IMG/VR virus record: IMGVR_UViG_3300015263_000962
Location: 1-64,000 of that record
Origin: a virus
DNA: 64,000 nucleotides
Strand: one strand, 5' to 3'
Numbering within the stretch: position 1 is the stretch's first letter; each line of letters starts with the position of its first letter. The position numbers were made by a program, and so were the translations under genes. Under the pieces are notes generated by a model that did not search any database, was not told the DNA's origin, and saw only the letters and a list, made by a program, of their open reading frames with translations. This document shows, piece by piece, positions 1 to 64,000 of this stretch.

Positions 1-533
1 TCATCCTTGTCAATCACCCCTTCTTGCTCGCCGATACGGCACAAAGCACGGATTTCCTGCTCGGAAGTGATGGTGGAAACCCGACCACGGGTGAAGATGG
101 CTGTGATCTGTGCAATCGACCATACAACCGGTGTGAGTGCCCATGAGATCCATGACAACGGCCTTGCAGTCGCATACATGATCGCTTGGCAAAAGCGTTC
201 CCCAACTGTCTTAGGAATGATCTCTGACAGAACAATGACGGCGGCTGTCAGGACAAATGGGAACCACGCCTGCGCACTATGGCTCAGCCTCGTGGCTGCT
301 AAAGAAGCCACGAGGTAAGTGCCCACAATGTTCGCCATGTTGTTGAAGATGACGATGACGGAGACAGGTCGTGCGGGATTTTCCCTTATTGTTTGAACAA
401 TCCGCCCGTTTTGGCTCTTCTCGCCCATCTGGCGAGCTTTGGTGATTGGTAAAGAAAACAGTGCCGCTTCCGTCATAGAGCAGATGGCACTACAAACGAG
501 CAAGAGGGCTATTGCCCCCAATAGTTCTAACAT
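1..533 (-). CDS. CNNM/DUF21 (CorB/CorC-type) transmembrane protein, C-terminus outside window
   Basis: Starts at ATG 533 behind an AAGGAAAGG ribosome binding site; 177 residues are visible before the window edge. The visible part matches the CNNM (DUF21) membrane domain. It has a first helix at about residues 2-19 followed by TEAALFSLP (21-29), a second segment with NNMANIVGTY (64-73), a third ending in SEIIPKTVGER (103-113) and a fourth at about 127-147. Known relatives are Mg2+/Co2+ efflux or hemolysin-C-like proteins, which usually carry CBS and CorC domains further on; that part is not visible. Such a protein is unexpected in a phage. The family call is firm, but transport activity is inferred from relatives only. 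Confidence 0.8.
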   Translation of the reverse strand, partial: MLELLGAIALLLVCSAICSMTEAALFSLPITKARQMGEKSQNGRIVQTIRENPARPVSVIVIFNNMANIVGTYLVASLAATRLSHSAQAWFPFVLTAAVIVLSEIIPKTVGERFCQAIMYATARPLSWISWALTPVVWSIAQITAIFTRGRVSTITSEQEIRALCRIGEQEGVIDKD

Positions 534-610
534 AACCTTTCCTTGAATTTTGTTTCACAAAGTGTGTCCACGCCCTCAATCTTAAACCAAGAGGCGTTGT
601 GGTGTAAAGC

Positions 611-991
611 TCATTCTTCGCACTTGTCACCACAGCAGCAGCCACCTTCATCTTCGATGATGGCAATCACATTGTGAATTTCAAGAAGTGCCCGAACCCG
701 GCCCTTGGTTGCCCGAGGATCTTCGACAGGGGTTCCGTTGCCCGTCCAATAGATTCGCTGGCCGACTTCGAGGCCAGAGTGCGGGGACACATTCGGTCCC
801 AATTCCACAATGTAGGCTTGCGGAGCACCATCCAACTTGGAATCGTCTCTCACATAAAGATTCGTTCCCAGCATTTCGTCTGCTTTCAGACATTCAACCA
901 AGATCTTCGAAGCTGCCGGATGGACAGCGGTAATTTTTGGCACGACCTTCAGAGTTGACCCCTCTGGCGTGATGATGGTTGGCTTATTCAT
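611..991 (-). CDS. GroES-like co-chaperonin (possible T4 gp31 analogue)
   Basis: 126 residues, about the size of GroES or gp31. The pattern fits the GroES barrel: a hydrophobic strand KILVECLK near residue 29, a loop region with a Leu-Gly-Thr segment, VELGPNVSPHSGLEVGQRIYW in the middle in the position of the GroES V-GpG...vGd-V strand pair, and a final NVIAIIEDE strand. The tail GGCCCGDKCEE has four cysteines and probably binds metal. In T4, gp31 replaces GroES so that GroEL can fold the capsid protein gp23; a gp23-type capsid is present here, so that role is plausible. The call rests on pattern resemblance, and the family is very divergent. Confidence 0.6.
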   Translation of the reverse strand: MNKPTIITPEGSTLKVVPKITAVHPAASKILVECLKADEMLGTNLYVRDDSKLDGAPQAYIVELGPNVSPHSGLEVGQRIYWTGNGTPVEDPRATKGRVRALLEIHNVIAIIEDEGGCCCGDKCEE

Positions 992-1086
992 GTGCGTTCC
1001 TTTCTGATTCTGGGCCTGACGCCATATATAATAACGTCGGCTACTCTAATATAGTGCTGCTCGAAGCGGATTCAGGAGAAAAAGAA

Positions 1087-1941
1087 ATGCCCTATTTTCA
1101 GAACCTTTTTACAGTGGATTTCGAAGGTAACTGGTTGCTTGCAGACAGGCACCACATTCCAAAGTTTGTATGCCCGCACAATGCAGGGCGTGGCGACGAA
1201 ATTGTAGTCGCATGGAACGAAGGGCCTTATGACTTGTCTGGAACAGATTCGGACGGCACAAACAGCACCGATACGCTGGAAATTGTGTTCGCCATGAACG
1301 ATTCTAAGAATTGGGCCACAGTTGCCGTGAACGTCGCCGCAGGTGCAGTTTCTTCTGCCGCTGTGACTTCTGAGGAAATTGTGACTGCCTTGAACAACGA
1401 TGCCACCTTTGCCAGTTGGTTCTTGGCGATTCTTGGCCCCAATGGAGAGGCCAATGACACACGACGTGTCACGATTCGACAGAAGAAGCCGATCACCAAC
1501 TTCCGCTTCTACATCAACAATGGCAGAGCAGAAGAAGTTCTGAGATTCAACGCACGGGCCGGTATTGCAGAATTGCCATCGTACTTTTCACGACACACAA
1601 TGGATAACCGCTTCCTTTTCGATGATAGCCAGAACATGTTGATCGAGTTGGATGCCACAGGTGGCGTTGATGGGGCAATCATCAATAATGCCGTCAACTT
1701 CAAGGGTGTGTCCCTTGATTACACCTCGGCTTCTGTAAGTGCCGATTGGGAATTGCTCCGAGGACGATCTGGTCTCTTCGACTTCACCAGCGATGACGGT
1801 TCGTCGAGCCCAAATACCAAGATCGTGTACCCGGCTGGAGCACAGGCTGGCGATCTCGCCAAGAAGATCATCACCAGTGGCGGGAACACCTACGTTATTC
1901 CGTACACACTGCAATCTGGCGACCTGATTACCCCTCCGTAA
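1087..1941 (+). CDS. putative virion structural protein
   Basis: 284 residues from an ATG with an AGGAGAAA site seven bases upstream. The frame is open further upstream, but those codons lie in the promoter region. It is rich in Ser, Thr, Ala and Asn with alternating hydrophobic residues, consistent with a beta-rich phage surface or head-decoration protein, and has no signal peptide or membrane helix. Notable stretches are VTIRQKKP, FYINNGRAEEVLRFNARAG and AELPSYFSRHTMDNR in the middle third. It is divergent from the co-chaperonin gene across an AT-rich stretch at about 1020-1060. The structural role is inferred from composition only. Confidence 0.5.
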   Translation: MPYFQNLFTVDFEGNWLLADRHHIPKFVCPHNAGRGDEIVVAWNEGPYDLSGTDSDGTNSTDTLEIVFAMNDSKNWATVAVNVAAGAVSSAAVTSEEIVTALNNDATFASWFLAILGPNGEANDTRRVTIRQKKPITNFRFYINNGRAEEVLRFNARAGIAELPSYFSRHTMDNRFLFDDSQNMLIELDATGGVDGAIINNAVNFKGVSLDYTSASVSADWELLRGRSGLFDFTSDDGSSSPNTKIVYPAGAQAGDLAKKIITSGGNTYVIPYTLQSGDLITPP

Positions 1942-1961
1942 TCCTGTTGCTTTTTGACGAA

Positions 1962-1998
1962 CCTTGCGATACCATTCGTGTCCTGTATCGCAAGGAGG
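1962..1998 (+). promoter_or_regulatory. hairpin that sequesters the ribosome binding site of the radical-SAM gene
   Basis: A perfect 11-bp inverted repeat, CCTTGCGATAC (1962-1972) and GTATCGCAAGG (1985-1995), with a 12-base loop. The right arm contains the first four bases of the Shine-Dalgarno AAGGAGG (1992-1998), and the ATG follows at 2003. There is no T-run after the stem, so it is not a normal terminator. It could limit translation of the radical-SAM gene, or serve as an operator. Confidence 0.6.
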
Positions 1999-2002
1999 CG
2001 TC

Positions 2003-3445
2003 ATGCAGATTTTCAACGTGCGGTTCGGGCTGGCGACCAATTCTTCTTCCAGCCATTCTCTGATTTTCCTCAATGAAGGAGTTCAACCGGAGGACTACCA
2101 TGCAGACGGTGAGTTCGGTTGGGGACACTTCACTGCGACCAGCGAAACTGCCAAGTTGCGATATTTGGCCGTCCTGCTTCGAGATCGCCTGAGTTGGGAG
2201 CTTCCCGACCATATTGCCCAGCTTGTCATTCGTGACTGGGTAGGCGACATTGAGCGAGATGCAGATGACTACATCGATCATCAGTCGCACTACTTCTTGC
2301 CGTCAGAATTCGGCACCAATCTGCCCGACAAGCAGTTCTTCGAGGCGATGAAGGAATACTTCCTTCAGCCCCGATTGGCGATTCTTGGTGGCAATGACAA
2401 CACCGAGTACAGCCATCCGTTGTTGAATGGTGACGGATTCAATCTGCCTGTGCCGCAGGACTGCGGCTATCGTAACAAGTTCACTTGCCGCTACGATGAG
2501 CAGTACAATTTTTGGACTATCTTCGAGGAGGAAACTGGAACAAAGGTCCGATTCCGCTTCTCACACGAACCAAAGGATATGGTTCCAGAGAAGGCCACAG
2601 CCCCAGAGTTGGTTGACATCAAGATCACCAATTTCTGCCCCTTCGCCTGCGACTTCTGTTACCAGTCGTCTACCCTAAAAGGCTTGCACGCCGACATGGG
2701 TTACGAGTTGTATGATGTCCTGAAGGAACTCAAGGTCTTCGAAGTGGCTTTGGGTGGCGGCGAGCCTACGTTGCACCCGAGCTTCGTGAATATCCTTTCG
2801 AGCTTCCGGGATCACGGCATTGTGCCCAACTTCACCACGAGAAACCTTGGTTGGCTCAGAAAGCCGAAGCTGGCTGCCGACATCATGGAGAAGTGCGGAG
2901 CATTTGCTTTCTCGGCGGGGAATGAGAAGGAGATTCAGGAACTTCGAACTTTAGTGGATCACAACGAGATCTCTCACAATCGAGTCAACATCCATTTTGT
3001 GATGGGGACGATTGACAGCAAATACACGTTCAACCGGTTGTTGAAGCAATGTCACGACTGCGGTTTTCGTGCAACACTGCTGGGATACAAGCCAGTTGGG
3101 TTCGGGGAGAACTTCAACCCCGCAAGTTACAACTGGTGGTTGAACGAGGTTAAGGAACTCAAAGAGGATCATCGCTGCCCCAACATTGCGGTGGACACCG
3201 TGCTGGCGGCTCAGTACGAGCAAGAGATTTTGGCGGCAGATGTTCCAAGCTACCTGTTCAGCACCAAAGATGGCAACTTCTCGTGCTACATTGACATGGT
3301 AGAGCAGAAGGTTGGGCCGTCTTCATACTGCGACCCATCAGAGATGATTCCGTTGGAGCAGGAGATTCCTGAAGATCAACGTGAGGGATGGCGTCGGTAT
3401 CGAGAGATGAGTGATGTCATCAAGGACGCTTTCGCATCTTTTTGA
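2003..3445 (+). CDS. radical SAM protein with an N-terminal NSSSSH-type extension
   Basis: 480 residues starting at the ATG behind GGAGG. Residues 208-219 hold the radical-SAM cluster motif CxxxCxxC (C212, C216, C219), followed by a GGGEP motif at 251-255 that contacts SAM in this superfamily. A later Cys pair near the C-terminus (SCYIDM and SYCDPSE) might hold a further metal site, but there is no full SPASM motif. The first ~190 residues are a separate domain beginning MQIFNVRFGLATNSSSS; an N-terminal (S/T)NSSSS motif recurs in phage proteins of unknown function. Substrate unknown. The SD hairpin just upstream suggests translational control. Confidence 0.8.
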   Translation: MQIFNVRFGLATNSSSSHSLIFLNEGVQPEDYHADGEFGWGHFTATSETAKLRYLAVLLRDRLSWELPDHIAQLVIRDWVGDIERDADDYIDHQSHYFLPSEFGTNLPDKQFFEAMKEYFLQPRLAILGGNDNTEYSHPLLNGDGFNLPVPQDCGYRNKFTCRYDEQYNFWTIFEEETGTKVRFRFSHEPKDMVPEKATAPELVDIKITNFCPFACDFCYQSSTLKGLHADMGYELYDVLKELKVFEVALGGGEPTLHPSFVNILSSFRDHGIVPNFTTRNLGWLRKPKLAADIMEKCGAFAFSAGNEKEIQELRTLVDHNEISHNRVNIHFVMGTIDSKYTFNRLLKQCHDCGFRATLLGYKPVGFGENFNPASYNWWLNEVKELKEDHRCPNIAVDTVLAAQYEQEILAADVPSYLFSTKDGNFSCYIDMVEQKVGPSSYCDPSEMIPLEQEIPEDQREGWRRYREMSDVIKDAFASF

Positions 3446-3614
3446 GGAAGCGTTTCTTTCCCAAGAACAATTTGTTCGCAAGCTCAGAGTCGGGTACTGG
3501 CCTCGAAAGCCACCCGGCTCTTTTTAATCCATTCTCATCAGGGTCGGTCTGGTTCCCAAGCTCCCCCGCCCCTGCGGCTGCGTCTTCATTTTGTAGCCAT
3601 TCTTTGAACCTCAT
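3420..3614 (-). CDS. small protein with capsid-targeting-like leader
   Basis: 64 residues. The N-terminus MRFKEWLQNE is nearly identical to that of the 81-residue gene at 52192-52437 (MRFKLWLQTNE) and belongs to the shared leader family in this window, which is the main reason to believe it is real. After the leader it is Gly/Ala-rich, then basic (KKRFLKKMRKRP). It converges on and overlaps the radical-SAM gene by 26 bp, and the plus-strand terminator lies within it. The ribosome binding site is weak. Confidence 0.45.
   Translation of the reverse strand: MRFKEWLQNEDAAAGAGELGNQTDPDENGLKRAGWLSRPVPDSELANKLFLGKKRFLKKMRKRP
3487..3525 (+). terminator. Rho-independent terminator after radical-SAM gene
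   Basis: GAGTCGGGT pairs with ACCCGGCTC (one G-T wobble), with a further GGC/GCC inside, followed by TTTTT. It lies 42 bp beyond the radical-SAM stop codon. Confidence 0.7.
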
Positions 3615-3673
3615 ACTCTATCTATGTGTGAGCACGCAAAAGGGTGAAAGTTATATGCGTGCGAGGTAACAGC

Positions 3674-4423
3674 ATGGGATATTACGAAGATCTCGGTATC
3701 CCCAGAACTGCAACAGACGAAGACATCAGAAAAGCCTACCGGAAACTCGCTCGGGAACATCATCCCGACATGAATCCCGGCAATGCCAAGGAAGCGGCAG
3801 AAAAGTTCAAGATCGTTGCAGCAGCCTATGAGGTTCTGGGCGATGCCGTCAAAAAATCTGAATACGACATGAAGGGCTATGTGGGCCGACGACGGCCTGC
3901 ATCTCCACAGCCCTCTCCTACACCGCCACCGAAGAAGAAGCCGAAAACCAAAGAAGACTTCGAGGAAGAGCGGAAGAAGGAAGATCGCAAACACGGACGA
4001 TATCCCAAGGAACCCCAAGATGTTCAATGTACGTTCTTTGGTGGGCCGGGTGCAGGTCGATCCATCCTTGTACATCTCAAATTGACGCCGCAGGAAATGA
4101 AGAACGGCTGCAAGAAAAGCGTCACGATCAAGAAGCGAGACTTCTGCAACACTTGCGGCGGTGATGCCAAGGGATATTTCGTCTGCACGAAGTGTCGGGG
4201 CAAGTTTCCCTACAAGGATGTCTGTGGTTACTGCAACGGCGAGGGCGAAAAATTCATGGCTTGCCCAGACTGCAATGGCACGGGATTCGGTTCATGGATG
4301 GTTGAAGAAGTTGAATTCCGGGTCTCTCCCGGTGCTCAACCCGGTCATCAAGTCAACATCATGGGCGTCGGTGAATGTGCTCCACGAAAACCTCCCGGCA
4401 ACCTGAGAGTGGTTTTGATTTGA
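3674..4423 (+). CDS. DnaJ-family (J-domain plus zinc-finger) co-chaperone, shortened
   Basis: 249 residues. An N-terminal J-domain carries the invariant HPD at 30-32, which stimulates DnaK ATPase. A Pro/Lys-rich linker (about 74-95) and a charged stretch follow. The four CxxCxGxG-type zinc repeats lie at about 158-204 ([28 protein letters not shown]). The protein stops shortly after the zinc finger, so it lacks most of the second peptide-binding domain of a typical ~370-residue DnaJ. ATG 3674 was chosen because GAGG precedes it and it opens directly into the J-domain; a GTG ten codons earlier is possible. It probably recruits host DnaK during infection. Confidence 0.85.
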
Positions 4424-4636
4424 GGGTGCTTTAAGTTTTCGAAAAAAACATTTTTGACGCAAGTTGTTTTGAGGCATGAGGTTGCGTTGAGGTATGCGAC
4501 TTCAAGGGGACAAATGACGTTCAGTTTCAGTGATCTCTGACTTTACGTCCCAAAAATTGTGCCGTAAGATAACAAGCGAATCGATGACCTGCGTTGGTCG
4601 TCAGCTTACCTGAAAGGAGATTTGGGGAGAGACCTT

Positions 4637-6835
4637 GTGGCCGTCAAAACAACGTCAACAGACAAGGAGTGTCGTCGTTATTTTCGACGCCTTCAAAAAG
4701 TGTTCGACAGGGAGTGTGAAAAGCGAGGGGTTGAGTTCAAGATTGACCTGTCCGCTTATCTGGAGATGAGTCGTTATCCAGAGCGACTCAAGACTTACCT
4801 CTTCGAAGGTGACGGCTGGATTTACGACGAAACAATCATCGCTTCCATCGAGATGTCCGAACGAGTCCTGCGTGGCAAAAATGTCGGCTTGATCGGCCTC
4901 GTTCAAACCGCAAAAACCGCCGTTCAGGTGGTTGGCGGAATTGTCTCTGCCCTCGCCTACTATCTCAGAGACGGGCGACCAACGTGGCCTCTTTATCTCA
5001 CTGTGGTCGGGCAAGCCTATGTTGGTCAGTTCTCGTCGAAACTCAGAGAGATGCTGGGGTGTTTCGACAAGGCCGTCATCTGTCATCGCAGTGGAAGCAA
5101 ATGCGAAATCGGTGAGTATTTGGAGTTCCTCGTCGATTTCCGAGAAGATGCCGTCAATGCTCACATCCGCAGCCTGCGAAAAGAAATCTCCAGTGCCTCT
5201 TTCCGAAAACTGAAAAGGGCATATCGTGAGGAGTTGTCTGCGGACAAGACTTGTCCAGTCCTGCCAATCAGCCGAAAGTATGTCGAGTTCTTTCGTGCCA
5301 TCTTCAATGGTGTCCGTGATATCGAAGGTCGGTTGTTGCTGATTCGAGATGAATGTCACGCCGCTTCATCCAAGAACTCCGTCAACGACAAAATCTTCGG
5401 CGACAAAATGGTCGTCAAGAAAAACAAAGATGACATGTCTGAGGCCGAGTTCTACGATCTGCTGAACGCAGATGACGAGCCGTTTCAGATTGTCATGACT
5501 TCTGCCACCAATTGGGCAGCACTCCACTTGGATATCGTGACCATTCCGGTTGGCCCCGATTATTGCGGACTTGATTTCGCAATGTTGGGGTTGGATGAAA
5601 ATGGGGATGACATCTGGACCACAATTGCCACAGGAGCCAACTCCAAAGGGACTCGACTGCCCAAAATCGACTCTTTTGAGTCCATCGGGAAGTTGGTCGG
5701 ATATCCGACATTTCGTTGGTTGCGACCAAGTTGGTATGACGATGCTGGATCTTTTGCAAAGGCACGGGATCGAATCTCTGACTTGTATGAAAACTTCGAC
5801 TCATGGGATGATTACCGGGAGGAAATGCAACAGGGTCTCGCTGCGGTGCTCAATTACTGCTACACCGAAAACCCGCAGAATGGGAATGGTGTGCTGGTTC
5901 GCTTCAAGAGCGACAACATCTGCACCGACGCCTTGATCAAGGATATTCGTCCTTATCTCCATGAGGATCTTCGAAGAAAAATCGTCAAGGGATACGACTG
6001 TGAATACGACACCGTGTCCGAGTTGCTTCAAGACAATCACATCGACCATGAAAAAGATTTTTACATTGTGTTCGTGACGGCCAAAGGTCGCATGTCGGAC
6101 ACCTATCCGGTCTCTTGCACTTATGGCCTCGACTGTTGTTTTTCGACCGACACGCTCACAGCTTTGCTGCAAGGCGTTTTGGGGAGAATGAGCGGATACC
6201 ACAAAAACCCGATGGTCATTCTGTCCGAAGCCAACGTGAAGATGGTCACAGATTTCATCGAAGGCCGTTACAAACCACACGGAAAGTTGTCGAAAGACGC
6301 AAAAAAGAATTCCCGTCGAGCCTATCGCTTTGATCGTCGCTCCACCAATCATATCAAATTCATGTCCGATCTGTTTAGCGATCTCCAGAACTGGGTTGAA
6401 ACACTTCAATCCAGAGATCAGCCAGTCAGAAAAGACGGCAAGATCGTCGGTCATGTGAAGACCATCGAGGCAGGCCCAGACTCCACTGGCTTCTGGGAAG
6501 CATTGATGCCGTACTTTGAGAGGATGAATAGTGACCTCCCCAAGATTGTCTCTGGGGCCACGTCCAAGGATCGCTTGTTGGGGCCGCAGGAGTGTGCGCC
6601 GAGAGGAATTCAATATCGCCTCAATGCAAATGGATGGCCCGTCGCCACGGTGAGAACGGAAGGCAAAGGTCTGAGTACCAAATTCGGTGGTCGTGGTGGC
6701 GAGAAAGAGTACATGGTTGTGCTCAGAATCACAGAGCGATACAGACAGCCCTTCATCCTTGGCTTCGACTTGCTCAAAGTCACTGATGGGGATGGAATCC
6801 AAACCAACGAAAGCGTATCGAGCAAAATCCGATGA
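4637..6835 (+). CDS. divergent superfamily 2 helicase (DECH box)
   Basis: 732 residues from GTG with GGAGAG seven bases upstream; a TTG five codons earlier sits too close to its SD. Helicase motifs in order are a Walker A-like QTAKTA (about 90-95), DECH (about 238-241), TSAT motif III (about 288-291) and a motif VI-like Q-GVLGRMSGY (about 512-521). The Walker A lacks the canonical GxGKT, as in some divergent phage helicases, so ATPase activity is likely but not certain. The gene is preceded by a ~210 bp gap containing CCAAAAATTGT. Its stop overlaps the next start (ATGA), so the two are probably co-translated. The role (replication, recombination or anti-host) is unknown. Confidence 0.75.
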   Translation: MAVKTTSTDKECRRYFRRLQKVFDRECEKRGVEFKIDLSAYLEMSRYPERLKTYLFEGDGWIYDETIIASIEMSERVLRGKNVGLIGLVQTAKTAVQVVGGIVSALAYYLRDGRPTWPLYLTVVGQAYVGQFSSKLREMLGCFDKAVICHRSGSKCEIGEYLEFLVDFREDAVNAHIRSLRKEISSASFRKLKRAYREELSADKTCPVLPISRKYVEFFRAIFNGVRDIEGRLLLIRDECHAASSKNSVNDKIFGDKMVVKKNKDDMSEAEFYDLLNADDEPFQIVMTSATNWAALHLDIVTIPVGPDYCGLDFAMLGLDENGDDIWTTIATGANSKGTRLPKIDSFESIGKLVGYPTFRWLRPSWYDDAGSFAKARDRISDLYENFDSWDDYREEMQQGLAAVLNYCYTENPQNGNGVLVRFKSDNICTDALIKDIRPYLHEDLRRKIVKGYDCEYDTVSELLQDNHIDHEKDFYIVFVTAKGRMSDTYPVSCTYGLDCCFSTDTLTALLQGVLGRMSGYHKNPMVILSEANVKMVTDFIEGRYKPHGKLSKDAKKNSRRAYRFDRRSTNHIKFMSDLFSDLQNWVETLQSRDQPVRKDGKIVGHVKTIEAGPDSTGFWEALMPYFERMNSDLPKIVSGATSKDRLLGPQECAPRGIQYRLNANGWPVATVRTEGKGLSTKFGGRGGEKEYMVVLRITERYRQPFILGFDLLKVTDGDGIQTNESVSSKIR

Positions 6836-7806
6836 AGGTCAAAAAATACAATAACCGCACCAAGGACTACTATCGAAAACTCAGTGTTTCGATGGATGGT
6901 CAATATCGCCGGATCATCGATCTGTGTGGCAGCCAAGCGATCTCGATCAAGCGATTGATGGAGTGGGGTTTGATTGATGCACGATGCGACGTGACTGTGA
7001 TCGAGAAGGTCACGTCGCATCTGGAAAAAATCAAATCGCATCTCAAGGGTCTCGGCCTGAAAAAGCTCTCTTATCACAAGGGGATGGTAGAGACCTGTCC
7101 GACCGATGGCGAATATGATTGGGTCAACCTCGACACAACATCCAGCTATACCCCTCGACTCAGCAGTTGGCTGGAGAATCTGAATGTGTCTGAGGGTGGC
7201 GAAGTGAATGTTTGGTTGACCAACTATCGTTCCAATCAGCAGGTCATGGAGAGTCTCTCACGGACATTTTCCTCGAAACCGGGCCGACAGGTCATCCATC
7301 AACTGATGAGGGACTGCTGGGACGGGAGGCATGAATTGCTGGATCTGGTCCCATCCAATAAAAGACATGAGGCATCTGTGACTTTGGCTGCCATCGCAAC
7401 ATCGTTTCCGAGATTCAGGTTCGATGTTGCTCCGGTCCAAACTTACATCCAGCATGTCAACAGGATGTATTTGTTTCGGTTGACCAACTTTCGGGAGAGG
7501 CCATCCCCCTTCCCCAGATTAGGCGAAATTTGGATTGATGAGGAGTATGAGGGCGAGCATTATGCGGCAAACTCGGCCCCGTTGGTTGGAGAGGCCACGC
7601 CGATCCACGAACTGTTGATTTTTGTGGCGAACGCATCATCGCACCGCCACTATCTGATTCGCAGAATGAGGCAGCATATTTCCGAGAACACTCAAGCCGG
7701 AAAGAATGCGACCATGACCAAGGCTGGGTGGAAATCCCACATCAGCAAGATTGTTTCTGATGAGGCCACGAGGCTTCGCTGTCACGAGTTGATTGATCAA
7801 GCATGA
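6832..7806 (+). CDS. possible SAM-dependent methyltransferase-like protein coupled to the helicase
   Basis: 324 residues; its start overlaps the helicase stop by 4 bp. The first third resembles a class I methyltransferase Rossmann core: IIDLCGSQAISI, then VTVIEKV in the place of the acidic end of strand 2, then YDWVNLDTTSS in the place of motif IV. The glycine-rich loop is poor, so it may be a degenerate or non-catalytic fold. The C-terminal half is unrecognised. Co-translation with the DECH helicase implies a shared complex or pathway. Confidence 0.5.
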   Translation: MKVKKYNNRTKDYYRKLSVSMDGQYRRIIDLCGSQAISIKRLMEWGLIDARCDVTVIEKVTSHLEKIKSHLKGLGLKKLSYHKGMVETCPTDGEYDWVNLDTTSSYTPRLSSWLENLNVSEGGEVNVWLTNYRSNQQVMESLSRTFSSKPGRQVIHQLMRDCWDGRHELLDLVPSNKRHEASVTLAAIATSFPRFRFDVAPVQTYIQHVNRMYLFRLTNFRERPSPFPRLGEIWIDEEYEGEHYAANSAPLVGEATPIHELLIFVANASSHRHYLIRRMRQHISENTQAGKNATMTKAGWKSHISKIVSDEATRLRCHELIDQA

Positions 7807-7817
7807 GGAGAACCGAA

Positions 7818-7991
7818 ATGAGCGTTTCTGTTTCTGAGGCCATTTTCAAGGCCAAGACGCCGGGACAAAAAGCGGCAGCAACCAAAAGGTTGAATGCCTA
7901 TGTCGCCGAACAAGTCGCCGAAGGAAAAGAAGAGAAGTGGGTGCGTGCAGGAGTCGCCGCAGCAGTCACTCGACTGAGAAAAGCGGGCTGA
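7818..7991 (+). CDS. small basic helical protein, last gene of helicase operon
   Basis: 57 residues from ATG 7818 behind GAGGAGAA; an in-frame ATG at 7803 has no such site. It is Ala/Lys-rich and predicted helical with no recognised domain. It follows the methyltransferase-like gene by 11 bp and is followed by a strong terminator, so the three genes form a unit. It could be a small partner or nucleic-acid-binding protein. Confidence 0.55.
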   Translation: MSVSVSEAIFKAKTPGQKAAATKRLNAYVAEQVAEGKEEKWVRAGVAAAVTRLRKAG

Positions 7992-8016
7992 ATTCCCAAT
8001 CGGCCACATCTCTAAG

Positions 8017-8044
8017 AAAGCCTGAGCGAAAGCTCAGGCTTTCT
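8017..8044. terminator. bidirectional terminator, helicase operon versus Dam gene
   Basis: A perfect 12-bp stem, GAAAGCCTGAGC and GCTCAGGCTTTC, with a GAAA tetraloop. T-rich sequence lies on both sides in the two transcription directions. The Dam stop codon lies within the hairpin. Confidence 0.85.
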
Positions 8045-8840
8045 TTATCCACAAGCATTCTTGCATTGTTTCTTTTGTTGGCTTTTGAGATGAGTGATTG
8101 GCGGTTTCTTTGATGATCGCAGTCCACCCCGAATACAGCTTTTCGTAAAGCTCAGAAGGGTATCCGCTCAGAACAACGCTTCCCTTGATCTCACGACAAA
8201 GTTCTGCCAGTTTGATGTGGTCTTCCTCGGATGACTCGTGCCAATACATGTTGGTTGAAAATCTGGTGGAGTGAAGATACGGTGGGTCTAAGTAGAACAG
8301 TGTGTCTTCACTGTCATATCTTTCTATCACATCGAGTGCGTTTTCGTTGAGAATCTCGACGCCTTGAAGCCTAGCCGACAGCCATTCCAAATTTTGTAAT
8401 GAGCTATTCCAGCAATGAACTTCTGCTGGGCCGGTACTGTATGTCCTGTTGGACCAACAAAAAGTTCCACATGTGCCGCTTCTCGACATCCGGCGAGTCA
8501 CATAGGCAGCAACCGCTTTGTCAAGATCGCTCAGTTTTTGGTACTTTTCTTCCGACAGGTACAATTCTCGATAGAACTTATATTCCTGTTCGCAGTATTG
8601 AATGCCTCTGAGTGCTTCGATGAGTCCGTCTGGGTTATCTCTAGCAACTCTCATCAAGTTGACAATGGTGTGCTCAATGTCGTTGTAAACTTCCTTGTCT
8701 GACCTATTTTTGTTGACAAGAACGGATGCGGCTCCTCCAAATGGTTCACAGTAAATCTTGTGATTTGGAAGATGTTCCAAAATCCATTTGAAGAGTCTCC
8801 CCTTTCCACCATGGTACTTAACGATTGGCCTGATGTTCAT
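8034..8840 (-). CDS. Dam-type (D12 class) DNA adenine-N6 methyltransferase
   Basis: 268 residues. It has KYHGGKGRL at the start, FGGAASV (about 34-40) for SAM binding and DPPY (about 185-188) as the catalytic motif, in the order typical of the D12/Dam class. An in-frame ATG at 8873 was rejected because it lies inside the upstream terminator hairpin. The gene is convergent with the helicase operon. It probably methylates phage DNA against host restriction or marks it for processing; sequence specificity cannot be read here. Confidence 0.9.
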   Translation of the reverse strand: MNIRPIVKYHGGKGRLFKWILEHLPNHKIYCEPFGGAASVLVNKNRSDKEVYNDIEHTIVNLMRVARDNPDGLIEALRGIQYCEQEYKFYRELYLSEEKYQKLSDLDKAVAAYVTRRMSRSGTCGTFCWSNRTYSTGPAEVHCWNSSLQNLEWLSARLQGVEILNENALDVIERYDSEDTLFYLDPPYLHSTRFSTNMYWHESSEEDHIKLAELCREIKGSVVLSGYPSELYEKLYSGWTAIIKETANHSSQKPTKETMQECLWIKKA

Positions 8841-8862
8841 GCAATAAAAGAGTTCCGGCCAT

Positions 8863-8900
8863 AAAAAAAACAATCCACTGCCGGGTGAAGCAGTGGATTG
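8863..8900 (-). terminator. terminator of the 8971-9312 gene
   Basis: On the minus strand, CAATCCACTGC pairs with GCAGTGGATTG around an 8-base loop, followed by eight T. Confidence 0.85.
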
Positions 8901-8970
8901 CTAGGTAACAGTGAGTCGGAAGTCCGAGGACATCCTCATCAACTAGGGTAGTTTAGTGTGTTGGCTGCAA

Positions 8971-9312
8971 TTAAGGTGCCAGTCCCTTCTTGATGATGCT
9001 GTAGGTCACGACATCAGATGCAGCACCCTTCAGCGTGACAGTTGTGCTCGTGGCGTCCATAGCCAGAGAAGCCGCAACGGCAGCGGGGGTTGTTGTGTCT
9101 GTGTGAGTCGCAGTGACGATATAATCGCCGACCACACCACCAAGATTTGGGAAGACGATACTTGCATCGCCCGAGCCGTCCAGAGTTGCGTCGTCAGCGA
9201 CAACAACACGAGGACCGATCAGGTGTCCAACGCCCAATGTCATGTGTACTGAGCCCTTATTTTTGCCGTCAGCGGCACCGAGGCCCACACCTGTAACTGA
9301 ACTTGCTCCCAT
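8971..9312 (-). CDS. small beta-rich putative virion protein
   Basis: 113 residues with a strong site (AAGGAGAG) before ATG. Gly, Ala, Thr, Val and Asp dominate, with alternating hydrophobics (PRVVVADD, ASIVFPNLGG, YIVTATHT, TTVTLKG, VVTYSIIKKG), as expected for a small beta-sandwich such as a head-decoration or fibre-associated protein. It has no signal peptide. It is a single-gene unit with its own terminator and a 114 bp upstream region. The structural role is inferred from composition. Confidence 0.5.
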   Translation of the reverse strand: MGASSVTGVGLGAADGKNKGSVHMTLGVGHLIGPRVVVADDATLDGSGDASIVFPNLGGVVGDYIVTATHTDTTTPAAVAASLAMDATSTTVTLKGAASDVVTYSIIKKGLAP

Positions 9313-9426
9313 GTCTTCTCTCCTTGGTTTGAACTAGAAGGTTAATGTCAATGATAGGTATCCCGCCCAATCTGTTCTTTCTCAGAACTGGTGCCTGAAA
9401 AAGCGTAAATCAAACATACATAAGGT

Positions 9427-9978
9427 ATGCTATACAATTTCGAGCATCAGGTATTGGTTGGAACCATTTTGGGCGGTTCCTCTTTGGTGAAACCACCAAA
9501 GGGCAAGAACTACTACTTGTCCATGCGTAGCAAGAACGAGTTGTGGCTGAAATACAAGATGGCAGAAATGCCCAATTTCTTTAAGAACCCCAAGATACAC
9601 CAGTATGGAAGCACAAACCGCTGCAACTCTTCATGTTGCGGCACGCTTACTGAGATTCATGACATTTTGTATCAAGGAAGCAAGCGGCACGTCTCAATGG
9701 AGATTCTGGATAGCTTGCAGGACATCGCTCTGGCTGTATGGTTTCTGGATGGGGGCAGCAAGACGGGACGTGATCGAAAGAACGCCTACATCAATACCAC
9801 GAAGTTCGGGGAGGCTGGTACAAAAATTGTATTGAGGTATTTCAACGAGATCGGGATGCCGTGCAACCTGAACCGAGATGGAAGTCGGCTCAAAGTGCTT
9901 TTCACAGTCGAAGGAACATTGGAATTTTTCAAGGTGACTGCACACCGTTTCCCGACATTCATGTACAATCGCCTTTAG
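9427..9978 (+). CDS. LAGLIDADG-family homing endonuclease, free-standing
   Basis: 183 residues. It has two divergent LAGLIDADG helices, VGTILGGSSL (about 11-20) and DIALAVWFLDGGSK (about 99-112), the second with the terminal acidic residue of the active site. Conserved aromatic and basic residues lie between them. It is not inside an intron or intein that I can see: both flanks are intergenic, with a terminator directly behind it. Known members cut a long recognition site and spread their own gene. CATAC-ATAAG-GTATG is a small dyad across the start codon. Confidence 0.8.
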   Translation: MLYNFEHQVLVGTILGGSSLVKPPKGKNYYLSMRSKNELWLKYKMAEMPNFFKNPKIHQYGSTNRCNSSCCGTLTEIHDILYQGSKRHVSMEILDSLQDIALAVWFLDGGSKTGRDRKNAYINTTKFGEAGTKIVLRYFNEIGMPCNLNRDGSRLKVLFTVEGTLEFFKVTAHRFPTFMYNRL

Positions 9979-9988
9979 GCGCATGAAA

Positions 9989-10018
9989 AAAGCCCGGCTT
10001 TTACACCGGGCTTTCCTT
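9989..10018. terminator. bidirectional terminator after homing endonuclease
   Basis: AAAGCCCGG and CCGGGCTTT around an 8-base loop, with A-rich sequence before and T-rich sequence after. It separates the endonuclease from the convergent repeat-protein gene. Confidence 0.8.
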
Positions 10019-10024
10019 CTTTGG

Positions 10025-10624
10025 TTAGTCGTTGTTGATGATCTTCGATTGACTCTTGACCCAAGCCTGAAACGCTTTCATTGTGTTTTCATCAAGAGGA
10101 GGCATTGTCTCCTCGGCTACAGGTTCTTCTGCCACTGGTTCCTCGACAACGGGTTCTGCCACTGGTTCTTCAACCACTGGCTCTTCGATGACGGGTTCCT
10201 CGACCGCTGGTTCCTCGACAACGGGTTCTGCCACTGGTTCTTCAACCACTGGCTCTTCGATGACGGGTTCTTCCACCACAGGCTCGACGACAGGTTCTTC
10301 TTCGACGACGGGCTCTTCCACCACGGGTTCTTCAACCACTGGTTCCTCGACGATTGGTTCCTCGACAACAGGCTCAACCACTGGTTCTTCAACCACTGGC
10401 TCCTCGATGACGGGTTCCTCAACGACAGGCTCTTCCACCACGGGTTCTTCAACCACAACTGGTTCCACGACGACAGGTTCTTCGATAACCGGTTCTTCGA
10501 TCACAGGTTCTTCTGTGATAACGGGTTCTTCAACCACCGGCTCGTCAACGACGACGGGTTCGGGTTTGTGCGGCTTTGGCTTATGGTGAGGCACAGGCCG
10601 CTTGCGTCCACGAAATCTTCCCAT
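10025..10624 (-). CDS. Glu-Pro-Val repeat protein 1
   Basis: 199 residues. A short basic, His/Pro-rich start ([20 protein letters not shown]) is followed by ~130 residues of degenerate EEPV(V/I)EEPV repeats. A non-repeat tail contains [11 protein letters not shown]. The repeat should be extended, highly acidic and unstructured. It lies directly downstream of a second protein with the same repeat (11 bp apart), so the two are probably co-expressed and perhaps arose by duplication. Function is unknown; a spacer, stalk or decoy surface is possible. Confidence 0.75.
10118..10560. repeat. tandem coding repeat, tract 1 (EEPV units)
   Basis: About 440 bp of imperfect short repeats of the type GGTTCTTCAACCACTGGC (plus-strand view), about five codons per unit. 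Codon variation among units shows it is not a recent perfect expansion. A similar tract lies at 10650-10975. Confidence 0.8.
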
Positions 10625-10634
10625 GTCAAACTCC

Positions 10635-11261
10635 TTACCCTACGACGGGTGGTTCTTCATCGGCGACGGGTTCTTCAACCACAGGCTCTTCGGCCACGGG
10701 TTCCTCGACGACCGGTTCTTCGATAACTGGTTCCTCGACGACGACAGGATCTTCCACCACAGGCTCTTCAACCACTGGTTCCTCGGCGACGGGTTCTTCA
10801 ATGACCGGTTCTTCGATGACAGGTTCTTCAACCACAGGCTCTTCGATAACCGGCTCTTCAACCACAGGCTCTTCGGCCACGGGTTCTTCAATGACCGGCT
10901 CTTCGATGACGGGTTCTTCAACCACAGGCTCTTCGACGACCGGTTCTTCAACAACGACAGGCTCCTCGTACAGCACAACGTCAGCGATGACAGGTGCAGC
11001 AGGAGCGGCTGGCGGAACGATGTCGATTACGACGAAGTGAAGATGATCACCCTCGACCGAACGGTTGCCAGCGTCGTCAATATCAATCATGAAAATGTCA
11101 ACGTCCGAGTTCTCTTCGAGAACCAACTCATAATGAGTCATAGTGACATCCATGATTTCGTACATGCTTTCCACGCCATTGATCATGACGTGTAGTTCAC
11201 GAGACACAACGTCATCGGCACCCAGTGCGGGCAAGCCGATCTTGTAAGTGTACTTGTCCAT
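10635..11261 (-). CDS. Glu-Pro-Val repeat protein 2 with N-terminal fibronectin-like domain
   Basis: 208 residues from ATG 11261 (GGAGG, seven bases spacing). Residues 1-90 look like a beta-sandwich (Fn3/Ig-like): [35 protein letters not shown] and [13 protein letters not shown] at the end. The rest is EEPV repeats. The frame is open upstream to ATG 11420, which would add a hydrophobic anchor (VLVLVAACLLHIAIQTILIW). A TAAATA box lies immediately before that ATG, so the longer, membrane-anchored form (261 residues) is a real alternative. A surface-exposed stalk is plausible. Confidence 0.65.
10650..10975. repeat. tandem coding repeat, tract 2 (EEPV units)
   Basis: About 325 bp of the same imperfect repeat as at 10118-10560, encoding the acidic tail of the second repeat protein. 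The two tracts are prone to slippage and to assembly error. Confidence 0.8.
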
Positions 11262-11442
11262 CAAACCTCCAGAAATGTTTAAGATGGTTGGCTTCTGTGG
11301 CTTTAGCGGCCCCCCGTCGTTACGAACGACTGGAGGTACATCCTTGTAGGCATACCAGATCAAAATCGTCTGGATGGCTATGTGGAGAAGACATGCTGCG
11401 ACCAAAACTAAAACCGACATACCTATATTTATCCCTAATAGA

Positions 11443-11709
11443 CTAGAATAAGCGGCCCTGAACCATTTTGGGTTCGGGTTTCTCCGCAGGGGGCGGATCG
11501 ATCAGTTCGCCGTGTTGTTTGGCGAAGTTCAACGCTTTCCCCGGCTTGTATTTCATCCAGTTTGGGAAGAATCCATTGTAGAAGTACGCCGCATCCATGA
11601 TGTAGGTGTACCGCTTCCCGTTCACGGAAAACGAGATCCGACCCGACTTGTCGTACCCGACAACCCGGATGTTGTGCTGAGCCTCAAGCCACTGAATGAA
11701 ATTTTGCAT
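11443..11709 (-). CDS. small protein with WLEA leader
   Basis: 88 residues beginning MQNFIQWLEAQH, one of the shared leader sequences. After it comes VVGYDKSGRISFSVNGKRY and YIMDAAYF, a short beta-hairpin pattern somewhat like the KTSC fold, then a Pro/Lys-rich tail. No function is recognised. It lies 22 bp upstream of the longer possible start of repeat protein 2. Confidence 0.65.
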   Translation of the reverse strand: MQNFIQWLEAQHNIRVVGYDKSGRISFSVNGKRYTYIMDAAYFYNGFFPNWMKYKPGKALNFAKQHGELIDPPPAEKPEPKMVQGRLF

Positions 11710-11764
11710 ACATTATGTAGCTGCTCCCGGCAGCAAATTGGCATGTGAGAGATGTACATAAAAT

Positions 11765-12553
11765 ATGCACAGATTATTCACACTCGCCATCCTTTTGTTG
11801 TTCGCCCTATCTTCTCCCGTTTCGCCAGCCTTCTCGGGAGAACCAGATGTCAAGCTTCACAATGACTGTCTTTACCCCACCGTCATGATCTTGGGAAAGT
11901 GCGGCCCTTGCTACTCGGTGGGAACTGGTGTTGTGGTCAAGTCGGTGGAAGATAAAGAAACCGGCAAGTACCACAACTACGTTCTGACTGTCGAACACAT
12001 CTTGCTGGACAAGCTGGAATTGAGGAATGAAGAGGGCGAGGTGACGACGACCATCGAGCCCGAGTACAACATTCGCAAAGGCAAATACGAGAAGTGGTCC
12101 AAGTACACCGGCCACGATCAATACATTGGAACTGTCGTGTTTTCGAAGGATGGCGTCTCAGAAGATGTGGCACTGATGGTGTTTGACACAGACCACGCTG
12201 TTGCTGTGGCTAAGATCTACAAGAGCCCAGAGCTTTACATCGGGAACGATGTCTTCAGAATTGGCTGTGGGTTGGGAGAGCCATTTCGCTTGGATTACGG
12301 CAAGATCACATCATTGCCAGAGTCGGTCGATAGAATCGTTGATGGAACCAAGCACACCTTCCGAATCTCTGCTGACACGTTGCCCGGTGATTCGGGTGGT
12401 CCTGTTTATCACGAGTACAAGCTCATTGGCATCACGCAAACAATCAGAACGATTCCCGGACCAATTCAGAATACACCGGTCTGCTTCATGACTTATGTGA
12501 TCCCTCTTGAACGCTACATGAAGCACAAAGAGATCGCCAGCATCATTGGTTGA
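11765..12553 (+). CDS. secreted trypsin-like serine protease
   Basis: 262 residues with a clear signal peptide (residues 1-24, cleavage near AFSG). The chymotrypsin-fold triad is visible: H78 in LTVEHIL, D134 in SEDVALM and S210 in PGDSGGP. Several cysteines (C35, C46, C49) near the mature N-terminus may form disulfides. The product should act in the periplasm or outside the cell, which is unusual for a phage. The gene converges on the phosphoesterase gene with an 11 bp overlap. Substrate unknown. Confidence 0.85.
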   Translation: MHRLFTLAILLLFALSSPVSPAFSGEPDVKLHNDCLYPTVMILGKCGPCYSVGTGVVVKSVEDKETGKYHNYVLTVEHILLDKLELRNEEGEVTTTIEPEYNIRKGKYEKWSKYTGHDQYIGTVVFSKDGVSEDVALMVFDTDHAVAVAKIYKSPELYIGNDVFRIGCGLGEPFRLDYGKITSLPESVDRIVDGTKHTFRISADTLPGDSGGPVYHEYKLIGITQTIRTIPGPIQNTPVCFMTYVIPLERYMKHKEIASIIG

Positions 12554-13280
12554 GATCTTCGATGTGGCCTTTGTAGATTGAGTTGTTGCTTTTGCTGACG
12601 AACTCAAATTGAATGATCCTTCGCTGGAAGTCCATTCTCAAACCTCCGTGGCGATTGTCGCACTGGAATGTGTGAGTTTCGTGATTTCGGACTCGGCTCA
12701 ATTCCCGCCCACCACTGCCAACCACGACCTGAACAGTATTCTTGTTGACCGGCTTGAACAACTGCATGTTGTGATCGTGGCCGCTCAAGAACAATGTGGT
12801 GCGATCTGCCACCAGTTGATAGATATGTTCGGCGGCTTGGCAATTGGAATGCGCCCCAAATGTGAAGCGAGGCTTGTGATAGCAAATCACCAATGGACCG
12901 GACCACAACCTCAGTTCATTCTTGATCCATGCGTGTTGGTCTGATCCGGGTCTGACAGCAATCTGAGCGTCAAGGAAGAGAACTTTCCAGCCGGTGATCT
13001 GGATAGAATACCAGTTCGGGACGCCATCCCAGTACGTCTTGTAGCCGTCGAGGTTGCCGGTGTTCCAATCGTGATTGCCGGGGATCGGACAAGTGATGGG
13101 TTTCAGATGTCCGAAAGCCTTCTCGTAATGGCTTTCGTATTCTCTCAGAAGACCATTCTCATAGACATCGCCAAGATAGAAGAAGCGAAACGGATCATCG
13201 CCCGCAATGGTTTGGCCGAGTTTCACACTCTCAGCCGAACCATTCGCAGCATCACCGACAGCCCATACGATTCTCCCCAT
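12543..13280 (-). CDS. calcineurin-like metallophosphoesterase
   Basis: 245 residues. The metal-binding motifs are in order: GDA near the start, LGDVYENG (about 36-43), GNHDW (about 68-72), CYHKPR (about 133-138) and SGHDHNMQLF (about 165-174). The layout is closest to the purple-acid/calcineurin type. It has no signal peptide, so it probably acts in the cytoplasm. Substrate not predictable (phosphomonoester, nucleotide or phosphoprotein). Confidence 0.85.
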   Translation of the reverse strand: MGRIVWAVGDAANGSAESVKLGQTIAGDDPFRFFYLGDVYENGLLREYESHYEKAFGHLKPITCPIPGNHDWNTGNLDGYKTYWDGVPNWYSIQITGWKVLFLDAQIAVRPGSDQHAWIKNELRLWSGPLVICYHKPRFTFGAHSNCQAAEHIYQLVADRTTLFLSGHDHNMQLFKPVNKNTVQVVVGSGGRELSRVRNHETHTFQCDNRHGGLRMDFQRRIIQFEFVSKSNNSIYKGHIEDLNQ

Positions 13281-13299
13281 GTAAAATAGGTAGAGCCTA

Positions 13300-13539
13300 T
13301 TAGACTGGTCTTCTCAAAAAGATGGGAGTTTGAGGGCCGACGTAGGCGTCCACGACATTGAACTCCATGTGTTCCACAGCATCTTCGAAACTCATGTCTT
13401 CCATGAGAATCTCGACACACTTGTTGTAGTCATAGATGATTGCAGGCTCACTGCCCTTTTGGCAGCCGACCCCAAGAATAGCTTCGTCGAATCCATCGGC
13501 CTTCAGGAGACCTTCGTACTCCTCCAAGAACTCCATCAT
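13300..13539 (-). CDS. conserved hypothetical protein coupled to SPOUT methyltransferase
   Basis: 79 residues. The start codon overlaps the stop of the upstream gene in ATGATGG, indicating translational coupling; a TTG seven codons earlier is less likely. It contains AIIYDYNKCVEIL, MSFEDAVEHMEFNVVDAYVG and TPIFL, a helix-then-strand pattern I associate with a small conserved phage family without known function. A short inverted repeat AATAGG-TAGAG-CCTATT overlaps its end. Confidence 0.65.
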   Translation of the reverse strand: MMEFLEEYEGLLKADGFDEAILGVGCQKGSEPAIIYDYNKCVEILMEDMSFEDAVEHMEFNVVDAYVGPQTPIFLRRPV

Positions 13540-14066
13540 CTCTGCACCATCTTTCGGCAATAGTCGTACATGGCGATAGCGGATGCACAGCCCACGTTCA
13601 GAGAGCGAATACTCCCATACTGGGAGATGTAGACCATTCTATCACAAAGCTGGATGATCTCCTCGGTGAGACCCGTCGTTTCCTGTCCCAGAGCCAACAC
13701 AACGTGTTCTGAGGGCCATTCGAAGCTCTCGATGGGTTCTGCATCGTCCAAGTTGTCCACGCCCACTACGACGCTCCCAGAGAGGTCCAGTTCGTCGGTG
13801 AAACGAACGTGCTTCATCGTGGTGTAGAGGTGAGCCCCCACGGTGCCCCGTTTGTCGTACTGCTTGGAGCCGTAGACAATGACTTCTTTGGCGCAGAAAG
13901 CGTTGGCGTTGCGGATCACGCTGCCGATATTGAAGTCGTGGAACTTGTTGGTGATCAGGACGGAGAAGTTGTTGCAGTTCTCTCTCAAGTCTGCCTTGAT
14001 GGCATCTTCGGCCCAATACTTGTACCTGTCATCCACGTTTCTTGGATCTTCCCTGATCGTATCCAT
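13536..14066 (-). CDS. SPOUT-class (TrmH/SpoU-like) RNA 2'-O-methyltransferase
   Basis: 176 residues with the three SpoU motifs: NIGSVIRNANAFCAKEV (about 47-63), LALGQETTGL (about 124-133) and VYISQYGSIRSLNVGCASA (about 145-163). These form the trefoil knot that binds SAM. Family members methylate tRNA or rRNA riboses, so this phage may adjust host or phage tRNA. The 5' end overlaps the upstream methyltransferase gene by 82 bp in another frame; no later ATG would preserve motif 1. Confidence 0.85.
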   Translation of the reverse strand: MDTIREDPRNVDDRYKYWAEDAIKADLRENCNNFSVLITNKFHDFNIGSVIRNANAFCAKEVIVYGSKQYDKRGTVGAHLYTTMKHVRFTDELDLSGSVVVGVDNLDDAEPIESFEWPSEHVVLALGQETTGLTEEIIQLCDRMVYISQYGSIRSLNVGCASAIAMYDYCRKMVQR

Positions 14067-14677
14067 TTTCTAACCTGTGCAGTGATGGGAGCAGGCGTTC
14101 TGATGTTGACATCCTTCTGAAAGAAAAATTCTTCTACAGCACGCTCGATGCCCGGTGTTGGGTGGTAACGATAATCGTCGATGATTAAGAAGGCCCCATT
14201 GCTCAATCTGGGCCACACCAATTCAAGAGCATACTTCGTCGGTTCATAAAGATCAAGGTCCAAAAAGGCAAAGCTGATTCGCTCAGGCAAGTCTTCTGGT
14301 GTCAGATCCTCGATCAACGACTTGTGGATGATTGGTGGCTCCAATGTGTAAGCAGCGAAAGTGTCCAAGATTTGTTCTGGTGTAGAGCAGAAGGTTCCGT
14401 TCTCGAAGCTGGCATCCTCTCCATCAAGTGAACATCTGCCGTGTAGTCCTTGAAATCCATCATAGATGTGGAGCTTCTTGTTCGGGCAGCACGAGTTCAT
14501 AAGGAATCGCAGCAAAGCAGTGGTCGCACCTTGAAAGCTACCCATCTCGATCACGTCTCCGATGACGTGTGTGGATTGGATCAGGCTCGTCCAAATGTTG
14601 CATTTTCGCTGAATGTCAACCGGCCCGATATTTAAGAGCGAATGGATTTTGGCGAGTTCGCTTGCTGGTATCATCAT
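13985..14677 (-). CDS. TylF-like class I SAM methyltransferase
   Basis: 230 residues. GDVIEMGSFQGATTALL (about 40-56) is motif I. DLDLYEPTKYALELVWPRLSNGA and LIIDDYR match the TylF/MycF macrocin O-methyltransferase family, where the Asp residues bind Mg2+. ATG 14677 follows AGGAGAATCAA. It is likely to O-methylate a sugar or small molecule, perhaps a surface glycan. It leads the three-gene minus operon that ends at 13300. Confidence 0.8.
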   Translation of the reverse strand: MMIPASELAKIHSLLNIGPVDIQRKCNIWTSLIQSTHVIGDVIEMGSFQGATTALLRFLMNSCCPNKKLHIYDGFQGLHGRCSLDGEDASFENGTFCSTPEQILDTFAAYTLEPPIIHKSLIEDLTPEDLPERISFAFLDLDLYEPTKYALELVWPRLSNGAFLIIDDYRYHPTPGIERAVEEFFFQKDVNIRTPAPITAQVRKWIRSGKIQETWMTGTSIGPKMPSRQT

Positions 14678-14730
14678 TTGATTCTCCTGTGGGATATATA
14701 CCATGCCTAACTCACAATCAAGGAGGTTGT

Positions 14731-15114
14731 ATGAAGTACCTTATGCTTCTTGTGTTGGCCGCAAGCACTGTCTTCCTCGCCGGATGCTATCCGCACCGAG
14801 AGCGAGAAATCATCATTGAGCGGCACCAGTGTCCACCACAGCACTCGGATCGTTATCGACGACCGGAATATCCACAACACCATCAGTCTGCCTGTAACCA
14901 ATATCACCATTGCGGACGTTACAGTTGTCCGACCTGCCGGTACTACCACTGGTACACTTGCACCCGTTATGATCACTGCGGTCGTTACGACTGTCCGACT
15001 TGTCGTCGATACAGTTGGTCTGCTTGTACCCGGTATCATCACTGTGGCAAATCTACCTGCCCAGTGTGCCGACAAAATGGATGGTTTCGTGTAGACATTG
15101 AGGTCCACCGATAA
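14731..15114 (+). CDS. Cys/His-repeat lipoprotein
   Basis: 127 residues from ATG behind AAGGAGG. A lipoprotein signal (LVLAASTVFLAGC) gives Cys19 as the lipidated residue. Residues 55-117 hold three copies of a ~22-residue unit: (A/T)C-x-x-YxHCG-x-x-x-CPxCR-x4-W, with two CxxC pairs and His per unit. This looks like tandem zinc or other metal sites or disulfide modules exposed in the periplasm. I know no named family for it. The gene is divergent from the TylF-like gene and overlaps the next start by one base. Confidence 0.75.
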   Translation: MKYLMLLVLAASTVFLAGCYPHREREIIIERHQCPPQHSDRYRRPEYPQHHQSACNQYHHCGRYSCPTCRYYHWYTCTRYDHCGRYDCPTCRRYSWSACTRYHHCGKSTCPVCRQNGWFRVDIEVHR

Positions 15115-15314
15115 TGAGAACTCTCTTGATGCTGCTCAATCTAATGGCTTTTACCGCCGTTTGTATGATTGGGTTTGTCAAAACAGGCGTGGGTGAAGCG
15201 TTCATCAAGCACGCCGCCAAAGGAGTTGTAAGAGAGATTGTGCAGGATGAGCTTAAAAAGCAACTTCCTGCACTTCCGAAGGTTCCCGATAAGAAATGGT
15301 GGGAACACGTCTAA
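15114..15314 (+). CDS. small membrane-anchored protein
   Basis: 66 residues. Its ATG shares a base with the stop of the lipoprotein gene. A hydrophobic N-terminus (LLMLLNLMAFTAVCMIGFV) can be a signal anchor, followed by an amphipathic, Lys-rich segment and WWEHV at the end. It is probably an envelope partner of the Cys/His lipoprotein, judging only from coupling. Confidence 0.6.
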   Translation: MRTLLMLLNLMAFTAVCMIGFVKTGVGEAFIKHAAKGVVREIVQDELKKQLPALPKVPDKKWWEHV

Positions 15315-15320
15315 TTCACG

Positions 15321-15346
15321 GGGCCGTGTCTTCGGATACGGCCCTT
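15321..15346 (+). terminator. terminator after lipoprotein operon
   Basis: GGGCCGTGTC-TTCG-GATACGGCCC, a 10-bp stem with one G-T pair and a UUCG loop, then TTATT. Confidence 0.75.
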
Positions 15347-15396
15347 ATTCATTCCAAAAATTGTATTCCTCCCCCTAAATAATCTGAGGAGGCAGC

Positions 15397-15699
15397 ATGA
15401 AATACAGTTGGAAATCATGGCTTGAAGCCAGAAATCTACAAGAACAAAGCGAAGGTTTGCCCAAAGACAAAGAAGCTGCTCGGGAAAAGCCCGGTGGATC
15501 AAACGTAGGCGAAGATCGTGAAACATCTAAGGCTGGCGAAGGACCATTCTGCGGCCCGTCAGGTGGTGCTCCAAAGGGGAGCTATCCTGTGACAAATGCA
15601 AAGCAAGCCAGAGCAGCCAAATCGTATGCTCGTCACGCCCCGAACCCTTCTGGAATCAAGAAGTGCGTGGATCGAGTTATGGGACACAGTGAGGAGTAA
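15397..15699 (+). CDS. leader-bearing protein with FCGPSGGAP-SYPV motif
   Basis: 100 residues. The leader MKYSWKSWLEAR closely resembles the T4 capsid-targeting consensus. A charged, probably disordered stretch follows, then GPFCGPSGGAPKGSYPVTNAK, ARAAKSYARHAPNPSGIKKCV at the C-terminus. This last part recurs in phage and plasmid proteins (similar to the DUF6582-type segment) without known function. A TAAATAAT box lies 14 bases before ATG and CCAAAAATTGT some 35 bases upstream. It is one base away from the next gene. Confidence 0.75.
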   Translation: MKYSWKSWLEARNLQEQSEGLPKDKEAAREKPGGSNVGEDRETSKAGEGPFCGPSGGAPKGSYPVTNAKQARAAKSYARHAPNPSGIKKCVDRVMGHSEE

Positions 15700-15700
15700 T

Positions 15701-16306
15701 ATGAAAGACTTTATGCAATGGCTTTCTGAGCGAGGCATCAGAACAGCAATCAACGGAAACTATCCGCCTGCTTATGGTGCGATTCATGGCGTCACACCCA
15801 ATGCTATGACAGCCGTAACGGCGACTGCGCCAATTGCCCTCAAGAACACCGGCAAAGCGAAGGGCAAGTGTGATGAACTCAGCCCAGAGATGAGAAAAGA
15901 AGCTGGGTGCAAGAAAGAGTCAAAGCAATCGTCGAGTCCATGGAAGAGCTTCAAGCTCACTCAGGAATCTTTAACTGAAGGTCAGATGGACCCCCGAAAA
16001 CTCTGGGCGAGTTTCCTTACGACTCCCGAAGGCCAAAAGTATCACGACATCCCTCTGGAGAACATCGTGCGGGCATTGAGCGATCATTCCAACTGGAAGC
16101 TGGCCGCAACGATCAACTCTGATATTCATGCAGCGTTGGGAAGTCGATTGGGACAACCTCTCATTGATGCCCTCAAATCTTCGGCACCGGGCGGTAACGT
16201 CGAAGAAGATCCAATGGTGCAAGGCACTACACGTCCCTCTGGAGACGTTTACAAGCAGACTCAGGCATCCCGAGACATGATGGCTTTGCCTCACTGGAAA
16301 CGCTAA
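15701..16306 (+). CDS. leader-bearing protein, putative internal virion protein
   Basis: 201 residues starting MKDFMQWLSERG. The middle segment has CDELSPEMRKEAGCKKES, which recurs in phage proteins fused to other domains. The C-terminal part is helical and unrecognised. It sits behind the preceding leader gene with GAGGAG overlapping that gene's stop, so both are translated together. Being packaged in the head is an inference from the leader. Confidence 0.65.
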   Translation: MKDFMQWLSERGIRTAINGNYPPAYGAIHGVTPNAMTAVTATAPIALKNTGKAKGKCDELSPEMRKEAGCKKESKQSSSPWKSFKLTQESLTEGQMDPRKLWASFLTTPEGQKYHDIPLENIVRALSDHSNWKLAATINSDIHAALGSRLGQPLIDALKSSAPGGNVEEDPMVQGTTRPSGDVYKQTQASRDMMALPHWKR

Positions 16307-16320
16307 GGTGAGTGCAAAAC

Positions 16321-16351
16321 GAAAGCCCGGCGAGATCCTCGCCGGGCTTTC
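16321..16351. terminator. bidirectional terminator
   Basis: A perfect 14-bp stem GAAAGCCCGGCGAG / CTCGCCGGGCTTTC with a 3-base loop, between convergent genes. Confidence 0.9.
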
Positions 16352-16352
16352 T

Positions 16353-16724
16353 TCATTTTCCGCAGCCGCATTCGTCTATGGGGAGGCCGGATGCGATTGC
16401 CACGTTCTTGATGGGTTTGGGCATGTTTCTCAACGTCACGTCCCCTTCCCCACAAGGTTTGACCGTGACGTTTGACAGTCCGATCACCAGCACTGCTGTA
16501 CAGGTTGCGCCGCTGATGCTGAGTAAAACTCGCATTGGGCGGATGCCCAGTCGGCGTGCCTCATCCCGCATGATGCTGATGACTGAGTGCGGCTCGTCTG
16601 GTTCTTCTGGAGGTCTCGGTGGAGTTGGCTTGTTCCACAGATGTACTCCGAGTCCAATTAGGCCCAGACTGGCGATCAGTCCGACAAAGCCTATCAACAT
16701 TGCCGCACATGAACCTACTTCCAT
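16353..16724 (-). CDS. two-helix membrane protein
   Basis: 123 residues. The first membrane segment is at about 7-30 (Gly/Leu-rich), then a Pro/Glu linker (PTPPRPPEEPDEP) and a cytoplasm-type helix with DEARRLGIRPMR. A second membrane segment lies at about 65-85, and the C-terminal CGCGK tail follows. No family is recognised. Confidence 0.6.
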   Translation of the reverse strand: MEVGSCAAMLIGFVGLIASLGLIGLGVHLWNKPTPPRPPEEPDEPHSVISIMRDEARRLGIRPMRVLLSISGATCTAVLVIGLSNVTVKPCGEGDVTLRNMPKPIKNVAIASGLPIDECGCGK

Positions 16725-16740
16725 AGGCAGTCTCCTTGGG

Positions 16741-16926
16741 TTAGGAGCCCTTCGCCTCCTTGGTCAGTTGCTTTTCAGCTTCCAACCAGTAGGACTCCGA
16801 ATTGTTCTCCGGGCGACCCGCCTTTTCCCAGAGATCGTAAGCACGCTCACGAATCTGGGCCTCGGTGGGCCGTGAGGCTTCGGTGGTGGTTTCCTTGGTG
16901 GTGGTGGTTGAATCCTTTTTCGACAC
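16741..16926 (-). CDS. DUF2934 protein
   Basis: 61 residues. IRERAYDLWEKAGRPENNS and YWLEAEKQL match DUF2934, a ~40-residue helical domain found widely in bacteria with unknown role. A Thr-rich N-terminal tail precedes it. GGAGCAATT provides the ribosome binding site. Confidence 0.8.
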   Translation of the reverse strand: MSKKDSTTTTKETTTEASRPTEAQIRERAYDLWEKAGRPENNSESYWLEAEKQLTKEAKGS

Positions 16927-16963
16927 GGGAATTGCTCCTTAAACGGTTCGGTGCGTGACCAAC

Positions 16964-17773
16964 TTAGGCCACTTTCTTGATCTCACGGTAAATCTCAGGC
17001 AGCGGCCTCACGTCCACTTGACGTTCCGTCGTCCGGTTTTGCGAAACCGAATGACTGATGGCGTGACTACGGAAATCCTGCTCATCGTTGAGAATTAGCA
17101 GATACCGCATGATCAGGCTGTCAGTTGGTGGGAACCGACCCTTGAGTACCACACAAAGTCTTTCAACCTTCACGCCGTCCCGATAGACACTGGTGATGCC
17201 GTGGCCGGGGAAGATTTGGTACACCAGTCCGCTCTTGGCACGCACAGAAACAAAACCGTTCTTCACGAAGCTACGGAATTTCTGCTGCCCCAGAACTCGG
17301 AGAAGTGTTTCTCTCGCTCGAACCTCACGAATATCTTCTGTGGGTTCGATAACAGTGCGGGACCGGAGGAATGCCGGTGCCTGCCGTTGTTGAATGATTT
17401 CCTTAAGGCGGTCCTCGGGCTTGCGAGGGGTAACGCCACCGCTTTCGTACCATTGGAGTTCCATCCGTGCGAGGTAAGAATCGGCACCATAGCAAGCTGC
17501 GGCGTGATTTCTCATCGCCCGTGCAACTTGCTTCCAACTAATCGTGGCTGTCGAGGCTGAGCCTGTCGTGTATTTGCAGGTCAGCCAGTCGTCGCAGGCA
17601 GACGTGGTGGAGTTGTCTTCGTACTCCCACACACTGTAGTAGTTGTTCGAGATTTTGCAACTACGAGCACTGGTGTCACGGTACTTGAGCGTGATGCCGT
17701 TGCCGGTCGTGCCGTAATCACCCCAACCTTCATAGATGGTCGAGCATGTGCTGTCTGAACTTGCGACGATCAC
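16964..17773 (-). CDS. conserved hypothetical protein
   Basis: 269 residues. The N-terminal ~100 residues are Ser/Thr/Tyr/Cys-rich (CSTIYEGW, DWLTCKYTT), suggesting a beta-rich surface domain. The C-terminal half has FRSFVKNGFVSVRAKSGLVY, then YRDGVKVERLCVV, then PTDSLIMRYLLILNDE, a segment that recurs in phage proteins and that I cannot tie to a function. It lies three bases downstream of the next minus gene. Confidence 0.6.
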   Translation of the reverse strand: MIVASSDSTCSTIYEGWGDYGTTGNGITLKYRDTSARSCKISNNYYSVWEYEDNSTTSACDDWLTCKYTTGSASTATISWKQVARAMRNHAAACYGADSYLARMELQWYESGGVTPRKPEDRLKEIIQQRQAPAFLRSRTVIEPTEDIREVRARETLLRVLGQQKFRSFVKNGFVSVRAKSGLVYQIFPGHGITSVYRDGVKVERLCVVLKGRFPPTDSLIMRYLLILNDEQDFRSHAISHSVSQNRTTERQVDVRPLPEIYREIKKVA

Positions 17774-17776
17774 GAC

Positions 17777-18139
17777 TTATCCCCCAGCTACCAGTTTTGC
17801 AGTCGGCATGAAGATGACTTCTTCCGCATGGGGATCAAACTCACGCATCACTTCGGCAGTTGCTTTGCCGTTGGTTCCGACACGATACGGGGTAAGTCCT
17901 TGCTTGACAAGCTCAATGAAAAGTTTTTTCGCTTGCTGAATCTCGCCGAGCGACGTGCAGTCCCACGTCAACCGCTCATCGCCTTTGTCGGGGTGCATGA
18001 TGCGGAAGCAGTGACGGCCTGCGGCGACCTGCTGTCCGTCTTCCAAAAATTGTAATTCAGGCGGGACATCGATAGCCACTTTCAGCTTGCTGCCGATCAG
18101 CGGCGAAATGTCGATCTGTCTCAGTTCACTCGTCGTCAT
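17777..18139 (-). CDS. conserved hypothetical protein
   Basis: 120 residues from ATG 18139 (AGGAG upstream); it overlaps the preceding gene's end by 14 bp. It has an alternating strand/helix pattern, with LGEIQQAKKLFIELVKQGL, PYRVGTNGKATAEVM and FDPHAEEVIFMPT near the C-terminus. I read it as one small alpha/beta domain. No function is recognised. Confidence 0.65.
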   Translation of the reverse strand: MTTSELRQIDISPLIGSKLKVAIDVPPELQFLEDGQQVAAGRHCFRIMHPDKGDERLTWDCTSLGEIQQAKKLFIELVKQGLTPYRVGTNGKATAEVMREFDPHAEEVIFMPTAKLVAGG

Positions 18140-18506
18140 CAAACATGGCTCCTGTTCGTTCTCGGTGTGCAAGTTCTGCCCAGCGTTCCATCTGTGCCGC
18201 AGACATTTCAACTCCGTCTCGTCTGCCGCCGTAGGATGAACCGTCGTGGGCCTTTCTCATACGTTCGGTGATTGGCTCCTTGTGATAAGTCGCCATTGTC
18301 GTGCGAACGGTTTCTTTGACATCTGCCGAGTAGCGGCCCGATTCGTAGATCACGCCATCTTTGATGACACGCCGATGTTCGTGGCCGCAACTGGGGCACT
18401 TCACATGCACTTCGTGGTTCAACGCCATGTTGAGGCGGACCATGAAGTAGCCCTGACACTCACCACAATAGAATTCTTGGGTGACTCGTTGCGGACGCTC
18501 TGTCAT
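18126..18506 (-). CDS. zinc-ribbon protein
   Basis: 126 residues. Two CxxC pairs (FYCGECQG at about 13-18 and VKCPSCGH at about 36-41) form a zinc ribbon. A basic and acidic helical C-terminus follows. It may bind nucleic acid or act as a small adaptor. Confidence 0.65.
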   Translation of the reverse strand: MTERPQRVTQEFYCGECQGYFMVRLNMALNHEVHVKCPSCGHEHRRVIKDGVIYESGRYSADVKETVRTTMATYHKEPITERMRKAHDGSSYGGRRDGVEMSAAQMERWAELAHRERTGAMFDDDE

Positions 18507-18512
18507 CCTTGA

Positions 18513-18887
18513 CTACCCTTTGATGAACTGGTCGAACTTCTGAAACTCCGGTGACACCTCGGCGTCAGTGTTGGCGGGGCCACCCTTGAGGCGACGAACT
18601 TCGAAGAGTGCGTCCTTGAGGTCGGCACGCTTCTTTCTCTTCTCACGAATGACTTCGATGCGAAGCTCCGTGCCGTTGGTCGTGTCTTTGTGTCTGAACT
18701 TCTTCAGCCGACCATCTGAGAGTTTTTCCCACGCATCGAACATGGTAGCCGATGCGACAGCAACCTTCAATCCGTTTTTGTCGTCGTGGAAATGAATCTC
18801 TCCGTTGTTCTCGTGGATGCGGAGGCTGCCGATGATTTGCCCCTCCTTGTCCTTAGCCGGTGTGTCGAACTGTCGTTCACCACCCAT
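18513..18887 (-). CDS. hypothetical protein
   Basis: 124 residues from ATG 18887, seven to eight bases after GGAG. An in-frame ATG fifteen codons earlier lacks a good site. The first half is beta-rich (IIGSLRIHENNGEIHFHDDKN) and the second half is strongly basic with REKRKKRADLKDALFEVRR. It heads the minus-strand operon that runs to 16964. Confidence 0.55.
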   Translation of the reverse strand: MGGERQFDTPAKDKEGQIIGSLRIHENNGEIHFHDDKNGLKVAVASATMFDAWEKLSDGRLKKFRHKDTTNGTELRIEVIREKRKKRADLKDALFEVRRLKGGPANTDAEVSPEFQKFDQFIKG

Positions 18888-19025
18888 TTTTCGATCTCCA
18901 TGAAATGATGTTGTGAGCGTCTGCGTCGTCATTCTACGGAACAAAAATTGTGTTGTAAAGCCAATGTTCTCGTTTTTCAGTCGCAAACTTTCCGGGTGCT
19001 CGTAGATACTCGTAGGAGGTGTCAA

Positions 19026-19511
19026 ATGGCCGATACTAACGAGGGGTCTCCGTGGTTCTGGAAGATATTCGGAGGCACCATTCTGGGCATGGTTACGTTC
19101 TTGTTGCTCGCCCACATCAACAACATCAACAGTTCCATCGACAAAGCTAAAACCGAAGGTCTGATCGCTGTCAACTCAGTGCGTGAAGACGTGAAGGAGC
19201 AGCGTGTCATCATCGATGGTCTGAAGGACCGAATGCTCGCCGTCGAGCAATCGCCTTTCAAAACAAAGATCGATAGTCTGGAAGCGTCCATCAAAGAAGT
19301 TGGAGAGACGGTTTCGTCTCGAAGTGAGAAATTGGCAGGACTCGAATCTTCAATAGAGCATTTCAAAGAAGAGATCAAAACGCTGCGTGAAGAGAGTGCC
19401 AAAACAATCGAGGGTTTGCGGACGGAAAACACGAAGCTCGTCGAGCAGATGCAACTTATGAGAGATCGCATCACAGCACTAGAAAATAAGAAAGCCCAGC
19501 CAAACGAATGA
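19026..19511 (+). CDS. membrane-anchored coiled-coil protein
   Basis: 161 residues from ATG behind AGGAGG. One membrane helix lies at about 12-29 (FGGTILGMVTFLLLAHI), then ~125 residues of heptad-type coiled coil. Orientation is unknown. It resembles spanin-like or envelope-spanning helical proteins only in shape. The 138 bp upstream region contains an ACAAAAATTGT element. Confidence 0.65.
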   Translation: MADTNEGSPWFWKIFGGTILGMVTFLLLAHINNINSSIDKAKTEGLIAVNSVREDVKEQRVIIDGLKDRMLAVEQSPFKTKIDSLEASIKEVGETVSSRSEKLAGLESSIEHFKEEIKTLREESAKTIEGLRTENTKLVEQMQLMRDRITALENKKAQPNE

Positions 19512-19521
19512 CTGGGCTTTC
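19490..19521. terminator. bidirectional terminator overlapping the end of the coiled-coil gene
   Basis: GAAAGCCCAG pairs with CTGGGCTTTC across a 12-base loop. It lies between convergent genes, and the stop codon of the plus gene is in the loop. Confidence 0.75.
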
Positions 19522-19536
19522 CAGCGACCCAACGAC

Positions 19537-20436
19537 TTACTTGCCCTTGGACGAGGACTGATGGCCTGAATCCACGACCTGCTGCAAGGCTTGCATGGCG
19601 GTGCGGCCAGAGGCACTTTGAAGTGCTGCGTTGGTGACTTCCTTGGCGTCCTGCAACGCTGCTTTCAACTGAACTTGCAGAGAACCGATTTGTTCTTCCA
19701 AGTTGTTGATGGTGTCGTCGAGGGCGGACACCTTCGTTGCGTGCAGAGTCCGTTCTGCATCCATGTCCTTCTGGAGCATGGCGATCTGGTGCTCGTAGTC
19801 TTTCTTGACTCGGTTGCCGACTACGGCTTCAGCCTTAGACACTTCTGCCTTCAGCTTATCTTCGAAGCCGTCAACCTGAGCTTTCAGATCCACGAACTCT
19901 TGCTCTTTCTCTGCGAGTTCATCTTCTCGCTCTTTCCACTGACGTTGCAGTTCTTGAACTCGGATAGCCTCGGCTCGGCGTCGATCTGCGATTTCAGTGT
20001 TGTACTCTTCTTGCGATCTCTTCACTCTCTGGGAGTGCATGTAAGCGTGCTCTTCATCTTGTCGCTGACAAGCCTTTTCACGCTCTTCGTCTTCCTCACT
20101 CCACTGCAACTGACGGGCTGCGACTTTCTTGTTCCAGTCGTCGTCCAGTTCTGCCCTGCGGGCTCGAACTTCATCCAGTGATTGAGCTTCCTTCTCGATC
20201 TCATAAAGCTCTTCGAGTTCTTCGCTCTTGGCTGCAATCGCTGTATCGACCTTGTTCATCTGCTCGACCTTAGAAGTGATCTGAGCACTCAGTCCTGCCA
20301 GTGTGGACTGCAAAGTGTTTTGAAGAGCACCAATCTCTTCGATGACACTCTGGGGTTCCAAGTTGTTGACAGCTTCGAGGATTTTCGCTGTCTCTTTCTT
20401 CTTTCTCGTGGTTGGTTTTCTTGTTGTAGTAGCCAT
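19537..20436 (-). CDS. long coiled-coil protein
   Basis: 299 residues. A short basic tail (TTRKPTTRKKKETAK) is followed by almost continuous coiled coil from about 25 to 275, rich in Glu, Gln, Lys and Arg, with a low-complexity end (SSSKGK). A structural, scaffold or tether role is possible. It has no enzymatic motif. It is divergent from the C39-like peptidase gene. Confidence 0.65.
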   Translation of the reverse strand: MATTTRKPTTRKKKETAKILEAVNNLEPQSVIEEIGALQNTLQSTLAGLSAQITSKVEQMNKVDTAIAAKSEELEELYEIEKEAQSLDEVRARRAELDDDWNKKVAARQLQWSEEDEEREKACQRQDEEHAYMHSQRVKRSQEEYNTEIADRRRAEAIRVQELQRQWKEREDELAEKEQEFVDLKAQVDGFEDKLKAEVSKAEAVVGNRVKKDYEHQIAMLQKDMDAERTLHATKVSALDDTINNLEEQIGSLQVQLKAALQDAKEVTNAALQSASGRTAMQALQQVVDSGHQSSSKGK

Positions 20437-20535
20437 CGTGTTTACCTTTCGTAAGTTAGGCTGTTGGATGCTTTATGATCGTCAGGAACCATGTAAGACT
20501 TTACCAAAACATCGGCAGGGGAGATAAATAATGAC

Positions 20536-21114
20536 ATGGGTAAATTCAGGTCATTCTTAGAAGCTCACAGCCCCGCTCGGGTCATGATTCCGCTCCCAAA
20601 AGTGGAGCAAGTATCGGACTATGATTGCGGTCCAGCGGCTCTTCGAGCGATCTGTCTGTATTACCAAGTTGGCCCGCAGGATCATCAACAATTCATTAAG
20701 GATTGCCGGGCCACCAAGAAGGATGGGACCGAACCAGAAAATCTCATTCGAGTGGCAAAACAATACGGCCTAAAAACTAAAGAATCACGAAATATGTCTG
20801 TCGATGAATTGCAGGGTTACTTAAATCAAAAGAAGCCTGTGATTGTCGATATTCAGGCATGGGGAGAGGGCTACGACGATCTGGAAAGTGGACACTATGT
20901 CGTAGCAATTGGGTATGATGAAAAGAACATCTATTTCGAAGACCCATCATTACATTCCCACAAGAGAGGGAGCCTTTCTAAGAGAGAACTGTTGAGTCGC
21001 TGGAAAGACAAGAAGGCCAACGGTGAAGAACTACACCAGTACGGCATCGTTATGTGGACAGATAAGATGGACAAAGAAACATCCAGTTTGTCTGCCTCTA
21101 AGCGAATCCCATAA
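20536..21114 (+). CDS. C39-like cysteine peptidase with capsid-targeting-like leader
   Basis: 192 residues. The leader MGKFRSFLEAHS precedes a C39/papain-like core. The catalytic Cys31 is in DYDCGPAALR, His120 in SGHYVVAIGYD and Asp136 in FEDPS, with the usual order and spacing of bacteriocin-processing C39 peptidases. There is no ABC transporter domain, signal peptide or membrane helix, so it is a free soluble peptidase. The leader family suggests it may be packed in the head and injected. A TAAATAAT box sits only a few bases upstream, and the GGGAG site is further away than usual. Confidence 0.75.
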   Translation: MGKFRSFLEAHSPARVMIPLPKVEQVSDYDCGPAALRAICLYYQVGPQDHQQFIKDCRATKKDGTEPENLIRVAKQYGLKTKESRNMSVDELQGYLNQKKPVIVDIQAWGEGYDDLESGHYVVAIGYDEKNIYFEDPSLHSHKRGSLSKRELLSRWKDKKANGEELHQYGIVMWTDKMDKETSSLSASKRIP

Positions 21115-21145
21115 AGGAGCCCTCCATGGCTCTCGCAAGGAATTC

Positions 21146-21412
21146 TCAGTAGCAGATCACGACCTTGTGTTGGTAGCCTTCGAAGAATTCTACCTTAAGG
21201 TCGCTGCGAATCTGTTCTAGGCGATCAAATGTAAGATGGGACGCCCAGTTCTCATAAACATCGATGTAATCTTCCATCTCGATGTCTGGGATCTCTTGAC
21301 GCCCGCTCAACATAGCTTTGTGAAAATGATTGTCCTGCAACGCCTCAATCGTGATAGTTTGAGTGACGCATTCGTTTCTAATAGCCCTATGATATTGTGA
21401 GTTGTCTGACAT
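21146..21412 (-). CDS. small hypothetical protein
   Basis: 88 residues with AAGGAGAATT upstream. It is acidic and mostly helical, with no recognised motif (ITIEALQDNHFHKAML, DYIDVYENWASHLTFDRLEQI). It converges on the C39-like gene. Confidence 0.6.
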   Translation of the reverse strand: MSDNSQYHRAIRNECVTQTITIEALQDNHFHKAMLSGRQEIPDIEMEDYIDVYENWASHLTFDRLEQIRSDLKVEFFEGYQHKVVICY

Positions 21413-21431
21413 GACAATTCTCCTTTCAATG

Positions 21432-21463
21432 AAAAAAGGCCGGTCGTTGCAGCGACCGGCCTT
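21432..21463 (-). terminator. terminator of the 21488-22786 operon
   Basis: AAGGCCGGTCG / CGACCGGCCTT stem, with a run of T in the minus direction. Confidence 0.85.
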
Positions 21464-21487
21464 CGTTGTTTAAGTTGTTGGTTTTGC

Positions 21488-21868
21488 TCAATCAAGCAAA
21501 TGATCGAACGGTTTCTTGTATCGCATACAATGGAAGATCATCGCCATCCGACGCTTCTCTTCATTGGTGATTTCCATATTCTTGTGCCAAGAGCGGCTCC
21601 AAGATGTTGTCACTCCCCGTTTGGTTTCGGTTTCGATTGGTCTGAAGTGATTTGACAACTCTTGACAAATACACATGACCATTTCGGCTTCAGCAGAAAG
21701 ACCGTGACAATCTCTCAGATCTTGCATGGCACAAGAACTGATCGTTGTCTTGTATGGACCTTTGCTGATTTCGATGTCCCGAGGGACGAAGGTATCGCAT
21801 TCGTATGCGACCGGGTTGATCTTCTTGATCTCTAACTTCCAGCTTTGTTGTAGCCAGTGGTTTCTCAT
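21488..21868 (-). CDS. MKNHWL-family hypothetical protein
   Basis: 126 residues from ATG 21868 behind AAAGGAGAATT. It begins MRNHWLQQSWKLEIKK, an N-terminus shared with the gene at 41123-41497 (MKNHWLKRRD) and with an internal Met of the gene at 26053. The rest (PVAYECDTFVPRDIEIS, CAMQDLRDCHGLSAEAEM) is unrecognised. Confidence 0.6.
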   Translation of the reverse strand: MRNHWLQQSWKLEIKKINPVAYECDTFVPRDIEISKGPYKTTISSCAMQDLRDCHGLSAEAEMVMCICQELSNHFRPIETETKRGVTTSWSRSWHKNMEITNEEKRRMAMIFHCMRYKKPFDHLLD

Positions 21869-21878
21869 AATTCTCCTT

Positions 21879-22466
21879 TCACAGAAGATCAGGGTCGATC
21901 TCCGTGTTGTCTTGAATGTCCAGTGGAGCCAACTTTTCTCGTAGTTTAAGAAGAGGCGTATAGTCCTCGCCCCACAAGTCGGCTCGTGCGGCATCATGCC
22001 AGAAGTTCCATGTGTTCTCGCTCACCATGCTCTTATAAGGCTGGAGTGCTTCGAACATCGCTGCGGCATACTGTTCCAGACCTGTCAATCGAAGGCTCTT
22101 CAACATCCGTGTGACTCGAAGCATCGTATGATTGAATCTTCGAAGCCACCATGGGGTGTCTGTGGCAGATACGATCAAGACGCTGTTGGGTTCATCTTCA
22201 ACCAACTTGAATTCAAGAAAGCTCAGAAAGCGTACAAACGCCTGCTTGACCTTCTCTTGAAGTTCCGGGTCGCTCTGAAACACCTGACAGTCCTCTCTGG
22301 TCATCACAGGAGCATCGCCGTTCATCATGCTCGGCTCATTGGACGGAAAGATCCACTGGATGTAATCGTGGTCCATTTCCAGTTGTCCGTTGTTCCATGT
22401 GAGAATATCGTCAAGTCGGTGGCCGTTGCAGTTGCCCCGTTCACCTCTGTAAAAATCAACAATCAT
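21879..22466 (-). CDS. OGFr-like (opioid growth factor receptor conserved region) protein
   Basis: 195 residues. LEMDHDYIQWIFPSNEPSMM and APVMT match the signature of the OGFr conserved region, followed by helical segments (VRFLSFLEFKLVEDE). Bacterial and phage members of this family exist, but their role is not known. Its start overlaps the upstream gene's stop. Confidence 0.75.
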   Translation of the reverse strand: MIVDFYRGERGNCNGHRLDDILTWNNGQLEMDHDYIQWIFPSNEPSMMNGDAPVMTREDCQVFQSDPELQEKVKQAFVRFLSFLEFKLVEDEPNSVLIVSATDTPWWLRRFNHTMLRVTRMLKSLRLTGLEQYAAAMFEALQPYKSMVSENTWNFWHDAARADLWGEDYTPLLKLREKLAPLDIQDNTEIDPDLL

Positions 22467-22786
22467 CAGTCATCATCCTCTTCTTCAATTGTGGCCTTTT
22501 TGACTTTTTTGCTTTTGAGAAGCCAGTCCAAAAACCCCTCTTTACTCTTGCGAGTCATAACCTGAATCTCGTAGGAGTTGGTAGCTGGGTCTTTCTGTCT
22601 TACAGAAATGATCCGGTCGCCGCTCGACACGATCTGTGGAATGGTTTCAAATGGATCGGCACCTTGGTCAATGTTAACGATGACAGTGAGGTGTTTCGTC
22701 ATGGTCAAGTCATAGACCATCAAACTGCTCACCATTACAACCAACCCGACCAACATACCAAAAACGATTCGTTGTGCCCATTGCAT
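22466..22786 (-). CDS. membrane-anchored protein, LTVIV paralogue A
   Basis: 106 residues. One membrane helix lies at about 8-27. A small domain follows with HLTVIVNIDQGADPFETI, IVSSGDRIISVRQKD and KSKEGFLDWLL, and an acidic tail. It is clearly homologous to the gene at 27495-27923 (see that entry). Confidence 0.7.
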   Translation of the reverse strand: MQWAQRIVFGMLVGLVVMVSSLMVYDLTMTKHLTVIVNIDQGADPFETIPQIVSSGDRIISVRQKDPATNSYEIQVMTRKSKEGFLDWLLKSKKVKKATIEEEDDD

Positions 22787-22825
22787 ATTTCACCTCTTGT
22801 TTGTTTAAGATAGTGCGGGCGCATG

Positions 22826-22862
22826 AAAAAAGACCGGTGCGCACTTTGGGCGCACCGGTCTT
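22826..22862 (-). terminator. terminator of lipoprotein gene
   Basis: AAGACCGGTGCG / CGCACCGGTCTT, a perfect 12-bp stem, with a T-run in the minus direction. It separates the lipoprotein gene from the LTVIV operon. Confidence 0.9.
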
Positions 22863-22889
22863 CAATTTTATGTATGCAGCTACCGTCGA

Positions 22890-23195
22890 TTATCGCACAG
22901 GATATCTAGGCTCTCTGCCCTGATGCCTGTCAGCGGCCCCAATTTGGTGCCCACGGCGATATTGCTCGTCAAACGTCCAAGAGAACGGACCCAGCCAAGT
23001 CCCACTGTAGCCGTCCCAGTAACCTCTCAGAAAGTCATCCGAAGGAGGAACTTCGTAAAGGTCTGGCTTGTGTTGTTCAACCGCTGGTGGTGCGGGCTGA
23101 ACAGGTTGGACGGGCTGTTGAATGGGTTGGGCTGGTTGTGGCTTGCTGCAACCAGCGACGAACAAACAAAACGTAACAAAAAGGATGTTTCTCAT
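22890..23195 (-). CDS. Pro/Gln-rich lipoprotein
   Basis: 101 residues. Lipobox LFVAGC gives lipidated Cys16. A Pro/Gln/Val spacer (about 19-45) extends the C-terminal domain from the membrane. That domain has FLRGYWDGYSGTWLGPFSW, YRRGHQIGAADRHQG, a Gly/Trp/Tyr-rich motif seen in other envelope proteins of unknown function. A TAAATA box lies 18-23 bases upstream of the start. Confidence 0.75.
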   Translation of the reverse strand: MRNILFVTFCLFVAGCSKPQPAQPIQQPVQPVQPAPPAVEQHKPDLYEVPPSDDFLRGYWDGYSGTWLGPFSWTFDEQYRRGHQIGAADRHQGREPRYPVR

Positions 23196-23255
23196 AAGTT
23201 CCCTCCTTTCGGTATTTATTCAGCCAGAGGCATTTATACTACAGGAGGATCTGGA

Positions 23256-23867
23256 ATGAAGATTCGGCGTTTTAACGAATGGGTAATCGAACGACAATTC
23301 GATGAAGGTGCCCACATTCTCATTGAATTTGCAGGCAATCCAGCCCAAGAGTTGGAACAGTTCGCTCGTATGCCTGACTCGCCGCAGAAGAAAGGTTTCG
23401 TCCGCCAATTCTGGGCACGTCACAAGAATAAGTTCAAAGGTGCCGCCGTTGGGGCCGCTGGTATCGCAACCTTGATTTTGGCTGGCATCCCACTCGAATC
23501 ACTGATCCCATTCTTTGGGTTGAGTGCTGTCCGCCAAGGAATGCACATCGCTGGAAAGAGTCCAGCCCATGAAGCACCTTGGGCTGTGCCGAAAGAAACT
23601 CCCGATCAAGTGTATGTGATGGCCGACCGAGGCATCTGGAAAAACCAAGGCGGACAATGGCAGCAGCTTGACATGCAACGTGCCGCTCAAGAAATCAAAC
23701 AACTAACAGATGCGGGACATGTCATTCCAATCCATCGTGACAACAGCACACGTTACAGTGCCGAAGCTAAGATGGAAGATCTTCTCGATCAGATGGGCGT
23801 CGATGGCGACAAATGGTGGTTCCCAACAGAACCATTCGATCCGGCAGAGTTCGGGTTCGACTTCTAA
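23256..23867 (+). CDS. leader-bearing putative internal virion protein
   Basis: 203 residues from ATG behind AGGAGG. The leader MKIRRFNEWVIERQ fits the shared family. A possible Ala/Gly-rich hydrophobic segment (GAAVGAAGIATLILAGIPL, about 67-85) is long enough to insert in a membrane. The C-terminal half has VYVMADRGIWKNQGGQWQQL and WWFPTEPFDPAEFG. A head-packaged, injected protein with a membrane-active segment is possible. Confidence 0.65.
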   Translation: MKIRRFNEWVIERQFDEGAHILIEFAGNPAQELEQFARMPDSPQKKGFVRQFWARHKNKFKGAAVGAAGIATLILAGIPLESLIPFFGLSAVRQGMHIAGKSPAHEAPWAVPKETPDQVYVMADRGIWKNQGGQWQQLDMQRAAQEIKQLTDAGHVIPIHRDNSTRYSAEAKMEDLLDQMGVDGDKWWFPTEPFDPAEFGFDF

Positions 23868-24268
23868 ATCTTACAGTTCGCAATCGTCATGTGAAAGCAC
23901 TTCCGAAAACCCTCTGGTGGCAGTGTGTATTGGCTGACGACCGGCAACCCTAGTTCCAACCGGATGTCTTCCAGCTTTCGGCAAAAACAGTTGAGCCAGT
24001 AGTAGACCTTCCCCTGCTGGATCTCTGGCGAATACCAGAACTCCACAGGCTCGCCTTCGTACCTACCCCAGAACTCCAGATTCACCGGCGTCTCTTTCTC
24101 TTGCCGAACCACTGTGATGTGTGCAGGCCAGCGAGGACGGTTCACAGGGAGCCATTTGGGGATCAGGGAGCGGTAGTAGTCGGAGATCTCTTGTTCAGCT
24201 TCTACGGCCAATCTGTAGCCTTCTGGGCTGTATCTGAGAATTCCGGTCGTTTTGTGGAGGTTGTTCAT
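23864..24268 (-). CDS. 2H phosphoesterase (LigT / 2'-5' RNA ligase-like)
   Basis: 134 residues. The two catalytic motifs are PAHITVVRQE and CFHMTIANCK, each an H-x-T pair as in the 2H family, on opposite lobes. Relatives open cyclic phosphodiesters on RNA or nucleotides, and some phage members destroy cyclic-nucleotide immune signals. ATG 24268 (AAGGG, six bases) was preferred to one six codons earlier without a site. It overlaps the 23256 gene by four bases. Confidence 0.75.
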   Translation of the reverse strand: MNNLHKTTGILRYSPEGYRLAVEAEQEISDYYRSLIPKWLPVNRPRWPAHITVVRQEKETPVNLEFWGRYEGEPVEFWYSPEIQQGKVYYWLNCFCRKLEDIRLELGLPVVSQYTLPPEGFRKCFHMTIANCKI

Positions 24269-24328
24269 CTTGACCCTTTCGGCCATCTATCTTAAAGTAT
24301 TTTCAGTCCAAAAGTCACGGAGGATCAC

Positions 24329-24628
24329 ATGGACGACCGACAAATTTTTCGCAACGCAATGGCCGAAAAAGGCATTGAGTACACGCCCACCGAAGCCGAA
24401 ACAGTGATGGATGCTGCCATCGAATTCCGCAACGAGATGGACATGAAGGCCCTCGAAGATCCCGACTTCTTCGACAATCTGGCCGAGATGACCCACGAGG
24501 ATAAAATACGCATCTGTCAAGAGTTCGCCGACGATGGCACTGAGATGACCGTCGATGAACTGGACGAGATCGTCCAGTTGATGCTATCCACTCAGGAAGA
24601 CGACGAAGTTGACGACTGGTGGAAATAG
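24329..24628 (+). CDS. acidic hypothetical protein
   Basis: 99 residues, strongly acidic (Asp/Glu-rich, ending EDDEVDDWWK), helical, with CACGGAGGATC upstream. An acidic, nucleic-acid-mimic-like composition is notable but not proof of such a role. Confidence 0.65.
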   Translation: MDDRQIFRNAMAEKGIEYTPTEAETVMDAAIEFRNEMDMKALEDPDFFDNLAEMTHEDKIRICQEFADDGTEMTVDELDEIVQLMLSTQEDDEVDDWWK

Positions 24629-24643
24629 CCATATCATGATGGC

Positions 24644-25075
24644 ATGAAGTTTTCACCCGCACCTGATGATCCTGAAATCACCGGGCAATTCCATCGCTTG
24701 GTGTCCGAAAACGGCGTCATCGCAATTGGCGTCTATCGGGTGATGTACGGCTTCAGGGTGCGTGCCGGGAAAGCCAAAGACCTGATGGGCTGCACGCTCG
24801 ACTGGTGCGGAGGCGGCAACTGGCAGGACGTGGAACGTCTCTATTCGCTGGCCGTCTCAATCCTCTCACAACGTGAAGAAAGCCCGTCGTGTTTCGACGG
24901 GCTTCCCACTTGTTCCGAGGTCAAACCGTTCTTCCTCGACGAATGCTTCACGAAGACGTTGGCCGAAGCTGCTGGCCCTGATCTTGAATTGATCAAGCTC
25001 CCGCCACCGCCTCCACATCCGCTGTTACAATTTTTGGATCAGCAGGACGACATCGACCAAGACGGTGCAGAATAG
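24644..25075 (+). CDS. conserved hypothetical protein
   Basis: 143 residues. It has a compact beta/alpha N-terminal part with VIAIGVYRVMYGFRVRAG and CTLDWCGGG, then a Pro-rich C-terminal segment. A terminator-like stem (AAGCCCGTCG/CGACGGGCTT, about 24880-24904) lies inside the gene without a T-run. It overlaps the convergent gene by 37 bp. Confidence 0.6.
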   Translation: MKFSPAPDDPEITGQFHRLVSENGVIAIGVYRVMYGFRVRAGKAKDLMGCTLDWCGGGNWQDVERLYSLAVSILSQREESPSCFDGLPTCSEVKPFFLDECFTKTLAEAAGPDLELIKLPPPPPHPLLQFLDQQDDIDQDGAE

Positions 25076-25458
25076 AGTTTCTCCACCTCTTCCCGAGTCC
25101 GATGCTCATCACAAAGCTGAAAGATGCTGTAGTCCAGCGTGGCAAATTTGGTTGTCCATTCGCCACAGACCTGACACTTCCGCTGTTCATTCGGGTCTTC
25201 GTGATCCAGTTGAAGCTGATGGTCCAACTGATACTGCTTGTAACATTCGCAGGCTTCATCTGCTGACTCGTGACCGTCAGCATGGTACTTATTGGCGAAA
25301 CTGTTGTGCTTCTCGACTTCTGAGGCCGAGATATGGAAGTTCTCGACAAATTCCTTGTCGAACTCCCTGAAAGCGTGACAGTAGCCTGTTGGATGATTGT
25401 TGCGGGTGTAATCCCAGCGACCATCCGATTTCCGCTGTTTTGGCTCGTAGTAGTTCAT
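25039..25458 (-). CDS. Cys/His-containing hypothetical protein
   Basis: 139 residues. It opens with a Tyr/Trp/His-rich half including HADGHESADEACECYKQYQ. The second half has CQVCGEWT and LCDEHR, a probable zinc site. GGAGGGAAT precedes ATG. No function is recognised. Confidence 0.6.
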   Translation of the reverse strand: MNYYEPKQRKSDGRWDYTRNNHPTGYCHAFREFDKEFVENFHISASEVEKHNSFANKYHADGHESADEACECYKQYQLDHQLQLDHEDPNEQRKCQVCGEWTTKFATLDYSIFQLCDEHRTREEVEKLYSAPSWSMSSC

Positions 25459-25501
25459 TATTCCCTCCTGCCTTATAGTAGTACGGGTGGCCGAAAAGGA
25501 A

Positions 25502-25828
25502 CTACACCAAACCCTTCTCTTTGGCGACTGACAGGGCGGCTTGCGCCGGGCCTTCGATCCAGTCGTTTTCGAAAAGCTTTACAGCTTCACAGATGGGACA
25601 AACCGCTTCTGCGGCCATCAGGCTGAGGCCGACGACCCGCAACCCCTGCGAGGAAATCATGTTGTTACAGTCCATCAGAGGATCATAGTCGTTTTCAGCC
25701 CCACGACCCTCCAGTTCTGTGACAATGTTCTTCATGGCATCTTCGCCAGTTTTGGCCCCCAAATGCCCGATGCCCAATTCATCCAGCTTGGCTTTCAGTC
25801 GGTCCCAGTGTGTTTGGCAGATCTGCAT
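25502..25828 (-). CDS. conserved hypothetical protein with two Cys clusters
   Basis: 108 residues from ATG 25828 behind GGAGGAGAACT. It begins MQICQTHWDRLKAKLDELG, contains DYDPLMDCNNM and LSLMAAEAVCPICEAV, and ends in a helix. The CPIC and N-terminal C-x2-H elements suggest a metal site. It is a small family of unknown role. Confidence 0.65.
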   Translation of the reverse strand: MQICQTHWDRLKAKLDELGIGHLGAKTGEDAMKNIVTELEGRGAENDYDPLMDCNNMISSQGLRVVGLSLMAAEAVCPICEAVKLFENDWIEGPAQAALSVAKEKGLV

Positions 25829-26042
25829 AGTTCTCCTCCATGAGTTTGAGGGGTTGAACCCTCTTAAGGTTGAGTTCGACGCCTTGTGGATTGCGAAGAC
25901 GGCCAATCAATGGATCAACGACCACGAATGGCCCATGAGCACAATCGTCTTTATCTCGAATGCGATAGAAGATTCGTTCGCCCGGCTTGAGTTCATCCCA
26001 TGAAACAAGTCGGAACTGCATCTGACATTCAAGCCACACCAT
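25779..26042 (-). CDS. small conserved hypothetical protein
   Basis: 87 residues with GAGGAA six bases before ATG. It has a beta-rich SH3-like pattern: LKPGERIFYRIRD, GPFVVVDPLIG, VELNLKRVQPL. It overlaps the next downstream start by 50 bp. Confidence 0.55.
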   Translation of the reverse strand: MVWLECQMQFRLVSWDELKPGERIFYRIRDKDDCAHGPFVVVDPLIGRLRNPQGVELNLKRVQPLKLMEENYADLPNTLGPTESQAG

Positions 26043-26052
26043 CGCTGATTCC

Positions 26053-26559
26053 TCAGTACACGGTGCTGGCGATCAGTCCTTTGCCGTCTGCACACCATTC
26101 TTCCGCAGTCTTCGTGACCACACTGTTGTCCTCCTGACGTACAGGAAGCACTGTGTCTGATGATAACTGACGCACATCAAACTCGTCAATCTCTTCTTGG
26201 CTCCACTCCGTGATCTCGCCTGTCTTGGGACTACGGAGGGGCTCCAGATGTTGATTCAGAGCGTCCTCACGAGATTCAGCGGCATACCAGTGTTGCTCAC
26301 CATCATCAACTTCATAGACGGCCAGCTTGCGATTCAACCAGTAGTTTTTCATGGTCGGTTCTTCTTTCTTTGTTCTCATATCCCAGAATGGATATTGTTT
26401 GACCCAAATTTCAATCAATCGTTCTTCTACAACAATTGGTTGTTCGGCCCGAGGGCCATCCTTCTCTGCGAACACACATCGAAGGCCATCGTCGTAAACA
26501 GCCATCCCTCGTTTGCACTTCTCGCAAACGAAGTGTTTACGCTCCTCGTCCGTCATCAT
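26053..26559 (-). CDS. zinc-ribbon protein fused to an MKNYWL-type domain
   Basis: 168 residues from ATG behind AGGAG. Residues 10-28 hold a CEKC pair and a later Cys (zinc-ribbon remnant). Residue 70 onward starts MKNYWLNRKLAVYEVDD, the shared N-terminal motif of two other genes here, so this may be a gene fusion, or a second start may be used at about 26352 (GAAGAA ten bases upstream). The C-terminal part has HWYAAESREDALNQHL and is acidic. Confidence 0.6.
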   Translation of the reverse strand: MMTDEERKHFVCEKCKRGMAVYDDGLRCVFAEKDGPRAEQPIVVEERLIEIWVKQYPFWDMRTKKEEPTMKNYWLNRKLAVYEVDDGEQHWYAAESREDALNQHLEPLRSPKTGEITEWSQEEIDEFDVRQLSSDTVLPVRQEDNSVVTKTAEEWCADGKGLIASTVY

Positions 26560-26821
26560 TTTTCTGCTCCTCGACCAGCTTGATTAAGACATCTCCGTGG
26601 CAGAGTTCGTCTCGGTCGCACCAACAACCGAGCACTTTGCCGTCGAGTTCATGGATGTCAGCCAGCAGTTCAGGTTTGAGCCGAATCCACTTCTCGTACA
26701 TCTCCACGGCTTGTTCTCGGGTCCGGTCCTTGCGGATCGGAAATGGGTTGCCCCATTTGCTCCCCCTACCTATGAAGACATCAAAAGGCTCTTTCTGATA
26801 ATGGACTCTGGTTGTTGGCAT
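26537..26821 (-). CDS. DUF4326 protein
   Basis: 94 residues. FIGRGSKWGNPFPI near the start and GKVLGCWCDRDELCHGDVL near the end are the DUF4326 signature, a small domain found in phages and bacteria with conserved Cys/His. Biochemical role unknown. It overlaps both neighbours by a few codons. Confidence 0.8.
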   Translation of the reverse strand: MPTTRVHYQKEPFDVFIGRGSKWGNPFPIRKDRTREQAVEMYEKWIRLKPELLADIHELDGKVLGCWCDRDELCHGDVLIKLVEEQKNDDGRGA

Positions 26822-27011
26822 TTTTCAAATCCTGTGCCCAACGAATAAAGGCGACAGCGATTTCGCAAGCCACCTTGAGCTTGTCGTCGCTGTCGCCTCC
26901 CTCGACTTGTTCTTTAAGACGCTGCACATCATCGTCTTGACCTATTTTTCCGTCAAGTGCAATGCTGACTGCATCAATGATGCGATGGTCACGATCTGAC
27001 GCAATTTTCAC
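26781..27011 (-). CDS. small hypothetical protein, GTG start
   Basis: 76 residues from GTG 27011, six bases after AAGGG. Upstream in-frame codons overlap the preceding gene and read as noise. It is a charged helix (VQRLKEQVEGGDSDDKL) and then VACEIAVAFIRWAQDL. It overlaps the previous gene by 23 bp and the next by 41 bp. Confidence 0.5.
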   Translation of the reverse strand: MKIASDRDHRIIDAVSIALDGKIGQDDDVQRLKEQVEGGDSDDKLKVACEIAVAFIRWAQDLKNANNQSPLSERAF

Positions 27012-27396
27012 GATTGACCCTTTCTGCTTTGACCATCCGTTGCTCGATTTCCTTGATGTGTTCGAACAACTGGAGAGGAACTGCAATGACGTTGCAGTTC
27101 TTGGCGGCTTCTGTTTCTGCCTCCTCCTTGGTGCCGACACCATCCCAGCCTCTTTTCCAAGATAGGCCCATCTTGCCGGGGAAGATTGTCGTCCACTCCT
27201 TGAAGACAGGTTCTTGTATGTTCCTTATGAGAACCGGCCCAATGGCGTTCAGTTCGTCTGGATACAGTTTGTGGGTGGCGGCGTGCTCGTAGGCCATCTG
27301 CCAGATAGGGTCGGTGGCTACATCATCTCTGAGCCGGAAAGTCTCTCTGAAGTTCTTCTCGTGCTCGGGGCTGGCTGGAATTTGTTCTCGTCGCAT
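26989..27396 (-). CDS. hypothetical protein
   Basis: 135 residues with AAGGAGGAG directly before ATG. A charged N-terminus is followed by IWQMAYEHAATHKLYPDEL, WTTIFPGKMGLSWKRGWDG and a helical C-terminus. No family is recognised. It is the first gene of the tightly overlapped minus operon down to 25502. Confidence 0.6.
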   Translation of the reverse strand: MRREQIPASPEHEKNFRETFRLRDDVATDPIWQMAYEHAATHKLYPDELNAIGPVLIRNIQEPVFKEWTTIFPGKMGLSWKRGWDGVGTKEEAETEAAKNCNVIAVPLQLFEHIKEIEQRMVKAERVNRENCVRS

Positions 27397-27494
27397 GGCT
27401 CCTCCTTAAAGAACTCTTTGTATCGGAATCTTTCAGAAAGCACAAGATCATCCAGACAAGCATAAATAATGAAACGTACCACAAGGAGCTTAAA

Positions 27495-27923
27495 ATGGCA
27501 CACAAGGAACCAATGTCGCTGGAAGACCTACCCCAACATCTCAAATCCGTCAGAGCACACGGAGAAACAGGAAGTGCGCCTGTTGTTGGTATGGGCCAGA
27601 TCATCGTGCCTAAGAAATCGTTCGGATGGACCAAGGCCCTGTTCGCCATGATCATGTTCATGACGCTGAGCATCGGTGGCCTTGTGACCTACAACGCCGT
27701 CACACCTCAACATCTGACTGTCATTGTGGGGCTCGAACAAAGTGCCGACCCATCTCAAACGATCTCAAGGATCGTCTCAGACAGTGGAGGCGAGATCATC
27801 GCTGTGAAGCAGAAGGAAGATTCTGTGTACGAAGTCAAGGTATCCACGCACAAGAGCAAGAATTCGTTCTTGGAGTGGTTGCGTAAAGACAAAGATGTCA
27901 AGAAGGCTTCGCTGGAAGATTAG
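27495..27923 (+). CDS. membrane-anchored protein, LTVIV paralogue B
   Basis: 142 residues. A ~45-residue cytoplasmic N-terminus, one membrane helix (about 49-66) and an extracytoplasmic domain. It aligns with the 22466-22786 product: HLTVIVGLEQSADPSQTI, IVSDSGGEIIAVKQKE, YEVKVSTHKSKNSFLEWL and VKKASLED. That paralogue lacks the N-terminal extension. A TAAATAAT box lies 14 bases upstream of ATG. Confidence 0.7.
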   Translation: MAHKEPMSLEDLPQHLKSVRAHGETGSAPVVGMGQIIVPKKSFGWTKALFAMIMFMTLSIGGLVTYNAVTPQHLTVIVGLEQSADPSQTISRIVSDSGGEIIAVKQKEDSVYEVKVSTHKSKNSFLEWLRKDKDVKKASLED

Positions 27924-28162
27924 TCTCTTCGAATGATGTGTCCTTCGTCATCGAATTGAATCGGGTGCTCTTGGCACCACTGATCGACACACTCGAAATG
28001 CAGATAGCCGGTGTCGAATCCAGACACCATGCGAGCCATCACTGGCTCTGTCATACATCTCTTCCCGCATTGATCGCAAGGAATGTCAACCGGCCACGTC
28101 AGGATGGCTGTGAGGATTGTCAGTAATCCGACTGACAACCAGACTTTCTTTCTTAATGTCAT
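27920..28162 (-). CDS. small membrane protein with Cys pair
   Basis: 80 residues from ATG 28162 (AAGGAG, seven bases), with two upstream in-frame ATGs lacking sites. An N-terminal membrane helix (WLSVGLLTILTAILTW) is followed by IPCDQCGKRCM and FECVDQWCQEH, a four- to six-Cys probable zinc site. It overlaps the convergent LTVIV gene by four bases. Confidence 0.6.
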   Translation of the reverse strand: MTLRKKVWLSVGLLTILTAILTWPVDIPCDQCGKRCMTEPVMARMVSGFDTGYLHFECVDQWCQEHPIQFDDEGHIIRRD

Positions 28163-28197
28163 AGGAAACTCCTTTGACATATAAGAGTCTGTCCAAC

Positions 28198-28227
28198 AAA
28201 AAAGCCCAGCCATTGCTGGCTGGGCTT
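28198..28227 (-). terminator. terminator of the head-gene operon
   Basis: AAGCCCAGCCA / TGGCTGGGCTT with a TTGC loop, then TTTTTT in the minus direction, directly after the capsid gene. Confidence 0.9.
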
Positions 28228-28256
28228 CTTGTTTTCTTTGCCTCTCACATCATGGG

Positions 28257-29711
28257 TTAGATGATGAAGTTGGCGATGCTCATGCGTGCGTAGAACTTCG
28301 CACCTTCACGGAGCAGCTTCTTGCCGTAGCGGGTCAGAATACCCTTGCGTGGGCAGAAGGATTCAGGATCAAGCACCACAGGTGTCTGTGTCAGCGGGAC
28401 GTATGGGCAGTAGAAGTAGCCCGAGTCCATGTAGCTGTCGCCCTTGTAACCCAAAAGGATCTGGCCTTGTGGGAACAGCGGGTCTTTGTACAGACGCCAT
28501 CTGTTGTTGATCGTACCGACGTACTGGATACCCAGCGACGAGGTGAACGTCTCAGATGGTGCTGGTGCGAAACCTGCGGTTGCCGTTTCGAAGACGGACG
28601 CAACTTCAGGCGAAGTGACGAGCCAGTTACATCCGCCACGGAGGGTCTTACGATGCACGACGTTCGAAACTTCGACGACCTTGACATACAGCGACTCGTA
28701 CTTTTCCTTGATGGTGTCACCGAGGGCTGTGTTGAAGTCCCACACAGCGATAGTACCGGCGTTGTTGCGGAGGTCTGTAAGAACCTCACGGTCGATTTCG
28801 AGGTTGATTTCCTGAGCCAAAACGGCTGTCAGTTCTGCCTCAGCGTCAAGGTTGTGCTGGGATCGGAGATCCTGCTGAGCTTCGTAGCTCCAGACAGCCT
28901 TCAGCTTGCGGGTCTTGGCGGCGATTTCTTCGCTTTCGACCACGAGGTTCACTTCAGGAAGATCCTGATTGCACTCCATGTTGTACTCGTAGCTCATGAC
29001 GAGGTGGTTCGGGCCGGGAGCAACGTCCCATCCGATGGTGACTTCGCCAGTCACGAGGTCCAACGTACCGCTCGTCGGGTTCGATGTCGGAGCACCGATA
29101 GCCGAGAAGCTGAAGGTTCCGTTCTCTGCAACAACATAGGTTGCGACGGCGACCGAACCATCATAGACAGTACCGGTCATGGTGCCTGCGAGAACAGGAG
29201 TGTGCTCCAGCGGAGCGAAAATGGATGTCAGGTCATCGCCAGCGTCAGTGCTGGAAGTTTCGTTCTGCACGAATTGATGCGTGTAGAAGATTTCCAAGTT
29301 GCCATCACCGGATGCCAACTGCTGGAGCGATGTCACGTCGTCCGTTGGGAAGCCGCTTGGTGTCAGGTCGGCACCTCGCATTCCGCCCTTATTGGACGAG
29401 TAGCGGAAACGCAGGTAGTACACCAGACCAGTCGGGCCGAGCAATGGCTGGACCGAGACGATCTTGTTGGCGATCAACTGCGGGTAGATTCTGCGAACCA
29501 GCGGAATGCTGATTCTCTTGAACTGGGCGATGTCCCCAGTATCCGTCATCGCCTCATTCATAAGGCGTTGGTTTTCAAGAAGCACGGCGGCAGCGGCACG
29601 CTCTGTTCGGTTTGTGATGCCATCAAGCATCGACTTGCCGTTTCTCAGCGGACGTGACCAGCGGGCTTCAATCTGACGGGCTTCGTTAAGATATCTTGCG
29701 TTAAAAGACAT
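28257..29711 (-). CDS. gp23: T4 gp23-type major capsid protein
   Basis: 484 residues, close to the ~520 of T4 gp23. Conserved stretches are PLVRRIYPQLIANKIVSVQP (about 70-89), GPTGLVYYLRF, KTRKLKAVWSYEAQQDL (about 278-294), AELTAVLAQEINLEIDREVL and CNWLVTSPEVASVF. The fold should be HK97-like. In T4 the N-terminal ~65 residues are removed by gp21, and a matching region is present before LVRRIYP. Transcribed after the protease and scaffold genes, as in T4. Confidence 0.95.
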   Translation of the reverse strand: MSFNARYLNEARQIEARWSRPLRNGKSMLDGITNRTERAAAAVLLENQRLMNEAMTDTGDIAQFKRISIPLVRRIYPQLIANKIVSVQPLLGPTGLVYYLRFRYSSNKGGMRGADLTPSGFPTDDVTSLQQLASGDGNLEIFYTHQFVQNETSSTDAGDDLTSIFAPLEHTPVLAGTMTGTVYDGSVAVATYVVAENGTFSFSAIGAPTSNPTSGTLDLVTGEVTIGWDVAPGPNHLVMSYEYNMECNQDLPEVNLVVESEEIAAKTRKLKAVWSYEAQQDLRSQHNLDAEAELTAVLAQEINLEIDREVLTDLRNNAGTIAVWDFNTALGDTIKEKYESLYVKVVEVSNVVHRKTLRGGCNWLVTSPEVASVFETATAGFAPAPSETFTSSLGIQYVGTINNRWRLYKDPLFPQGQILLGYKGDSYMDSGYFYCPYVPLTQTPVVLDPESFCPRKGILTRYGKKLLREGAKFYARMSIANFII

Positions 29712-29723
29712 TTGGTCTCCTTA

Positions 29724-30629
29724 TTAAGCCTCTTGAATTCCAGAAAGAACTAGAAGATCGTTCAAGTGATCAGAGCCTTCCATCAGCGTCTCATCATTCT
29801 TGCTCGATTTTTGTGCAGCCGGATTGACGTATTCATTAAGAATGTCTCCGTCATTAGCGGCTCTATGCCCACGCCCACTTGCATTCTGTGCCTTGCTCGC
29901 TCTTTCTTTTCTTCCAACCTTCGAAGCTTCAGTGATAAGCTGGTTTGCAGCCTGTACTTGCTCGTTCAGTTTGTTGTTCTGTGACGAAAGCTTCACATTG
30001 CGTGCTTCCACGATTCTCATCTGGGCTCTCATCTGTTCGATCTGAGAATGTGCTTCTTCGAGCTTCGAAGAGGCAACGCCGTTGAGATCGTCACGGTCCA
30101 TGTAGTCGGACAGGATTTCGGCCATCTTGGCGACGGCTACACGCTGTTCCGAAAGGGATGGATCGTTAAGAATGTCACGCTTTGCGTGCTCGTAGATTTC
30201 GGATTCCTGAAGGTTCAAGAACTCATCGACCTTATCGACCATGAAGTCCTTCATTTCCTTCAGCTTGTTGTCGAACTCGTCATACAGTTCGACTTCGATG
30301 TTTCCGTTCTTGCCCTTCTCCTTCTGGAGTTCCTGATAGGCTTCTTCAAAGCCTTCTTCAAGAGCGGACTCGAATTCTTCTCGTTGCTCATCAATTCTCT
30401 TCATCAGAGAACCGATGATTTCATAAGCTTGCTGATATCCAGCTTCAGCGATGGCTTCGTCGGCTTGCTTTTCTTCAGCAAGCTGTTCGTAAGCTTCATC
30501 AAGCTTCGTTTGGAATTCAGACTTGAGTTCGTTGTAGTTCTCGGCCATCAATTCTTCGACGGCCTTGGCAACCTCACTCACTTGATTCTCTGGGAGAATA
30601 CTCTTCAGTGCTTCGGTGATTCTGTCCAT
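29724..30629 (-). CDS. gp22: T4 gp22-type prohead core scaffold
   Basis: 301 residues from ATG 30629, which overlaps the protease stop. It is almost entirely charged coiled coil (Glu/Lys-rich, with ELQKEKGKNG and IEVELYDEFDN), as in gp22. The position between protease and capsid genes is as in T4. It is expected to form the prohead core and to be degraded by gp21. The C-terminus is less coiled and Asn/Ser-rich. Confidence 0.85.
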   Translation of the reverse strand: MDRITEALKSILPENQVSEVAKAVEELMAENYNELKSEFQTKLDEAYEQLAEEKQADEAIAEAGYQQAYEIIGSLMKRIDEQREEFESALEEGFEEAYQELQKEKGKNGNIEVELYDEFDNKLKEMKDFMVDKVDEFLNLQESEIYEHAKRDILNDPSLSEQRVAVAKMAEILSDYMDRDDLNGVASSKLEEAHSQIEQMRAQMRIVEARNVKLSSQNNKLNEQVQAANQLITEASKVGRKERASKAQNASGRGHRAANDGDILNEYVNPAAQKSSKNDETLMEGSDHLNDLLVLSGIQEA

Positions 30630-31330
30630 TAGCCTAACCTCGACTTGTACTTCTGTGTTTGAGATTTCACAATGCCGCCCAAACAAGCGATAAGTGCTTC
30701 TTTGTTAATCGTATCTATGCAGCTACTCTCAGATTTAATATCCGATTTCGAAGATACGACTCTTTCCAGTGGTCTCGCATCCGCCCGTGGAGGAGCCACA
30801 CTCTCTTTCGCAACAACTTTCTCTTGGAAAGCGGCAAACGTCGAAGGGTCAGCAACAGCGTCAAAGGTGATAAGCTTGTAGCTTTCGCCAATAACTAAGA
30901 TGCCATCTTCGTTGGTCGATCCGTTTCCTACACCTCTCGAACTAATTCCGACTCTCACGCCATCATCGATCAAAGCTTTAAGAACTTTGCCGTGAGGTGT
31001 GTTCAAGATCTCGCCTTCGCCCATCAGCACATTGCCTTCCCACCAGAGGCGAGTAACAATGTGTGAAGCATTGGCATAGTGAATGATGCTATCCGTAGGG
31101 TGATCGAGTTCACCGATCAAACTTCTACCGTCGATTGCTTCTTGAAGGCGTTTCACGCTTTCATCAAGGACGGCAAACGGATACATTCTCTTGTTTTTGT
31201 TGACTGCTTCTGCCTCTTGGAATTTCCCTCGGAACTTCACGAGCCCACGAGAGCTTTTCGTGGACTCAGTGAGTTCGAATTCAAAACCAGAGTGCGTGCA
31301 ACAATCAACGAGTAACATTTGTTGCTCCAT
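30629..31330 (-). CDS. gp21: T4 gp21-type prohead maturation protease
   Basis: 233 residues. NKNKRMYPFAVLDESV, LIGELDHPTDS with H77, VGISSRGVG with Ser130/131 and FDAVADPS give the serine-protease core of prohead proteases. It cleaves scaffold, capsid protein and internal proteins during maturation, in T4 after (L/I)xE sequences. Its presence makes the leader-sequence hypothesis testable. Confidence 0.92.
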   Translation of the reverse strand: MEQQMLLVDCCTHSGFEFELTESTKSSRGLVKFRGKFQEAEAVNKNKRMYPFAVLDESVKRLQEAIDGRSLIGELDHPTDSIIHYANASHIVTRLWWEGNVLMGEGEILNTPHGKVLKALIDDGVRVGISSRGVGNGSTNEDGILVIGESYKLITFDAVADPSTFAAFQEKVVAKESVAPPRADARPLERVVSSKSDIKSESSCIDTINKEALIACLGGIVKSQTQKYKSRLG

Positions 31331-31349
31331 GTTGCTTACTCCTTAATGA

Positions 31350-33086
31350 TTAGCGATCCACAACCAGATCAGTTTCTTTGCCGTCTTTCATCTTGTAGCC
31401 CTTGCCACCAACTCCACCGGCTTCCTTCGGAACGTATGGATTCTGGAGATCAGGCCATGTGTCGCCAGAACTCCACGTTGAGTGGTGCTGGCCTGTGGCT
31501 TCTTTGTCCACGCCCTTTTCGCCCTTCATGGTGTAGTCACCGAATGGCTTCGGAACGTATGGGTTCTTAAGCTTCGGGAACACGTCCCCGCCGCCGACTT
31601 GACCCCAACTGTTGTTCCGCATGGTCTTGGCGTTCTTGCCACCCTTGTAGTTGTGATTGTCCTGTCCAATGGCAGGAGCCTGATCACCCCATTCGCCTTC
31701 ATGACGGCCAGCGACGGCAGGAACCTTTGCGTTCTTAGCCATCTGCGGGTGATCGCCCGAGACTGTCAGGTGTGGCTTGTTGGAGACATTCCACTTCTCA
31801 GAAGCACCTTCAACATTGGCTTCCAGAAGCTTCTTGACCCAAGATGCAGCTTCGTGTGCAACGCCCAGATCTGGTCTGAGTTCACCATTGAGGATGTCAG
31901 CGATCTCGTTGAGATACATTGCTGCGCCTCGCTTGATGTCTGCGTTGCCGTCTGCTTCGCCGATCTTGTAGACTCTCTCCAAAGACTCATACAAGTCGGA
32001 GAATGCCTTGCGTTCCAGACCGAAACGCTGATCCAGCGATGGATAGAATTGGTGAACAACACCTTGGAAGTGGTCATAAGGATCTTGTCCAGATTCGCAC
32101 TTCGGAGCACCTGCCAGAGCCAAGATCTCTTGGACCTTTTCTCGGTAGCAGTTCTGTGCATGTCGCAGAATTCCTTCTGCCATGAAAGCACAGTGTTGGT
32201 CGTCATAGTTCTTGACGCCGATGTTTTCGAGTGCTTCAGCAACGATGTCGGCCAGTTCGGTCTGCGTAACCATCAAAAGCTGAGGGTACGACTTTGCGAT
32301 GTGGTCGAGGGCTTCTTCCAAACCTTCTTGATCAGAGAAAGCGTTCTGCTGCTTAAGCTGTGCAATCGCTGCGCAGAACTTCTGTTCGCTGGTCAATGCC
32401 GGAACCGACGAACGAACGTCATGGTTCTTAGCATTTGGAACAACCCAGTTGAAACTCTTGATGCGAGCTTCGTTGCGAGCTTCATTTGTAGGAATTCGCA
32501 GGTCTGTCACGTTGCCCTTCTCGTCTCGCTTGGCAACAGACTCAGAAAGAGCAGGACCATTACGCATGTAATCAACGTAGTCCAGCACGTTTTGAGCGGT
32601 GACATATACGTCTTTCAAACCAGCACGGTCACAAGCTTCCACAACTGCTTCTCGAAGAGTAGCTTCTTTCACTGCTTGTGCTGCTTTGGTGTTCTTCTGT
32701 GGCTTTCCTTCATTCCAGTGAACCATCTCAAGATAGTTCTTGAACAGGTTTTTGGCTTTTGCGTGGTCGTCCACCAATACGGCATCGATCATTTCAGAAA
32801 GTGCTTCTCGCATCTTGCCCTTGCGGCTGGACTCGTCGATGACGAGTTCTTCGATGTTGCTGAAGGTGACATGATCATTCTTGATTTCGTATCCGGCGTG
32901 GACGAAGGTTTTCTGTGGTGTTTGATAAACCACAGTGCTTTCATTGAAGCACTTCAGTCCCAGTTGTCCTTTGCCCAACGTCTTTGTGAGAATGTGTTCG
33001 GCTTCGACTAACTCACGCTCAGCCGTAGTAACTGATGTCTTTTCGATTTGATCGAAGGCATCTTGCTTAATGAGTTTTCGTCTCAT
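31350..33086 (-). CDS. head-region protein with C-terminal repeats, putative virion protein
   Basis: 578 residues in the head operon, between portal and protease. The first ~420 residues are helical and charged. The C-terminal ~140 are Gly/Asn/Pro-rich with a duplicated unit: FPKLKNPYVPKPFGDYTMKG and WPDLQNPYVPKEAGGVGGKG. I recognise no domain. By position it is likely a head component or internal protein. The 168 bp 5' region has a TTCGGC/GCCGAA stem near 33140-33157. Confidence 0.65.
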   Translation of the reverse strand: MRRKLIKQDAFDQIEKTSVTTAERELVEAEHILTKTLGKGQLGLKCFNESTVVYQTPQKTFVHAGYEIKNDHVTFSNIEELVIDESSRKGKMREALSEMIDAVLVDDHAKAKNLFKNYLEMVHWNEGKPQKNTKAAQAVKEATLREAVVEACDRAGLKDVYVTAQNVLDYVDYMRNGPALSESVAKRDEKGNVTDLRIPTNEARNEARIKSFNWVVPNAKNHDVRSSVPALTSEQKFCAAIAQLKQQNAFSDQEGLEEALDHIAKSYPQLLMVTQTELADIVAEALENIGVKNYDDQHCAFMAEGILRHAQNCYREKVQEILALAGAPKCESGQDPYDHFQGVVHQFYPSLDQRFGLERKAFSDLYESLERVYKIGEADGNADIKRGAAMYLNEIADILNGELRPDLGVAHEAASWVKKLLEANVEGASEKWNVSNKPHLTVSGDHPQMAKNAKVPAVAGRHEGEWGDQAPAIGQDNHNYKGGKNAKTMRNNSWGQVGGGDVFPKLKNPYVPKPFGDYTMKGEKGVDKEATGQHHSTWSSGDTWPDLQNPYVPKEAGGVGGKGYKMKDGKETDLVVDR

Positions 33087-33253
33087 GGTTTTTAACTCCT
33101 CGACTTCTTGTGTTTTGGCATCACTACAGCTTGTGAATTTTCGGCTATCAGGCCGAATAGGCTCGAAATCGGGGTCACACCACCGTAAATACTCGATGCC
33201 TACTATATCTAAGTATGCAGGACGACCTGATTTTTGATAAGAAAGAGGCTCAA

Positions 33254-33610
33254 ATGTCGATGTGGACCAAGTGGAAAAAGAGAAGGGATCTTACAGAAGG
33301 TCTTGGCGAAGGTGGCAGCCCTGTAGATAGTTTCAAATTTAATACAGGGGGCGACGGACACGCCGAAGACTATGAACACATTCAGCACGAATTGTTCTCA
33401 ATCGTTATGTCCAAATACCCCGATGAAACTATGCAATTTCTCGATGGAATTGCCCAACGAGGAGATGAGGAAGTCCTCAATCTTCTGAGAAAATTGCAAC
33501 AGGAACCATCTATGGGTGATGAAGATGGCAACACGCCACGGAACCCACCCGAAGTTGTGCCTCCTGCCTCAGATACCGGTCACTCTGACTTCGGCGGCGG
33601 CGAAGAATGA
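33254..33610 (+). CDS. leader-bearing small protein
   Basis: 118 residues from ATG 33254 (GAGG, six bases). The start MSMWTKWKKRRDLTEGLGEGG fits the leader pattern loosely and includes an LTE|G sequence of T4 gp21 cleavage type. The remainder is acidic and Gly/Pro-rich and contains HELFSIVMSKYPDE and LNLLRKLQQEP. It converges on the zinc-binding gene with a 31 bp overlap. Confidence 0.6.
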   Translation: MSMWTKWKKRRDLTEGLGEGGSPVDSFKFNTGGDGHAEDYEHIQHELFSIVMSKYPDETMQFLDGIAQRGDEEVLNLLRKLQQEPSMGDEDGNTPRNPPEVVPPASDTGHSDFGGGEE

Positions 33611-33867
33611 TTACTCGGGCGCAGCCAGTGATCTCTGATCTCCATCAACGATGTTGTATCAAGAGGGCAGCCCAGCGACTCTGGCAATAACGTGTCCATC
33701 GTACACTTGGGGCAAAGAGCCGTCTCGTCATCATCGGTCCACAAATCGATGTCCTCTACCTGAATAACTTCAAGGCAGTTGTAGCAACCACAGACCTGTG
33801 ATTGCAGAACTGCCTCTCTGTTTTTGAAGGCATACATCGGTGCTTTTCTAATGTATTCCTCGCTCAT
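33580..33867 (-). CDS. zinc-binding conserved hypothetical protein
   Basis: 95 residues. CGCYNC followed by LWTDDDETALCPKC is a zinc site that recurs in a small family I know only as hypothetical. Its start shares bases with the portal stop, so it is co-translated with portal. The C-terminus, SSPPPKSE, lies in the overlap with the opposite gene. Confidence 0.7.
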   Translation of the reverse strand: MSEEYIRKAPMYAFKNREAVLQSQVCGCYNCLEVIQVEDIDLWTDDDETALCPKCTMDTLLPESLGCPLDTTSLMEIRDHWLRPSNHSSPPPKSE

Positions 33868-36413
33868 TAAGACTCCTCTGAGTAATCAATCTCCTCGTCG
33901 TCCATTTCCTTTGCGTAGTTCTGAATCTCAAGATTGAACTTCTTGATTTCTTCCTCATCTGGCTCTGGAATCGGCGAATCCATGTTGGTCTGAGGCGCAT
34001 TACCCGCTTCTGGGGTCGCTTCCATTCCTGTGCTGTCCGCATCCATGTACTTACGCATTCCTTGTGCGCCTTCAGGTGGCGGTTGCTGTTCTTCGCCCGG
34101 CTGACCGCCCAACATTGGGTTCGGACCACCCGGCTCTGTGCTCACTTCGTCCTCGTCTGGGCCGGGCAAACCGACACCAAGCAACTGAGGATTCTGAGCA
34201 ATGATTTGGAGCTTCAACTCTTCCAATTTTTGGATTTTGAGTCGGGCCAACATTTTCTTGGCTTCGTCCTCTGGATATTTCATCCATTTTGTGAGGATGT
34301 CGAAGTCGCTCATCAGTTGTGAGCCCTTCAAGTTGGCCGCATTGTTCAATCGGTTGGTAATGACTTCCGCTCTTGTTAGTTCTCGCCAGTCAGACGGAGG
34401 CGTCATTTTGATCGTCAGATCTTCATAGATCTCTTCCGGGTATCCCAACAATCTCAGATGTCGATCACAGATCTCCCAGAAGGCATCCTCCATGTGAGAC
34501 TGCAATCGCTCGATCATGCGGGCGAACTTGATATCCTGAGCCGACAAAGCAATTCGTGTGCTCTGTGTGTCTTCGTTGTTGAAGTAGTTTCTCGGGAAGT
34601 TCAAAGCCGTGAACAGCTTGTTGCGGAAGTACACAGTGTCATCGATCTCGCCGAGGTTTTGAGCACCGGGCAAAGTCTCAACACGGGTATTTGCATTTGG
34701 ACGAATTGGAATCCAGTAATCTTCGTCTGCCGCTGGAGCGTGCCAGCGTTCCTCAACGCCAGATGCGCCCGGCAGACTTCCGCCCTTCCGGCTGCTCACC
34801 TTCTTCTTCTTGAACTGATCCTTCATACGTTCGATGAAGGCTTCAGCCTTGTTCGGCGGCAACTGGGCCACGTCGATATAGAAAACACGTCGTTCCGGTG
34901 CCCGAGTCAAACGGTACACAACCATGGCGTCTTCCATCATTCTCAACTGATGAGCAGGCCCACGAGCCGCTTCGATCAAAGAAACGCCATATGGATAGAA
35001 GGTCTTTCTGTCATCGCCGATCTTGATGTGAATAATCTGCTCTGGAGCAAACCGAATAGCTGTCGCCTGTTGAAGATCGGCTTCTGTGGCTTGAGTGACT
35101 TCAACCCGAGCCAAGCTCTGGTAGTCCGGGCCTTCCTTCGACTGTTGAAACTCAACCAGCTTGCCTTTGGTTGTTTCGATTCGGTACATGCTATCAGGCG
35201 GCAATGGCACCAGATTAAGAACGCCGTCTTTGGGGTTCTCGGTATCAATGACGATTTCATAGAAGAAGTCGCCCATTGAGAAGAGCCGTTTCGCCATATC
35301 CCACATCTTCTTCTGATCGAAGTTGAGCATCTTGCGATGGAACAACAGATATTCGAGTTCTTCTTGAATCTCGACGTTGTTACAGTTGACGGTCATAACT
35401 CGACCATCATCGTCCTTCTGGCAGTTGTGAACGATTCCCCAATCTGTGGCGAAGTTCTGATGGCCTTCAACTGACAAGTCGTAAACATCGATCTCTCTCC
35501 ATGGTTGAATGCCAATCACACGGCGATGATCCTTCTTCTTGCCGAGCCACTTGAGTTCCTTATTGGAGAAACCGGCTTTCTCGATACGCTCCCTGACTGT
35601 CCTGAAATCACTACCTGTCAACTTGTTGATCTGGCGAACCGACAACCCTTCAGTGACCATCTGGCAATAACTGTTGACCTGCTTCATCGTTTCTGAGGTC
35701 TTGCCGCTCGTCCAATCATCAACAAATTGTCGCTCATGAATCCAACCCTTGTCGTGAGTCCAGATACGGGCGAACTGATTAGTCTTCAGATTTGTAAGAT
35801 CTTGCCGTGCCGAGAGTCGGTAGAATGGCATCAACTCCGATCCATGTTCTAAACGGCCAGCTTCAATCCACGTTCGATCCGCCATCAAGATTCTGTGGTC
35901 CGGTGTGCAGATGAAATAACTACCATCGTCCAGCTTCACCTTAATGGTCATGGCTTTCTTGGTCTTGCGTGGATTGAAAGCCCAGCCTAGCGTGTAGTCA
36001 CGCTTATCGAAGTCGAAGCAATAGACCAAGAAGCGTTCTTCTTCGCTCTCAGCCAATTCTTGTATTGTTTTGAATCCGTGTGGCGTTGCAATTTTTGTAT
36101 CGCCAGCCAAACACGCTTCGTCTGCAAAGACCGTCATCGCCATTTCGATTTCGGCCATATTTCTGAGACGTTCGTACTCTTTATATCTGTGGACACGGTT
36201 CGTCACCGTGGACAAATCCACAAAATCGTTCGTATCTCGCAGACGGATGGCACCACTGCCACCACCCCACGATCCGTCTTGTCCCGCCCGAATATCAGGA
36301 ATTGCGTCAGGTTGTGAAACGCCTGCGCCACCCATATCCCGATGACTTCTTCTGGTCAGCGGATCATCTGTGAATGCGTAAGTGAATACCTTAAAAAAGT
36401 CCCACCAAGCCAT
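33867..36413 (-). CDS. gp20: T4 gp20-type portal protein interrupted by an intein
   Basis: 848 residues as translated, 618 after removal of the intein at residues 101-330. Flanks read ..VFADEA / CQKDDDGRVMTVN, the conserved portal segment following the ADE motif. The C-terminal exteins include PERRVFYIDVAQLPPNKAE and NEDTQSTRIALSAQDIKFARMI, typical of gp20. The last ~120 residues are Gln/Glu/Pro-rich. The portal forms the dodecameric DNA-entry ring, and the terminase (43.4 kb) docks to it. Upstream are a GGTAACAG element and AAGGAGAGC. Confidence 0.95.
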   Translation of the reverse strand: MAWWDFFKVFTYAFTDDPLTRRSHRDMGGAGVSQPDAIPDIRAGQDGSWGGGSGAIRLRDTNDFVDLSTVTNRVHRYKEYERLRNMAEIEMAMTVFADEACLAGDTKIATPHGFKTIQELAESEEERFLVYCFDFDKRDYTLGWAFNPRKTKKAMTIKVKLDDGSYFICTPDHRILMADRTWIEAGRLEHGSELMPFYRLSARQDLTNLKTNQFARIWTHDKGWIHERQFVDDWTSGKTSETMKQVNSYCQMVTEGLSVRQINKLTGSDFRTVRERIEKAGFSNKELKWLGKKKDHRRVIGIQPWREIDVYDLSVEGHQNFATDWGIVHNCQKDDDGRVMTVNCNNVEIQEELEYLLFHRKMLNFDQKKMWDMAKRLFSMGDFFYEIVIDTENPKDGVLNLVPLPPDSMYRIETTKGKLVEFQQSKEGPDYQSLARVEVTQATEADLQQATAIRFAPEQIIHIKIGDDRKTFYPYGVSLIEAARGPAHQLRMMEDAMVVYRLTRAPERRVFYIDVAQLPPNKAEAFIERMKDQFKKKKVSSRKGGSLPGASGVEERWHAPAADEDYWIPIRPNANTRVETLPGAQNLGEIDDTVYFRNKLFTALNFPRNYFNNEDTQSTRIALSAQDIKFARMIERLQSHMEDAFWEICDRHLRLLGYPEEIYEDLTIKMTPPSDWRELTRAEVITNRLNNAANLKGSQLMSDFDILTKWMKYPEDEAKKMLARLKIQKLEELKLQIIAQNPQLLGVGLPGPDEDEVSTEPGGPNPMLGGQPGEEQQPPPEGAQGMRKYMDADSTGMEATPEAGNAPQTNMDSPIPEPDEEEIKKFNLEIQNYAKEMDDEEIDYSEES
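35424..36113 (-). mobile_element. intein in portal protein (230 residues, with HTH insert)
   Basis: It starts at C101 (CLAGDTKIATPHG, block A) and has CTPDHRILM with T170 and H173 (block B), YDLSVEGHQNFATD (block F) and ends in VHN (block G), followed by C331. All residues needed for splicing are present. The region between B and F is ~130 residues and has no LAGLIDADG or HNH motif but contains LSVRQINKLTGSDFRTVRER (about 257-276), a helix-turn-helix that looks like the DNA-binding remnant of a homing endonuclease. Confidence 0.9.
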
Positions 36414-36445
36414 GTGCTCTCCTTTGGGTGATCATTACCCTAAAA

Positions 36446-36468
36446 CTGTTACCTGTTGGTAGTTATTA
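36446..36468 (-). promoter_or_regulatory. candidate promoter/leader element of portal gene
   Basis: Minus strand: TAATAACTACC, five bases, then GGTAACAG, about 33 bases before the portal ATG. The same arrangement occurs before the terminase gene (43383-43405). It may be a late promoter or leader shared by the two packaging genes. Function inferred from recurrence only. Confidence 0.45.
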
Positions 36469-36517
36469 GGGTCGTTGCAATTTTTGGGGCTACATTCAAT
36501 AGAGTACGGAGGACACC

Positions 36518-37042
36518 ATGTCTGGAAAATCCAGATGGCTGTTCGCAGCATCTTTCCCGAAACTCGGGGAGATACCTCCCCAGTTCGTTAAGTTGATCAC
36601 TCGTCCTGAGTGGTCTGAAGAAACTAAATCACCAACTCCAAACGGCAGCTTTACTACAAGTTACATAGGGTTCGTACAATCCACCTGTCCCGATCTGTTC
36701 GAGATATTGGGCGGGTTCTATAAGTTCGGCAGCGATCTCTTCACAGAAGAAGGCAAGATGCTCGAAGAGATCGCACAATACATGGGATCGGCCACCTTGG
36801 ACTTCCAAGTTACCGTGGCTCCAAAATGCCCCAACTGTAATCACTCATTGGGTCTATTCTTTGGAAGCAGTGGCCCGCTGGAAACCATAGAGCGATGGAG
36901 CTTCTCTGGTGTCTGGCCGCACTCCGTCAATTTTGGCGAGTTGTGCTATTCCTCAAGTGAGGAGATTGATCTGGAAATCACATGGAGATACAAGACATGT
37001 GAATACGAGCACCTGATGCTCAAGGAGAAACAGAATGTCTGA
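36518..37042 (+). CDS. gp19: T4 gp19-type tail tube protein 1
   Basis: 174 residues. The C-terminal pattern RWSFSGVWPHSVNFGELCYS with SSEEIDLEITWRYKTCEYE is the gp19 signature. The tube ring assembles inside the contractile sheath. A Cys pair in APKCPNCNHSLG is unusual for gp19. It overlaps the start of the second tube gene by eight bases. CAATTTTTGG lies upstream. Confidence 0.88.
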   Translation: MSGKSRWLFAASFPKLGEIPPQFVKLITRPEWSEETKSPTPNGSFTTSYIGFVQSTCPDLFEILGGFYKFGSDLFTEEGKMLEEIAQYMGSATLDFQVTVAPKCPNCNHSLGLFFGSSGPLETIERWSFSGVWPHSVNFGELCYSSSEEIDLEITWRYKTCEYEHLMLKEKQNV

Positions 37043-37793
37043 AACAACACAGTTCCCACCATGGAACACAGAAAACTATGGATTTGATTTTGGAGATGGA
37101 CTTCCCGAGAACACGAAAGAGATGCCGAAAATCTATGGCCTCAAGACGCCCGAGAAGCACAAGTTTGTTTTTACAGATGGAGTCCCCGAGCCACCCAAGA
37201 AGGGTGAAGTGATTTCCAAGCCCGGAAGCATGGGCCTTGGAAAGCTCGGCATCACCAACACAACTTTCAGAAGAAAGTGGCGTTGGAGCGTCTCAGGACA
37301 GTTCGGCGATCTGAATCTCTCAGAAAAGATCATCAAAACCCAACGTCCGCAGATTGACTCAGAAAGCGGCCTCGTTGAAGACAAGACGTTTAAGACGCAC
37401 TTCGATGAAGCCCCGAAAGATCTGATCGACATCGTGACCACCTTCATGTGGCAACATCCTGATGACCAACTCACAAGGGAAGGCATCGAGAGATGGAACA
37501 ACAAGCTCGGCACACTGAAGCTGACTCTTTATGATGGCACAGCAACAGTCATGGAGACATGGGCTTTTGAGGGTGTACATGTCAAATCTGTCGAATTTGG
37601 TGAACTGGATTACTCATCTAGTGAGGAACCAATCATCGATGTTGTGTGGGGATTCAAAAAATGCACTTGGGAAACGCCTGCTTACTTTTCACCCATCTCG
37701 GGAACGACGAAAAAATCGTCGAAGTGCTTGACCGGCACCCCAACATATGTGTGTACCACACGGGAAATGAATACCATCACCCGGACGATTTAG
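37035..37793 (+). CDS. T4 gp19-type tail tube-like protein 2, longer, with overprinted 3' end
   Basis: 252 residues. GVHVKSVEFGELDYSSSEEP and VVWGFKKCTWE match the gp19 C-terminus, so the tube domain ends near residue 212. An extra ~55-residue N-terminal segment (Phe/Pro/Gly-rich) makes it longer than tube 1; it could be a tail-end, tube-tip or specialised tube protein. The final ~40 residues (from TPAYFSPISG) read as an overprinted tail and overlap the next gene by 133 bp. A six-A run lies at the overlap start. Confidence 0.8.
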   Translation: MSETTQFPPWNTENYGFDFGDGLPENTKEMPKIYGLKTPEKHKFVFTDGVPEPPKKGEVISKPGSMGLGKLGITNTTFRRKWRWSVSGQFGDLNLSEKIIKTQRPQIDSESGLVEDKTFKTHFDEAPKDLIDIVTTFMWQHPDDQLTREGIERWNNKLGTLKLTLYDGTATVMETWAFEGVHVKSVEFGELDYSSSEEPIIDVVWGFKKCTWETPAYFSPISGTTKKSSKCLTGTPTYVCTTREMNTITRTI

Positions 37794-38068
37794 ACCGTCT
37801 TTTCAAACTTCCTCATAAAAGAAACAACGCAGCGGCAATTTGGGTGGACGTTCTGTACTACAACGAACAGTTCACCTGCCGTGCGTTGTGCGATTGCTGT
37901 AAGTTCATCTTCTGGATGACCGACTACGATCAAATCGATCTGCCCGAACCCGAGCTTTACTATAAGTTTCGGGTTCGTGGCATGAGGGAGTACCACAGAC
38001 GAACCAAGGGTTTGTGGAATCCGTCACTTCTTCAGGAAGATCTTATCTTTGACGCCATTCTTGGATGA
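37661..38068 (+). CDS. hypothetical protein overlapping tube protein 2
   Basis: 135 residues from ATG 37661, in a -1 frame relative to the tube gene. It contains LLFTHLGNDEKIVEVLDRHP, CVYHTGNEYHHPDDLDRLF and WVDVLYYNEQFTCRALCD, a clearly coding pattern that vaguely recalls sulfotransferase-type P-loop starts, though I would not assign that. It ends convergent with the 2H phosphoesterase (45 bp overlap). It could also be made as a frameshift product of the tube gene. Confidence 0.6.
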   Translation: MHLGNACLLFTHLGNDEKIVEVLDRHPNICVYHTGNEYHHPDDLDRLFKLPHKRNNAAAIWVDVLYYNEQFTCRALCDCCKFIFWMTDYDQIDLPEPELYYKFRVRGMREYHRRTKGLWNPSLLQEDLIFDAILG

Positions 38069-38548
38069 GAAGACCACATAGTCTGCGGTGAACTCTTCGC
38101 CTTCCCATTTTGTTTTTCCACGATGTTTCCAACCCTTGCCCTTCTTAACGTATGCAACGGTGATGTGGGGGCGATAACTGCTGTACTTGTTGGTGTGCCT
38201 AACCTTCTCGGCCAATACCCCATTCCACTTTGTTAAGTCTTTGCTGGTCACATCAATGACCACAACATCAAACTTCATGGGATTGGTGAAGATCTCGATC
38301 TTGTTGAGCTTCACGGTGATCGGCCCAGCGTCGGCCAGCAGATGTTCTACTTGGTTGGGGCTCTCGGAGTGGATTCCGTACAGAATGGTTGCGTGCATCT
38401 CGTCTTCCCGGCCAAATGTCGGGTCGCTCTGACTGACGAAGATGTCGTCGTCCGAGATGTTGTCTTTGCCCCATAGAATGATCTCCTCAGCAAGTTGCGA
38501 TGGCAAATCGATGTGAACCGAGGAGAAGTCGTAGTTCACATTTTTCAT
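38024..38548 (-). CDS. 2H phosphoesterase (2'-5' RNA ligase-like)
   Basis: 174 residues. EMHATILYG (about 50-58) and YRPHITVAYVK (about 125-135) are the paired H-x-T motifs. It is the second 2H protein in the window and is only distantly similar to the one at 23864-24268. A role against cyclic-oligonucleotide immune signals or in RNA repair is possible; the sequence does not decide. Confidence 0.8.
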   Translation of the reverse strand: MKNVNYDFSSVHIDLPSQLAEEIILWGKDNISDDDIFVSQSDPTFGREDEMHATILYGIHSESPNQVEHLLADAGPITVKLNKIEIFTNPMKFDVVVIDVTSKDLTKWNGVLAEKVRHTNKYSSYRPHITVAYVKKGKGWKHRGKTKWEGEEFTADYVVFSSKNGVKDKIFLKK

Positions 38549-38559
38549 GACGTGTCTTT

Positions 38560-39579
38560 CTAAATTCTGCTCATCCCCCGAATCGCTGGCGTCGGCTGCT
38601 GTGGTGCAGGCAGTCCTTTTTGTGCGGGAGGTCCGCTCAACAACTTCTGAGCACCGTCTGCGGCCTGTTGCAGTTGTTGTGCGATTTGAGGAGCACCGGG
38701 ATTCTGGGTCTTAGCCAGAGCATCGTTCAACGCACCGAGGGCGGTGTTGAACTGTTGCAATGTCTGCATATTCGGAGTTGCTTGAGTTGCCCCCGTTGCA
38801 GGAAGTCCCGATCCTGATGTAACAGGGGTGCTTCCGGGCGTATTTACAGCAAGATGTCCTGCTGGCGGAAGCTGTTGAATTTGTTCTGTGTCTTGTGCGG
38901 CCTCTGGTGCCGCTTCTTCAGGTTGGGCCTGTTGCGGCCCGGCTGTTGTTCGACCACCCGACTGCCAAGCATTCACGAAAGCTGGTCGTCCGCCCTGATA
39001 GTTCTGATACTGATCGGCGAACTTCGCAGCGGCATTACCGGCAATACCGGCCATTTGATCTGTGAACCCACCGGGCTGTGTCAGCTTGTTCGCAGCCCAA
39101 TTCACACCCATCTGTGGAACCTGTGCCAGATGGCCCGGTGTCTTGGCCGCTCCCATCAATGCTTTTTGCCACATGGGGGCGTTCTGGGGGTCATAACCCA
39201 TTTGCTTCGCACCCCAGTCCACGACATTGTTCCAACCCTGCCCAGCCATAGCTGGAATTTTGGTTCCAGTCATCAGACCCAGCACGTTCCCAGCCGCATT
39301 TCCTTGCGGCTGACCTTGAGCCGGAATGTTGGGAGGAGGAATAGGGCTGTCATATTCTTCAGGCCCGAATGAGATATCGTCTCGGGCTGCTTCCCTTAGC
39401 AACTGATCCAACAATTCGTCTGTGGATTGGTAGCCGTGCTCCAGAATGACAGGCATTCCGTGCTTCTCCCAAAACTCTTGGAAAGGCACGCCTCTGTGAT
39501 CCAGAACCACGGAGATGAAGTACAACTTCTGTCCAACGGTTACAGAATCACGGTGCTCTCTGTATTCATTGAAGTTCAT
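38560..39579 (-). CDS. low-complexity putative virion protein A
   Basis: 339 residues. The N-terminal ~65 residues (MNFNEYREHRD, VPFQEFWEKHGMPVILEH) are homologous to the start of the neighbouring gene. The rest is Gln/Ala/Pro/Gly-rich with NWAANKL, GGFTDQMAGIAG and Q-rich tail segments. Its start overlaps the stop of virion protein B by four bases. Located between tail and terminase genes; an internal or connector role is plausible. Confidence 0.65.
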   Translation of the reverse strand: MNFNEYREHRDSVTVGQKLYFISVVLDHRGVPFQEFWEKHGMPVILEHGYQSTDELLDQLLREAARDDISFGPEEYDSPIPPPNIPAQGQPQGNAAGNVLGLMTGTKIPAMAGQGWNNVVDWGAKQMGYDPQNAPMWQKALMGAAKTPGHLAQVPQMGVNWAANKLTQPGGFTDQMAGIAGNAAAKFADQYQNYQGGRPAFVNAWQSGGRTTAGPQQAQPEEAAPEAAQDTEQIQQLPPAGHLAVNTPGSTPVTSGSGLPATGATQATPNMQTLQQFNTALGALNDALAKTQNPGAPQIAQQLQQAADGAQKLLSGPPAQKGLPAPQQPTPAIRGMSRI

Positions 39580-40565
39580 TGATCTCCCATGTATCCTTGT
39601 TGACCAGTGGCCTTCATCACATCACGGAGAGGGGTCTTAGGATTCCTCTGCCAATTTCGAAGAGCCGAAGGTGTGATATTGCCGAGGGCATCGCCCTTCT
39701 GTGGGTTGCCTTGGCGACCCAACTGACGAATAGTTTCAGTGCCTTCTTCGCCCGGCTGCCAACCCATTCGATTTGCATGTGCGCCAACACGCTTGAGGGC
39801 GTTGGCTTTGTTGCCGCCAACGATTCCCTTTTCAGCATCACCCACTCGTTGTTGAGCGGCTGCCGCTTGATCTGGAGTTCCGCCGTAAGCGTCCTTCCCA
39901 GCCAAACCGCCATTGACGACGCCTCGCTGTTGTCTTTCAGCTTCGGCTCTCGCCAGTTCGCCTCTTCTGAGACCGCCTTGATGTTGCTGATAGGCGTTTT
40001 GGTAATCCTGTCTGTATTCTGGGCCACCTTCTCCTGCTCGACTGACTTTCGGCATCCAGTTCTGAAGCCATCTGTTGGCAGAATTTGAGAGCAACTCAGC
40101 CGCCTTCCAAGCGTGATGTTGGTTGGGGCTGTTCATAGCCAATCGCTGAGCATCTTTGGTGAACTCGGAGATCTTCTTGGCAAACAGTTGCTTGATAGGC
40201 CCAACGATGTTTTGAGCCTTCTGTCTCATTGCGTCTGAGGCAGGGGCGGGGCCAGTTGGCCTCTGTTGCATTGTGGAAGGGGCAGGAGTGCCCTGATCGT
40301 CGCCGCCCACATTGCCAGCGGGGCTTGAGCCACGATTCATCAGGTTGTTCCAACCGTTTCGGATTCCTTGAAGAAAACCAAACTCCATGAGATCCAATGT
40401 CTCTTCTGGGGTTTGGGAAGCTCCCTCTATCAAAACGGGCATGGCGGTTTCCAGCCAGAAATCGTCGAATCCTTTTCCTGAAAACGCAATTGTTTCGCAC
40501 AAGGAATCGAACTTCTTGAAGAGTTCGATGTCGTCCCGGCGTGATTTGTACTCTGAGAATTTCAT
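39576..40565 (-). CDS. low-complexity putative virion protein B
   Basis: 329 residues. It starts MKFSEYKSRRD, then GFDDFWLETAMPVLIEGASQ, TPEETLD: same order and spacing as protein A, showing a paralogous ~65-residue head domain. The body is Gln/Gly/Asn-rich with many short helices (NKANALKRVGAHANRMGW). A TAAATA box lies 27-32 bases upstream. Such proteins are common among internal head proteins, but that is inference. Confidence 0.65.
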   Translation of the reverse strand: MKFSEYKSRRDDIELFKKFDSLCETIAFSGKGFDDFWLETAMPVLIEGASQTPEETLDLMEFGFLQGIRNGWNNLMNRGSSPAGNVGGDDQGTPAPSTMQQRPTGPAPASDAMRQKAQNIVGPIKQLFAKKISEFTKDAQRLAMNSPNQHHAWKAAELLSNSANRWLQNWMPKVSRAGEGGPEYRQDYQNAYQQHQGGLRRGELARAEAERQQRGVVNGGLAGKDAYGGTPDQAAAAQQRVGDAEKGIVGGNKANALKRVGAHANRMGWQPGEEGTETIRQLGRQGNPQKGDALGNITPSALRNWQRNPKTPLRDVMKATGQQGYMGDQ

Positions 40566-40616
40566 ATGTTTTGTCCCCCGGCCATTTCGACTATTTAGAC
40601 GAGAGACATGAAATTC

Positions 40617-40988
40617 TTAACCATTCAGGAGTTGATCGTTCGGAGGATTGTCTGACTGCTGGTCAAGCTCATCCAACTTGTTCTGTTCGACGGCAATCAT
40701 GGAATTCAGTTGAGCGAGGGATCGATTACGAGCCTCTTCCGAAAATGGCGTATGAGAAGCCATTGCCGTGCCGCTCTGGACGTTTCCCCACCATGTCTCG
40801 AACTGCGATCCCGTGAGGGCTCTTTTCCGGGTCTGGGTCTTCTGAGCTTTATCAAGCTTGTTCATAGCTTGCTTGATGTGACCACGAGCCTCCATCACAG
40901 CCGGATTGTGAGGCATCGAATTCAATGCCGTTGATAGTGCTTGTTGCAGAAGACTCTGGGCCTTCTGGAGTTGATCTTCTTTTTTCAT
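40617..40988 (-). CDS. small helical protein
   Basis: 123 residues from ATG 40988 behind AAGGAAAC. It is largely coiled coil (KEDQLQKAQSLLQQALST; RSLAQLNSMIAVEQNKLDEL). Codons further upstream in the same frame belong to a conflicting reading. No function is recognised. Confidence 0.65.
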   Translation of the reverse strand: MKKEDQLQKAQSLLQQALSTALNSMPHNPAVMEARGHIKQAMNKLDKAQKTQTRKRALTGSQFETWWGNVQSGTAMASHTPFSEEARNRSLAQLNSMIAVEQNKLDELDQQSDNPPNDQLLNG

Positions 40989-41127
40989 GTGTTTCCTTGT
41001 ACCACTTCTCGGCGCACGCATAGGAGCAGCCGCCCTTACACGATTTAGTGTGAACCACTTCAATTTTGTACCGAGGAGGGCCGGGGCGACAGGGGATGTT
41101 GACATCCTCATCGCACCAAACCTTAAT
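40852..41127 (-). other. possible small Cys-rich reading frame, no clear start
   Basis: The stretch between the 41123 stop and the 40988 start reads, in one frame, KVWCDEDVNIPCRPGPPRY, HTKSCKGGCSYACAEKWY, which looks coding. No ATG, GTG or TTG with a site begins it. The first sense codon would be ATT overlapping the upstream TAA. Past 40988 the frame reads as noise over the helical gene. It may be a fragment, a non-canonical start or chance. Confidence 0.3.
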
Positions 41128-41497
41128 TGTTTTCGGCGTAGTTGTATTCGTAGGAGATAACGAATCCGTCTTGAAGTTCTTCTGGGATCGCAATCGTGCC
41201 CATTTCATAACAAATGAAACCAAATCTCTCATCTGTCTCCTTCCATTGCAGTCGCCCATCTCCATCATCTGTGAACAACTTGTTGTTGCAAATACCGAAG
41301 ATTGAGTTGTTCAACAAGCTGTGAAATTTCAGATTCGCCGTCACACTCATCAACTGTGCGACCCTTTCCCACTTCTGAGGCTTCTCGTCTTGGACGAACT
41401 GCCATTCATAGCAAAGATCCAAAGTGCATCCTTGAGCCAATTCTACGAGATTGAGCGTGTCTTTTACGTCACGTCTCTTCAACCAATGATTTTTCAT
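41123..41497 (-). CDS. MKNHWL-family hypothetical protein
   Basis: 124 residues. The start MKNHWLKRRDVKDTLN is shared with the 21488 and 26053 genes. VELAQGCTLDLCYEWQF and FGICNNKLFTDDGDGRLQW follow, and the C-terminus has GFVISYEYNYAENN. A GGTAACAA element is upstream. No function is recognised. Confidence 0.65.
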   Translation of the reverse strand: MKNHWLKRRDVKDTLNLVELAQGCTLDLCYEWQFVQDEKPQKWERVAQLMSVTANLKFHSLLNNSIFGICNNKLFTDDGDGRLQWKETDERFGFICYEMGTIAIPEELQDGFVISYEYNYAENN

Positions 41498-41532
41498 TTT
41501 ACCCTCAATTTGTTACCTAGTTTAAGTTAGTT

Positions 41533-43362
41533 CTACCAGCCGAATTCTTTAAGCAACGCATCGTGTCTGCGTTTGGCCCCGGTGGAGATTGGCAGATCAT
41601 CGTCGTTGATCGACTCAAACATTTCTGCCTCTTCATCAGTCAGCCAGTCGTCAGGAGCATTCTTGGCGAGTTCGGCCCGGATCTCATCCAAAATCTCAGC
41701 TTTGTATGCTTCCGAGTAATCTTCTGTGTCGCCAACGCCAGCAGGCGTGAATCGGCCCATGCTGTCTCGGGCATACAGTGCCAAACACAAAGCCATTACT
41801 GCATCATCATGGAAGCCACCCGAAGCTTCAGCACGTTTTGTCTGAGCATTCCAGATGAAACCCTTCAATTCTTTAACGAATCGACGGCTGCGAATAGCGA
41901 TACTGTTGTTGATCAACCGTGTCTGCATTGTTTCAAGGAACTTCGGTCGATTGCTGCGTGTTGTCTTGATGCCAGCCTGCAAGGTTTTGCTGCTGGTGCC
42001 CTGAGAACTCTGGAACAAGTTCTCGTAGTAGAAGTCGTGTTGCAGTTTCTCCAACACTGTCAAGCCAGCGTTCTGTGATTCAACAATGATCATGGCGTTG
42101 TTGTAGGTGCGACCGACTTGTGCCAAGATCTGAGCAAAGTTGTGCGGTGGACAGAGGTTTGAATAGAACTCTGCACATTGTTCACACGTCACTGCGTCGA
42201 TGACCTCAAAGCAACTGTTGTCGTTCTCTTCGCCCATACCTTCAGCACAGTCAACGCCGATGATGTATTCTCGGCCCTCGACAGGCTCACGCCAGATTTG
42301 TAGAGCCCCACGCTCCCATGTGTCGAGATCCTCCACCCGTTGGTCACGAGCTTCATCTAAGTTGTTCCACTTTTCGAACAATAGACGAATTGGCTCAATC
42401 TCACGAGTTACGAGATCGAGATCGTTGATGATGTCAGGCGGGATGTAAGATTCACCGGCACCCAAGAAGTCACGCATAACTTCCTGAAGCCAACCTTTTT
42501 CACCAAGCTGAGCACGGGTCTGCTTGACCCAAACCGGGTCGTTGTATTCGGGGTGTTCCCAGTAGTCGAGTTCAATGATGTGGAACTCAGAACCGAATCC
42601 CACGCCCTTTTTCGCTCCCATGAACACGTCATAGTACCAGTTGCCCACGCCGTTCACCGTCGAGACGGCGATACAGTGACCACCGGTCGAGATTGTCGGG
42701 AACATGGACTTCCAGTGTTTTTCCATTTGTGGCACGAAGGCCGCTTCGTCCAGAACCAGATATGTGATCGATCTACCACGAGCAGCTTCCGGGGTATAGA
42801 AGAACATCTTGCATCCGGTATCGGCGAACAACTTTTGGTGGTCGTTGTTCTTTTCCATTTCGGGGTGCATCCACTTGGGAAGCTCCTGCAAGGCTCTCTT
42901 AACGATTTCGCCAGAAGCGATAGCTTCACGGTCAGATTTCGACAACACCATGATGGTTTCGTCGAGCTTAAACATACATCGCCACATGCACCACAACACG
43001 GTTACGGTTGTCAGGCCACCTTGGCGGAATTTTGAAAGGATATTGAAGCGGTGTCGCTCATACTCCTGCACAACACGTCGCTGGTACTTGTACAAGATGA
43101 ATGGGAGGAGACCCCGTTTCGGATGAGCAATCTTAACGTACTTGTGGCAGAAGTAAGGAAATGACATGGCACATTTCAGAAGTTCTTCCTTCTGTTTGGC
43201 TACGTCATATTCCTCAATCTCCTCGAAGGGTTCGAGGGGATCAATATCTAGTTCCCATTTGTTGAAGCCGAAATACTCGGGATCATATTCGTTCGCATAG
43301 AACTCTTTTAAGGAACTGTAAGACTTCTTCCAGTTCGAATCGATGTCTGCAAATTTCTTCAT
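41533..43362 (-). CDS. gp17: T4 gp17-type large terminase subunit
   Basis: 609 residues from ATG 43362 (GGGAGG, eight bases); an in-frame GTG at 43383 lies within the candidate promoter element. ATPase: KFRQGGLTT in the Walker A position (about 111-119), LVLDEAAF Walker B (about 202-209), STVNG coupling motif (about 234-238). Nuclease: IGVDCAEG with D371, IVESQN with E428 and FHDDAV with D519/D520. It packages and cuts concatemeric DNA, docked to the portal. Confidence 0.95.
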   Translation of the reverse strand: MKKFADIDSNWKKSYSSLKEFYANEYDPEYFGFNKWELDIDPLEPFEEIEEYDVAKQKEELLKCAMSFPYFCHKYVKIAHPKRGLLPFILYKYQRRVVQEYERHRFNILSKFRQGGLTTVTVLWCMWRCMFKLDETIMVLSKSDREAIASGEIVKRALQELPKWMHPEMEKNNDHQKLFADTGCKMFFYTPEAARGRSITYLVLDEAAFVPQMEKHWKSMFPTISTGGHCIAVSTVNGVGNWYYDVFMGAKKGVGFGSEFHIIELDYWEHPEYNDPVWVKQTRAQLGEKGWLQEVMRDFLGAGESYIPPDIINDLDLVTREIEPIRLLFEKWNNLDEARDQRVEDLDTWERGALQIWREPVEGREYIIGVDCAEGMGEENDNSCFEVIDAVTCEQCAEFYSNLCPPHNFAQILAQVGRTYNNAMIIVESQNAGLTVLEKLQHDFYYENLFQSSQGTSSKTLQAGIKTTRSNRPKFLETMQTRLINNSIAIRSRRFVKELKGFIWNAQTKRAEASGGFHDDAVMALCLALYARDSMGRFTPAGVGDTEDYSEAYKAEILDEIRAELAKNAPDDWLTDEEAEMFESINDDDLPISTGAKRRHDALLKEFGW

Positions 43363-43382
43363 GCGGGGTTCCTCCCAACTCA

Positions 43383-43405
43383 CTGTTACCGAAAGTAGTT
43401 ATTAA
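43383..43405 (-). promoter_or_regulatory. candidate promoter/leader element of terminase gene
   Basis: Minus strand: TTAATAACTAC, four bases, then GGTAACAG, about 21-28 bases before the terminase ATG. It matches the element before the portal gene. Divergent to it lies the M28 peptidase gene. Confidence 0.45.
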
Positions 43406-43492
43406 GGAACCTCGCATTTTTTCTCAGAAATTTTCTGGGGTTGTACTTTAAGATGCGTCTGGTAGAATCAGCCCAACATAGGAGAATTGTAT

Positions 43493-44704
43493 ATGACGAC
43501 CAAACAAGTCCTCGCCTTTCTGCTTACCTTGAGCACGCTCGGATGTATCGCTCTTGGTGTGAAGTACCTACATGACCATCGAGTCAAGCCACCAGTGGTG
43601 GTAGAACAACCTCCCAGCCACGACGGGGAAACGACCCCTCTCCCAGAGGTCAAAGAGCATACTGTCGAGGAAGCCGTCGCCTCGATCACAGAAGAGGAAC
43701 TCAAGACGGACCTGTACTATTTGGCCTCTGACGAACTGGAAGGCCGCATGTCTGGTAAGAAGGGCAATGTAACGGCTGCGGCTTTCATTAAGGCCGAATA
43801 TGAGAAGATGGGTCTGGAAACCATGTATCACAAGTTTCCGATTCGCCGTCTCAATCCGGGGCCGAAGAATGAGCAAGGTGATGATTTCACTCAGAACATC
43901 TATGCTTGGATTCCCGGCAATGACCCGAAGTATAAGGACGAAATCATTGTCATCGGGGCACACATGGATCACATTGGCTATGGCCCCAGCATGTCTCGGG
44001 CTCCTCGCCGCTTGGAAATCCACAATGGAGCCGATGACAACGCCTCGGGCACTGTGGGTCTGCTGGAGATTGCCGAAGCCTTCTCGTTGGTTAAGGATAA
44101 AGTGAAGCGAACCATCGTCTTTCAGTCCTACAGTGCCGAAGAGATGGGCCTGATCGGCAGCCGCTACTATTGCGATCACCCGGTGTTTCCACAGGGAAGC
44201 CCAGACATCAAGAAGCACATCTTCATGTTGAACATGGACATGATCGGGTACTTAAACAAAGGCGTGTACTTCGCCGGGTTCGATGCCGCTGAAAGCTCTG
44301 TTGACATTTCAGCCATAATCAACGATCTTAACGAAAAGTACACGTTTGCCAGAAGAATCACCAGCCGAGGGAGTGGCGGAAGTGATCACGCTTGCTTCTA
44401 CAACAAAAAGGTGCCTATTGCTTTCCTCCACACTGGAGGGCACCCGTACTACCACACGCCAGACGATACAGCGGACAAAATCAATTACGCTGGTATCGAG
44501 CAAGTTGCCCGTTATGGCTTCGAGTTGGCGTGGAGAGTGGCGCAATCTGAAACGCCGCCTCGCTTCAACCATGCGTCCTTTAAGGAAATGGACTATGTTC
44601 ATGACCATGGACATCCTGAAGTTCCGTTCGCTCATCCTTATCATCAGGAAGAGTGGGAACGTGAGCACGGACATCCACACAATCACGGACGAGACGACGA
44701 ATAG
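43493..44704 (+). CDS. M28-family metallopeptidase, membrane-anchored or lipoprotein
   Basis: 403 residues from ATG 43493 (AGGAG, eight bases). The N-terminal helix ends STLGC, a possible lipobox. The co-catalytic zinc ligands are all visible: GAHMDHIGYG (His/Asp), NGADDNASGT (Asp), SAEEMGLIGS (Glu pair), NMDMIG (Asp) and FLHTGGHPYYHTPDD (His). Family members are aminopeptidases. The C-terminal tail is His-rich (HDHGHPEVPFAHPYHQEEW..HGHPHNHG), perhaps storing or delivering zinc. It acts outside the cytoplasm if exported. Confidence 0.85.
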   Translation: MTTKQVLAFLLTLSTLGCIALGVKYLHDHRVKPPVVVEQPPSHDGETTPLPEVKEHTVEEAVASITEEELKTDLYYLASDELEGRMSGKKGNVTAAAFIKAEYEKMGLETMYHKFPIRRLNPGPKNEQGDDFTQNIYAWIPGNDPKYKDEIIVIGAHMDHIGYGPSMSRAPRRLEIHNGADDNASGTVGLLEIAEAFSLVKDKVKRTIVFQSYSAEEMGLIGSRYYCDHPVFPQGSPDIKKHIFMLNMDMIGYLNKGVYFAGFDAAESSVDISAIINDLNEKYTFARRITSRGSGGSDHACFYNKKVPIAFLHTGGHPYYHTPDDTADKINYAGIEQVARYGFELAWRVAQSETPPRFNHASFKEMDYVHDHGHPEVPFAHPYHQEEWEREHGHPHNHGRDDE

Positions 44705-44716
44705 AAAGGTTCAAAC

Positions 44717-45166
44717 ATGACCAACGAAGAAATCATTGAATTGCTGCAAGAAGACCTGAAAAACGAACGAAAGCATTTGGCTGCATACACACAGTTTGCC
44801 GTCAATCTACGGGGCCTCCATCGAGAAGAACTCCGGGAGTTCTGTGAGAAGGAAGCCGCTGGCGAACTCCAGCACGTTCTACAATTCTCAGAACTCATTG
44901 TCCATCTGGGCGGTGTTCCGGGCATCGAAGTCAACCCCTATCCAACCGACATCAGTTGTCCGGTGGCGATCATGAAGGCCATCGTGGAAATGGAAGACGA
45001 AGTTGCCGATAAGTATGCCGAGCGTCTACGTCAGACGCACGAAATGGAGAATGCAGCGACGGCTTACGTCCATGTCTTCTATGAAGAACAAATTGCCGAC
45101 TCGTGGCGCACGGCCCGAGAGGTGGAGCAGATGATTCCACAAGGGAGGCACGTTGACCACGACTGA
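44717..45166 (+). CDS. ferritin-like di-iron protein
   Basis: 149 residues. Helical, with the ferritin-type iron ligands NERKHLAAY, EKEAAGELQH and EEQIADS in the expected order. It belongs to the bacterioferritin/Dps-like superfamily, but the heme Met and the usual 24-mer features are not clear. It may store iron or protect DNA. It lies 12 bp after the M28 gene and overlaps the next by 14 bp. Confidence 0.75.
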   Translation: MTNEEIIELLQEDLKNERKHLAAYTQFAVNLRGLHREELREFCEKEAAGELQHVLQFSELIVHLGGVPGIEVNPYPTDISCPVAIMKAIVEMEDEVADKYAERLRQTHEMENAATAYVHVFYEEQIADSWRTAREVEQMIPQGRHVDHD

Positions 45167-45422
45167 CGTGAAGCTCTCCAAGAGAGAGATCCGAGTCCTG
45201 TTAGATGCCTTAGAAGAAGCGAATCGAAAGTACGTTTCACGGGGAGGTTCACGGGACTTCGCTTGGGAAGATGAGCATGATGCTTTGGAGAAAAGATTAA
45301 CGGAAGCTCTTCAACAGTCACCTGAACCAAAGGGCAAAAGCGATCAGACGATTCAGGCTGTTATGGGGACCATCATCTTCCTCCAGATCATCTTTTTTGC
45401 GTACTTGTTCCTCTGCATGTAA
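45153..45422 (+). CDS. tail-anchored small membrane protein
   Basis: 89 residues, TTG start overlapping the ferritin-like gene. A charged helical domain (KREIRVLLDALEEANRKYV) is followed by a single C-terminal membrane helix ending IFFAYLFLCM. The same style of tail is seen at 48122-48730. The TTG follows GGGAGG; a GTG five codons later is the alternative. Confidence 0.6.
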   Translation: MTTTDVKLSKREIRVLLDALEEANRKYVSRGGSRDFAWEDEHDALEKRLTEALQQSPEPKGKSDQTIQAVMGTIIFLQIIFFAYLFLCM

Positions 45423-45432
45423 GGATGCTGCA

Positions 45433-45813
45433 ATGTGGATCGTACTCGCTTTATTGCTGACTGGGCACATAGATCATGATCCAAGTCTCAAAGACAACGT
45501 GGAGATGATTGAACTCAATCATCTTTATGACGGTCAAGGAAAACTGGTGCTTGATCAATGGATCTTCTATGACTGGAGTGGTCGTTTATCCCAGTTTGTT
45601 GTGGTTGATTGGCGTCGGTCGAAGACCGACATATTTGTCTCCAAGAACTGGAAGACCGGCGAGTACAACCTGACTTTCTTTGACGGGGATTATCTCCGAA
45701 AGATCAGGTCGAAGATCTATCGAGAAACGTGGACACAATACGATCCAGAGTTGAAGAACCGAGAGATTGTGCCGGTCGAACACCGCAGACTTCTAACACC
45801 ACCGAGAAAGTGA
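45433..45813 (+). CDS. secreted or anchored conserved hypothetical protein
   Basis: 126 residues from ATG 45433 (AAGGA). A short hydrophobic start (MWIVLALLLTGH) may be a signal peptide. The body has VEMIELNHLYDGQGKLVLDQ, WIFYDWSGRLSQFVVVDWR, a motif group I associate with a conserved family of unknown role seen in planctomycete-type genomes. That host hint is weak. Confidence 0.6.
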   Translation: MWIVLALLLTGHIDHDPSLKDNVEMIELNHLYDGQGKLVLDQWIFYDWSGRLSQFVVVDWRRSKTDIFVSKNWKTGEYNLTFFDGDYLRKIRSKIYRETWTQYDPELKNREIVPVEHRRLLTPPRK

Positions 45814-45817
45814 AAAC

Positions 45818-46390
45818 ATGCCAACAGAACATGAGTACAAGTATGTGATTGATTTGGCTCTGGCCGACAAGTATTCCCACAAGGACATCAAGTCCATGGC
45901 CGACCATTTCACTCACATCAAACAGGGCTATCTGGCATTCTCTAAGGGAATGACGACTCGCATCCGCTGCATCACCACCACCAAGAAGGAGCGGTGGTAC
46001 TTAACTTTCAAACAGAAAGTTGGCAACCGAGTCATAGAAGTTGAGAAGAAGATCGATTCTCGTGACGGCCACGATTTGTGGGAAGTTTGTGTCGGAAAAT
46101 TAAAGAAAGATCGGTATGCCATCGATAATGAAGGTATCACATGGGAATTGGATTTCTTTAAGAAAGGCACCCTGTACTTCATTTTGGCAGAAGTCGAATT
46201 GGAAGAAGGGGCACCAAGGCCGAAGAGTGTGCCGGGGTTTCTTAAGGAATACATTCTTTATGAAGTTCCCTTGACTGATGACCGTTTTTCAAATAAAAGG
46301 TTAGGAGACGCAGAGTATGCGACTGGCCTTTACGCAGCGATTCAAAAAGGAGAAATCGATGGCTACTACAACGACACAGAGGACACATAG
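45818..46390 (+). CDS. CYTH-domain protein (triphosphate tunnel metalloenzyme)
   Basis: 190 residues. EHEYKYVI is the ExExK motif at the N-terminus. Basic and acidic residues then alternate on strands (TRIRCI, WYLTFKQKV, RVIEVEKKI, AEVELEE), as in the tunnel fold that binds triphosphates. Relatives include inorganic triphosphatase, thiamine triphosphatase and adenylate cyclase class IV. The actual substrate is not readable. Confidence 0.8.
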   Translation: MPTEHEYKYVIDLALADKYSHKDIKSMADHFTHIKQGYLAFSKGMTTRIRCITTTKKERWYLTFKQKVGNRVIEVEKKIDSRDGHDLWEVCVGKLKKDRYAIDNEGITWELDFFKKGTLYFILAEVELEEGAPRPKSVPGFLKEYILYEVPLTDDRFSNKRLGDAEYATGLYAAIQKGEIDGYYNDTEDT

Positions 46391-46709
46391 GAAGGTCTAT
46401 GACCTTGTGTCCAAGAAGCCGGTTGCCCGCTTCTACTACCAAGGCAACCACACGCACCCAATTCGCCGCACCGTCCTCGTGATCGAAGAAGACGACACGA
46501 AGCTGGTCGGCTACGAGTTCCGTGCCGGAAACGTCGTGCGAACTCGTGAAGAAGCGTTGTCCTGCATCCGTACTTACAGAAAGGATCGCATCGCCAAGTG
46601 GGGTGACTATTCTCGCCTCCGCATGACGACAAAGACGTTTCTCAAAGACCCGGACAAGACCACGCTTGAACGCTCGTCCATCGTCACGATGTTCAGCGAA
46701 GGACCATAA
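46359..46709 (+). CDS. conserved hypothetical protein
   Basis: 116 residues from ATG 46359 behind AAGGAGAA, inside the end of the CYTH gene. The core has FYYQGNHTHPIRRTVLVIEE, VGYEFRAGNVVRT and RKDRIAKWGDYSRLR, a WYL-like or small beta domain with conserved basic residues. It may be RNA- or ligand-binding; I do not name it. Confidence 0.6.
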   Translation: MATTTTQRTHRKVYDLVSKKPVARFYYQGNHTHPIRRTVLVIEEDDTKLVGYEFRAGNVVRTREEALSCIRTYRKDRIAKWGDYSRLRMTTKTFLKDPDKTTLERSSIVTMFSEGP

Positions 46710-46761
46710 CACCTTTGCGAATCAGGTGTTTTGAAAGACGCAGCAATGCGTCTTTCTTTTT
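46708..46761 (+). terminator. double terminator after the 43.5-46.7 kb operon
   Basis: First stem AACACCT / AGGTGTT with TTTT. Second stem GAAAGACGCA / TGCGTCTTTC with TTTTT. Two in tandem suggest strong insulation from the following genes. Confidence 0.8.
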
Positions 46762-46787
46762 GCGCCATCTTAAACTACAATGAAATC

Positions 46788-47285
46788 ATGAACGACAACT
46801 TTTTCCAACATATGATGAACCGAGGCTTCCTCATCTTTGAGGCCGGTACAAAATTTGTACTGACCAAACTTCCGACTCCTGCCGATCCTCGGCCTGCGAT
46901 CACAGATGAAGTGAAGGCGAACACATCAGAGCTTGAGTTTGACTCATGGGATGCCGCTGTCGCTAAAGCCAAATACCTATGTCAATGGCAGGATCAAGTC
47001 AACGAAACCATTCCTCATCAAAACGGCACAGGGTGGTTGATGCAGATGATGTATCAGCATCGTGGCTTGGGTCGCAAGGTCGCTGAATTGGGCGAGGTTG
47101 GGCCTGTCAGCTACGACAAAGCCAAGGCAGAAGCCGAAGAGCGTGCCCGACGATATGTTGAAGATGGGTTCGCAGAAGGAGAAATCGAAAGATGGGAAGT
47201 AAGGATCAGGCCATTCAAGAAATCAATCAGCACTACCAGTCCAACCTCGCAGAACACAGCGATCAACGGCATCTCCGACTTCTAA
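46788..47285 (+). CDS. hypothetical protein
   Basis: 165 residues starting MNDNFFQHMMNRGFLIFEAG. It has a beta-then-helix pattern and ends ERWEVRIRPFKK, plus a ~25-residue tail in the 94 bp overlap with the methyltransferase gene. The ribosome binding site is weak. No function is recognised. Confidence 0.6.
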   Translation: MNDNFFQHMMNRGFLIFEAGTKFVLTKLPTPADPRPAITDEVKANTSELEFDSWDAAVAKAKYLCQWQDQVNETIPHQNGTGWLMQMMYQHRGLGRKVAELGEVGPVSYDKAKAEAEERARRYVEDGFAEGEIERWEVRIRPFKKSISTTSPTSQNTAINGISDF

Positions 47286-47989
47286 AGCGATACGGAGAAC
47301 AGTGCGATTCTATCACAGAGATCGGCTTTCGGGGCGGCGTCTCTGCCTCAGCCTTTCTGGCATCGTTGCCCAAAAAGTTCACCGCAGTTGACTGGGATCG
47401 CCATCCCTTCAAAGTCAACCGGCTAGTTCTCAACGCCATGCAGCAGCGATCTGAGGCCGCTGGCATTCAGTTTGAGTTCATCAGCGGAGACAGCCTTCAT
47501 GTGAGACTGGAGCCGTGTGACTTGCTGTTCATTGACAGCTTCCACACCTACGAGCATTTGTTCCTCGAATTGATCCGGCACCATTGTCGGGCTCAGAAGT
47601 TCATCCTCTTACACGATACAGACGTGCCGACTTGTCCGGGGATGTTCCACGCTGTCGAGGACTTCTTGTTGGATAATTCTGATCTGTGGGATCTGGAAGC
47701 AAGACATCGAGAGTCGCCCGGCTTGACGATTCTTCGCAGGAAGGCTCCCGACGATCATCGGGGCTATCCTCGGGTGGTAATACGGACCTTGGAACTGGCT
47801 GTGGCCCGTCAGAAAGAGATGTACTATTCCCAAATTGATCAAACAGGATCTTCCAATCAGCAGTGGCATGATTGGGCTTGGAGCGAGTTGATGAGATTTT
47901 CTGATCGAGAGCGTTGGCCGCTTGCGAACAAGTCGAGCGGGGCAACCGAGATGGTTGCTTCATATCAATCTCGTCAAACAGAGAGTTGA
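47192..47989 (+). CDS. class I SAM methyltransferase
   Basis: 265 residues. SITEIGFRGGVSASAFL (about 41-57) is motif I. FTAVDWD, FEFISGDSLHVRL and CDLLFIDSFHTYEHLF complete a Rossmann methyltransferase of the TylF/Methyltransf_24 kind. LLHDTDVP may bind metal. The C-terminal ~70 residues are extra. AAGGAG lies 13 bases upstream. It may modify surface sugars. It is the third methyltransferase of this kind in the window. Confidence 0.75.
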   Translation: MGSKDQAIQEINQHYQSNLAEHSDQRHLRLLKRYGEQCDSITEIGFRGGVSASAFLASLPKKFTAVDWDRHPFKVNRLVLNAMQQRSEAAGIQFEFISGDSLHVRLEPCDLLFIDSFHTYEHLFLELIRHHCRAQKFILLHDTDVPTCPGMFHAVEDFLLDNSDLWDLEARHRESPGLTILRRKAPDDHRGYPRVVIRTLELAVARQKEMYYSQIDQTGSSNQQWHDWAWSELMRFSDRERWPLANKSSGATEMVASYQSRQTES

Positions 47990-48020
47990 GGTCGTTGGAA
48001 TACGCTGTCCTCTCCGTAAC

Positions 48021-48060
48021 AAAAACATGGCACCCCGTTTTTTGAGGTGCCATGGAGTTT
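48021..48060. terminator. bidirectional hairpin between convergent genes
   Basis: CATGGCACC / GGTGCCATG stem, with T-rich sequence on both sides. Confidence 0.7.
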
Positions 48061-48121
48061 TGCTCGGAAGGAAAATTATACAGCTTGAAGTCTGTCCAAA
48101 TTTTCCACCTTCTCTCTTTTG

Positions 48122-48730
48122 TTACATGACAAAGAACATGTATCCGAAGAAGGCCAACTGTGCGATCAGAATGCCTGCCATAACGATGTTAATGACACCA
48201 TCGTTTTTCTTCTTGTCAGCCACATTCTTCTCGACCACTGATTGGGCATTGAAGATTGGTTGCGGCTGTGGCTCATAAGCCATTGGCATTGCTTCTGACT
48301 TGTGATGGATGACAGGCTCCATGTGCTCCATAAGAGCGGAGACACCTGCAACAACACCATCAGCTACCAGCTTGTCGATCTCATCTTTGCGAACATAGTC
48401 GCCATCGACGATCTTGGCGTGGTCGGCCAGACCAATACGTTCACGCACTTGCATAGGCGGTTCTGCATCTCTGGAAATGACCTCACGCTGCACGACTTCA
48501 CCGTCACGCACCAACTCATGAGTTTCTTTGGCGACGATCTTCTTATGCTCTCTGACAATTCGCTTTTCAAGTTTCTTCGGTCGTTTTTCCTCAGCAAAGA
48601 TTTCAACAATCTCATTGCCATCTTCATCGAAGGAAATGTGACGTTCTGCGTGGCGACCGTCATCCAATGTCAGATGTTGAATCTGCACATGGTCACAATG
48701 TTCGTCGCAGCAGTGATGCTTATTAGCCAT
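48122..48730 (-). CDS. tail-anchored protein with His/Cys-rich start
   Basis: 202 residues. The start MANKHHCCDEHCDHVQIQH is rich in possible metal ligands. A charged, coiled middle follows (LEKRIVREHKKIVAKE). One C-terminal membrane helix ends FFGYMFFVM. The domain faces the cytoplasm if it is tail-anchored. Confidence 0.65.
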   Translation of the reverse strand: MANKHHCCDEHCDHVQIQHLTLDDGRHAERHISFDEDGNEIVEIFAEEKRPKKLEKRIVREHKKIVAKETHELVRDGEVVQREVISRDAEPPMQVRERIGLADHAKIVDGDYVRKDEIDKLVADGVVAGVSALMEHMEPVIHHKSEAMPMAYEPQPQPIFNAQSVVEKNVADKKKNDGVINIVMAGILIAQLAFFGYMFFVM

Positions 48731-48818
48731 AATTCCCCTCCCGTGGGTAAGTTCATAGAGATGATCTACTACACCTCTATGTATGCAGAGTTGATCGGAT
48801 TTTGGGTGTGGATTTCGG

Positions 48819-49394
48819 TCAGAGACCCCACCTCATTCTGAGTCTTTCCCAGAACGATTGTTTTTTCTCACGGACTTTCAGGGCTCGCTCCTGATCGTGC
48901 TGGGCTTTGGATTCTTTTTCTTTTTTCTTGGACGCCGTGTACAGACGGTCGATCATGGATTCCCATTCTTCGAACGGAGCATAGGCTTCAAGTTCGCCAG
49001 CCACTTCTTTGTAAACCAGATACCCTTTGTAGGTCACTGTCAGCTTGTGATTGGCTTGGTGGTACTGAACCTCCAAGTGCATCCCTCGACTAAGCCCATC
49101 GAATATGTAGCCCTCGTGATGCACGAAGTCATCGCCCATCTCGGCGATCTCATCACGAGACACCAACGGACCTTTCTGTTCGCTCATTGTGGTCTCGAAA
49201 ACCTCGTCCACAAAATCATCATAGGGATCATCCATGAAAACTTGATCAAAGAGACCACTGCCCTGACGCAGTATCGGACTGCCCAGAGTTCTCACAATCA
49301 CGCCAAGCTTCCCAGAAGGCCCCATCAAATTCTTCTTCGTGGCTTCTATGGTTCGCTTTTCACGGATGACTGCTTCTTTTTGATCCCAAGGCAT
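48819..49394 (-). CDS. hypothetical protein
   Basis: 191 residues with AGGAGG upstream. A basic N-terminus is followed by an acidic segment (MDDPYDDFVDEVFE), a beta-rich HKLTVTYKGYLVYKEV and a strongly charged C-terminal helix. No family is recognised. Divergent from the thermolysin-like gene, 42 bp apart. Confidence 0.6.
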   Translation of the reverse strand: MPWDQKEAVIREKRTIEATKKNLMGPSGKLGVIVRTLGSPILRQGSGLFDQVFMDDPYDDFVDEVFETTMSEQKGPLVSRDEIAEMGDDFVHHEGYIFDGLSRGMHLEVQYHQANHKLTVTYKGYLVYKEVAGELEAYAPFEEWESMIDRLYTASKKKEKESKAQHDQERALKVREKKQSFWERLRMRWGL

Positions 49395-49412
49395 CTTACC
49401 TCCTCCTGTTAA

Positions 49413-49424
49413 CCCTATATAGGG
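49413..49424. promoter_or_regulatory. CCCTATATAGGG palindrome in divergent promoter
   Basis: A perfect 12-bp palindrome centred between two divergent genes only 42 bp apart, just before the GGAGG site of the thermolysin-like gene. It may be an operator or a promoter core used in both directions. Confidence 0.5.
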
Positions 49425-49435
49425 TGGAGGTTCTT

Positions 49436-50914
49436 ATGAAAATCGTAGACAAAGTAATGGAGTTTCTGGGCTTCGAAAAAGTTACCGAAGTGGGTGCCAA
49501 CCGCAGTAGCCGCACTCGCTGGAGACGACGACCCGGTACAGCAAAAAGCCAATCCGTCAACAACGAACGGATTGAGTATGTGCTCAATGACATGAGCACG
49601 CCACAACTGGTAAAGATGGTCAACACACCACAACCACCAGCGGCCCCGAAGTTCGCAGTTAAGGATTTTGCCGGTGGCGGATATCCCAGAGGGAGCGTCC
49701 AGTCTCAAGCAGCCAACTGCGCCGTGACGATCAGCAACGTGCTGAATTTTCACACCAACTTCACAGACAAGCCGGTTCACAAGTGGAGTGGCACGCCTCT
49801 TCTGGCTGTGTTCCCGAGAGCCGGGCAGGATCTCAATGCGTACTACGACCGTCGCACCTTGAGTTTCTTCTATTTCGGCCACAAGGCAATTGGCGGAACT
49901 GTGTTTGCCGCCGACTCGGCAGACATCGTGTCTCACGAACTTGGACATGCCATTTTGGACGCATACCGACCTGACACATGGGCTGCTGCCTCTCTGGAAG
50001 TGTGGGCTTTCCACGAAGCTTTCGGTGACTTGACAGCCATGATCAACCTGATGTCGCACCGGGAGATGTTGCTTTATGCCATCAATCAGACAGGCGGCGA
50101 TATGCGTAAGCCGAACGTCATCTCTAATCTCGCTGAAGATTTTGGCCGTGCGATCTTTAAGTTGACCGGACCAGCAAGCGGGCGTAACCCAGCTTACCTG
50201 AGAAGTGCCATTAACGATTTCAAGTATGTGAACCCCGGCACACTGCCAGAAGAAGCTCCAGACAACAAGTTGGCCGCAGAGTGCCACAGCTTTTCCAGAA
50301 TCTTCACTGGTGCCTTTTATGACATTCTCGTAATGATCTACGAAGATATCAGAAGCAAGGGAAACCTCGGTCCCGTTGACTCCTTGGCCCAAGCACGCAA
50401 CTGGTTGTGGAAGTATGTGCTCAAAGCCATTCAGAACGCTCCGATGAACGTCAAGTTCTTTGAGTCTGTGGCAAAGACTATGTTGTGGGCCGATGTGACC
50501 CTGAACAACAAGACCTATCATGATCGCATGATGGAAATCTTCATGAATCGAAACATGATGACTCCTCAGTTCCGAATTCTTTCGGCACCGACCTGCGACA
50601 ACGACAACGCCATCATGACAACTCAAAGCAAGATGACCCTCAAATTGGGCGATCACCTGCTGCGAGCCCAGTCCAACAACCCGTTGTATGATGTGGAAAT
50701 CGAAATCCCACAAGATTCGGTCTTTCTGTACGACAACAACAAGCAGTTGATCGATGCGATCTCCTGCTCGGACGAAGATGCCTTGAGTGGTGCTCAAGAC
50801 ATGATTACCTACCTGCACTCTGCACGTCTGGTGGATGATACAGACAAGACGCCGTTTGCAGTTCAAGAAGGCAAGTTGGTTCGAACCCACTTTGCCTGCA
50901 AGTGCTGTCGATAA
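49436..50914 (+). CDS. thermolysin-like (gluzincin) metallopeptidase
   Basis: 492 residues from ATG 49436 (GGAGG, seven bases). HELGH at 167-171 gives the zinc histidines and catalytic Glu. HEAFGDLTA (E194) supplies the third ligand, spaced as in M4-type gluzincins. There is no signal peptide, and the body has no obvious pro-domain. An Arg-rich stretch (about 23-32) could bind nucleic acid or promote packaging. The last residues CKCCR are Cys-rich. Substrate unknown. Confidence 0.8.
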   Translation: MKIVDKVMEFLGFEKVTEVGANRSSRTRWRRRPGTAKSQSVNNERIEYVLNDMSTPQLVKMVNTPQPPAAPKFAVKDFAGGGYPRGSVQSQAANCAVTISNVLNFHTNFTDKPVHKWSGTPLLAVFPRAGQDLNAYYDRRTLSFFYFGHKAIGGTVFAADSADIVSHELGHAILDAYRPDTWAAASLEVWAFHEAFGDLTAMINLMSHREMLLYAINQTGGDMRKPNVISNLAEDFGRAIFKLTGPASGRNPAYLRSAINDFKYVNPGTLPEEAPDNKLAAECHSFSRIFTGAFYDILVMIYEDIRSKGNLGPVDSLAQARNWLWKYVLKAIQNAPMNVKFFESVAKTMLWADVTLNNKTYHDRMMEIFMNRNMMTPQFRILSAPTCDNDNAIMTTQSKMTLKLGDHLLRAQSNNPLYDVEIEIPQDSVFLYDNNKQLIDAISCSDEDALSGAQDMITYLHSARLVDDTDKTPFAVQEGKLVRTHFACKCCR

Positions 50915-50923
50915 GGAGATTTT

Positions 50924-51229
50924 ATGACTTGTTCTAATTGTGGTCCCAGCAAATACTCGCCCGAATACAACCGGAGGTTTAAGCCAGAAAATGCCTCCGG
51001 TTGTTGTGGCGGCAATAGCCCTGACTGCGACGTTCCCAGCAAGGCCGTCGAAGGCAGTCCGCTCTGGGACTGGGAACAGGAGCACGGAAAACTCGTTGCC
51101 CACATCACTAAGAAGCTCGGGGACGACGGAAGATTCTTTCTGGAGATCGAACGTGTCGCCTGCGGGAAGTCCAGCACCCGCCAAGAGAGAAAAGGCTGCT
51201 GTTCCTTAAAATACCGGGTCGTCAGATAG
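50924..51229 (+). CDS. Cys-rich small protein
   Basis: 101 residues behind AAGGAG. Cys pairs CSNCG, GCCGGN, DCDV and KGCC, with a middle segment GRFFLEIERVACGKSST. It may bind zinc or use disulfides. It is nine bases downstream of the metallopeptidase gene, so it may be its partner. Confidence 0.6.
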   Translation: MTCSNCGPSKYSPEYNRRFKPENASGCCGGNSPDCDVPSKAVEGSPLWDWEQEHGKLVAHITKKLGDDGRFFLEIERVACGKSSTRQERKGCCSLKYRVVR

Positions 51230-51329
51230 CCGGTTTTCTGTAATTATTTGGATCGAGATCCGCTTGCGTTTTTTAAGTAACGGATCTACTATACTCTTAC
51301 GTCTCTCAAACAAGGTAGGAGGTGATCCG

Positions 51330-51626
51330 ATGTGCTTTTCAACCGATATGCCTGAGTGGCTTGAAGAAAGCCGTGGTTTCCAAATGGTCGAAACGGTCAG
51401 CGATGACTACGACGATGACTGGGATGAAGATGATCTCGACGATCTCGACGACGATGATTATGACGACGACGACTACAACACCTACTCATACGAGGATGAC
51501 CTCGACGAAGACGACGAGGATGACGAAGACGACCTAGACGACCTCGATGATGACGATTGGGGCGACGACGATGACGACGACCTCGATGATGACGATTGGG
51601 ACGACGACGAATCTCGACGACGATGA
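51330..51626 (+). CDS. Asp-rich acidic protein with frame disruption near its end
   Basis: 98 residues from ATG behind AGGAGG. A short non-repeat start (MCFSTDMPEWLEESRGF) is followed by runs of Asp with LDD and W/Y. The frame ends DDDESRRR. Deleting one A at about 51610 would restore ..DDDDLDDDDWDDDDE and a TGA overlapping the next gene's ATG, so a single-base insertion in the repeat is likely. It may bind Ca2+ or mimic DNA. Confidence 0.65.
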   Translation: MCFSTDMPEWLEESRGFQMVETVSDDYDDDWDEDDLDDLDDDDYDDDDYNTYSYEDDLDEDDEDDEDDLDDLDDDDWGDDDDDDLDDDDWDDDESRRR

Positions 51627-51644
51627 TTGGGATGACGACGACGA

Positions 51645-52223
51645 ATGAAGTTGGCGACTGAGTATCTTGTAAGAACAGGAGCGATCAGGGAATTCTTTAA
51701 GACGCCGTGCTCTTTGTGTCTCAATTCTTTGACACTGGGAGCACCAATGGTGTTGACAATTGAAGAATTCTCTGATCGCCCTTTCTTCAAGGTCACTCAG
51801 TACATTCTTCGAGACATCCCGCCCGAGATCCAAGTTCATGAAGTTGTCGATGTGTTCAATAGCGACAAGGTTTTGGTGCCGGGCTATCGGCCCATTTCCT
51901 ACCGGGAATCTTACTTCCCCAGAGGGCTGAATTCTTACAATCACCCGATGCCAGAGTATCTCTGGAACCTCTACACGAAACAGTCATTGAATTCAGACAA
52001 CCATAGAAGACACCGGGAGCACTGGCTGTGGTCTGTCTTTTCTCGCTTGGCTTTCGGCGACATCTACGACCAGATGGACGTTCTCCGGTTTCGGCCCACC
52101 CTGAAATTGACTTGGCAAGGCTGGAAGACCCGGATGCTTTTTGACAACTCGGTCGCTGCTGAGTTGATCTTCATGAAAAGCTTCCCGAAGCTCATTTTGC
52201 CTTCATCTTCTTCATCCTCTTGA
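51645..52223 (+). CDS. hypothetical protein
   Basis: 192 residues; ATG at 51645 has no strong site of its own and would be coupled to the restored frame of the Asp-rich gene. CSLCLNSLTLGAPMVLTIEE near the start, then Trp/Tyr/Arg-rich (YRESYFPRGLNSY, EHWLWSVFSRLAF). A C-terminal Ser run (PSSSSSS). No function is recognised. Confidence 0.6.
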   Translation: MKLATEYLVRTGAIREFFKTPCSLCLNSLTLGAPMVLTIEEFSDRPFFKVTQYILRDIPPEIQVHEVVDVFNSDKVLVPGYRPISYRESYFPRGLNSYNHPMPEYLWNLYTKQSLNSDNHRRHREHWLWSVFSRLAFGDIYDQMDVLRFRPTLKLTWQGWKTRMLFDNSVAAELIFMKSFPKLILPSSSSSS

Positions 52224-52437
52224 GCATCAGTTTCCTGCGATGCGCCGGGGAAAGATAATCGGCTGTGGGTGATTTGACGCCAGACTTAGGCGGATTGTCG
52301 CCGCCTTGAGGGAAAGCTCCGGCCTCTTTGGACGCAATATCCCTGTAGTATCGCACAAGATCGATAGAGGACCAGTCTGGTCCGCCACCCGGTCCTCCGA
52401 TATTCTCGTTCGTCTGTAACCACAATTTGAATCTCAT
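52192..52437 (-). CDS. leader-bearing small protein
   Basis: 81 residues from ATG 52437. MRFKLWLQTNE matches MRFKEWLQNE at 3420. A Gly/Pro stretch (GGPGGGP) follows, then a basic C-terminus (RRKLMLKRMKKMKAK). The ribosome binding site is weak; a TATATAA lies just upstream. A small internal head protein is plausible. Confidence 0.6.
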   Translation of the reverse strand: MRFKLWLQTNENIGGPGGGPDWSSIDLVRYYRDIASKEAGAFPQGGDNPPKSGVKSPTADYLSPAHRRKLMLKRMKKMKAK

Positions 52438-52480
52438 CACACTTATATACTGTATGAGACATTCAGATTGGCACGGCATT

Positions 52481-52996
52481 ATGAAGATCCTTGAGGTCAC
52501 GCATCGTGATCCTGAAGGAAAGATCCTTTTCTACGAGAACAACATCCTCAACATCCTTCACAATGATGGGGAGGAATTCCTGCTCCGGGCAGCCTTCACA
52601 GGCGGAACCGTGAGCACTGTCATTCCCGAGAACTACTACTTGGGCCTCGACAATCGTGGTTCCTTGGATGTCGGAGACGACATGGATTCACTGATCGGTG
52701 AACCCCAATCTGGCGGCTACCAGCGTCAGTTGGTGAGTTCCTCTGGTGACTTCGCCATCAACTTCGAATCAGGACACTTCGTTGCCACCAGTCCAATTGT
52801 TGCTTTCCGATCCACTTCTGCTGACTGGGGGCCTGTGAGCAATCTGTTTCTCACAGACAAAGCTGACAATACCGGCTCCCTAATCTCTTCTGCGAGACTC
52901 TCCTCGCCGCTGATCGTCGCTCTTGGCGACAGCGTAACCATGCGAATCGGGATGCAACTTCGAGATTGTATCGATAGCACATCAGACAGCACATAA
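52481..52996 (+). CDS. putative virion structural protein
   Basis: 171 residues from ATG 52481; earlier in-frame ATGs are possible. FLLRAAFTGGT, IPENYYLGLDNRGSLDVGDD, GGYQRQLVSSSGDF and WGPVSNLFLTDKADNTG form a beta-rich pattern that recurs in phage tail or baseplate-associated proteins. The structural role is inferred. Confidence 0.6.
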   Translation: MKILEVTHRDPEGKILFYENNILNILHNDGEEFLLRAAFTGGTVSTVIPENYYLGLDNRGSLDVGDDMDSLIGEPQSGGYQRQLVSSSGDFAINFESGHFVATSPIVAFRSTSADWGPVSNLFLTDKADNTGSLISSARLSSPLIVALGDSVTMRIGMQLRDCIDSTSDST

Positions 52997-53473
52997 GCTG
53001 TCTGTAAGAACGCTCATGTCTTCCATTGTGACGAAATGAGCGATCTTCATTGTGGTGTCATCCTTCTTGACCTGATTGTGTTCCCTGTAGAAAAGGTATT
53101 GGCTTCCGCCATCTTTGATGTCTAGGAGGTTCTTTGACGATACTTCGGTTACGCACTTGCTGTAGTATTCCTCTTCGAGCTTTCCTTGTCGGCTCAACTC
53201 ACGCCATTGTTCATCTGAGATCTCTGGCCGGGAGCTTTTGCGATGGGGCAAAACCACTTCGTATCCGTCTTTCAAAATTTGGATTGGGGTGTCCCGCTTA
53301 CTGTTTTTCAAGTAGTAGCGGCAAAACACTTCACGTCCGGGTTCAGAGGTGAAATTCTTCGTAAACCACACAGGAATTGAGACCCCGGTGAGCACCAAGT
53401 CGATCCCTTCATGGAGGGCGTACCTTTGCTCTTTTGTCAGATAAATCTTGTGGTGAATTGTAAGACTCAACAT
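52982..53473 (-). CDS. hypothetical protein
   Basis: 163 residues with AGCGAGG upstream. HEGIDLVLTGVSIPVWFTKN, then CRYYLKNSKRD, PIQILKDGYEVVLPHRKSS, a beta-rich basic protein with a helical C-terminus. No family is recognised. It converges on the 52481 gene (15 bp overlap). Confidence 0.6.
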   Translation of the reverse strand: MLSLTIHHKIYLTKEQRYALHEGIDLVLTGVSIPVWFTKNFTSEPGREVFCRYYLKNSKRDTPIQILKDGYEVVLPHRKSSRPEISDEQWRELSRQGKLEEEYYSKCVTEVSSKNLLDIKDGGSQYLFYREHNQVKKDDTTMKIAHFVTMEDMSVLTDSLCAV

Positions 53474-53532
53474 CGATACCTCGCTGTTTTCATATATAAC
53501 TGAGTAAGTCTAATCGAGATTGAGGAGAGCCT

Positions 53533-54456
53533 GTGTCGCAAAATAAAACTCTACTCCTGTTGGGGTCCGTGCTGATGATGGCTGTTGTCAACTTCTTCAT
53601 GGTTGTTGGCTATCAGAACCACAAAATTCCGGGATACGATCTCTCGACGAATCCCATCGACAACATGCCGTTGATTGACAACGACCCATTTGCCGCTCTG
53701 GCACATGGCGGGGCTCCTATCGAGCAAAGAGACGCTGAATTTCGCAGATGGCTCTCTCAAGGGGTCAAGATTCGAGTCAGCGGTGCATCTGGTTCAGGAA
53801 CCATCGTCTACTTCAATGAAGATGACGGTTGGGCCTATGTGCAGTCCTGCGGCCATCTGTGGTCCGGGAACATGAGTGCCGAGGAAGGCAAGCGGCGAAA
53901 GATTACATGCACTGTCCAGACTTGGTATCACAACGAAACCAAATTGGGCCAACCGCAAGACTACCAAGCAGAGGTTCTTTACTACAGCAACAGCCGTGGT
54001 CGAGACTGTAGCCTTCTGAGGTTCCGTCCAGACTGGGTGCCCAACTACCTTCCTATCGCTCCAGAAGACTTTCAGTATCATCCGGGAATGAGACTGCATT
54101 CGGTGGGCTGCGACGGCGGCAGAGAGGTTGCACACTACGATGTAGAAGTTGTTGGTTTAAGAGATGGCGATTGGCCCGATCTCGTCACCACAAGAAACAG
54201 CCCCCGACCGGGACGATCCGGTGGAGGGCTGTCATCCGATGACTACTACGTTGGAATCTGCTGGGGAACATCCAGCTACGACGGTGATGGGAACGGTTAC
54301 TTCACGCCACTCAACACCATTCGTGAGTACAACAAGATGAACGGTTACGGTTGGCTTAATGATGTGGGCTTCAGTCTGGCACGCCAGATTCCCATCATCG
54401 ACCGAAACAATCCACAAGGAAAATATCCTCGTGATTACATCCCATTGCCTCGTTAG
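53533..54456 (+). CDS. membrane-anchored trypsin-like protease
   Basis: 307 residues from GTG with GAGGAG six bases upstream. The N-terminal membrane helix (about 6-27) anchors the domain outside. The triad is H108 in QSCGHLW, D158 in GRDCSLLRF and S229 in PGRSGGGL, with conserved disulfide-type cysteines. It is the second S1-type protease in the window, only distantly similar to the one at 11765. Confidence 0.8.
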   Translation: MSQNKTLLLLGSVLMMAVVNFFMVVGYQNHKIPGYDLSTNPIDNMPLIDNDPFAALAHGGAPIEQRDAEFRRWLSQGVKIRVSGASGSGTIVYFNEDDGWAYVQSCGHLWSGNMSAEEGKRRKITCTVQTWYHNETKLGQPQDYQAEVLYYSNSRGRDCSLLRFRPDWVPNYLPIAPEDFQYHPGMRLHSVGCDGGREVAHYDVEVVGLRDGDWPDLVTTRNSPRPGRSGGGLSSDDYYVGICWGTSSYDGDGNGYFTPLNTIREYNKMNGYGWLNDVGFSLARQIPIIDRNNPQGKYPRDYIPLPR

Positions 54457-54950
54457 TTCTTGGCAGCTTTTGTGTACTTGTCCACGTCCAGCCAAGCAAT
54501 AGGCTTGGGACCGAAACCGCCGACGTAGTAGATGTCCTTGATCTTCAGCCGGTAAAAGGCGAAGTCGTGGAACTCTTCGTAGATCTTGGCGTCGGGAAAT
54601 CTCTTGAAGTAGATTTCCTTGACAGCCTTCAGATCGCCATCAGGCACCTTCTCGAATTCACCCATCAACGTCACACGAGGGCTATCCAGTTCGGCTTCCT
54701 TGCTTGGCGTCGTGACAAACAAGCTGGCCTTTGGGTTTTTCTCGATGTTCTGGGTATGGATGGCGAGGGTGCTGATGAAGATCAGCGGACGACCTTCAGC
54801 GTCAACGGCATACGGCATGACAGAGCCAAACGGACCTTTCTCATGCGTGGTGCAAGCTGTTCCAACTTTTGTATCGCTGACCAGCTTGAAGGCCAACTCT
54901 TCTGCTGAGGGTTCGGCTGCCAGCAGAACAGCACATAGAAGAAAAGTCAT
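54453..54950 (-). CDS. secreted pyridoxamine-phosphate-oxidase-like FMN-barrel protein
   Basis: 165 residues from ATG 54950 (AAGGAG). A signal peptide (MTFLLCAVLLAAEPS) precedes a split-barrel: KVGTACTTHEKGPFGSVMPY, RPLIFISTLAIHTQNI, KASLFVTT, VTLMGEFEKV and FAFYRLKIKDIYYVGGFG. The arrangement is that of the CREG/HugZ side of the PNPOx superfamily. It may bind FMN or heme. Export is unusual for the fold. Confidence 0.75.
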   Translation of the reverse strand: MTFLLCAVLLAAEPSAEELAFKLVSDTKVGTACTTHEKGPFGSVMPYAVDAEGRPLIFISTLAIHTQNIEKNPKASLFVTTPSKEAELDSPRVTLMGEFEKVPDGDLKAVKEIYFKRFPDAKIYEEFHDFAFYRLKIKDIYYVGGFGPKPIAWLDVDKYTKAAKN

Positions 54951-54961
54951 TCTGACTCCTT

Positions 54962-55774
54962 TCAATATCCCAGCGAACCCAGATCGCCGTCCCACTTGGC
55001 TTCAGCCTCCGACTGAGACGAGTAGAAGGGGCACATCTCGGCATAGTCGCACGTTTTACAGTGCCAACCGACCTTGCCCCAAACTTTATCGGGATCTGAG
55101 TTCTCAATCTGAATGTAGGCGTCGTGAAGATCCTGCTCAACCTGCTCCAGCGATTCCTCTGTGTAGCAGCAACCGATCAGGTTTTCGCCTTCCAGATAGT
55201 AGAGTGCAGCCTTGATGTTTTCGGGCCTCAGATTGAACTCTCGCTGGACGACTCGGGCATACATGCGTAACTGAAGGTCGTATTTCACGGTTTCTGTGTT
55301 AACCCGCCACTTGCCCTTCTTGGTGGTCTTGTAGTCGATGATCCATGCCTTGTCGCCCTTAATGATTAACCGGTCGATGAAACCTTTGATGTGTCTTCCG
55401 TTTGGTGGATCGAGATCGTAGTAGAAGGGATGTTCGACGATACCGCCGCACCCGATGCGATCTGTAAGATTCTGGATGGCCCGAAGATGCTTCTGGAACT
55501 TTTTGGCGTAGTCATCTGGCAGCGGCGGGGCTTTGGTGCCATGTTCGTCCAGATCATACTTGCCTCGCAGAACGTCTTTCCCAAGTTGTCCCACAGAGAG
55601 TTCGCCGTTGTTTTCGACGTAAAGTTCTGCGACTTTGTGGACGATACTACCATAAGTGAAGTAGAATGGTTCTTCGCCGGGACGAGGGATTTTCAGGTGG
55701 TAGCGATATTTGTATTGTTGTTCGCAGGTGTCAAAGCATTTCTTGCGGCTCACTGAAATGTGGTTGATATTCAT
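54962..55774 (-). CDS. Cas4/RecB-type PD-(D/E)XK nuclease with Fe-S cluster Cys
   Basis: 270 residues. H46 in YGSIVHKVAE, D134 in GFIDR, D147-x-K149 in IIDYKTTK and Q168 in LQLRMYA are the nuclease motifs. C13 or C17 with C239, C242 and C248 (CKTCDYAEMC) fit the Cas4-type Fe-S cluster. It likely processes DNA ends in phage replication or recombination. It is divergent from the primase gene. Confidence 0.85.
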   Translation of the reverse strand: MNINHISVSRKKCFDTCEQQYKYRYHLKIPRPGEEPFYFTYGSIVHKVAELYVENNGELSVGQLGKDVLRGKYDLDEHGTKAPPLPDDYAKKFQKHLRAIQNLTDRIGCGGIVEHPFYYDLDPPNGRHIKGFIDRLIIKGDKAWIIDYKTTKKGKWRVNTETVKYDLQLRMYARVVQREFNLRPENIKAALYYLEGENLIGCCYTEESLEQVEQDLHDAYIQIENSDPDKVWGKVGWHCKTCDYAEMCPFYSSQSEAEAKWDGDLGSLGY

Positions 55775-55885
55775 GATTCCTCAATTCTTTAAGGGATGCC
55801 GGAATAGCATCGCATGTCATCTTCCATTTTCGACGAAATCACGTTATAACTCAAGTGCTTTCTTAAATAACGAGGAGTCAGATGA

Positions 55886-56950
55886 ATGGCAGTAGATTTC
55901 GACACATTCCTGCAATGGGCAAATGATCGGTTTGGCTCCTTCAACGTGAAGGTGCGGCACACTGCTCACGGGGTCGAAATCTGCACCCATTCCCCGTGGT
56001 CCGAGGAGATAATCGGCAAGACAGATCGCAAGTTTAAGCTCTGGATGAACTGCGAGGGCGGGAAGCATAAGGTCGATGAAGGGGCCTACCGTTGCTGGCT
56101 CACGGACAAATCAGGAACTCTCGTCGAACTCATGTCCAATTGGGACGGGGTTCCTTATGAAGAGGCTGAAGAAATGCTTCTGGGGGTGGCATCTCTCAGA
56201 AGTTTAGAACAGAAAGTCCACGATTTCTTCGGCTACCATGAAGAAGCCACAGTCGCTCCCACTGTGATCGTGCCACAAGCTGCGGAGATGGCTCTTCCAG
56301 AATACTGCTATCTGATCGACGAGATGCCGCCCAGCAGCTTCATGAGGATTCGGGCACGCCAGTATCTCAGAGATCGAAAGATTCCCACAGACGGGCTCTA
56401 CGTCTGCACCGATGGGGATTACAAAAACCGCATCATCATTCCCTACTACGACCGAGAGGGCAGACTGATTTGGTACAACGCTCGTACCATGAGCACCAAA
56501 GAGAGTGTTCTCAGATACATGAAGCCACCGGAAGGAGATCAAGATCAAGTTTTATTCATGACCAAGTGGCCGCATTCGGGTTCCCAGATCTACATAATGG
56601 AGGGGGAATTCGATGCTATCACTCTTGCTTTGTGCGGCTTTACTGGCTGTGCTGTCGGTGGCAAATATATTACAGATACTCAGGTCCAGATGATCCGGGA
56701 CTACCGGCCCATTCTCGCTTTCGACGCAGATGAGGCTGGTCTGGAAGCTCTCATCAATGTGGGCAATGGGTTGCTGGAAAGAGGGATCACCGATCTCATG
56801 TATGTAAGACCACCGAAAGCCTACAAGGACTGGAACAAGTTGCTGAAAGAACGCAACGTCCAGACTGTGCAGGCTTATGTGGAACGGTTCGTGAAACGCT
56901 TTACTTCTACGACCGGCGATATTCTGTTGTCGAATCAGCTTTCGATCTGA
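55886..56950 (+). CDS. Toprim-domain DNA primase
   Basis: 354 residues. Zinc-finger-like positions are incomplete (C33, C56, C70), then the RNA-polymerase-like part (RIIIPYYDREGRLIWYNAR). Toprim motifs EGEFDA (239-244), FDADEAG (279-285) and KDWN lie near the C-terminus. There is no helicase domain, so a separate helicase is needed. GAGGAG and a TAAATAA box lie upstream. Convergent end overlaps 16 bp with the next gene. Confidence 0.88.
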   Translation: MAVDFDTFLQWANDRFGSFNVKVRHTAHGVEICTHSPWSEEIIGKTDRKFKLWMNCEGGKHKVDEGAYRCWLTDKSGTLVELMSNWDGVPYEEAEEMLLGVASLRSLEQKVHDFFGYHEEATVAPTVIVPQAAEMALPEYCYLIDEMPPSSFMRIRARQYLRDRKIPTDGLYVCTDGDYKNRIIIPYYDREGRLIWYNARTMSTKESVLRYMKPPEGDQDQVLFMTKWPHSGSQIYIMEGEFDAITLALCGFTGCAVGGKYITDTQVQMIRDYRPILAFDADEAGLEALINVGNGLLERGITDLMYVRPPKAYKDWNKLLKERNVQTVQAYVERFVKRFTSTTGDILLSNQLSI

Positions 56951-57141
56951 GGCTTGGGTTTGTCAATGTGCCCCATGCGAGCCATCCAATCAAAGTCGGC
57001 CTGAGAAACGTATCGAACCGACCCGTCTCGTTGAACCATTGGAATGTTGGCTTCCTCAGTGGGCTGAGACAACAACTTGGGCGTATAGCCGGGCTGAAGC
57101 CCGACCTTGCGTTTGTTGTTTTTGCTGATGATCTGGCCCAT
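56935..57141 (-). CDS. small hypothetical protein
   Basis: 68 residues. Its ATG overlaps the stop of the DUF3008 gene. It is basic at the start (MGQIISKNNKRKVG) with GSVRYVSQADFDWMARMGHI. It is translationally coupled to the upstream gene. Confidence 0.55.
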   Translation of the reverse strand: MGQIISKNNKRKVGLQPGYTPKLLSQPTEEANIPMVQRDGSVRYVSQADFDWMARMGHIDKPKPQIES

Positions 57142-57518
57142 TAGCAGTTGCAACCTGCACAGCCGCAGTCCTTACAAGTACACTTGGAACAATCGCCTGT
57201 TTTGCAACCAGCACACGGGCAGGTGCAAGCTTGTTTGGCTTCTCGCATCATTTTCCATTTTCTCCATAGATTGAGTTCATCGACTCTTTTGAGTTTGCGA
57301 TCCAGAAAGTCCGAGAAGGATTCTTCCTTCTCATCATCGTCATCGTCATCCACCTTCTCGGGCAAACCCTTGTGTTTGGTGGAAGCGAAATCTTCGGCGT
57401 CTTTCTTGGATATGCTTTTGGCGACCTTTTCGACTTCAGGTCCACCAACATCCTCGCCCTTCTGGCGAGCGTGGACCATGCCGAAAAATCGTTGTTGTTT
57501 CTTGCTTTTTGCTGGCAT
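57141..57518 (-). CDS. DUF3008 protein with Cys-rich tail
   Basis: 125 residues. MPAKSKKQQRFFGMVHARQK followed by KSISKKDAEDFASTKHKGLP is the DUF3008 pattern, seen in phages. An Asp/Glu run follows. The C-terminal ~35 residues hold eleven Cys as CTCPCAGC, GDCSKCTCKDCGC and CNC, probably a metal-binding module. A TAAATAA box is upstream. The tail is unusual for the family as I know it. Confidence 0.85.
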   Translation of the reverse strand: MPAKSKKQQRFFGMVHARQKGEDVGGPEVEKVAKSISKKDAEDFASTKHKGLPEKVDDDDDDEKEESFSDFLDRKLKRVDELNLWRKWKMMREAKQACTCPCAGCKTGDCSKCTCKDCGCAGCNC

Positions 57519-57576
57519 GATGTCCTCCTTGGTTTATTTATGATCAAAACCACAAAAACCAGACTATCTTAATTTT

Positions 57577-57641
57577 GCCCCGGTCAAACCAAACACTCTT
57601 ATGCCTAACGGCCAATGGAAATATGAGACCGGGGCTTTTTT
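57577..57641 (+). terminator. terminator-like hairpin just before a gene start
   Basis: GCCCCGGTC / GACCGGGGC stem with a ~41-base loop, then seven T, ending four bases before ATG 57645. No plus gene lies directly upstream, so it may be an attenuator or the end of a short RNA. TATCTTAA precedes it. Confidence 0.5.
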
Positions 57642-57644
57642 GAT

Positions 57645-58136
57645 ATGAACACAAAGACCATCCAGCACATGCAATACTTCGTCGGAAAAGTATGCAGCAT
57701 CGTCACATCTTCTATGAACCGATCATTCGATGAGCAGACAGCCAGAGAGCATTTTGCCGTCAGAGTAGGGGAAGTTGGCATGGATGGCATCTGGGGAACC
57801 CACCCATACAACCCGGACATGGTGAGCTTTTTTGCTATGGCTCATGTCATCTCGATTCACGAGGAAACAGAACTGGACCCCAGCAATCCAGAACATGCGG
57901 CGATGATTGAGGAATATGAGAAGAAGACGGGCCAGAAGATAAAGAGTGATCTCAAACAAGCCCCGAAACCTCAGAAGAAGAAGACAGAACTACCGGTTCT
58001 AAATCAAACGCCGCCAGCACCCGTTCAGGAAGCCAGCGGCGATGCAACATTTGTTGATTTGGAAAGTCTTGAGCGACTCGCCGAGGATACCCGGCGAGCT
58101 TATGCTCAGTATGACAGTTTCGACTTACGCAAGTAG
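57645..58136 (+). CDS. conserved hypothetical protein
   Basis: 163 residues. MQYFVGKVCSIVTSSMNRSF, REHFAVRVGEV, SFFAMAHVISIHEETELDP, then a Lys/Pro-rich linker and a helical C-terminus. It is a conserved phage-type pattern without known role. The start sits right behind the hairpin, so the ribosome binding site is poor. Confidence 0.6.
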   Translation: MNTKTIQHMQYFVGKVCSIVTSSMNRSFDEQTAREHFAVRVGEVGMDGIWGTHPYNPDMVSFFAMAHVISIHEETELDPSNPEHAAMIEEYEKKTGQKIKSDLKQAPKPQKKKTELPVLNQTPPAPVQEASGDATFVDLESLERLAEDTRRAYAQYDSFDLRK

Positions 58137-61100
58137 TTGCTCACGCAGTTCTTGAACTCTGCTCTTAGTGGGCCGAACGCCCTCTCTTAGAAGCTTCTTG
58201 TAGAGTTCAATTGTGTCTTGGAAGGTTTCGTTCTTGCCTTCGCCTGATTTGCGAGCCTTACGATCCTTCATGAATTGAGACATTGTTGAGCCTCGTGCCT
58301 GTTTTGGCTCCTTTGGCTTTGCTTCGCCTTCAGGCTCGGGTTCGTTGACAGGAAGGTGTCCACCATCTCTCTTCATGTCAGCCTGTTGTTGAGCGATGAG
58401 ATCTTGGAGTTCTTTGTCCATATCTTCGTCGCTGGCCCCGGCTTCCTCTTCAGGGGCTTCGCCAGTCATCTTGCTCAACTTGGCAATATCGTGAGCCACG
58501 TTCATGACTTCCTTTTCCAAGTTTCCATCGCCATCCAATGCGTTCATTAAGGCGTCCAGTGGTGTGCCCGGATCTTGCATACTTTCCACATCTTCCTCTC
58601 GACCAGCCTTAGACAAAGCCTGCTTCATTTGAGCGGACAAGAATTTGTAGAGATTCTGCTTGGCACTTGGGTCTCCAGTCTTAGCAGCATCAAGCAACTT
58701 CTTTGCTCTTGCAAAGAGTTGTGCATCATCTAACGCACTTGTGCCGCCCTTTGATTGTGCGAATTTTTCCAAGTCCTCAGCATCGGCAGCCTTCCTGTTG
58801 ATGGCGTCATCGAAGTTGCCTTGTGCGAGTTTTGTGATCGCATTCATGATCGCTTGCTGGTCTTCCTTGTCCAGTGCGATGATTCCAGCATCTTCGTCAG
58901 CCATGCTCTTGCCGAGCGGTTCTTGGCCCAATAGTTCGGCGATCTTAGCCTTCAGTTGGTCTTCGCCACCGCTGGCCTTCACCATGTGTTCGAGATCACC
59001 ATCTTGCTGCAACTTCTTCAGAACCGAAGGAACCAACTGTTGTGCTCTGCCTTCAGGCTGAGCGGCTGGAGCTTTGGCTGCTGGAGCCATCTCTGGAGCG
59101 GCTTCTGCTCCGGGAGTCACTCCCGGTGCGGCTGGAGCGGCTGGAGCGGCTTCTGGGCCGGTGACGCCGAGCTTGCCGTAAATCTTGGCAAGCTTCTCTG
59201 GCGGAACCTCTTGATCCCCGAACGTGTTGTCGAGAACGGTTTCGAGATCTTTCAGAGGATCACCTGTTGATTCGTCTCCACGGGTCTTAAGGAACTCTTG
59301 GGTTGTGGCGATGGCCTTGTCCAGTTGTCCGGTGCTCTTCAAGTGACTGATGACCGATCTTGTTGTTGCATTGCCTGTTTCTTTGGTATCAACCGGAAGG
59401 TGCCCAGTTTCCTCTGGAGGAGCTTCTGGGGCTGCTGGATTCGCCTCAATCGATGGTGCCTTGGTAGGTGCCATCGGTTCTGTTTTGGCGTCCAAGTCTA
59501 CGACAGGTGGTTGCATTGTTGATTTTTCAGGACTTGCTCCTGCACGCTTGCCTGCTGCCCATGTTTCAGGATCAAGGACCAATCCCGGCGACTGGTGTGC
59601 CGCAGCGGTTCCACCTTGTGATCCACCACCTCGGGACCAAGCACCAACCTTCAGAACCAATTCCAAAATTCGGTTTGGATATCGGTCATCGAAGTGGTTC
59701 AGTCCACCCAGTGTTGACATCAGGTGTGTGGCGATTGTGCTGACACGAGGATTCGGGTTCTTACCGCCCGTGGCCTGATAGGCACGACGCAAGATTTCTC
59801 CCCACAGACCCTTCGCACTCTTGCCAATGGCCTTGCCCGGCTTGGCTTCGTATGCGGAGGCAGGCGTGGCCTCAATGTCTTCGCCAGCTTGATTCTTGAT
59901 GAACGCCATGTATTCGTAAGGCGTTGGAAGATGCAGGCTGCCCTTCGATGTCGGAATCGCCTTGCTCTTGTTGAACATTGGCTGCATACCCATCGCTCGC
60001 AGACCAGCATCAAAGTTCTGCATGTGAAGTTCTTTGATTTGATGAGCTTTCATTCGGTGTTCTGGATTGGTGCTTCTTTCCAGTTCATCTGTGGCCGCAA
60101 CGTCATCGCTCAAAGCATCAGGGTTCGTTCCTGTCTTTAGTTCTTCGTCTTCTTGTGGGTTGCCTGTGCTGACCGGAATGTCAACGCCATTGGCTGCTTC
60201 TGGGCCGTCTCCCGGCACAGATGGACCATTCACGCCTGCCGAAGCTGTTGGCGAAGCTGTGCCACGCTTTGTGTAAGGCATCTTGATGGCCGCAGCAAAT
60301 TGCTCAAGACGATCATCGAGCCAACCCATGAAGTCCATCTTGGCCTGATCAATCAAGGCGTCGATGTCCATTTCGGATTCCAGAAGCATCGAGTTGAAAT
60401 GAAGACGTGCTTCTTTCGCCATTGGGCGAGTAGGATCGTTATGCCAGCGTCGGCGGAATTTCTTAATCGGACCCCAGTTGGCGATGGGATCGATGATGGA
60501 TCTTCTGAGAGCACCACCCAATCTCTTCCACCATGGTTCGCCCTGAGAGCGTGCGCCCGGCAGAAAGCTGCCCAGCGAGGCAGGCTTATAACCGCCCACT
60601 TCTGGACGATCTTGAGGAAGGTGTTCTCTGGAGAAAGTCGGATCGCTTTCATCACCAGCAGGCGGCGAATGGGTTGCACCAGAACCAGACGGCCCGGCAC
60701 CCATCACTCCACCACGAGGGCTTCCGCCAGCAGGAGGAGCCCCAGCATCTCGGGCATGTCCGCCTGTGGGTGGCAAACCCGATCCAGAACCGGGAGCACT
60801 GCCGCCCTCGGCATCTGCTGCGGGCTCATCTGCGGGACTTGTAGCAGTCCCACGAGATGCTTTCATTCCGCCCATGACAGTGCTTTTGATCGCATCGAAC
60901 ATGGCGGAAACTTTGGCTTCGATCTCATCCCGAAGAGCGTCAAGGGATGGTGCAGCGGCCCCGTCAGACTCCATCAGAGCCTCGTACAGCGTTTGCTTCG
61001 CAAATCGCATCGTGTTGTCGATAACGTATCTCTGAAGTCTGTGATCGTTTTCGACAGCGAGGTTCCACTCGGACTGTTCTGACAGGTTTTCAATGATCAG

Positions 61101-61232
61101 CTTGGGTAATTTCGAAGATTCGATCAGTCTCAGTCTGAGAATCTCAAGTTGGTTCTCAACTCCTTCACGAATGTCGCAATTGTCCAAGCTATCCGTTAGC
61201 TCATGAATCTGATGTTCTCTAAAGCTTCGCAT
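58125..61232 (-). CDS. giant low-complexity putative virion protein (1035 residues)
   Basis: It starts MRSFREHQIHELTDSL. Three zones. At ~1-130, helical (LPKLIIENLSEQSEWNL). At ~130-330 and 560-770, Gly/Pro/Ala/Ser-rich, probably disordered. At ~430-540, an ordered island (LPTPYEYMAFIKNQAG, GLWGEILRRAYQATGG, YPNRILELVLKVGAWSRGGG). The remainder is acidic helical and ends KSRVQELREQLL. Short repeated GHLPV motifs. The size and composition suggest an internal or tail structural protein. GGGAGAAGT precedes ATG. Confidence 0.65.
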   Translation of the reverse strand: MRSFREHQIHELTDSLDNCDIREGVENQLEILRLRLIESSKLPKLIIENLSEQSEWNLAVENDHRLQRYVIDNTMRFAKQTLYEALMESDGAAAPSLDALRDEIEAKVSAMFDAIKSTVMGGMKASRGTATSPADEPAADAEGGSAPGSGSGLPPTGGHARDAGAPPAGGSPRGGVMGAGPSGSGATHSPPAGDESDPTFSREHLPQDRPEVGGYKPASLGSFLPGARSQGEPWWKRLGGALRRSIIDPIANWGPIKKFRRRWHNDPTRPMAKEARLHFNSMLLESEMDIDALIDQAKMDFMGWLDDRLEQFAAAIKMPYTKRGTASPTASAGVNGPSVPGDGPEAANGVDIPVSTGNPQEDEELKTGTNPDALSDDVAATDELERSTNPEHRMKAHQIKELHMQNFDAGLRAMGMQPMFNKSKAIPTSKGSLHLPTPYEYMAFIKNQAGEDIEATPASAYEAKPGKAIGKSAKGLWGEILRRAYQATGGKNPNPRVSTIATHLMSTLGGLNHFDDRYPNRILELVLKVGAWSRGGGSQGGTAAAHQSPGLVLDPETWAAGKRAGASPEKSTMQPPVVDLDAKTEPMAPTKAPSIEANPAAPEAPPEETGHLPVDTKETGNATTRSVISHLKSTGQLDKAIATTQEFLKTRGDESTGDPLKDLETVLDNTFGDQEVPPEKLAKIYGKLGVTGPEAAPAAPAAPGVTPGAEAAPEMAPAAKAPAAQPEGRAQQLVPSVLKKLQQDGDLEHMVKASGGEDQLKAKIAELLGQEPLGKSMADEDAGIIALDKEDQQAIMNAITKLAQGNFDDAINRKAADAEDLEKFAQSKGGTSALDDAQLFARAKKLLDAAKTGDPSAKQNLYKFLSAQMKQALSKAGREEDVESMQDPGTPLDALMNALDGDGNLEKEVMNVAHDIAKLSKMTGEAPEEEAGASDEDMDKELQDLIAQQQADMKRDGGHLPVNEPEPEGEAKPKEPKQARGSTMSQFMKDRKARKSGEGKNETFQDTIELYKKLLREGVRPTKSRVQELREQLLA

Positions 61233-61289
61233 ACTTCTCCCTCATTTGCCGCACCTTCGGGTTGTTAAGGTATATACGGGCAATGAGTC

Positions 61290-61781
61290 TTATTTGGAGG
61301 GCATGTACTCGCCAATTTTCTTCAGGGCCATGAGATTCGAGTCATAAGTCTGGAATTGGCTGGGCAAATACTGATACGACAGGCGTTCAAATGCGTCCCC
61401 AACACCTTCTGGATGCTCGAAATAGACGTACTTCCCCTTCTTGCCAATTACCCGCACTCCGAGGCTCTTGTCTCGGTACTCGTGCATTAACAAATAGGCG
61501 GCAACTCCTAGATCTGTAACCACCTTGTGTGTGTCCTCATTCAGATTTTCCGGTACATACTCGTTGATCTTCTTAAGGAACATCAAGCACGAGTCAAATG
61601 TATAGAACTCGTTTGGTGGCTGATATTCAAAGATAAGCTTGTCAAACTCGGCTGATTCCTCATCGCTGTTGCACTCGAAGTAAATCGATCTGCCCCGCTT
61701 GCCGACTACAGCGTAGCCGTGCATTAAGATGTAGGCGGCAACCCCGAGATCATTGACAAATTTGTGGATGCTCTCTCCCAT
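61290..61781 (-). CDS. DUF5659-like protein with internal duplication
   Basis: 163 residues made of two ~80-residue copies: VNDLGVAAYILMHGYAV..IYFEC and VTDLGVAAYLLMHEYRD..VYFEH, each ending in an FLKKINEY or ALKKIGEY helix. This resembles DUF5659, known mostly from single copies in phage and plasmids. The second copy has an insert. The start overlaps the upstream gene by 58 bp. Confidence 0.7.
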   Translation of the reverse strand: MGESIHKFVNDLGVAAYILMHGYAVVGKRGRSIYFECNSDEESAEFDKLIFEYQPPNEFYTFDSCLMFLKKINEYVPENLNEDTHKVVTDLGVAAYLLMHEYRDKSLGVRVIGKKGKYVYFEHPEGVGDAFERLSYQYLPSQFQTYDSNLMALKKIGEYMPSK

Positions 61782-62023
61782 TTCTCTTTCCTTTCTTGCT
61801 GTTCAAGTTGGGCAAGATACATATGCCAAGCGATGGACTTTTCGATATATCCCTCGTCAACAATTGGCATAACTTTTTCGCCCTCTGTAAGTGGACCATG
61901 ATGGTTCTCCCAAGCAAGGCGTATCGGTTCTATGTTGTCCCGAATATGCCATGCTTGGGCATGAACCTTCAATTTGGTGTTGGTGACGCCCAAACTGGCC
62001 GTCACCTTCAGGGTTCCACTCAT
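61724..62023 (-). CDS. hypothetical protein
   Basis: 99 residues. VTASLGVTNTKLKVHAQAW is beta-like, then helical (LAQLEQQERKEKWERAS). Its start overlaps the stop of the 62020 gene (ATGA). No function is recognised. Confidence 0.55.
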   Translation of the reverse strand: MSGTLKVTASLGVTNTKLKVHAQAWHIRDNIEPIRLAWENHHGPLTEGEKVMPIVDEGYIEKSIAWHMYLAQLEQQERKEKWERASTNLSMISGLPPTS

Positions 62024-62700
62024 TCCGTTGATTCCTCAATATATGAGTGTGATGGTTGGACACTATGAACGTGTTTGTGTCCTTTTCCTTCAACATCTTT
62101 CTTTTCCGGTTTCTTGTCTTCAAGGTCGAGATCTTTGACCTCGGACCTCAGTTCTTCGATGGTTTTCGAAGGCTTCTCCACGTTGGGAACCTCTTCGACC
62201 TTCTCTCCGAACAGTGGATCAAGTTTCTGCTTCATCACGCCAGCGATCACCTCGACCGCTTGCTTATGATTCAACAGGCCAGCGAGACCCATGTAGCAGT
62301 GTTTCACAGAATCAACCGGGATGGTTGTAGGAATGGTGTTGATCCGAATCATCTTGTCAGCAAAGCTGACTGTCATATTCGGATACAGTTTCGCCAAAGC
62401 CTTACGGATGGCCTGTCGGCCAGAGTCACCGTCTTCAACAATGACGTGGACTTCATCCCAATTGATGATTCCGGCGAGTGCCAGAAATTCAACTGGATAC
62501 AGTTCTGCTTGTTCTTCGCCGTGTTCAGCCGTTTGCTGAAATTTCATACGACTCAGAACTGGCATGGCCCACTCAGATGCCGAAGCGGTATCTTCTTTGT
62601 AGGACAGCCCTGCTGGATAATTGTTGTGCCAAATGGCAAACGATTGCCCTTCGGCGAGTCTGTACCGATCAACGTCGGTACTCTCTGCAAATGAAAACAT
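62020..62700 (-). CDS. hypothetical protein
   Basis: 226 residues. It contains VHVIVEDGDSGRQAIRKALA, a Rossmann- or Toprim-like strand-loop-helix that could be catalytic but lacks other motifs. The C-terminus is charged with a His-rich end (GHKHVHSVQPSHSY). A GGTAACAG element and AGGTAG lie upstream. Confidence 0.55.
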   Translation of the reverse strand: MFSFAESTDVDRYRLAEGQSFAIWHNNYPAGLSYKEDTASASEWAMPVLSRMKFQQTAEHGEEQAELYPVEFLALAGIINWDEVHVIVEDGDSGRQAIRKALAKLYPNMTVSFADKMIRINTIPTTIPVDSVKHCYMGLAGLLNHKQAVEVIAGVMKQKLDPLFGEKVEEVPNVEKPSKTIEELRSEVKDLDLEDKKPEKKDVEGKGHKHVHSVQPSHSYIEESTE

Positions 62701-62754
62701 TTTCTACCTCTATTCTGTTACCTAGAAAACCGGCTACCCAACCGGTCTTAATAG

Positions 62755-63777
62755 TTATGCGTTGCCTCCCGAATTTTCCGCAGCAATTAAGCACCCACGA
62801 GCCACAGAATAGACTGGATCACTGGGACGGATCACCCGACCAATATCCACAGGAATCCCCGAATTGCGAACCATCTTCTCGAAAAACTTATCGAATCCCG
62901 GTGGGCTGGCTGTTCCACCAGCAACCACGATGTCGATTGGTTGATCCAGACGAGCGTTCTTATCCTTGTTTTCTTCAAGGCCCTTCTTCAGTCCGCCGAC
63001 CGTCTTCTCGATCATCAGTTCGTACTGAGTCTTGATGGCTCGTTCGACGAGTGTGTTGGGTTCTTTGCCCAGATCAATCTTGGTTTTCTCCTTGTTGATG
63101 AAGGCGATGGTCTCGCCAGTTGCTTTAGCAGCCTGACGATCAATCCAGTCACCCGAGTTCACAAGTGCGAAGCTGAAGACCTCGGCACCGAAGAGGGAGA
63201 AGGCCACGTTGACCATACCTGCGCCACAGGAGATGCCGATGCCGGTGAACATCCTGTCGGCCAGTTCTGAGTACACAAGTGCCATGCCTTCATTGATTGG
63301 ACGGGCATCGACTCTGTATCCCTCTTCGCTGCTGTATGCCTTAAAGATGGACTCCAGAATCTTACGGTGATAGTCGGCGTCTGTTTCTTCGTTGATGGCA
63401 TTGGCCGGAACGGAGTAGTACAGAATCTCTTTGTCGTAAGAGATTTCGCCGAGCAGGCTGTGAATCATGATGTTCATGATCTGGAAGGCATCCTTTTCCT
63501 TCGGATTCACACATCCGTCTTTCATTGGACGTTTCAGATCGATTTGGTTCATGGTGTAGGCCATGTTGATTGCAGCCTCACCCAACGCATACGCCATGTT
63601 GGCGTCTTCACGATGAATCAAGGGCACTCCCGATTTCTTCATCATGTTGAATACGAAGTCGTTCTGGAGTTCCATTTCCAAGAAAGCATTAACCTCTCTC
63701 TTGTAAACAAAATCGCCAGCTTCGTTCCGCTTGCAGCAGATCAAGTTGTATGTTCCGCAGTCGAAACCGATGCTCAT
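62755..63777 (-). CDS. actin-like ATPase (ParM/MreB/Hsp70 superfamily)
   Basis: 340 residues. Phosphate-1 loop FDCGTYNL near residue 5, phosphate-2 IGISCGAGMVNVAF in the middle, adenosine motif VVAGGTASPPGF near residue 288. The family includes ParM, MreB and Hsp70-like forms. In a phage it may form filaments for genome segregation or positioning. Its start overlaps the upstream gene's stop (ATGA), so the two are coupled, as with parM-type operons where a partner is adjacent. Confidence 0.8.
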   Translation of the reverse strand: MSIGFDCGTYNLICCKRNEAGDFVYKREVNAFLEMELQNDFVFNMMKKSGVPLIHREDANMAYALGEAAINMAYTMNQIDLKRPMKDGCVNPKEKDAFQIMNIMIHSLLGEISYDKEILYYSVPANAINEETDADYHRKILESIFKAYSSEEGYRVDARPINEGMALVYSELADRMFTGIGISCGAGMVNVAFSLFGAEVFSFALVNSGDWIDRQAAKATGETIAFINKEKTKIDLGKEPNTLVERAIKTQYELMIEKTVGGLKKGLEENKDKNARLDQPIDIVVAGGTASPPGFDKFFEKMVRNSGIPVDIGRVIRPSDPVYSVARGCLIAAENSGGNA

Positions 63778-64000
63778 TTTTCCTCCTTACCGAAATTGAG
63801 TTTGACCCCCGATGTGAAATCGGGAATCATGGGTGCGGCCTCATCCTCATCTGGTTGGCTTAAAGCCGTAACCTCAGCATTGTCAGCCGTAGCTGAGACT
63901 TTCCCGTCCACGGTGATGTTGATGTTCAGAGTGATTTCAAGTTCCCCATCTTTGGGAACGACCCGAACAGTCGTCTTTGTTGGGGGTTTTACAATCTGTG
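63774..64000 (-). CDS. partial hypothetical protein upstream of actin-like gene
   Basis: Only the last ~75 residues are in the window: TTVRVVPKDGELEITLNINI, VDGKVSATADNAEV, then DEDEAAPMIPDF, SGVKLNFGKEEK. The beginning is outside. It shares a TGA/ATG overlap with the actin-like gene. It may be a partner, but no family is recognised. Confidence 0.6.
   Translation of the reverse strand, partial: QIVKPPTKTTVRVVPKDGELEITLNINITVDGKVSATADNAEVTALSQPDEDEAAPMIPDFTSGVKLNFGKEEK

Follow-up and report, generated by a model that had tools for sequence, protein, structure and literature searches.

A widespread family of nuclease-less, probably HNH-derived inteins in the portal protein of T4-like phages

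The T4-type portal protein encoded in the window, i.e. the stretch of 64,000 nucleotides of viral DNA analysed here (positions 1 to 64,000 of the IMG/VR record IMGVR_UViG_3300015263_000962), contains a class-1-type intein. This intein belongs to a widespread and well-delimited family in the DNA-entry ring protein of a large group of uncultured phages; the family is probably derived from HNH inteins, has no nuclease but has kept the scaffold of one, and is not a new endonuclease. Most probably, the catalytic core of an HNH homing intein was lost long ago, and the element has since been inherited vertically with the portal, the remaining scaffold being kept for folding and splicing.

The portal gene and its neighbourhood

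The portal protein is encoded by an open reading frame for 848 amino acids (33867-36413, minus strand; ORF translation of the window) which matches the Pfam families Portal_T4 (PF07230; 6e-78) and Intein_splicing (PF14890; 6e-12). The 230-amino acid piece alone matches Intein_splicing at 4e-13, both NCBI intein end models (TIGR01445 and TIGR01443) exceed their cut-offs on it, and portal residues 101-330 map exactly to 35424-36113, from C1 to N230 of the intein (Table 1). A portal intein at this position had been proposed in the first-pass annotation, and the profile matches bear it out. It is the only Intein_splicing match in the 76-kb viral record.

A gp23-type capsid gene, a prohead protease, tail-tube-like genes and a T4-type terminase are neighbours of the portal gene, so that the region represents a T4-like structural module; the Portal_T4 match and the nearby protease, capsid and terminase genes mark the protein as a T4-type portal. 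Two other genes of the window may be mentioned. Near the portal (38024-38548, minus strand) a protein matching the Acb1 anti-CBASS (3.6e-7) and 2'-5' RNA ligase families is encoded, possibly a counter-defence gene. A gene for an M28-family peptidase (3e-40; 43487-44704, plus strand) adjoins the terminase, which is unusual for a structural module.

Table 1 Parts of the portal gene and of its intein in the window (intein residues counted from C1)
Feature	Position	Strand	Evidence
Portal N-extein, residues 1-100, end ..VFADEA	36114..36413	-	Translation; empty-site homologue L104 = ..IYADEACQIG..
Whole intein, 230 aa	35424..36113	-	PF14890, TIGR01445, TIGR01443; AF2 pLDDT 96, pTM 0.90; Foldseek
Hint N-terminal splicing half, residues 1-97 (block A C1; block B TPDH 70-73)	35823..36113	-	TIGR01445 E 1.5e-11; conservation
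Putative residual HNH-endonuclease N-flank, residues 98-138: linker, beta-hairpin, helix, QFxR..GWxHERQFxDEW	35700..35822	-	Invariant residues; aligned to hairpin/helix preceding the HNH core of portal HNH inteins
Short connector, about residues 138-146, HNH core absent	35676..35702	-	hhalign skips the HNH core near here
Putative residual DNA-binding HTH, residues 139-196	35526..35699	-	AF2 helices; Pfam HTH matches in relatives; aligned to C-terminal HTH of portal HNH inteins
Hint C-terminal splicing half, residues 197-230 (block F VYDLSVEGHQNF; block G VHN)	35424..35525	-	TIGR01443 0.002, above cut-off in bits
Portal C-extein from Cys+1 (CQKDD..), stop included	33867..35423	-	Portal_T4 6e-78; phrog_213 1.6e-76

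Splicing residues and predicted fold

The sequence features of a class 1 intein are complete: an N-terminal cysteine (C1), the TxxH motif (T70-P-D-H73), block F, the C-terminal H229-N230 and a cysteine at position +1. In 82 relatives T70, D72, H73, H229 and N230 are conserved in 100 % and C1 in 98 %, and the reported cysteine at portal residue 101, the HN-C end and blocks B and F are confirmed. The flanks had also been said to join to a normal portal sequence. A natural portal without the intein (L104) reads ...IYADEACQIGENG... at the same junction, hence the exteins form a complete protein.

Because these residues are intact and conserved, the usual class 1 steps can be proposed. An acyl shift at C1, assisted by TxxH, would be followed by transfer to Cys+1, and cyclisation of Asn230 with the assistance of His229 would release a portal of 618 amino acids. 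Splicing is likely, as the intact signatures suggest and as had been assumed before, and infection can soundly be inferred to depend on it.

For the whole intein AlphaFold (AF2) predicts a confident Hint fold, a beta-hairpin (116-126), a helix (127-136) and four further helices (141-154, 159-166, 170-179 and 184-191). The listed PDB matches obtained with Foldseek are Hint structures, such as 6frg (E 3.8e-9). The middle domain modelled alone reaches a pLDDT of 85 versus 96 in the whole intein. A mini-intein would be a bare Hint domain, with nothing ordered inserted at the HEN site; the window intein has an ordered, conserved domain of about 100 residues at this position.

Kinship of the middle domain to HNH endonucleases

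HNH, LAGLIDADG and GIY-YIG families are absent from the Pfam and NCBIfam families listed for the window intein and its 66 relatives, which agrees with the earlier statement that no nuclease is visible. A single PHROG named HNH endonuclease matches nine relatives weakly (best E 0.011), and the PHROG matches of the window intein's own middle region are weak and of no known function. Neither LAGLIDADG motifs nor the HNH catalytic core (HH/DH..N..H/N), past which the profile alignment jumps, were found in the window intein. A PDB fold search with the middle domain alone gave no significant match and only weak ones of the helix-turn-helix (HTH) type, such as DosR and RcsB. The HTH itself was seen at the right place in the first-pass annotation: Pfam HTH families match several relatives (HTH_28 1.7e-5, HTH_23 4e-5), and the second and third of the four AF2 helices correspond to portal residues 259-266 and 270-279.

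Among viral models the best Foldseek matches are inteins with a TMq of up to 0.68 (the solved Hint structures listed do not exceed 0.54). These alignments contain a large insert in the target, and in two of the best-matching inteins an HNH core lies inside this insert. The inteins of SP-15, S-CBWM1, LR756508 and CL131 have HNH-like cores, located between a hairpin/helix and additional sequence towards the C-terminus. Many HNH inteins were then revealed by a dedicated scan, several of them in portals of other T4-like phages. In one of these (L278) the layout is MPFYRK, YRFIYT, GWQREHKVVAEW, then VVHHKNFTKFDNNPENL with HNH core and linker, then ICENSEFNLYSLCSKLDTDPNVIKRRLRKNGFKNFETF, a second HTH-like repeat and NHKVVSVEYYGEIPLYDLTVDGYKNFATD..HN; the window intein has MPFYRL, FARIWT, GWIHERQFVDDW, nothing in place of the core, CQMVTEGLSVRQINKLTGSDFRTVRERIEKAGFSNKELKW and RRVIGIQPWREIDVYDLSVEGHQNFATD..HN. 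Where the window intein has its short connector, the HNH catalytic core and linker are present in related inteins, e.g. EVVHHKNFIKYDNNPENLHIM in L312. The pattern of the portal HNH inteins is GWQREHKVVAEW ... RRLRKNGFKN, and on the sequence level GWIHERQFVDDW pairs with GWQREHKVVAEW and TVRERIEKAGFSNKEL with VIKRRLRKNGFKNFETF.

A profile of the middle domain aligned by hhalign to five portal HNH inteins scores 43.1 (E 3.6e-6), colinear over hairpin and HTH with the HNH core skipped, and a second HTH match was obtained at 1.2e-4. The highest score among sixty column shuffles was 19.8, and the reversed profile scored 13.7. When the profile was built from all 50 HNH inteins, the flank matches became weaker (E 4.7e-4 and 0.008). 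The window intein thus possesses both flank elements of HNH endonucleases, and it is well supported by these alignments that the beta-hairpin with its helix (GWxHERQFxDEW) and the HTH represent the two flanks of an HNH homing endonuclease.

Two other assignments were rejected. A plain MAFFT alignment of nine inteins paired HERQF with the HH of the HNH core; it was discarded because AF2 has a hairpin followed by a helix there and the profile alignment places HERQF on the preceding GWxxEHxxxAEW element. A link to RtcB was indicated by NCBIfam NF052663 (RtcB_rel_intein2): the whole intein matches it, whereas the middle domain (67 members), searched by itself, does not. Strong matches to this model in 299 genomes span only its RtcB part, and the link was regarded as Hint-driven.

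Distribution of the intein and the empty site

Two scans of IMG/VR led by the intein, each kept to its best 80 matches, yielded 82 usable relatives of 228-233 amino acids, one of them from the phage collection. One relative on another contig is 100 % identical to the window intein. Wherever the upstream flank is readable, the relatives are located in portal genes between D-E-[AST] and C-Q. Two portal-led scans were added, the second led by an intein-less portal to favour empty sites. All scans together gave about 110 distinct inteins of 228-237 amino acids, all at the same portal junction; distinct sequences were counted since one contig may give several loci. L104 is the one intein-less portal found and nearly every other portal sampled in the clade is occupied, a figure which holds for this clade only, as just the best 80 matches per scan were kept. 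L104 and four truncated or variant loci were classified by eye. In the portal tree L104 branches within the intein-bearing clade. Its nearest kin are 31 % different from it, which gives the appearance of a single, clean and old loss. Numerous cultured T4-like phages give an uninterrupted match to the query over the insertion site. Searches for relatives of the window and among plasmids contributed nothing of use. The genomes of the relatives include the 595-kb genome LR756511 and contigs of 459 and 527 kb. One portal with a window-type intein (L084; RXKI01000042.1) is located on a contig binned in a Neisseriaceae MAG, which is probably a co-binned phage contig or a hint to the host.

The same portal gene may carry a second intein, inserted in the C-extein between VYRL and C. 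It comprises about 411-418 amino acids where complete and has a patchy distribution (5/88 complete portals); L038 and L046 carry it, and L040, with an extein 0.8 % different, is without it. In L083 it shows the LAGLIDADG-like motifs LMGFLIGDGS..LADADG. This active-looking homing intein was met after VYRL in L083, L038, L046, L043, L079, L084 and L033.

Further inteins were met during the scans. The T4-like portal L285 (from 204 onwards) contains two HNH inteins, one of them between ADE and C, one residue from the window-type site. In a 484-kb metagenomic phage (L088; LR756508.1, 145234-150656) the portal is an open frame of 1387 codons with apparently three inteins, two small ones and one with an HNH core. 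ORFs ending in a Hint N-half are located in the terminase region of Listeria phage LIS04, Lactobacillus phage CL2 and Brochothrix phage BL3 (L092, L093 and L090, respectively). In CL2 the following gene is annotated as HNH endonuclease, and LIS04 has separate intein-like, endonuclease and Hint ORFs before the terminase; these are possibly broken or split HNH inteins. An intein of 205 amino acids (L264, 3001-3615) has the hairpin together with an HNH stretch that is shortened (LIHHDRGKLNNAPDAF); it lacks the second H motif and an HTH, and looks like another, different stage of HNH loss.

Constraint and inheritance

The residual domain is under purifying selection and shows no decay. Closely related pairs have pN/pS values of 0.24 for HintN, 0.24 for hairpin and helix, 0.34 for the HTH and 0.21 for HintC, rough ratios since some pairs are near saturation. 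R116, G123, W124, E127, Q129, G181 and E186 are invariant in an alignment of 67 rows. The inteins diverge by up to 61 % and their length is nonetheless nearly constant, which argues that the domain cannot simply be deleted. Furthermore, the intein appears to have been inherited vertically with the portal over a long time, which is unusual for an element that was once selfish. Of the 53 well-supported portal splits obtained with 100 intein/portal pairs, 35 are found again in the intein tree and one is in conflict with it, the Mantel r is 0.71 with 0/999 permutations as high, and the two trees gave no sign of recent horizontal movement.

These data bear on the proposal of a new type of endonuclease domain, made in the first-pass annotation. 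The motif GWxHERQF is conserved above most of the Hint domain and might be taken as the active site of such an active homing enzyme, but this is very unlikely. The motif aligns with the element preceding the HNH core in HNH enzymes, kinship to nucleases is limited to HNH flanks outside the core, the fold search gave no significant nuclease match, and inheritance is vertical apart from the one conflicting split. In addition, several alleles have N, Q, S or G in place of H126, and such variation speaks against this residue as an active site. The middle domain is not supported as a new endonuclease, and, as far as sequence allows such a conclusion, homing by a nuclease of the intein itself is excluded.

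Hairpin and HTH might have been kept for binding of DNA or RNA, for example to the portal gene, to the end of the packaged DNA or to a regulator. Portal splicing would then be conditional and act as a checkpoint of head assembly. The HTH and the invariant motif (R116, W124, E127, Q129) are retained in the aligned relatives, contact with DNA has been proposed for HTH accessory domains of other inteins (PMC8966425), and conditional splicing of inteins is known. However, no part evolves faster than the HTH, and its helix 3 includes some of the most variable positions, a pattern that does not point to a conserved DNA target; nor was a target or a trigger identified. This possibility is rather unlikely. 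Retention of the scaffold for folding and splicing is judged to be most likely, and DNA-linked regulation less so.

Loss or later gain of the HNH core

In a Hint-only tree (LG+G4) the window clade is placed inside the HNH inteins, beside the portal HNH inteins L278, L301, L312, L290 and L297, and a mixture model groups it with seven portal HNH inteins (SH-aLRT 93). An AU test does not reject a tree with all HNH inteins on one side without the window clade (p 0.90), and with hairpin columns added the support of the grouping is only 31. The nesting in the Hint tree is suggestive only, and the exact branching is likely but not proved. The residual domain gives good support for a relationship to HNH inteins; that HNH was lost in the window clade, and not gained later elsewhere, is accordingly likely but not proved.

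The five inteins named above (also L281 and L315) share with the window intein the host gene, the Hint type, the MPFY linker, the hairpin/helix (GWxxEHxxxAEW), the C-terminal HTH and a similar block F/G end. Unlike it, they possess an intact HNH core (VVHHKNF..NNPENL..H..YH) and a linker and comprise 319-379 amino acids. In L278, L290 and L312, among these nearest kin, the intein is inserted 15 residues upstream in the portal, before Thr, so either the site has changed as well or the insertions are separate. An intermediate allele with HNH at exactly the window site was not found among the sampled relatives. The L285 intein at ADE/C, inserted one residue away from the window site, has an intact HNH and further C-terminal sequence before Hint-C, and is not closely related to the window intein in the Hint tree.

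The opposite order of events, with the hairpin-HTH form as the ancestral one, HNH inserted later in other lineages and nothing lost in the window clade, would be compatible with the AU test. But hairpin and HTH are parts of HNH endonucleases, the best trees place the window clade beside the portal HNH inteins, and among the inteins examined no other HNH-free hairpin-HTH intein was met. The same order of a VHRLVA helix, HNH and HTH is present in I-HmuI. A later gain of HNH is thus considered improbable.

A model for the persistence of the scaffold

According to the preferred explanation, the ancestor would have been an HNH homing-endonuclease intein of the kind that other T4-like phages still have in their portal genes. 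The HNH catalytic core and the following linker, roughly 100-200 amino acids, would have been lost on the branch leading to the window phage clade, and Hint, beta-hairpin/helix and HTH would have been rejoined as a compact unit of 230 amino acids, with loss of the capacity for self-homing. The leftover endonuclease scaffold may now be part of the folding/splicing unit (HINT-HEN 'mutualism'). The intein may persist because it sits in an essential gene from which it is rarely excised with precision, and because the scaffold has joined this unit, which would account for purifying selection and for inheritance with the portal. The alternative of a 'decayed homing endonuclease', offered in the first-pass annotation, holds in so far as the HNH core was apparently lost. 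The term misleads, however, since the remnant is fixed in about 110 alleles, constant in size and under purifying selection.

Free-standing HNH genes occur in phages, and introns are known to collaborate with separate homing endonucleases. An HNH enzyme encoded elsewhere might cut the empty site while the intein provides binding only. But PF13392 and PF01844 have no match over the cut-off in the 76-kb record, which is a fragment, and there is no sign of recent horizontal spread; the chance of such collaborative homing is very slight indeed.

Mutualism, i.e. a HEN scaffold aiding splicing, has been proposed for the TliVMA and MvuTFIIB inteins (PMC8966425), and conserved mini-inteins have been argued to persist in the same way (PMC8229266). 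The PhoVMA and TliVMA inteins resemble the window intein in their inactive or retained HEN scaffold, and in TliVMA also in an HTH-like accessory domain (PMC8966425). However, they are archaeal chains of 361-432 amino acids with a degenerate or active LAGLIDADG endonuclease whose fold is still present, and not HNH inteins of phages. Natural mini-inteins (e.g. PhoPol-II) and engineered Hint-only forms (the Ssp DnaB and Mtu RecA splicing domains) have a Hint fold without a working nuclease too, but with about 130-170 amino acids they contain at most a short HEN remnant (PMC8229266), whereas the window intein keeps about 100 ordered, conserved scaffold residues. Phage portal inteins have already been described in mycobacteriophages (PORT, cluster C1; PMC5050341); these concern different hosts and phages, and a residual architecture is not reported in the parts of that article consulted.

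The former homing intein could also have become an obligate, domesticated control element of the portal, in which a nuclease-free DNA-binding scaffold couples splicing to a DNA or assembly cue. This would explain the near-universal occupancy and the strong conservation in phages of up to about 595 kb, but it seems rather improbable. In the homing-cycle model an intein without nuclease should erode to a mini-intein or vanish; instead, about 110 alleles keep a core-less scaffold. Within one essential gene the scaffold intein is constant and inherited, whereas the LAGLIDADG intein at the other site comes and goes. The family is therefore a natural experiment on why endonuclease scaffolds outlast the loss of the nuclease, by splicing mutualism or by a gained function, and its compact set of inteins of about 230 amino acids allows a direct test of scaffold persistence.
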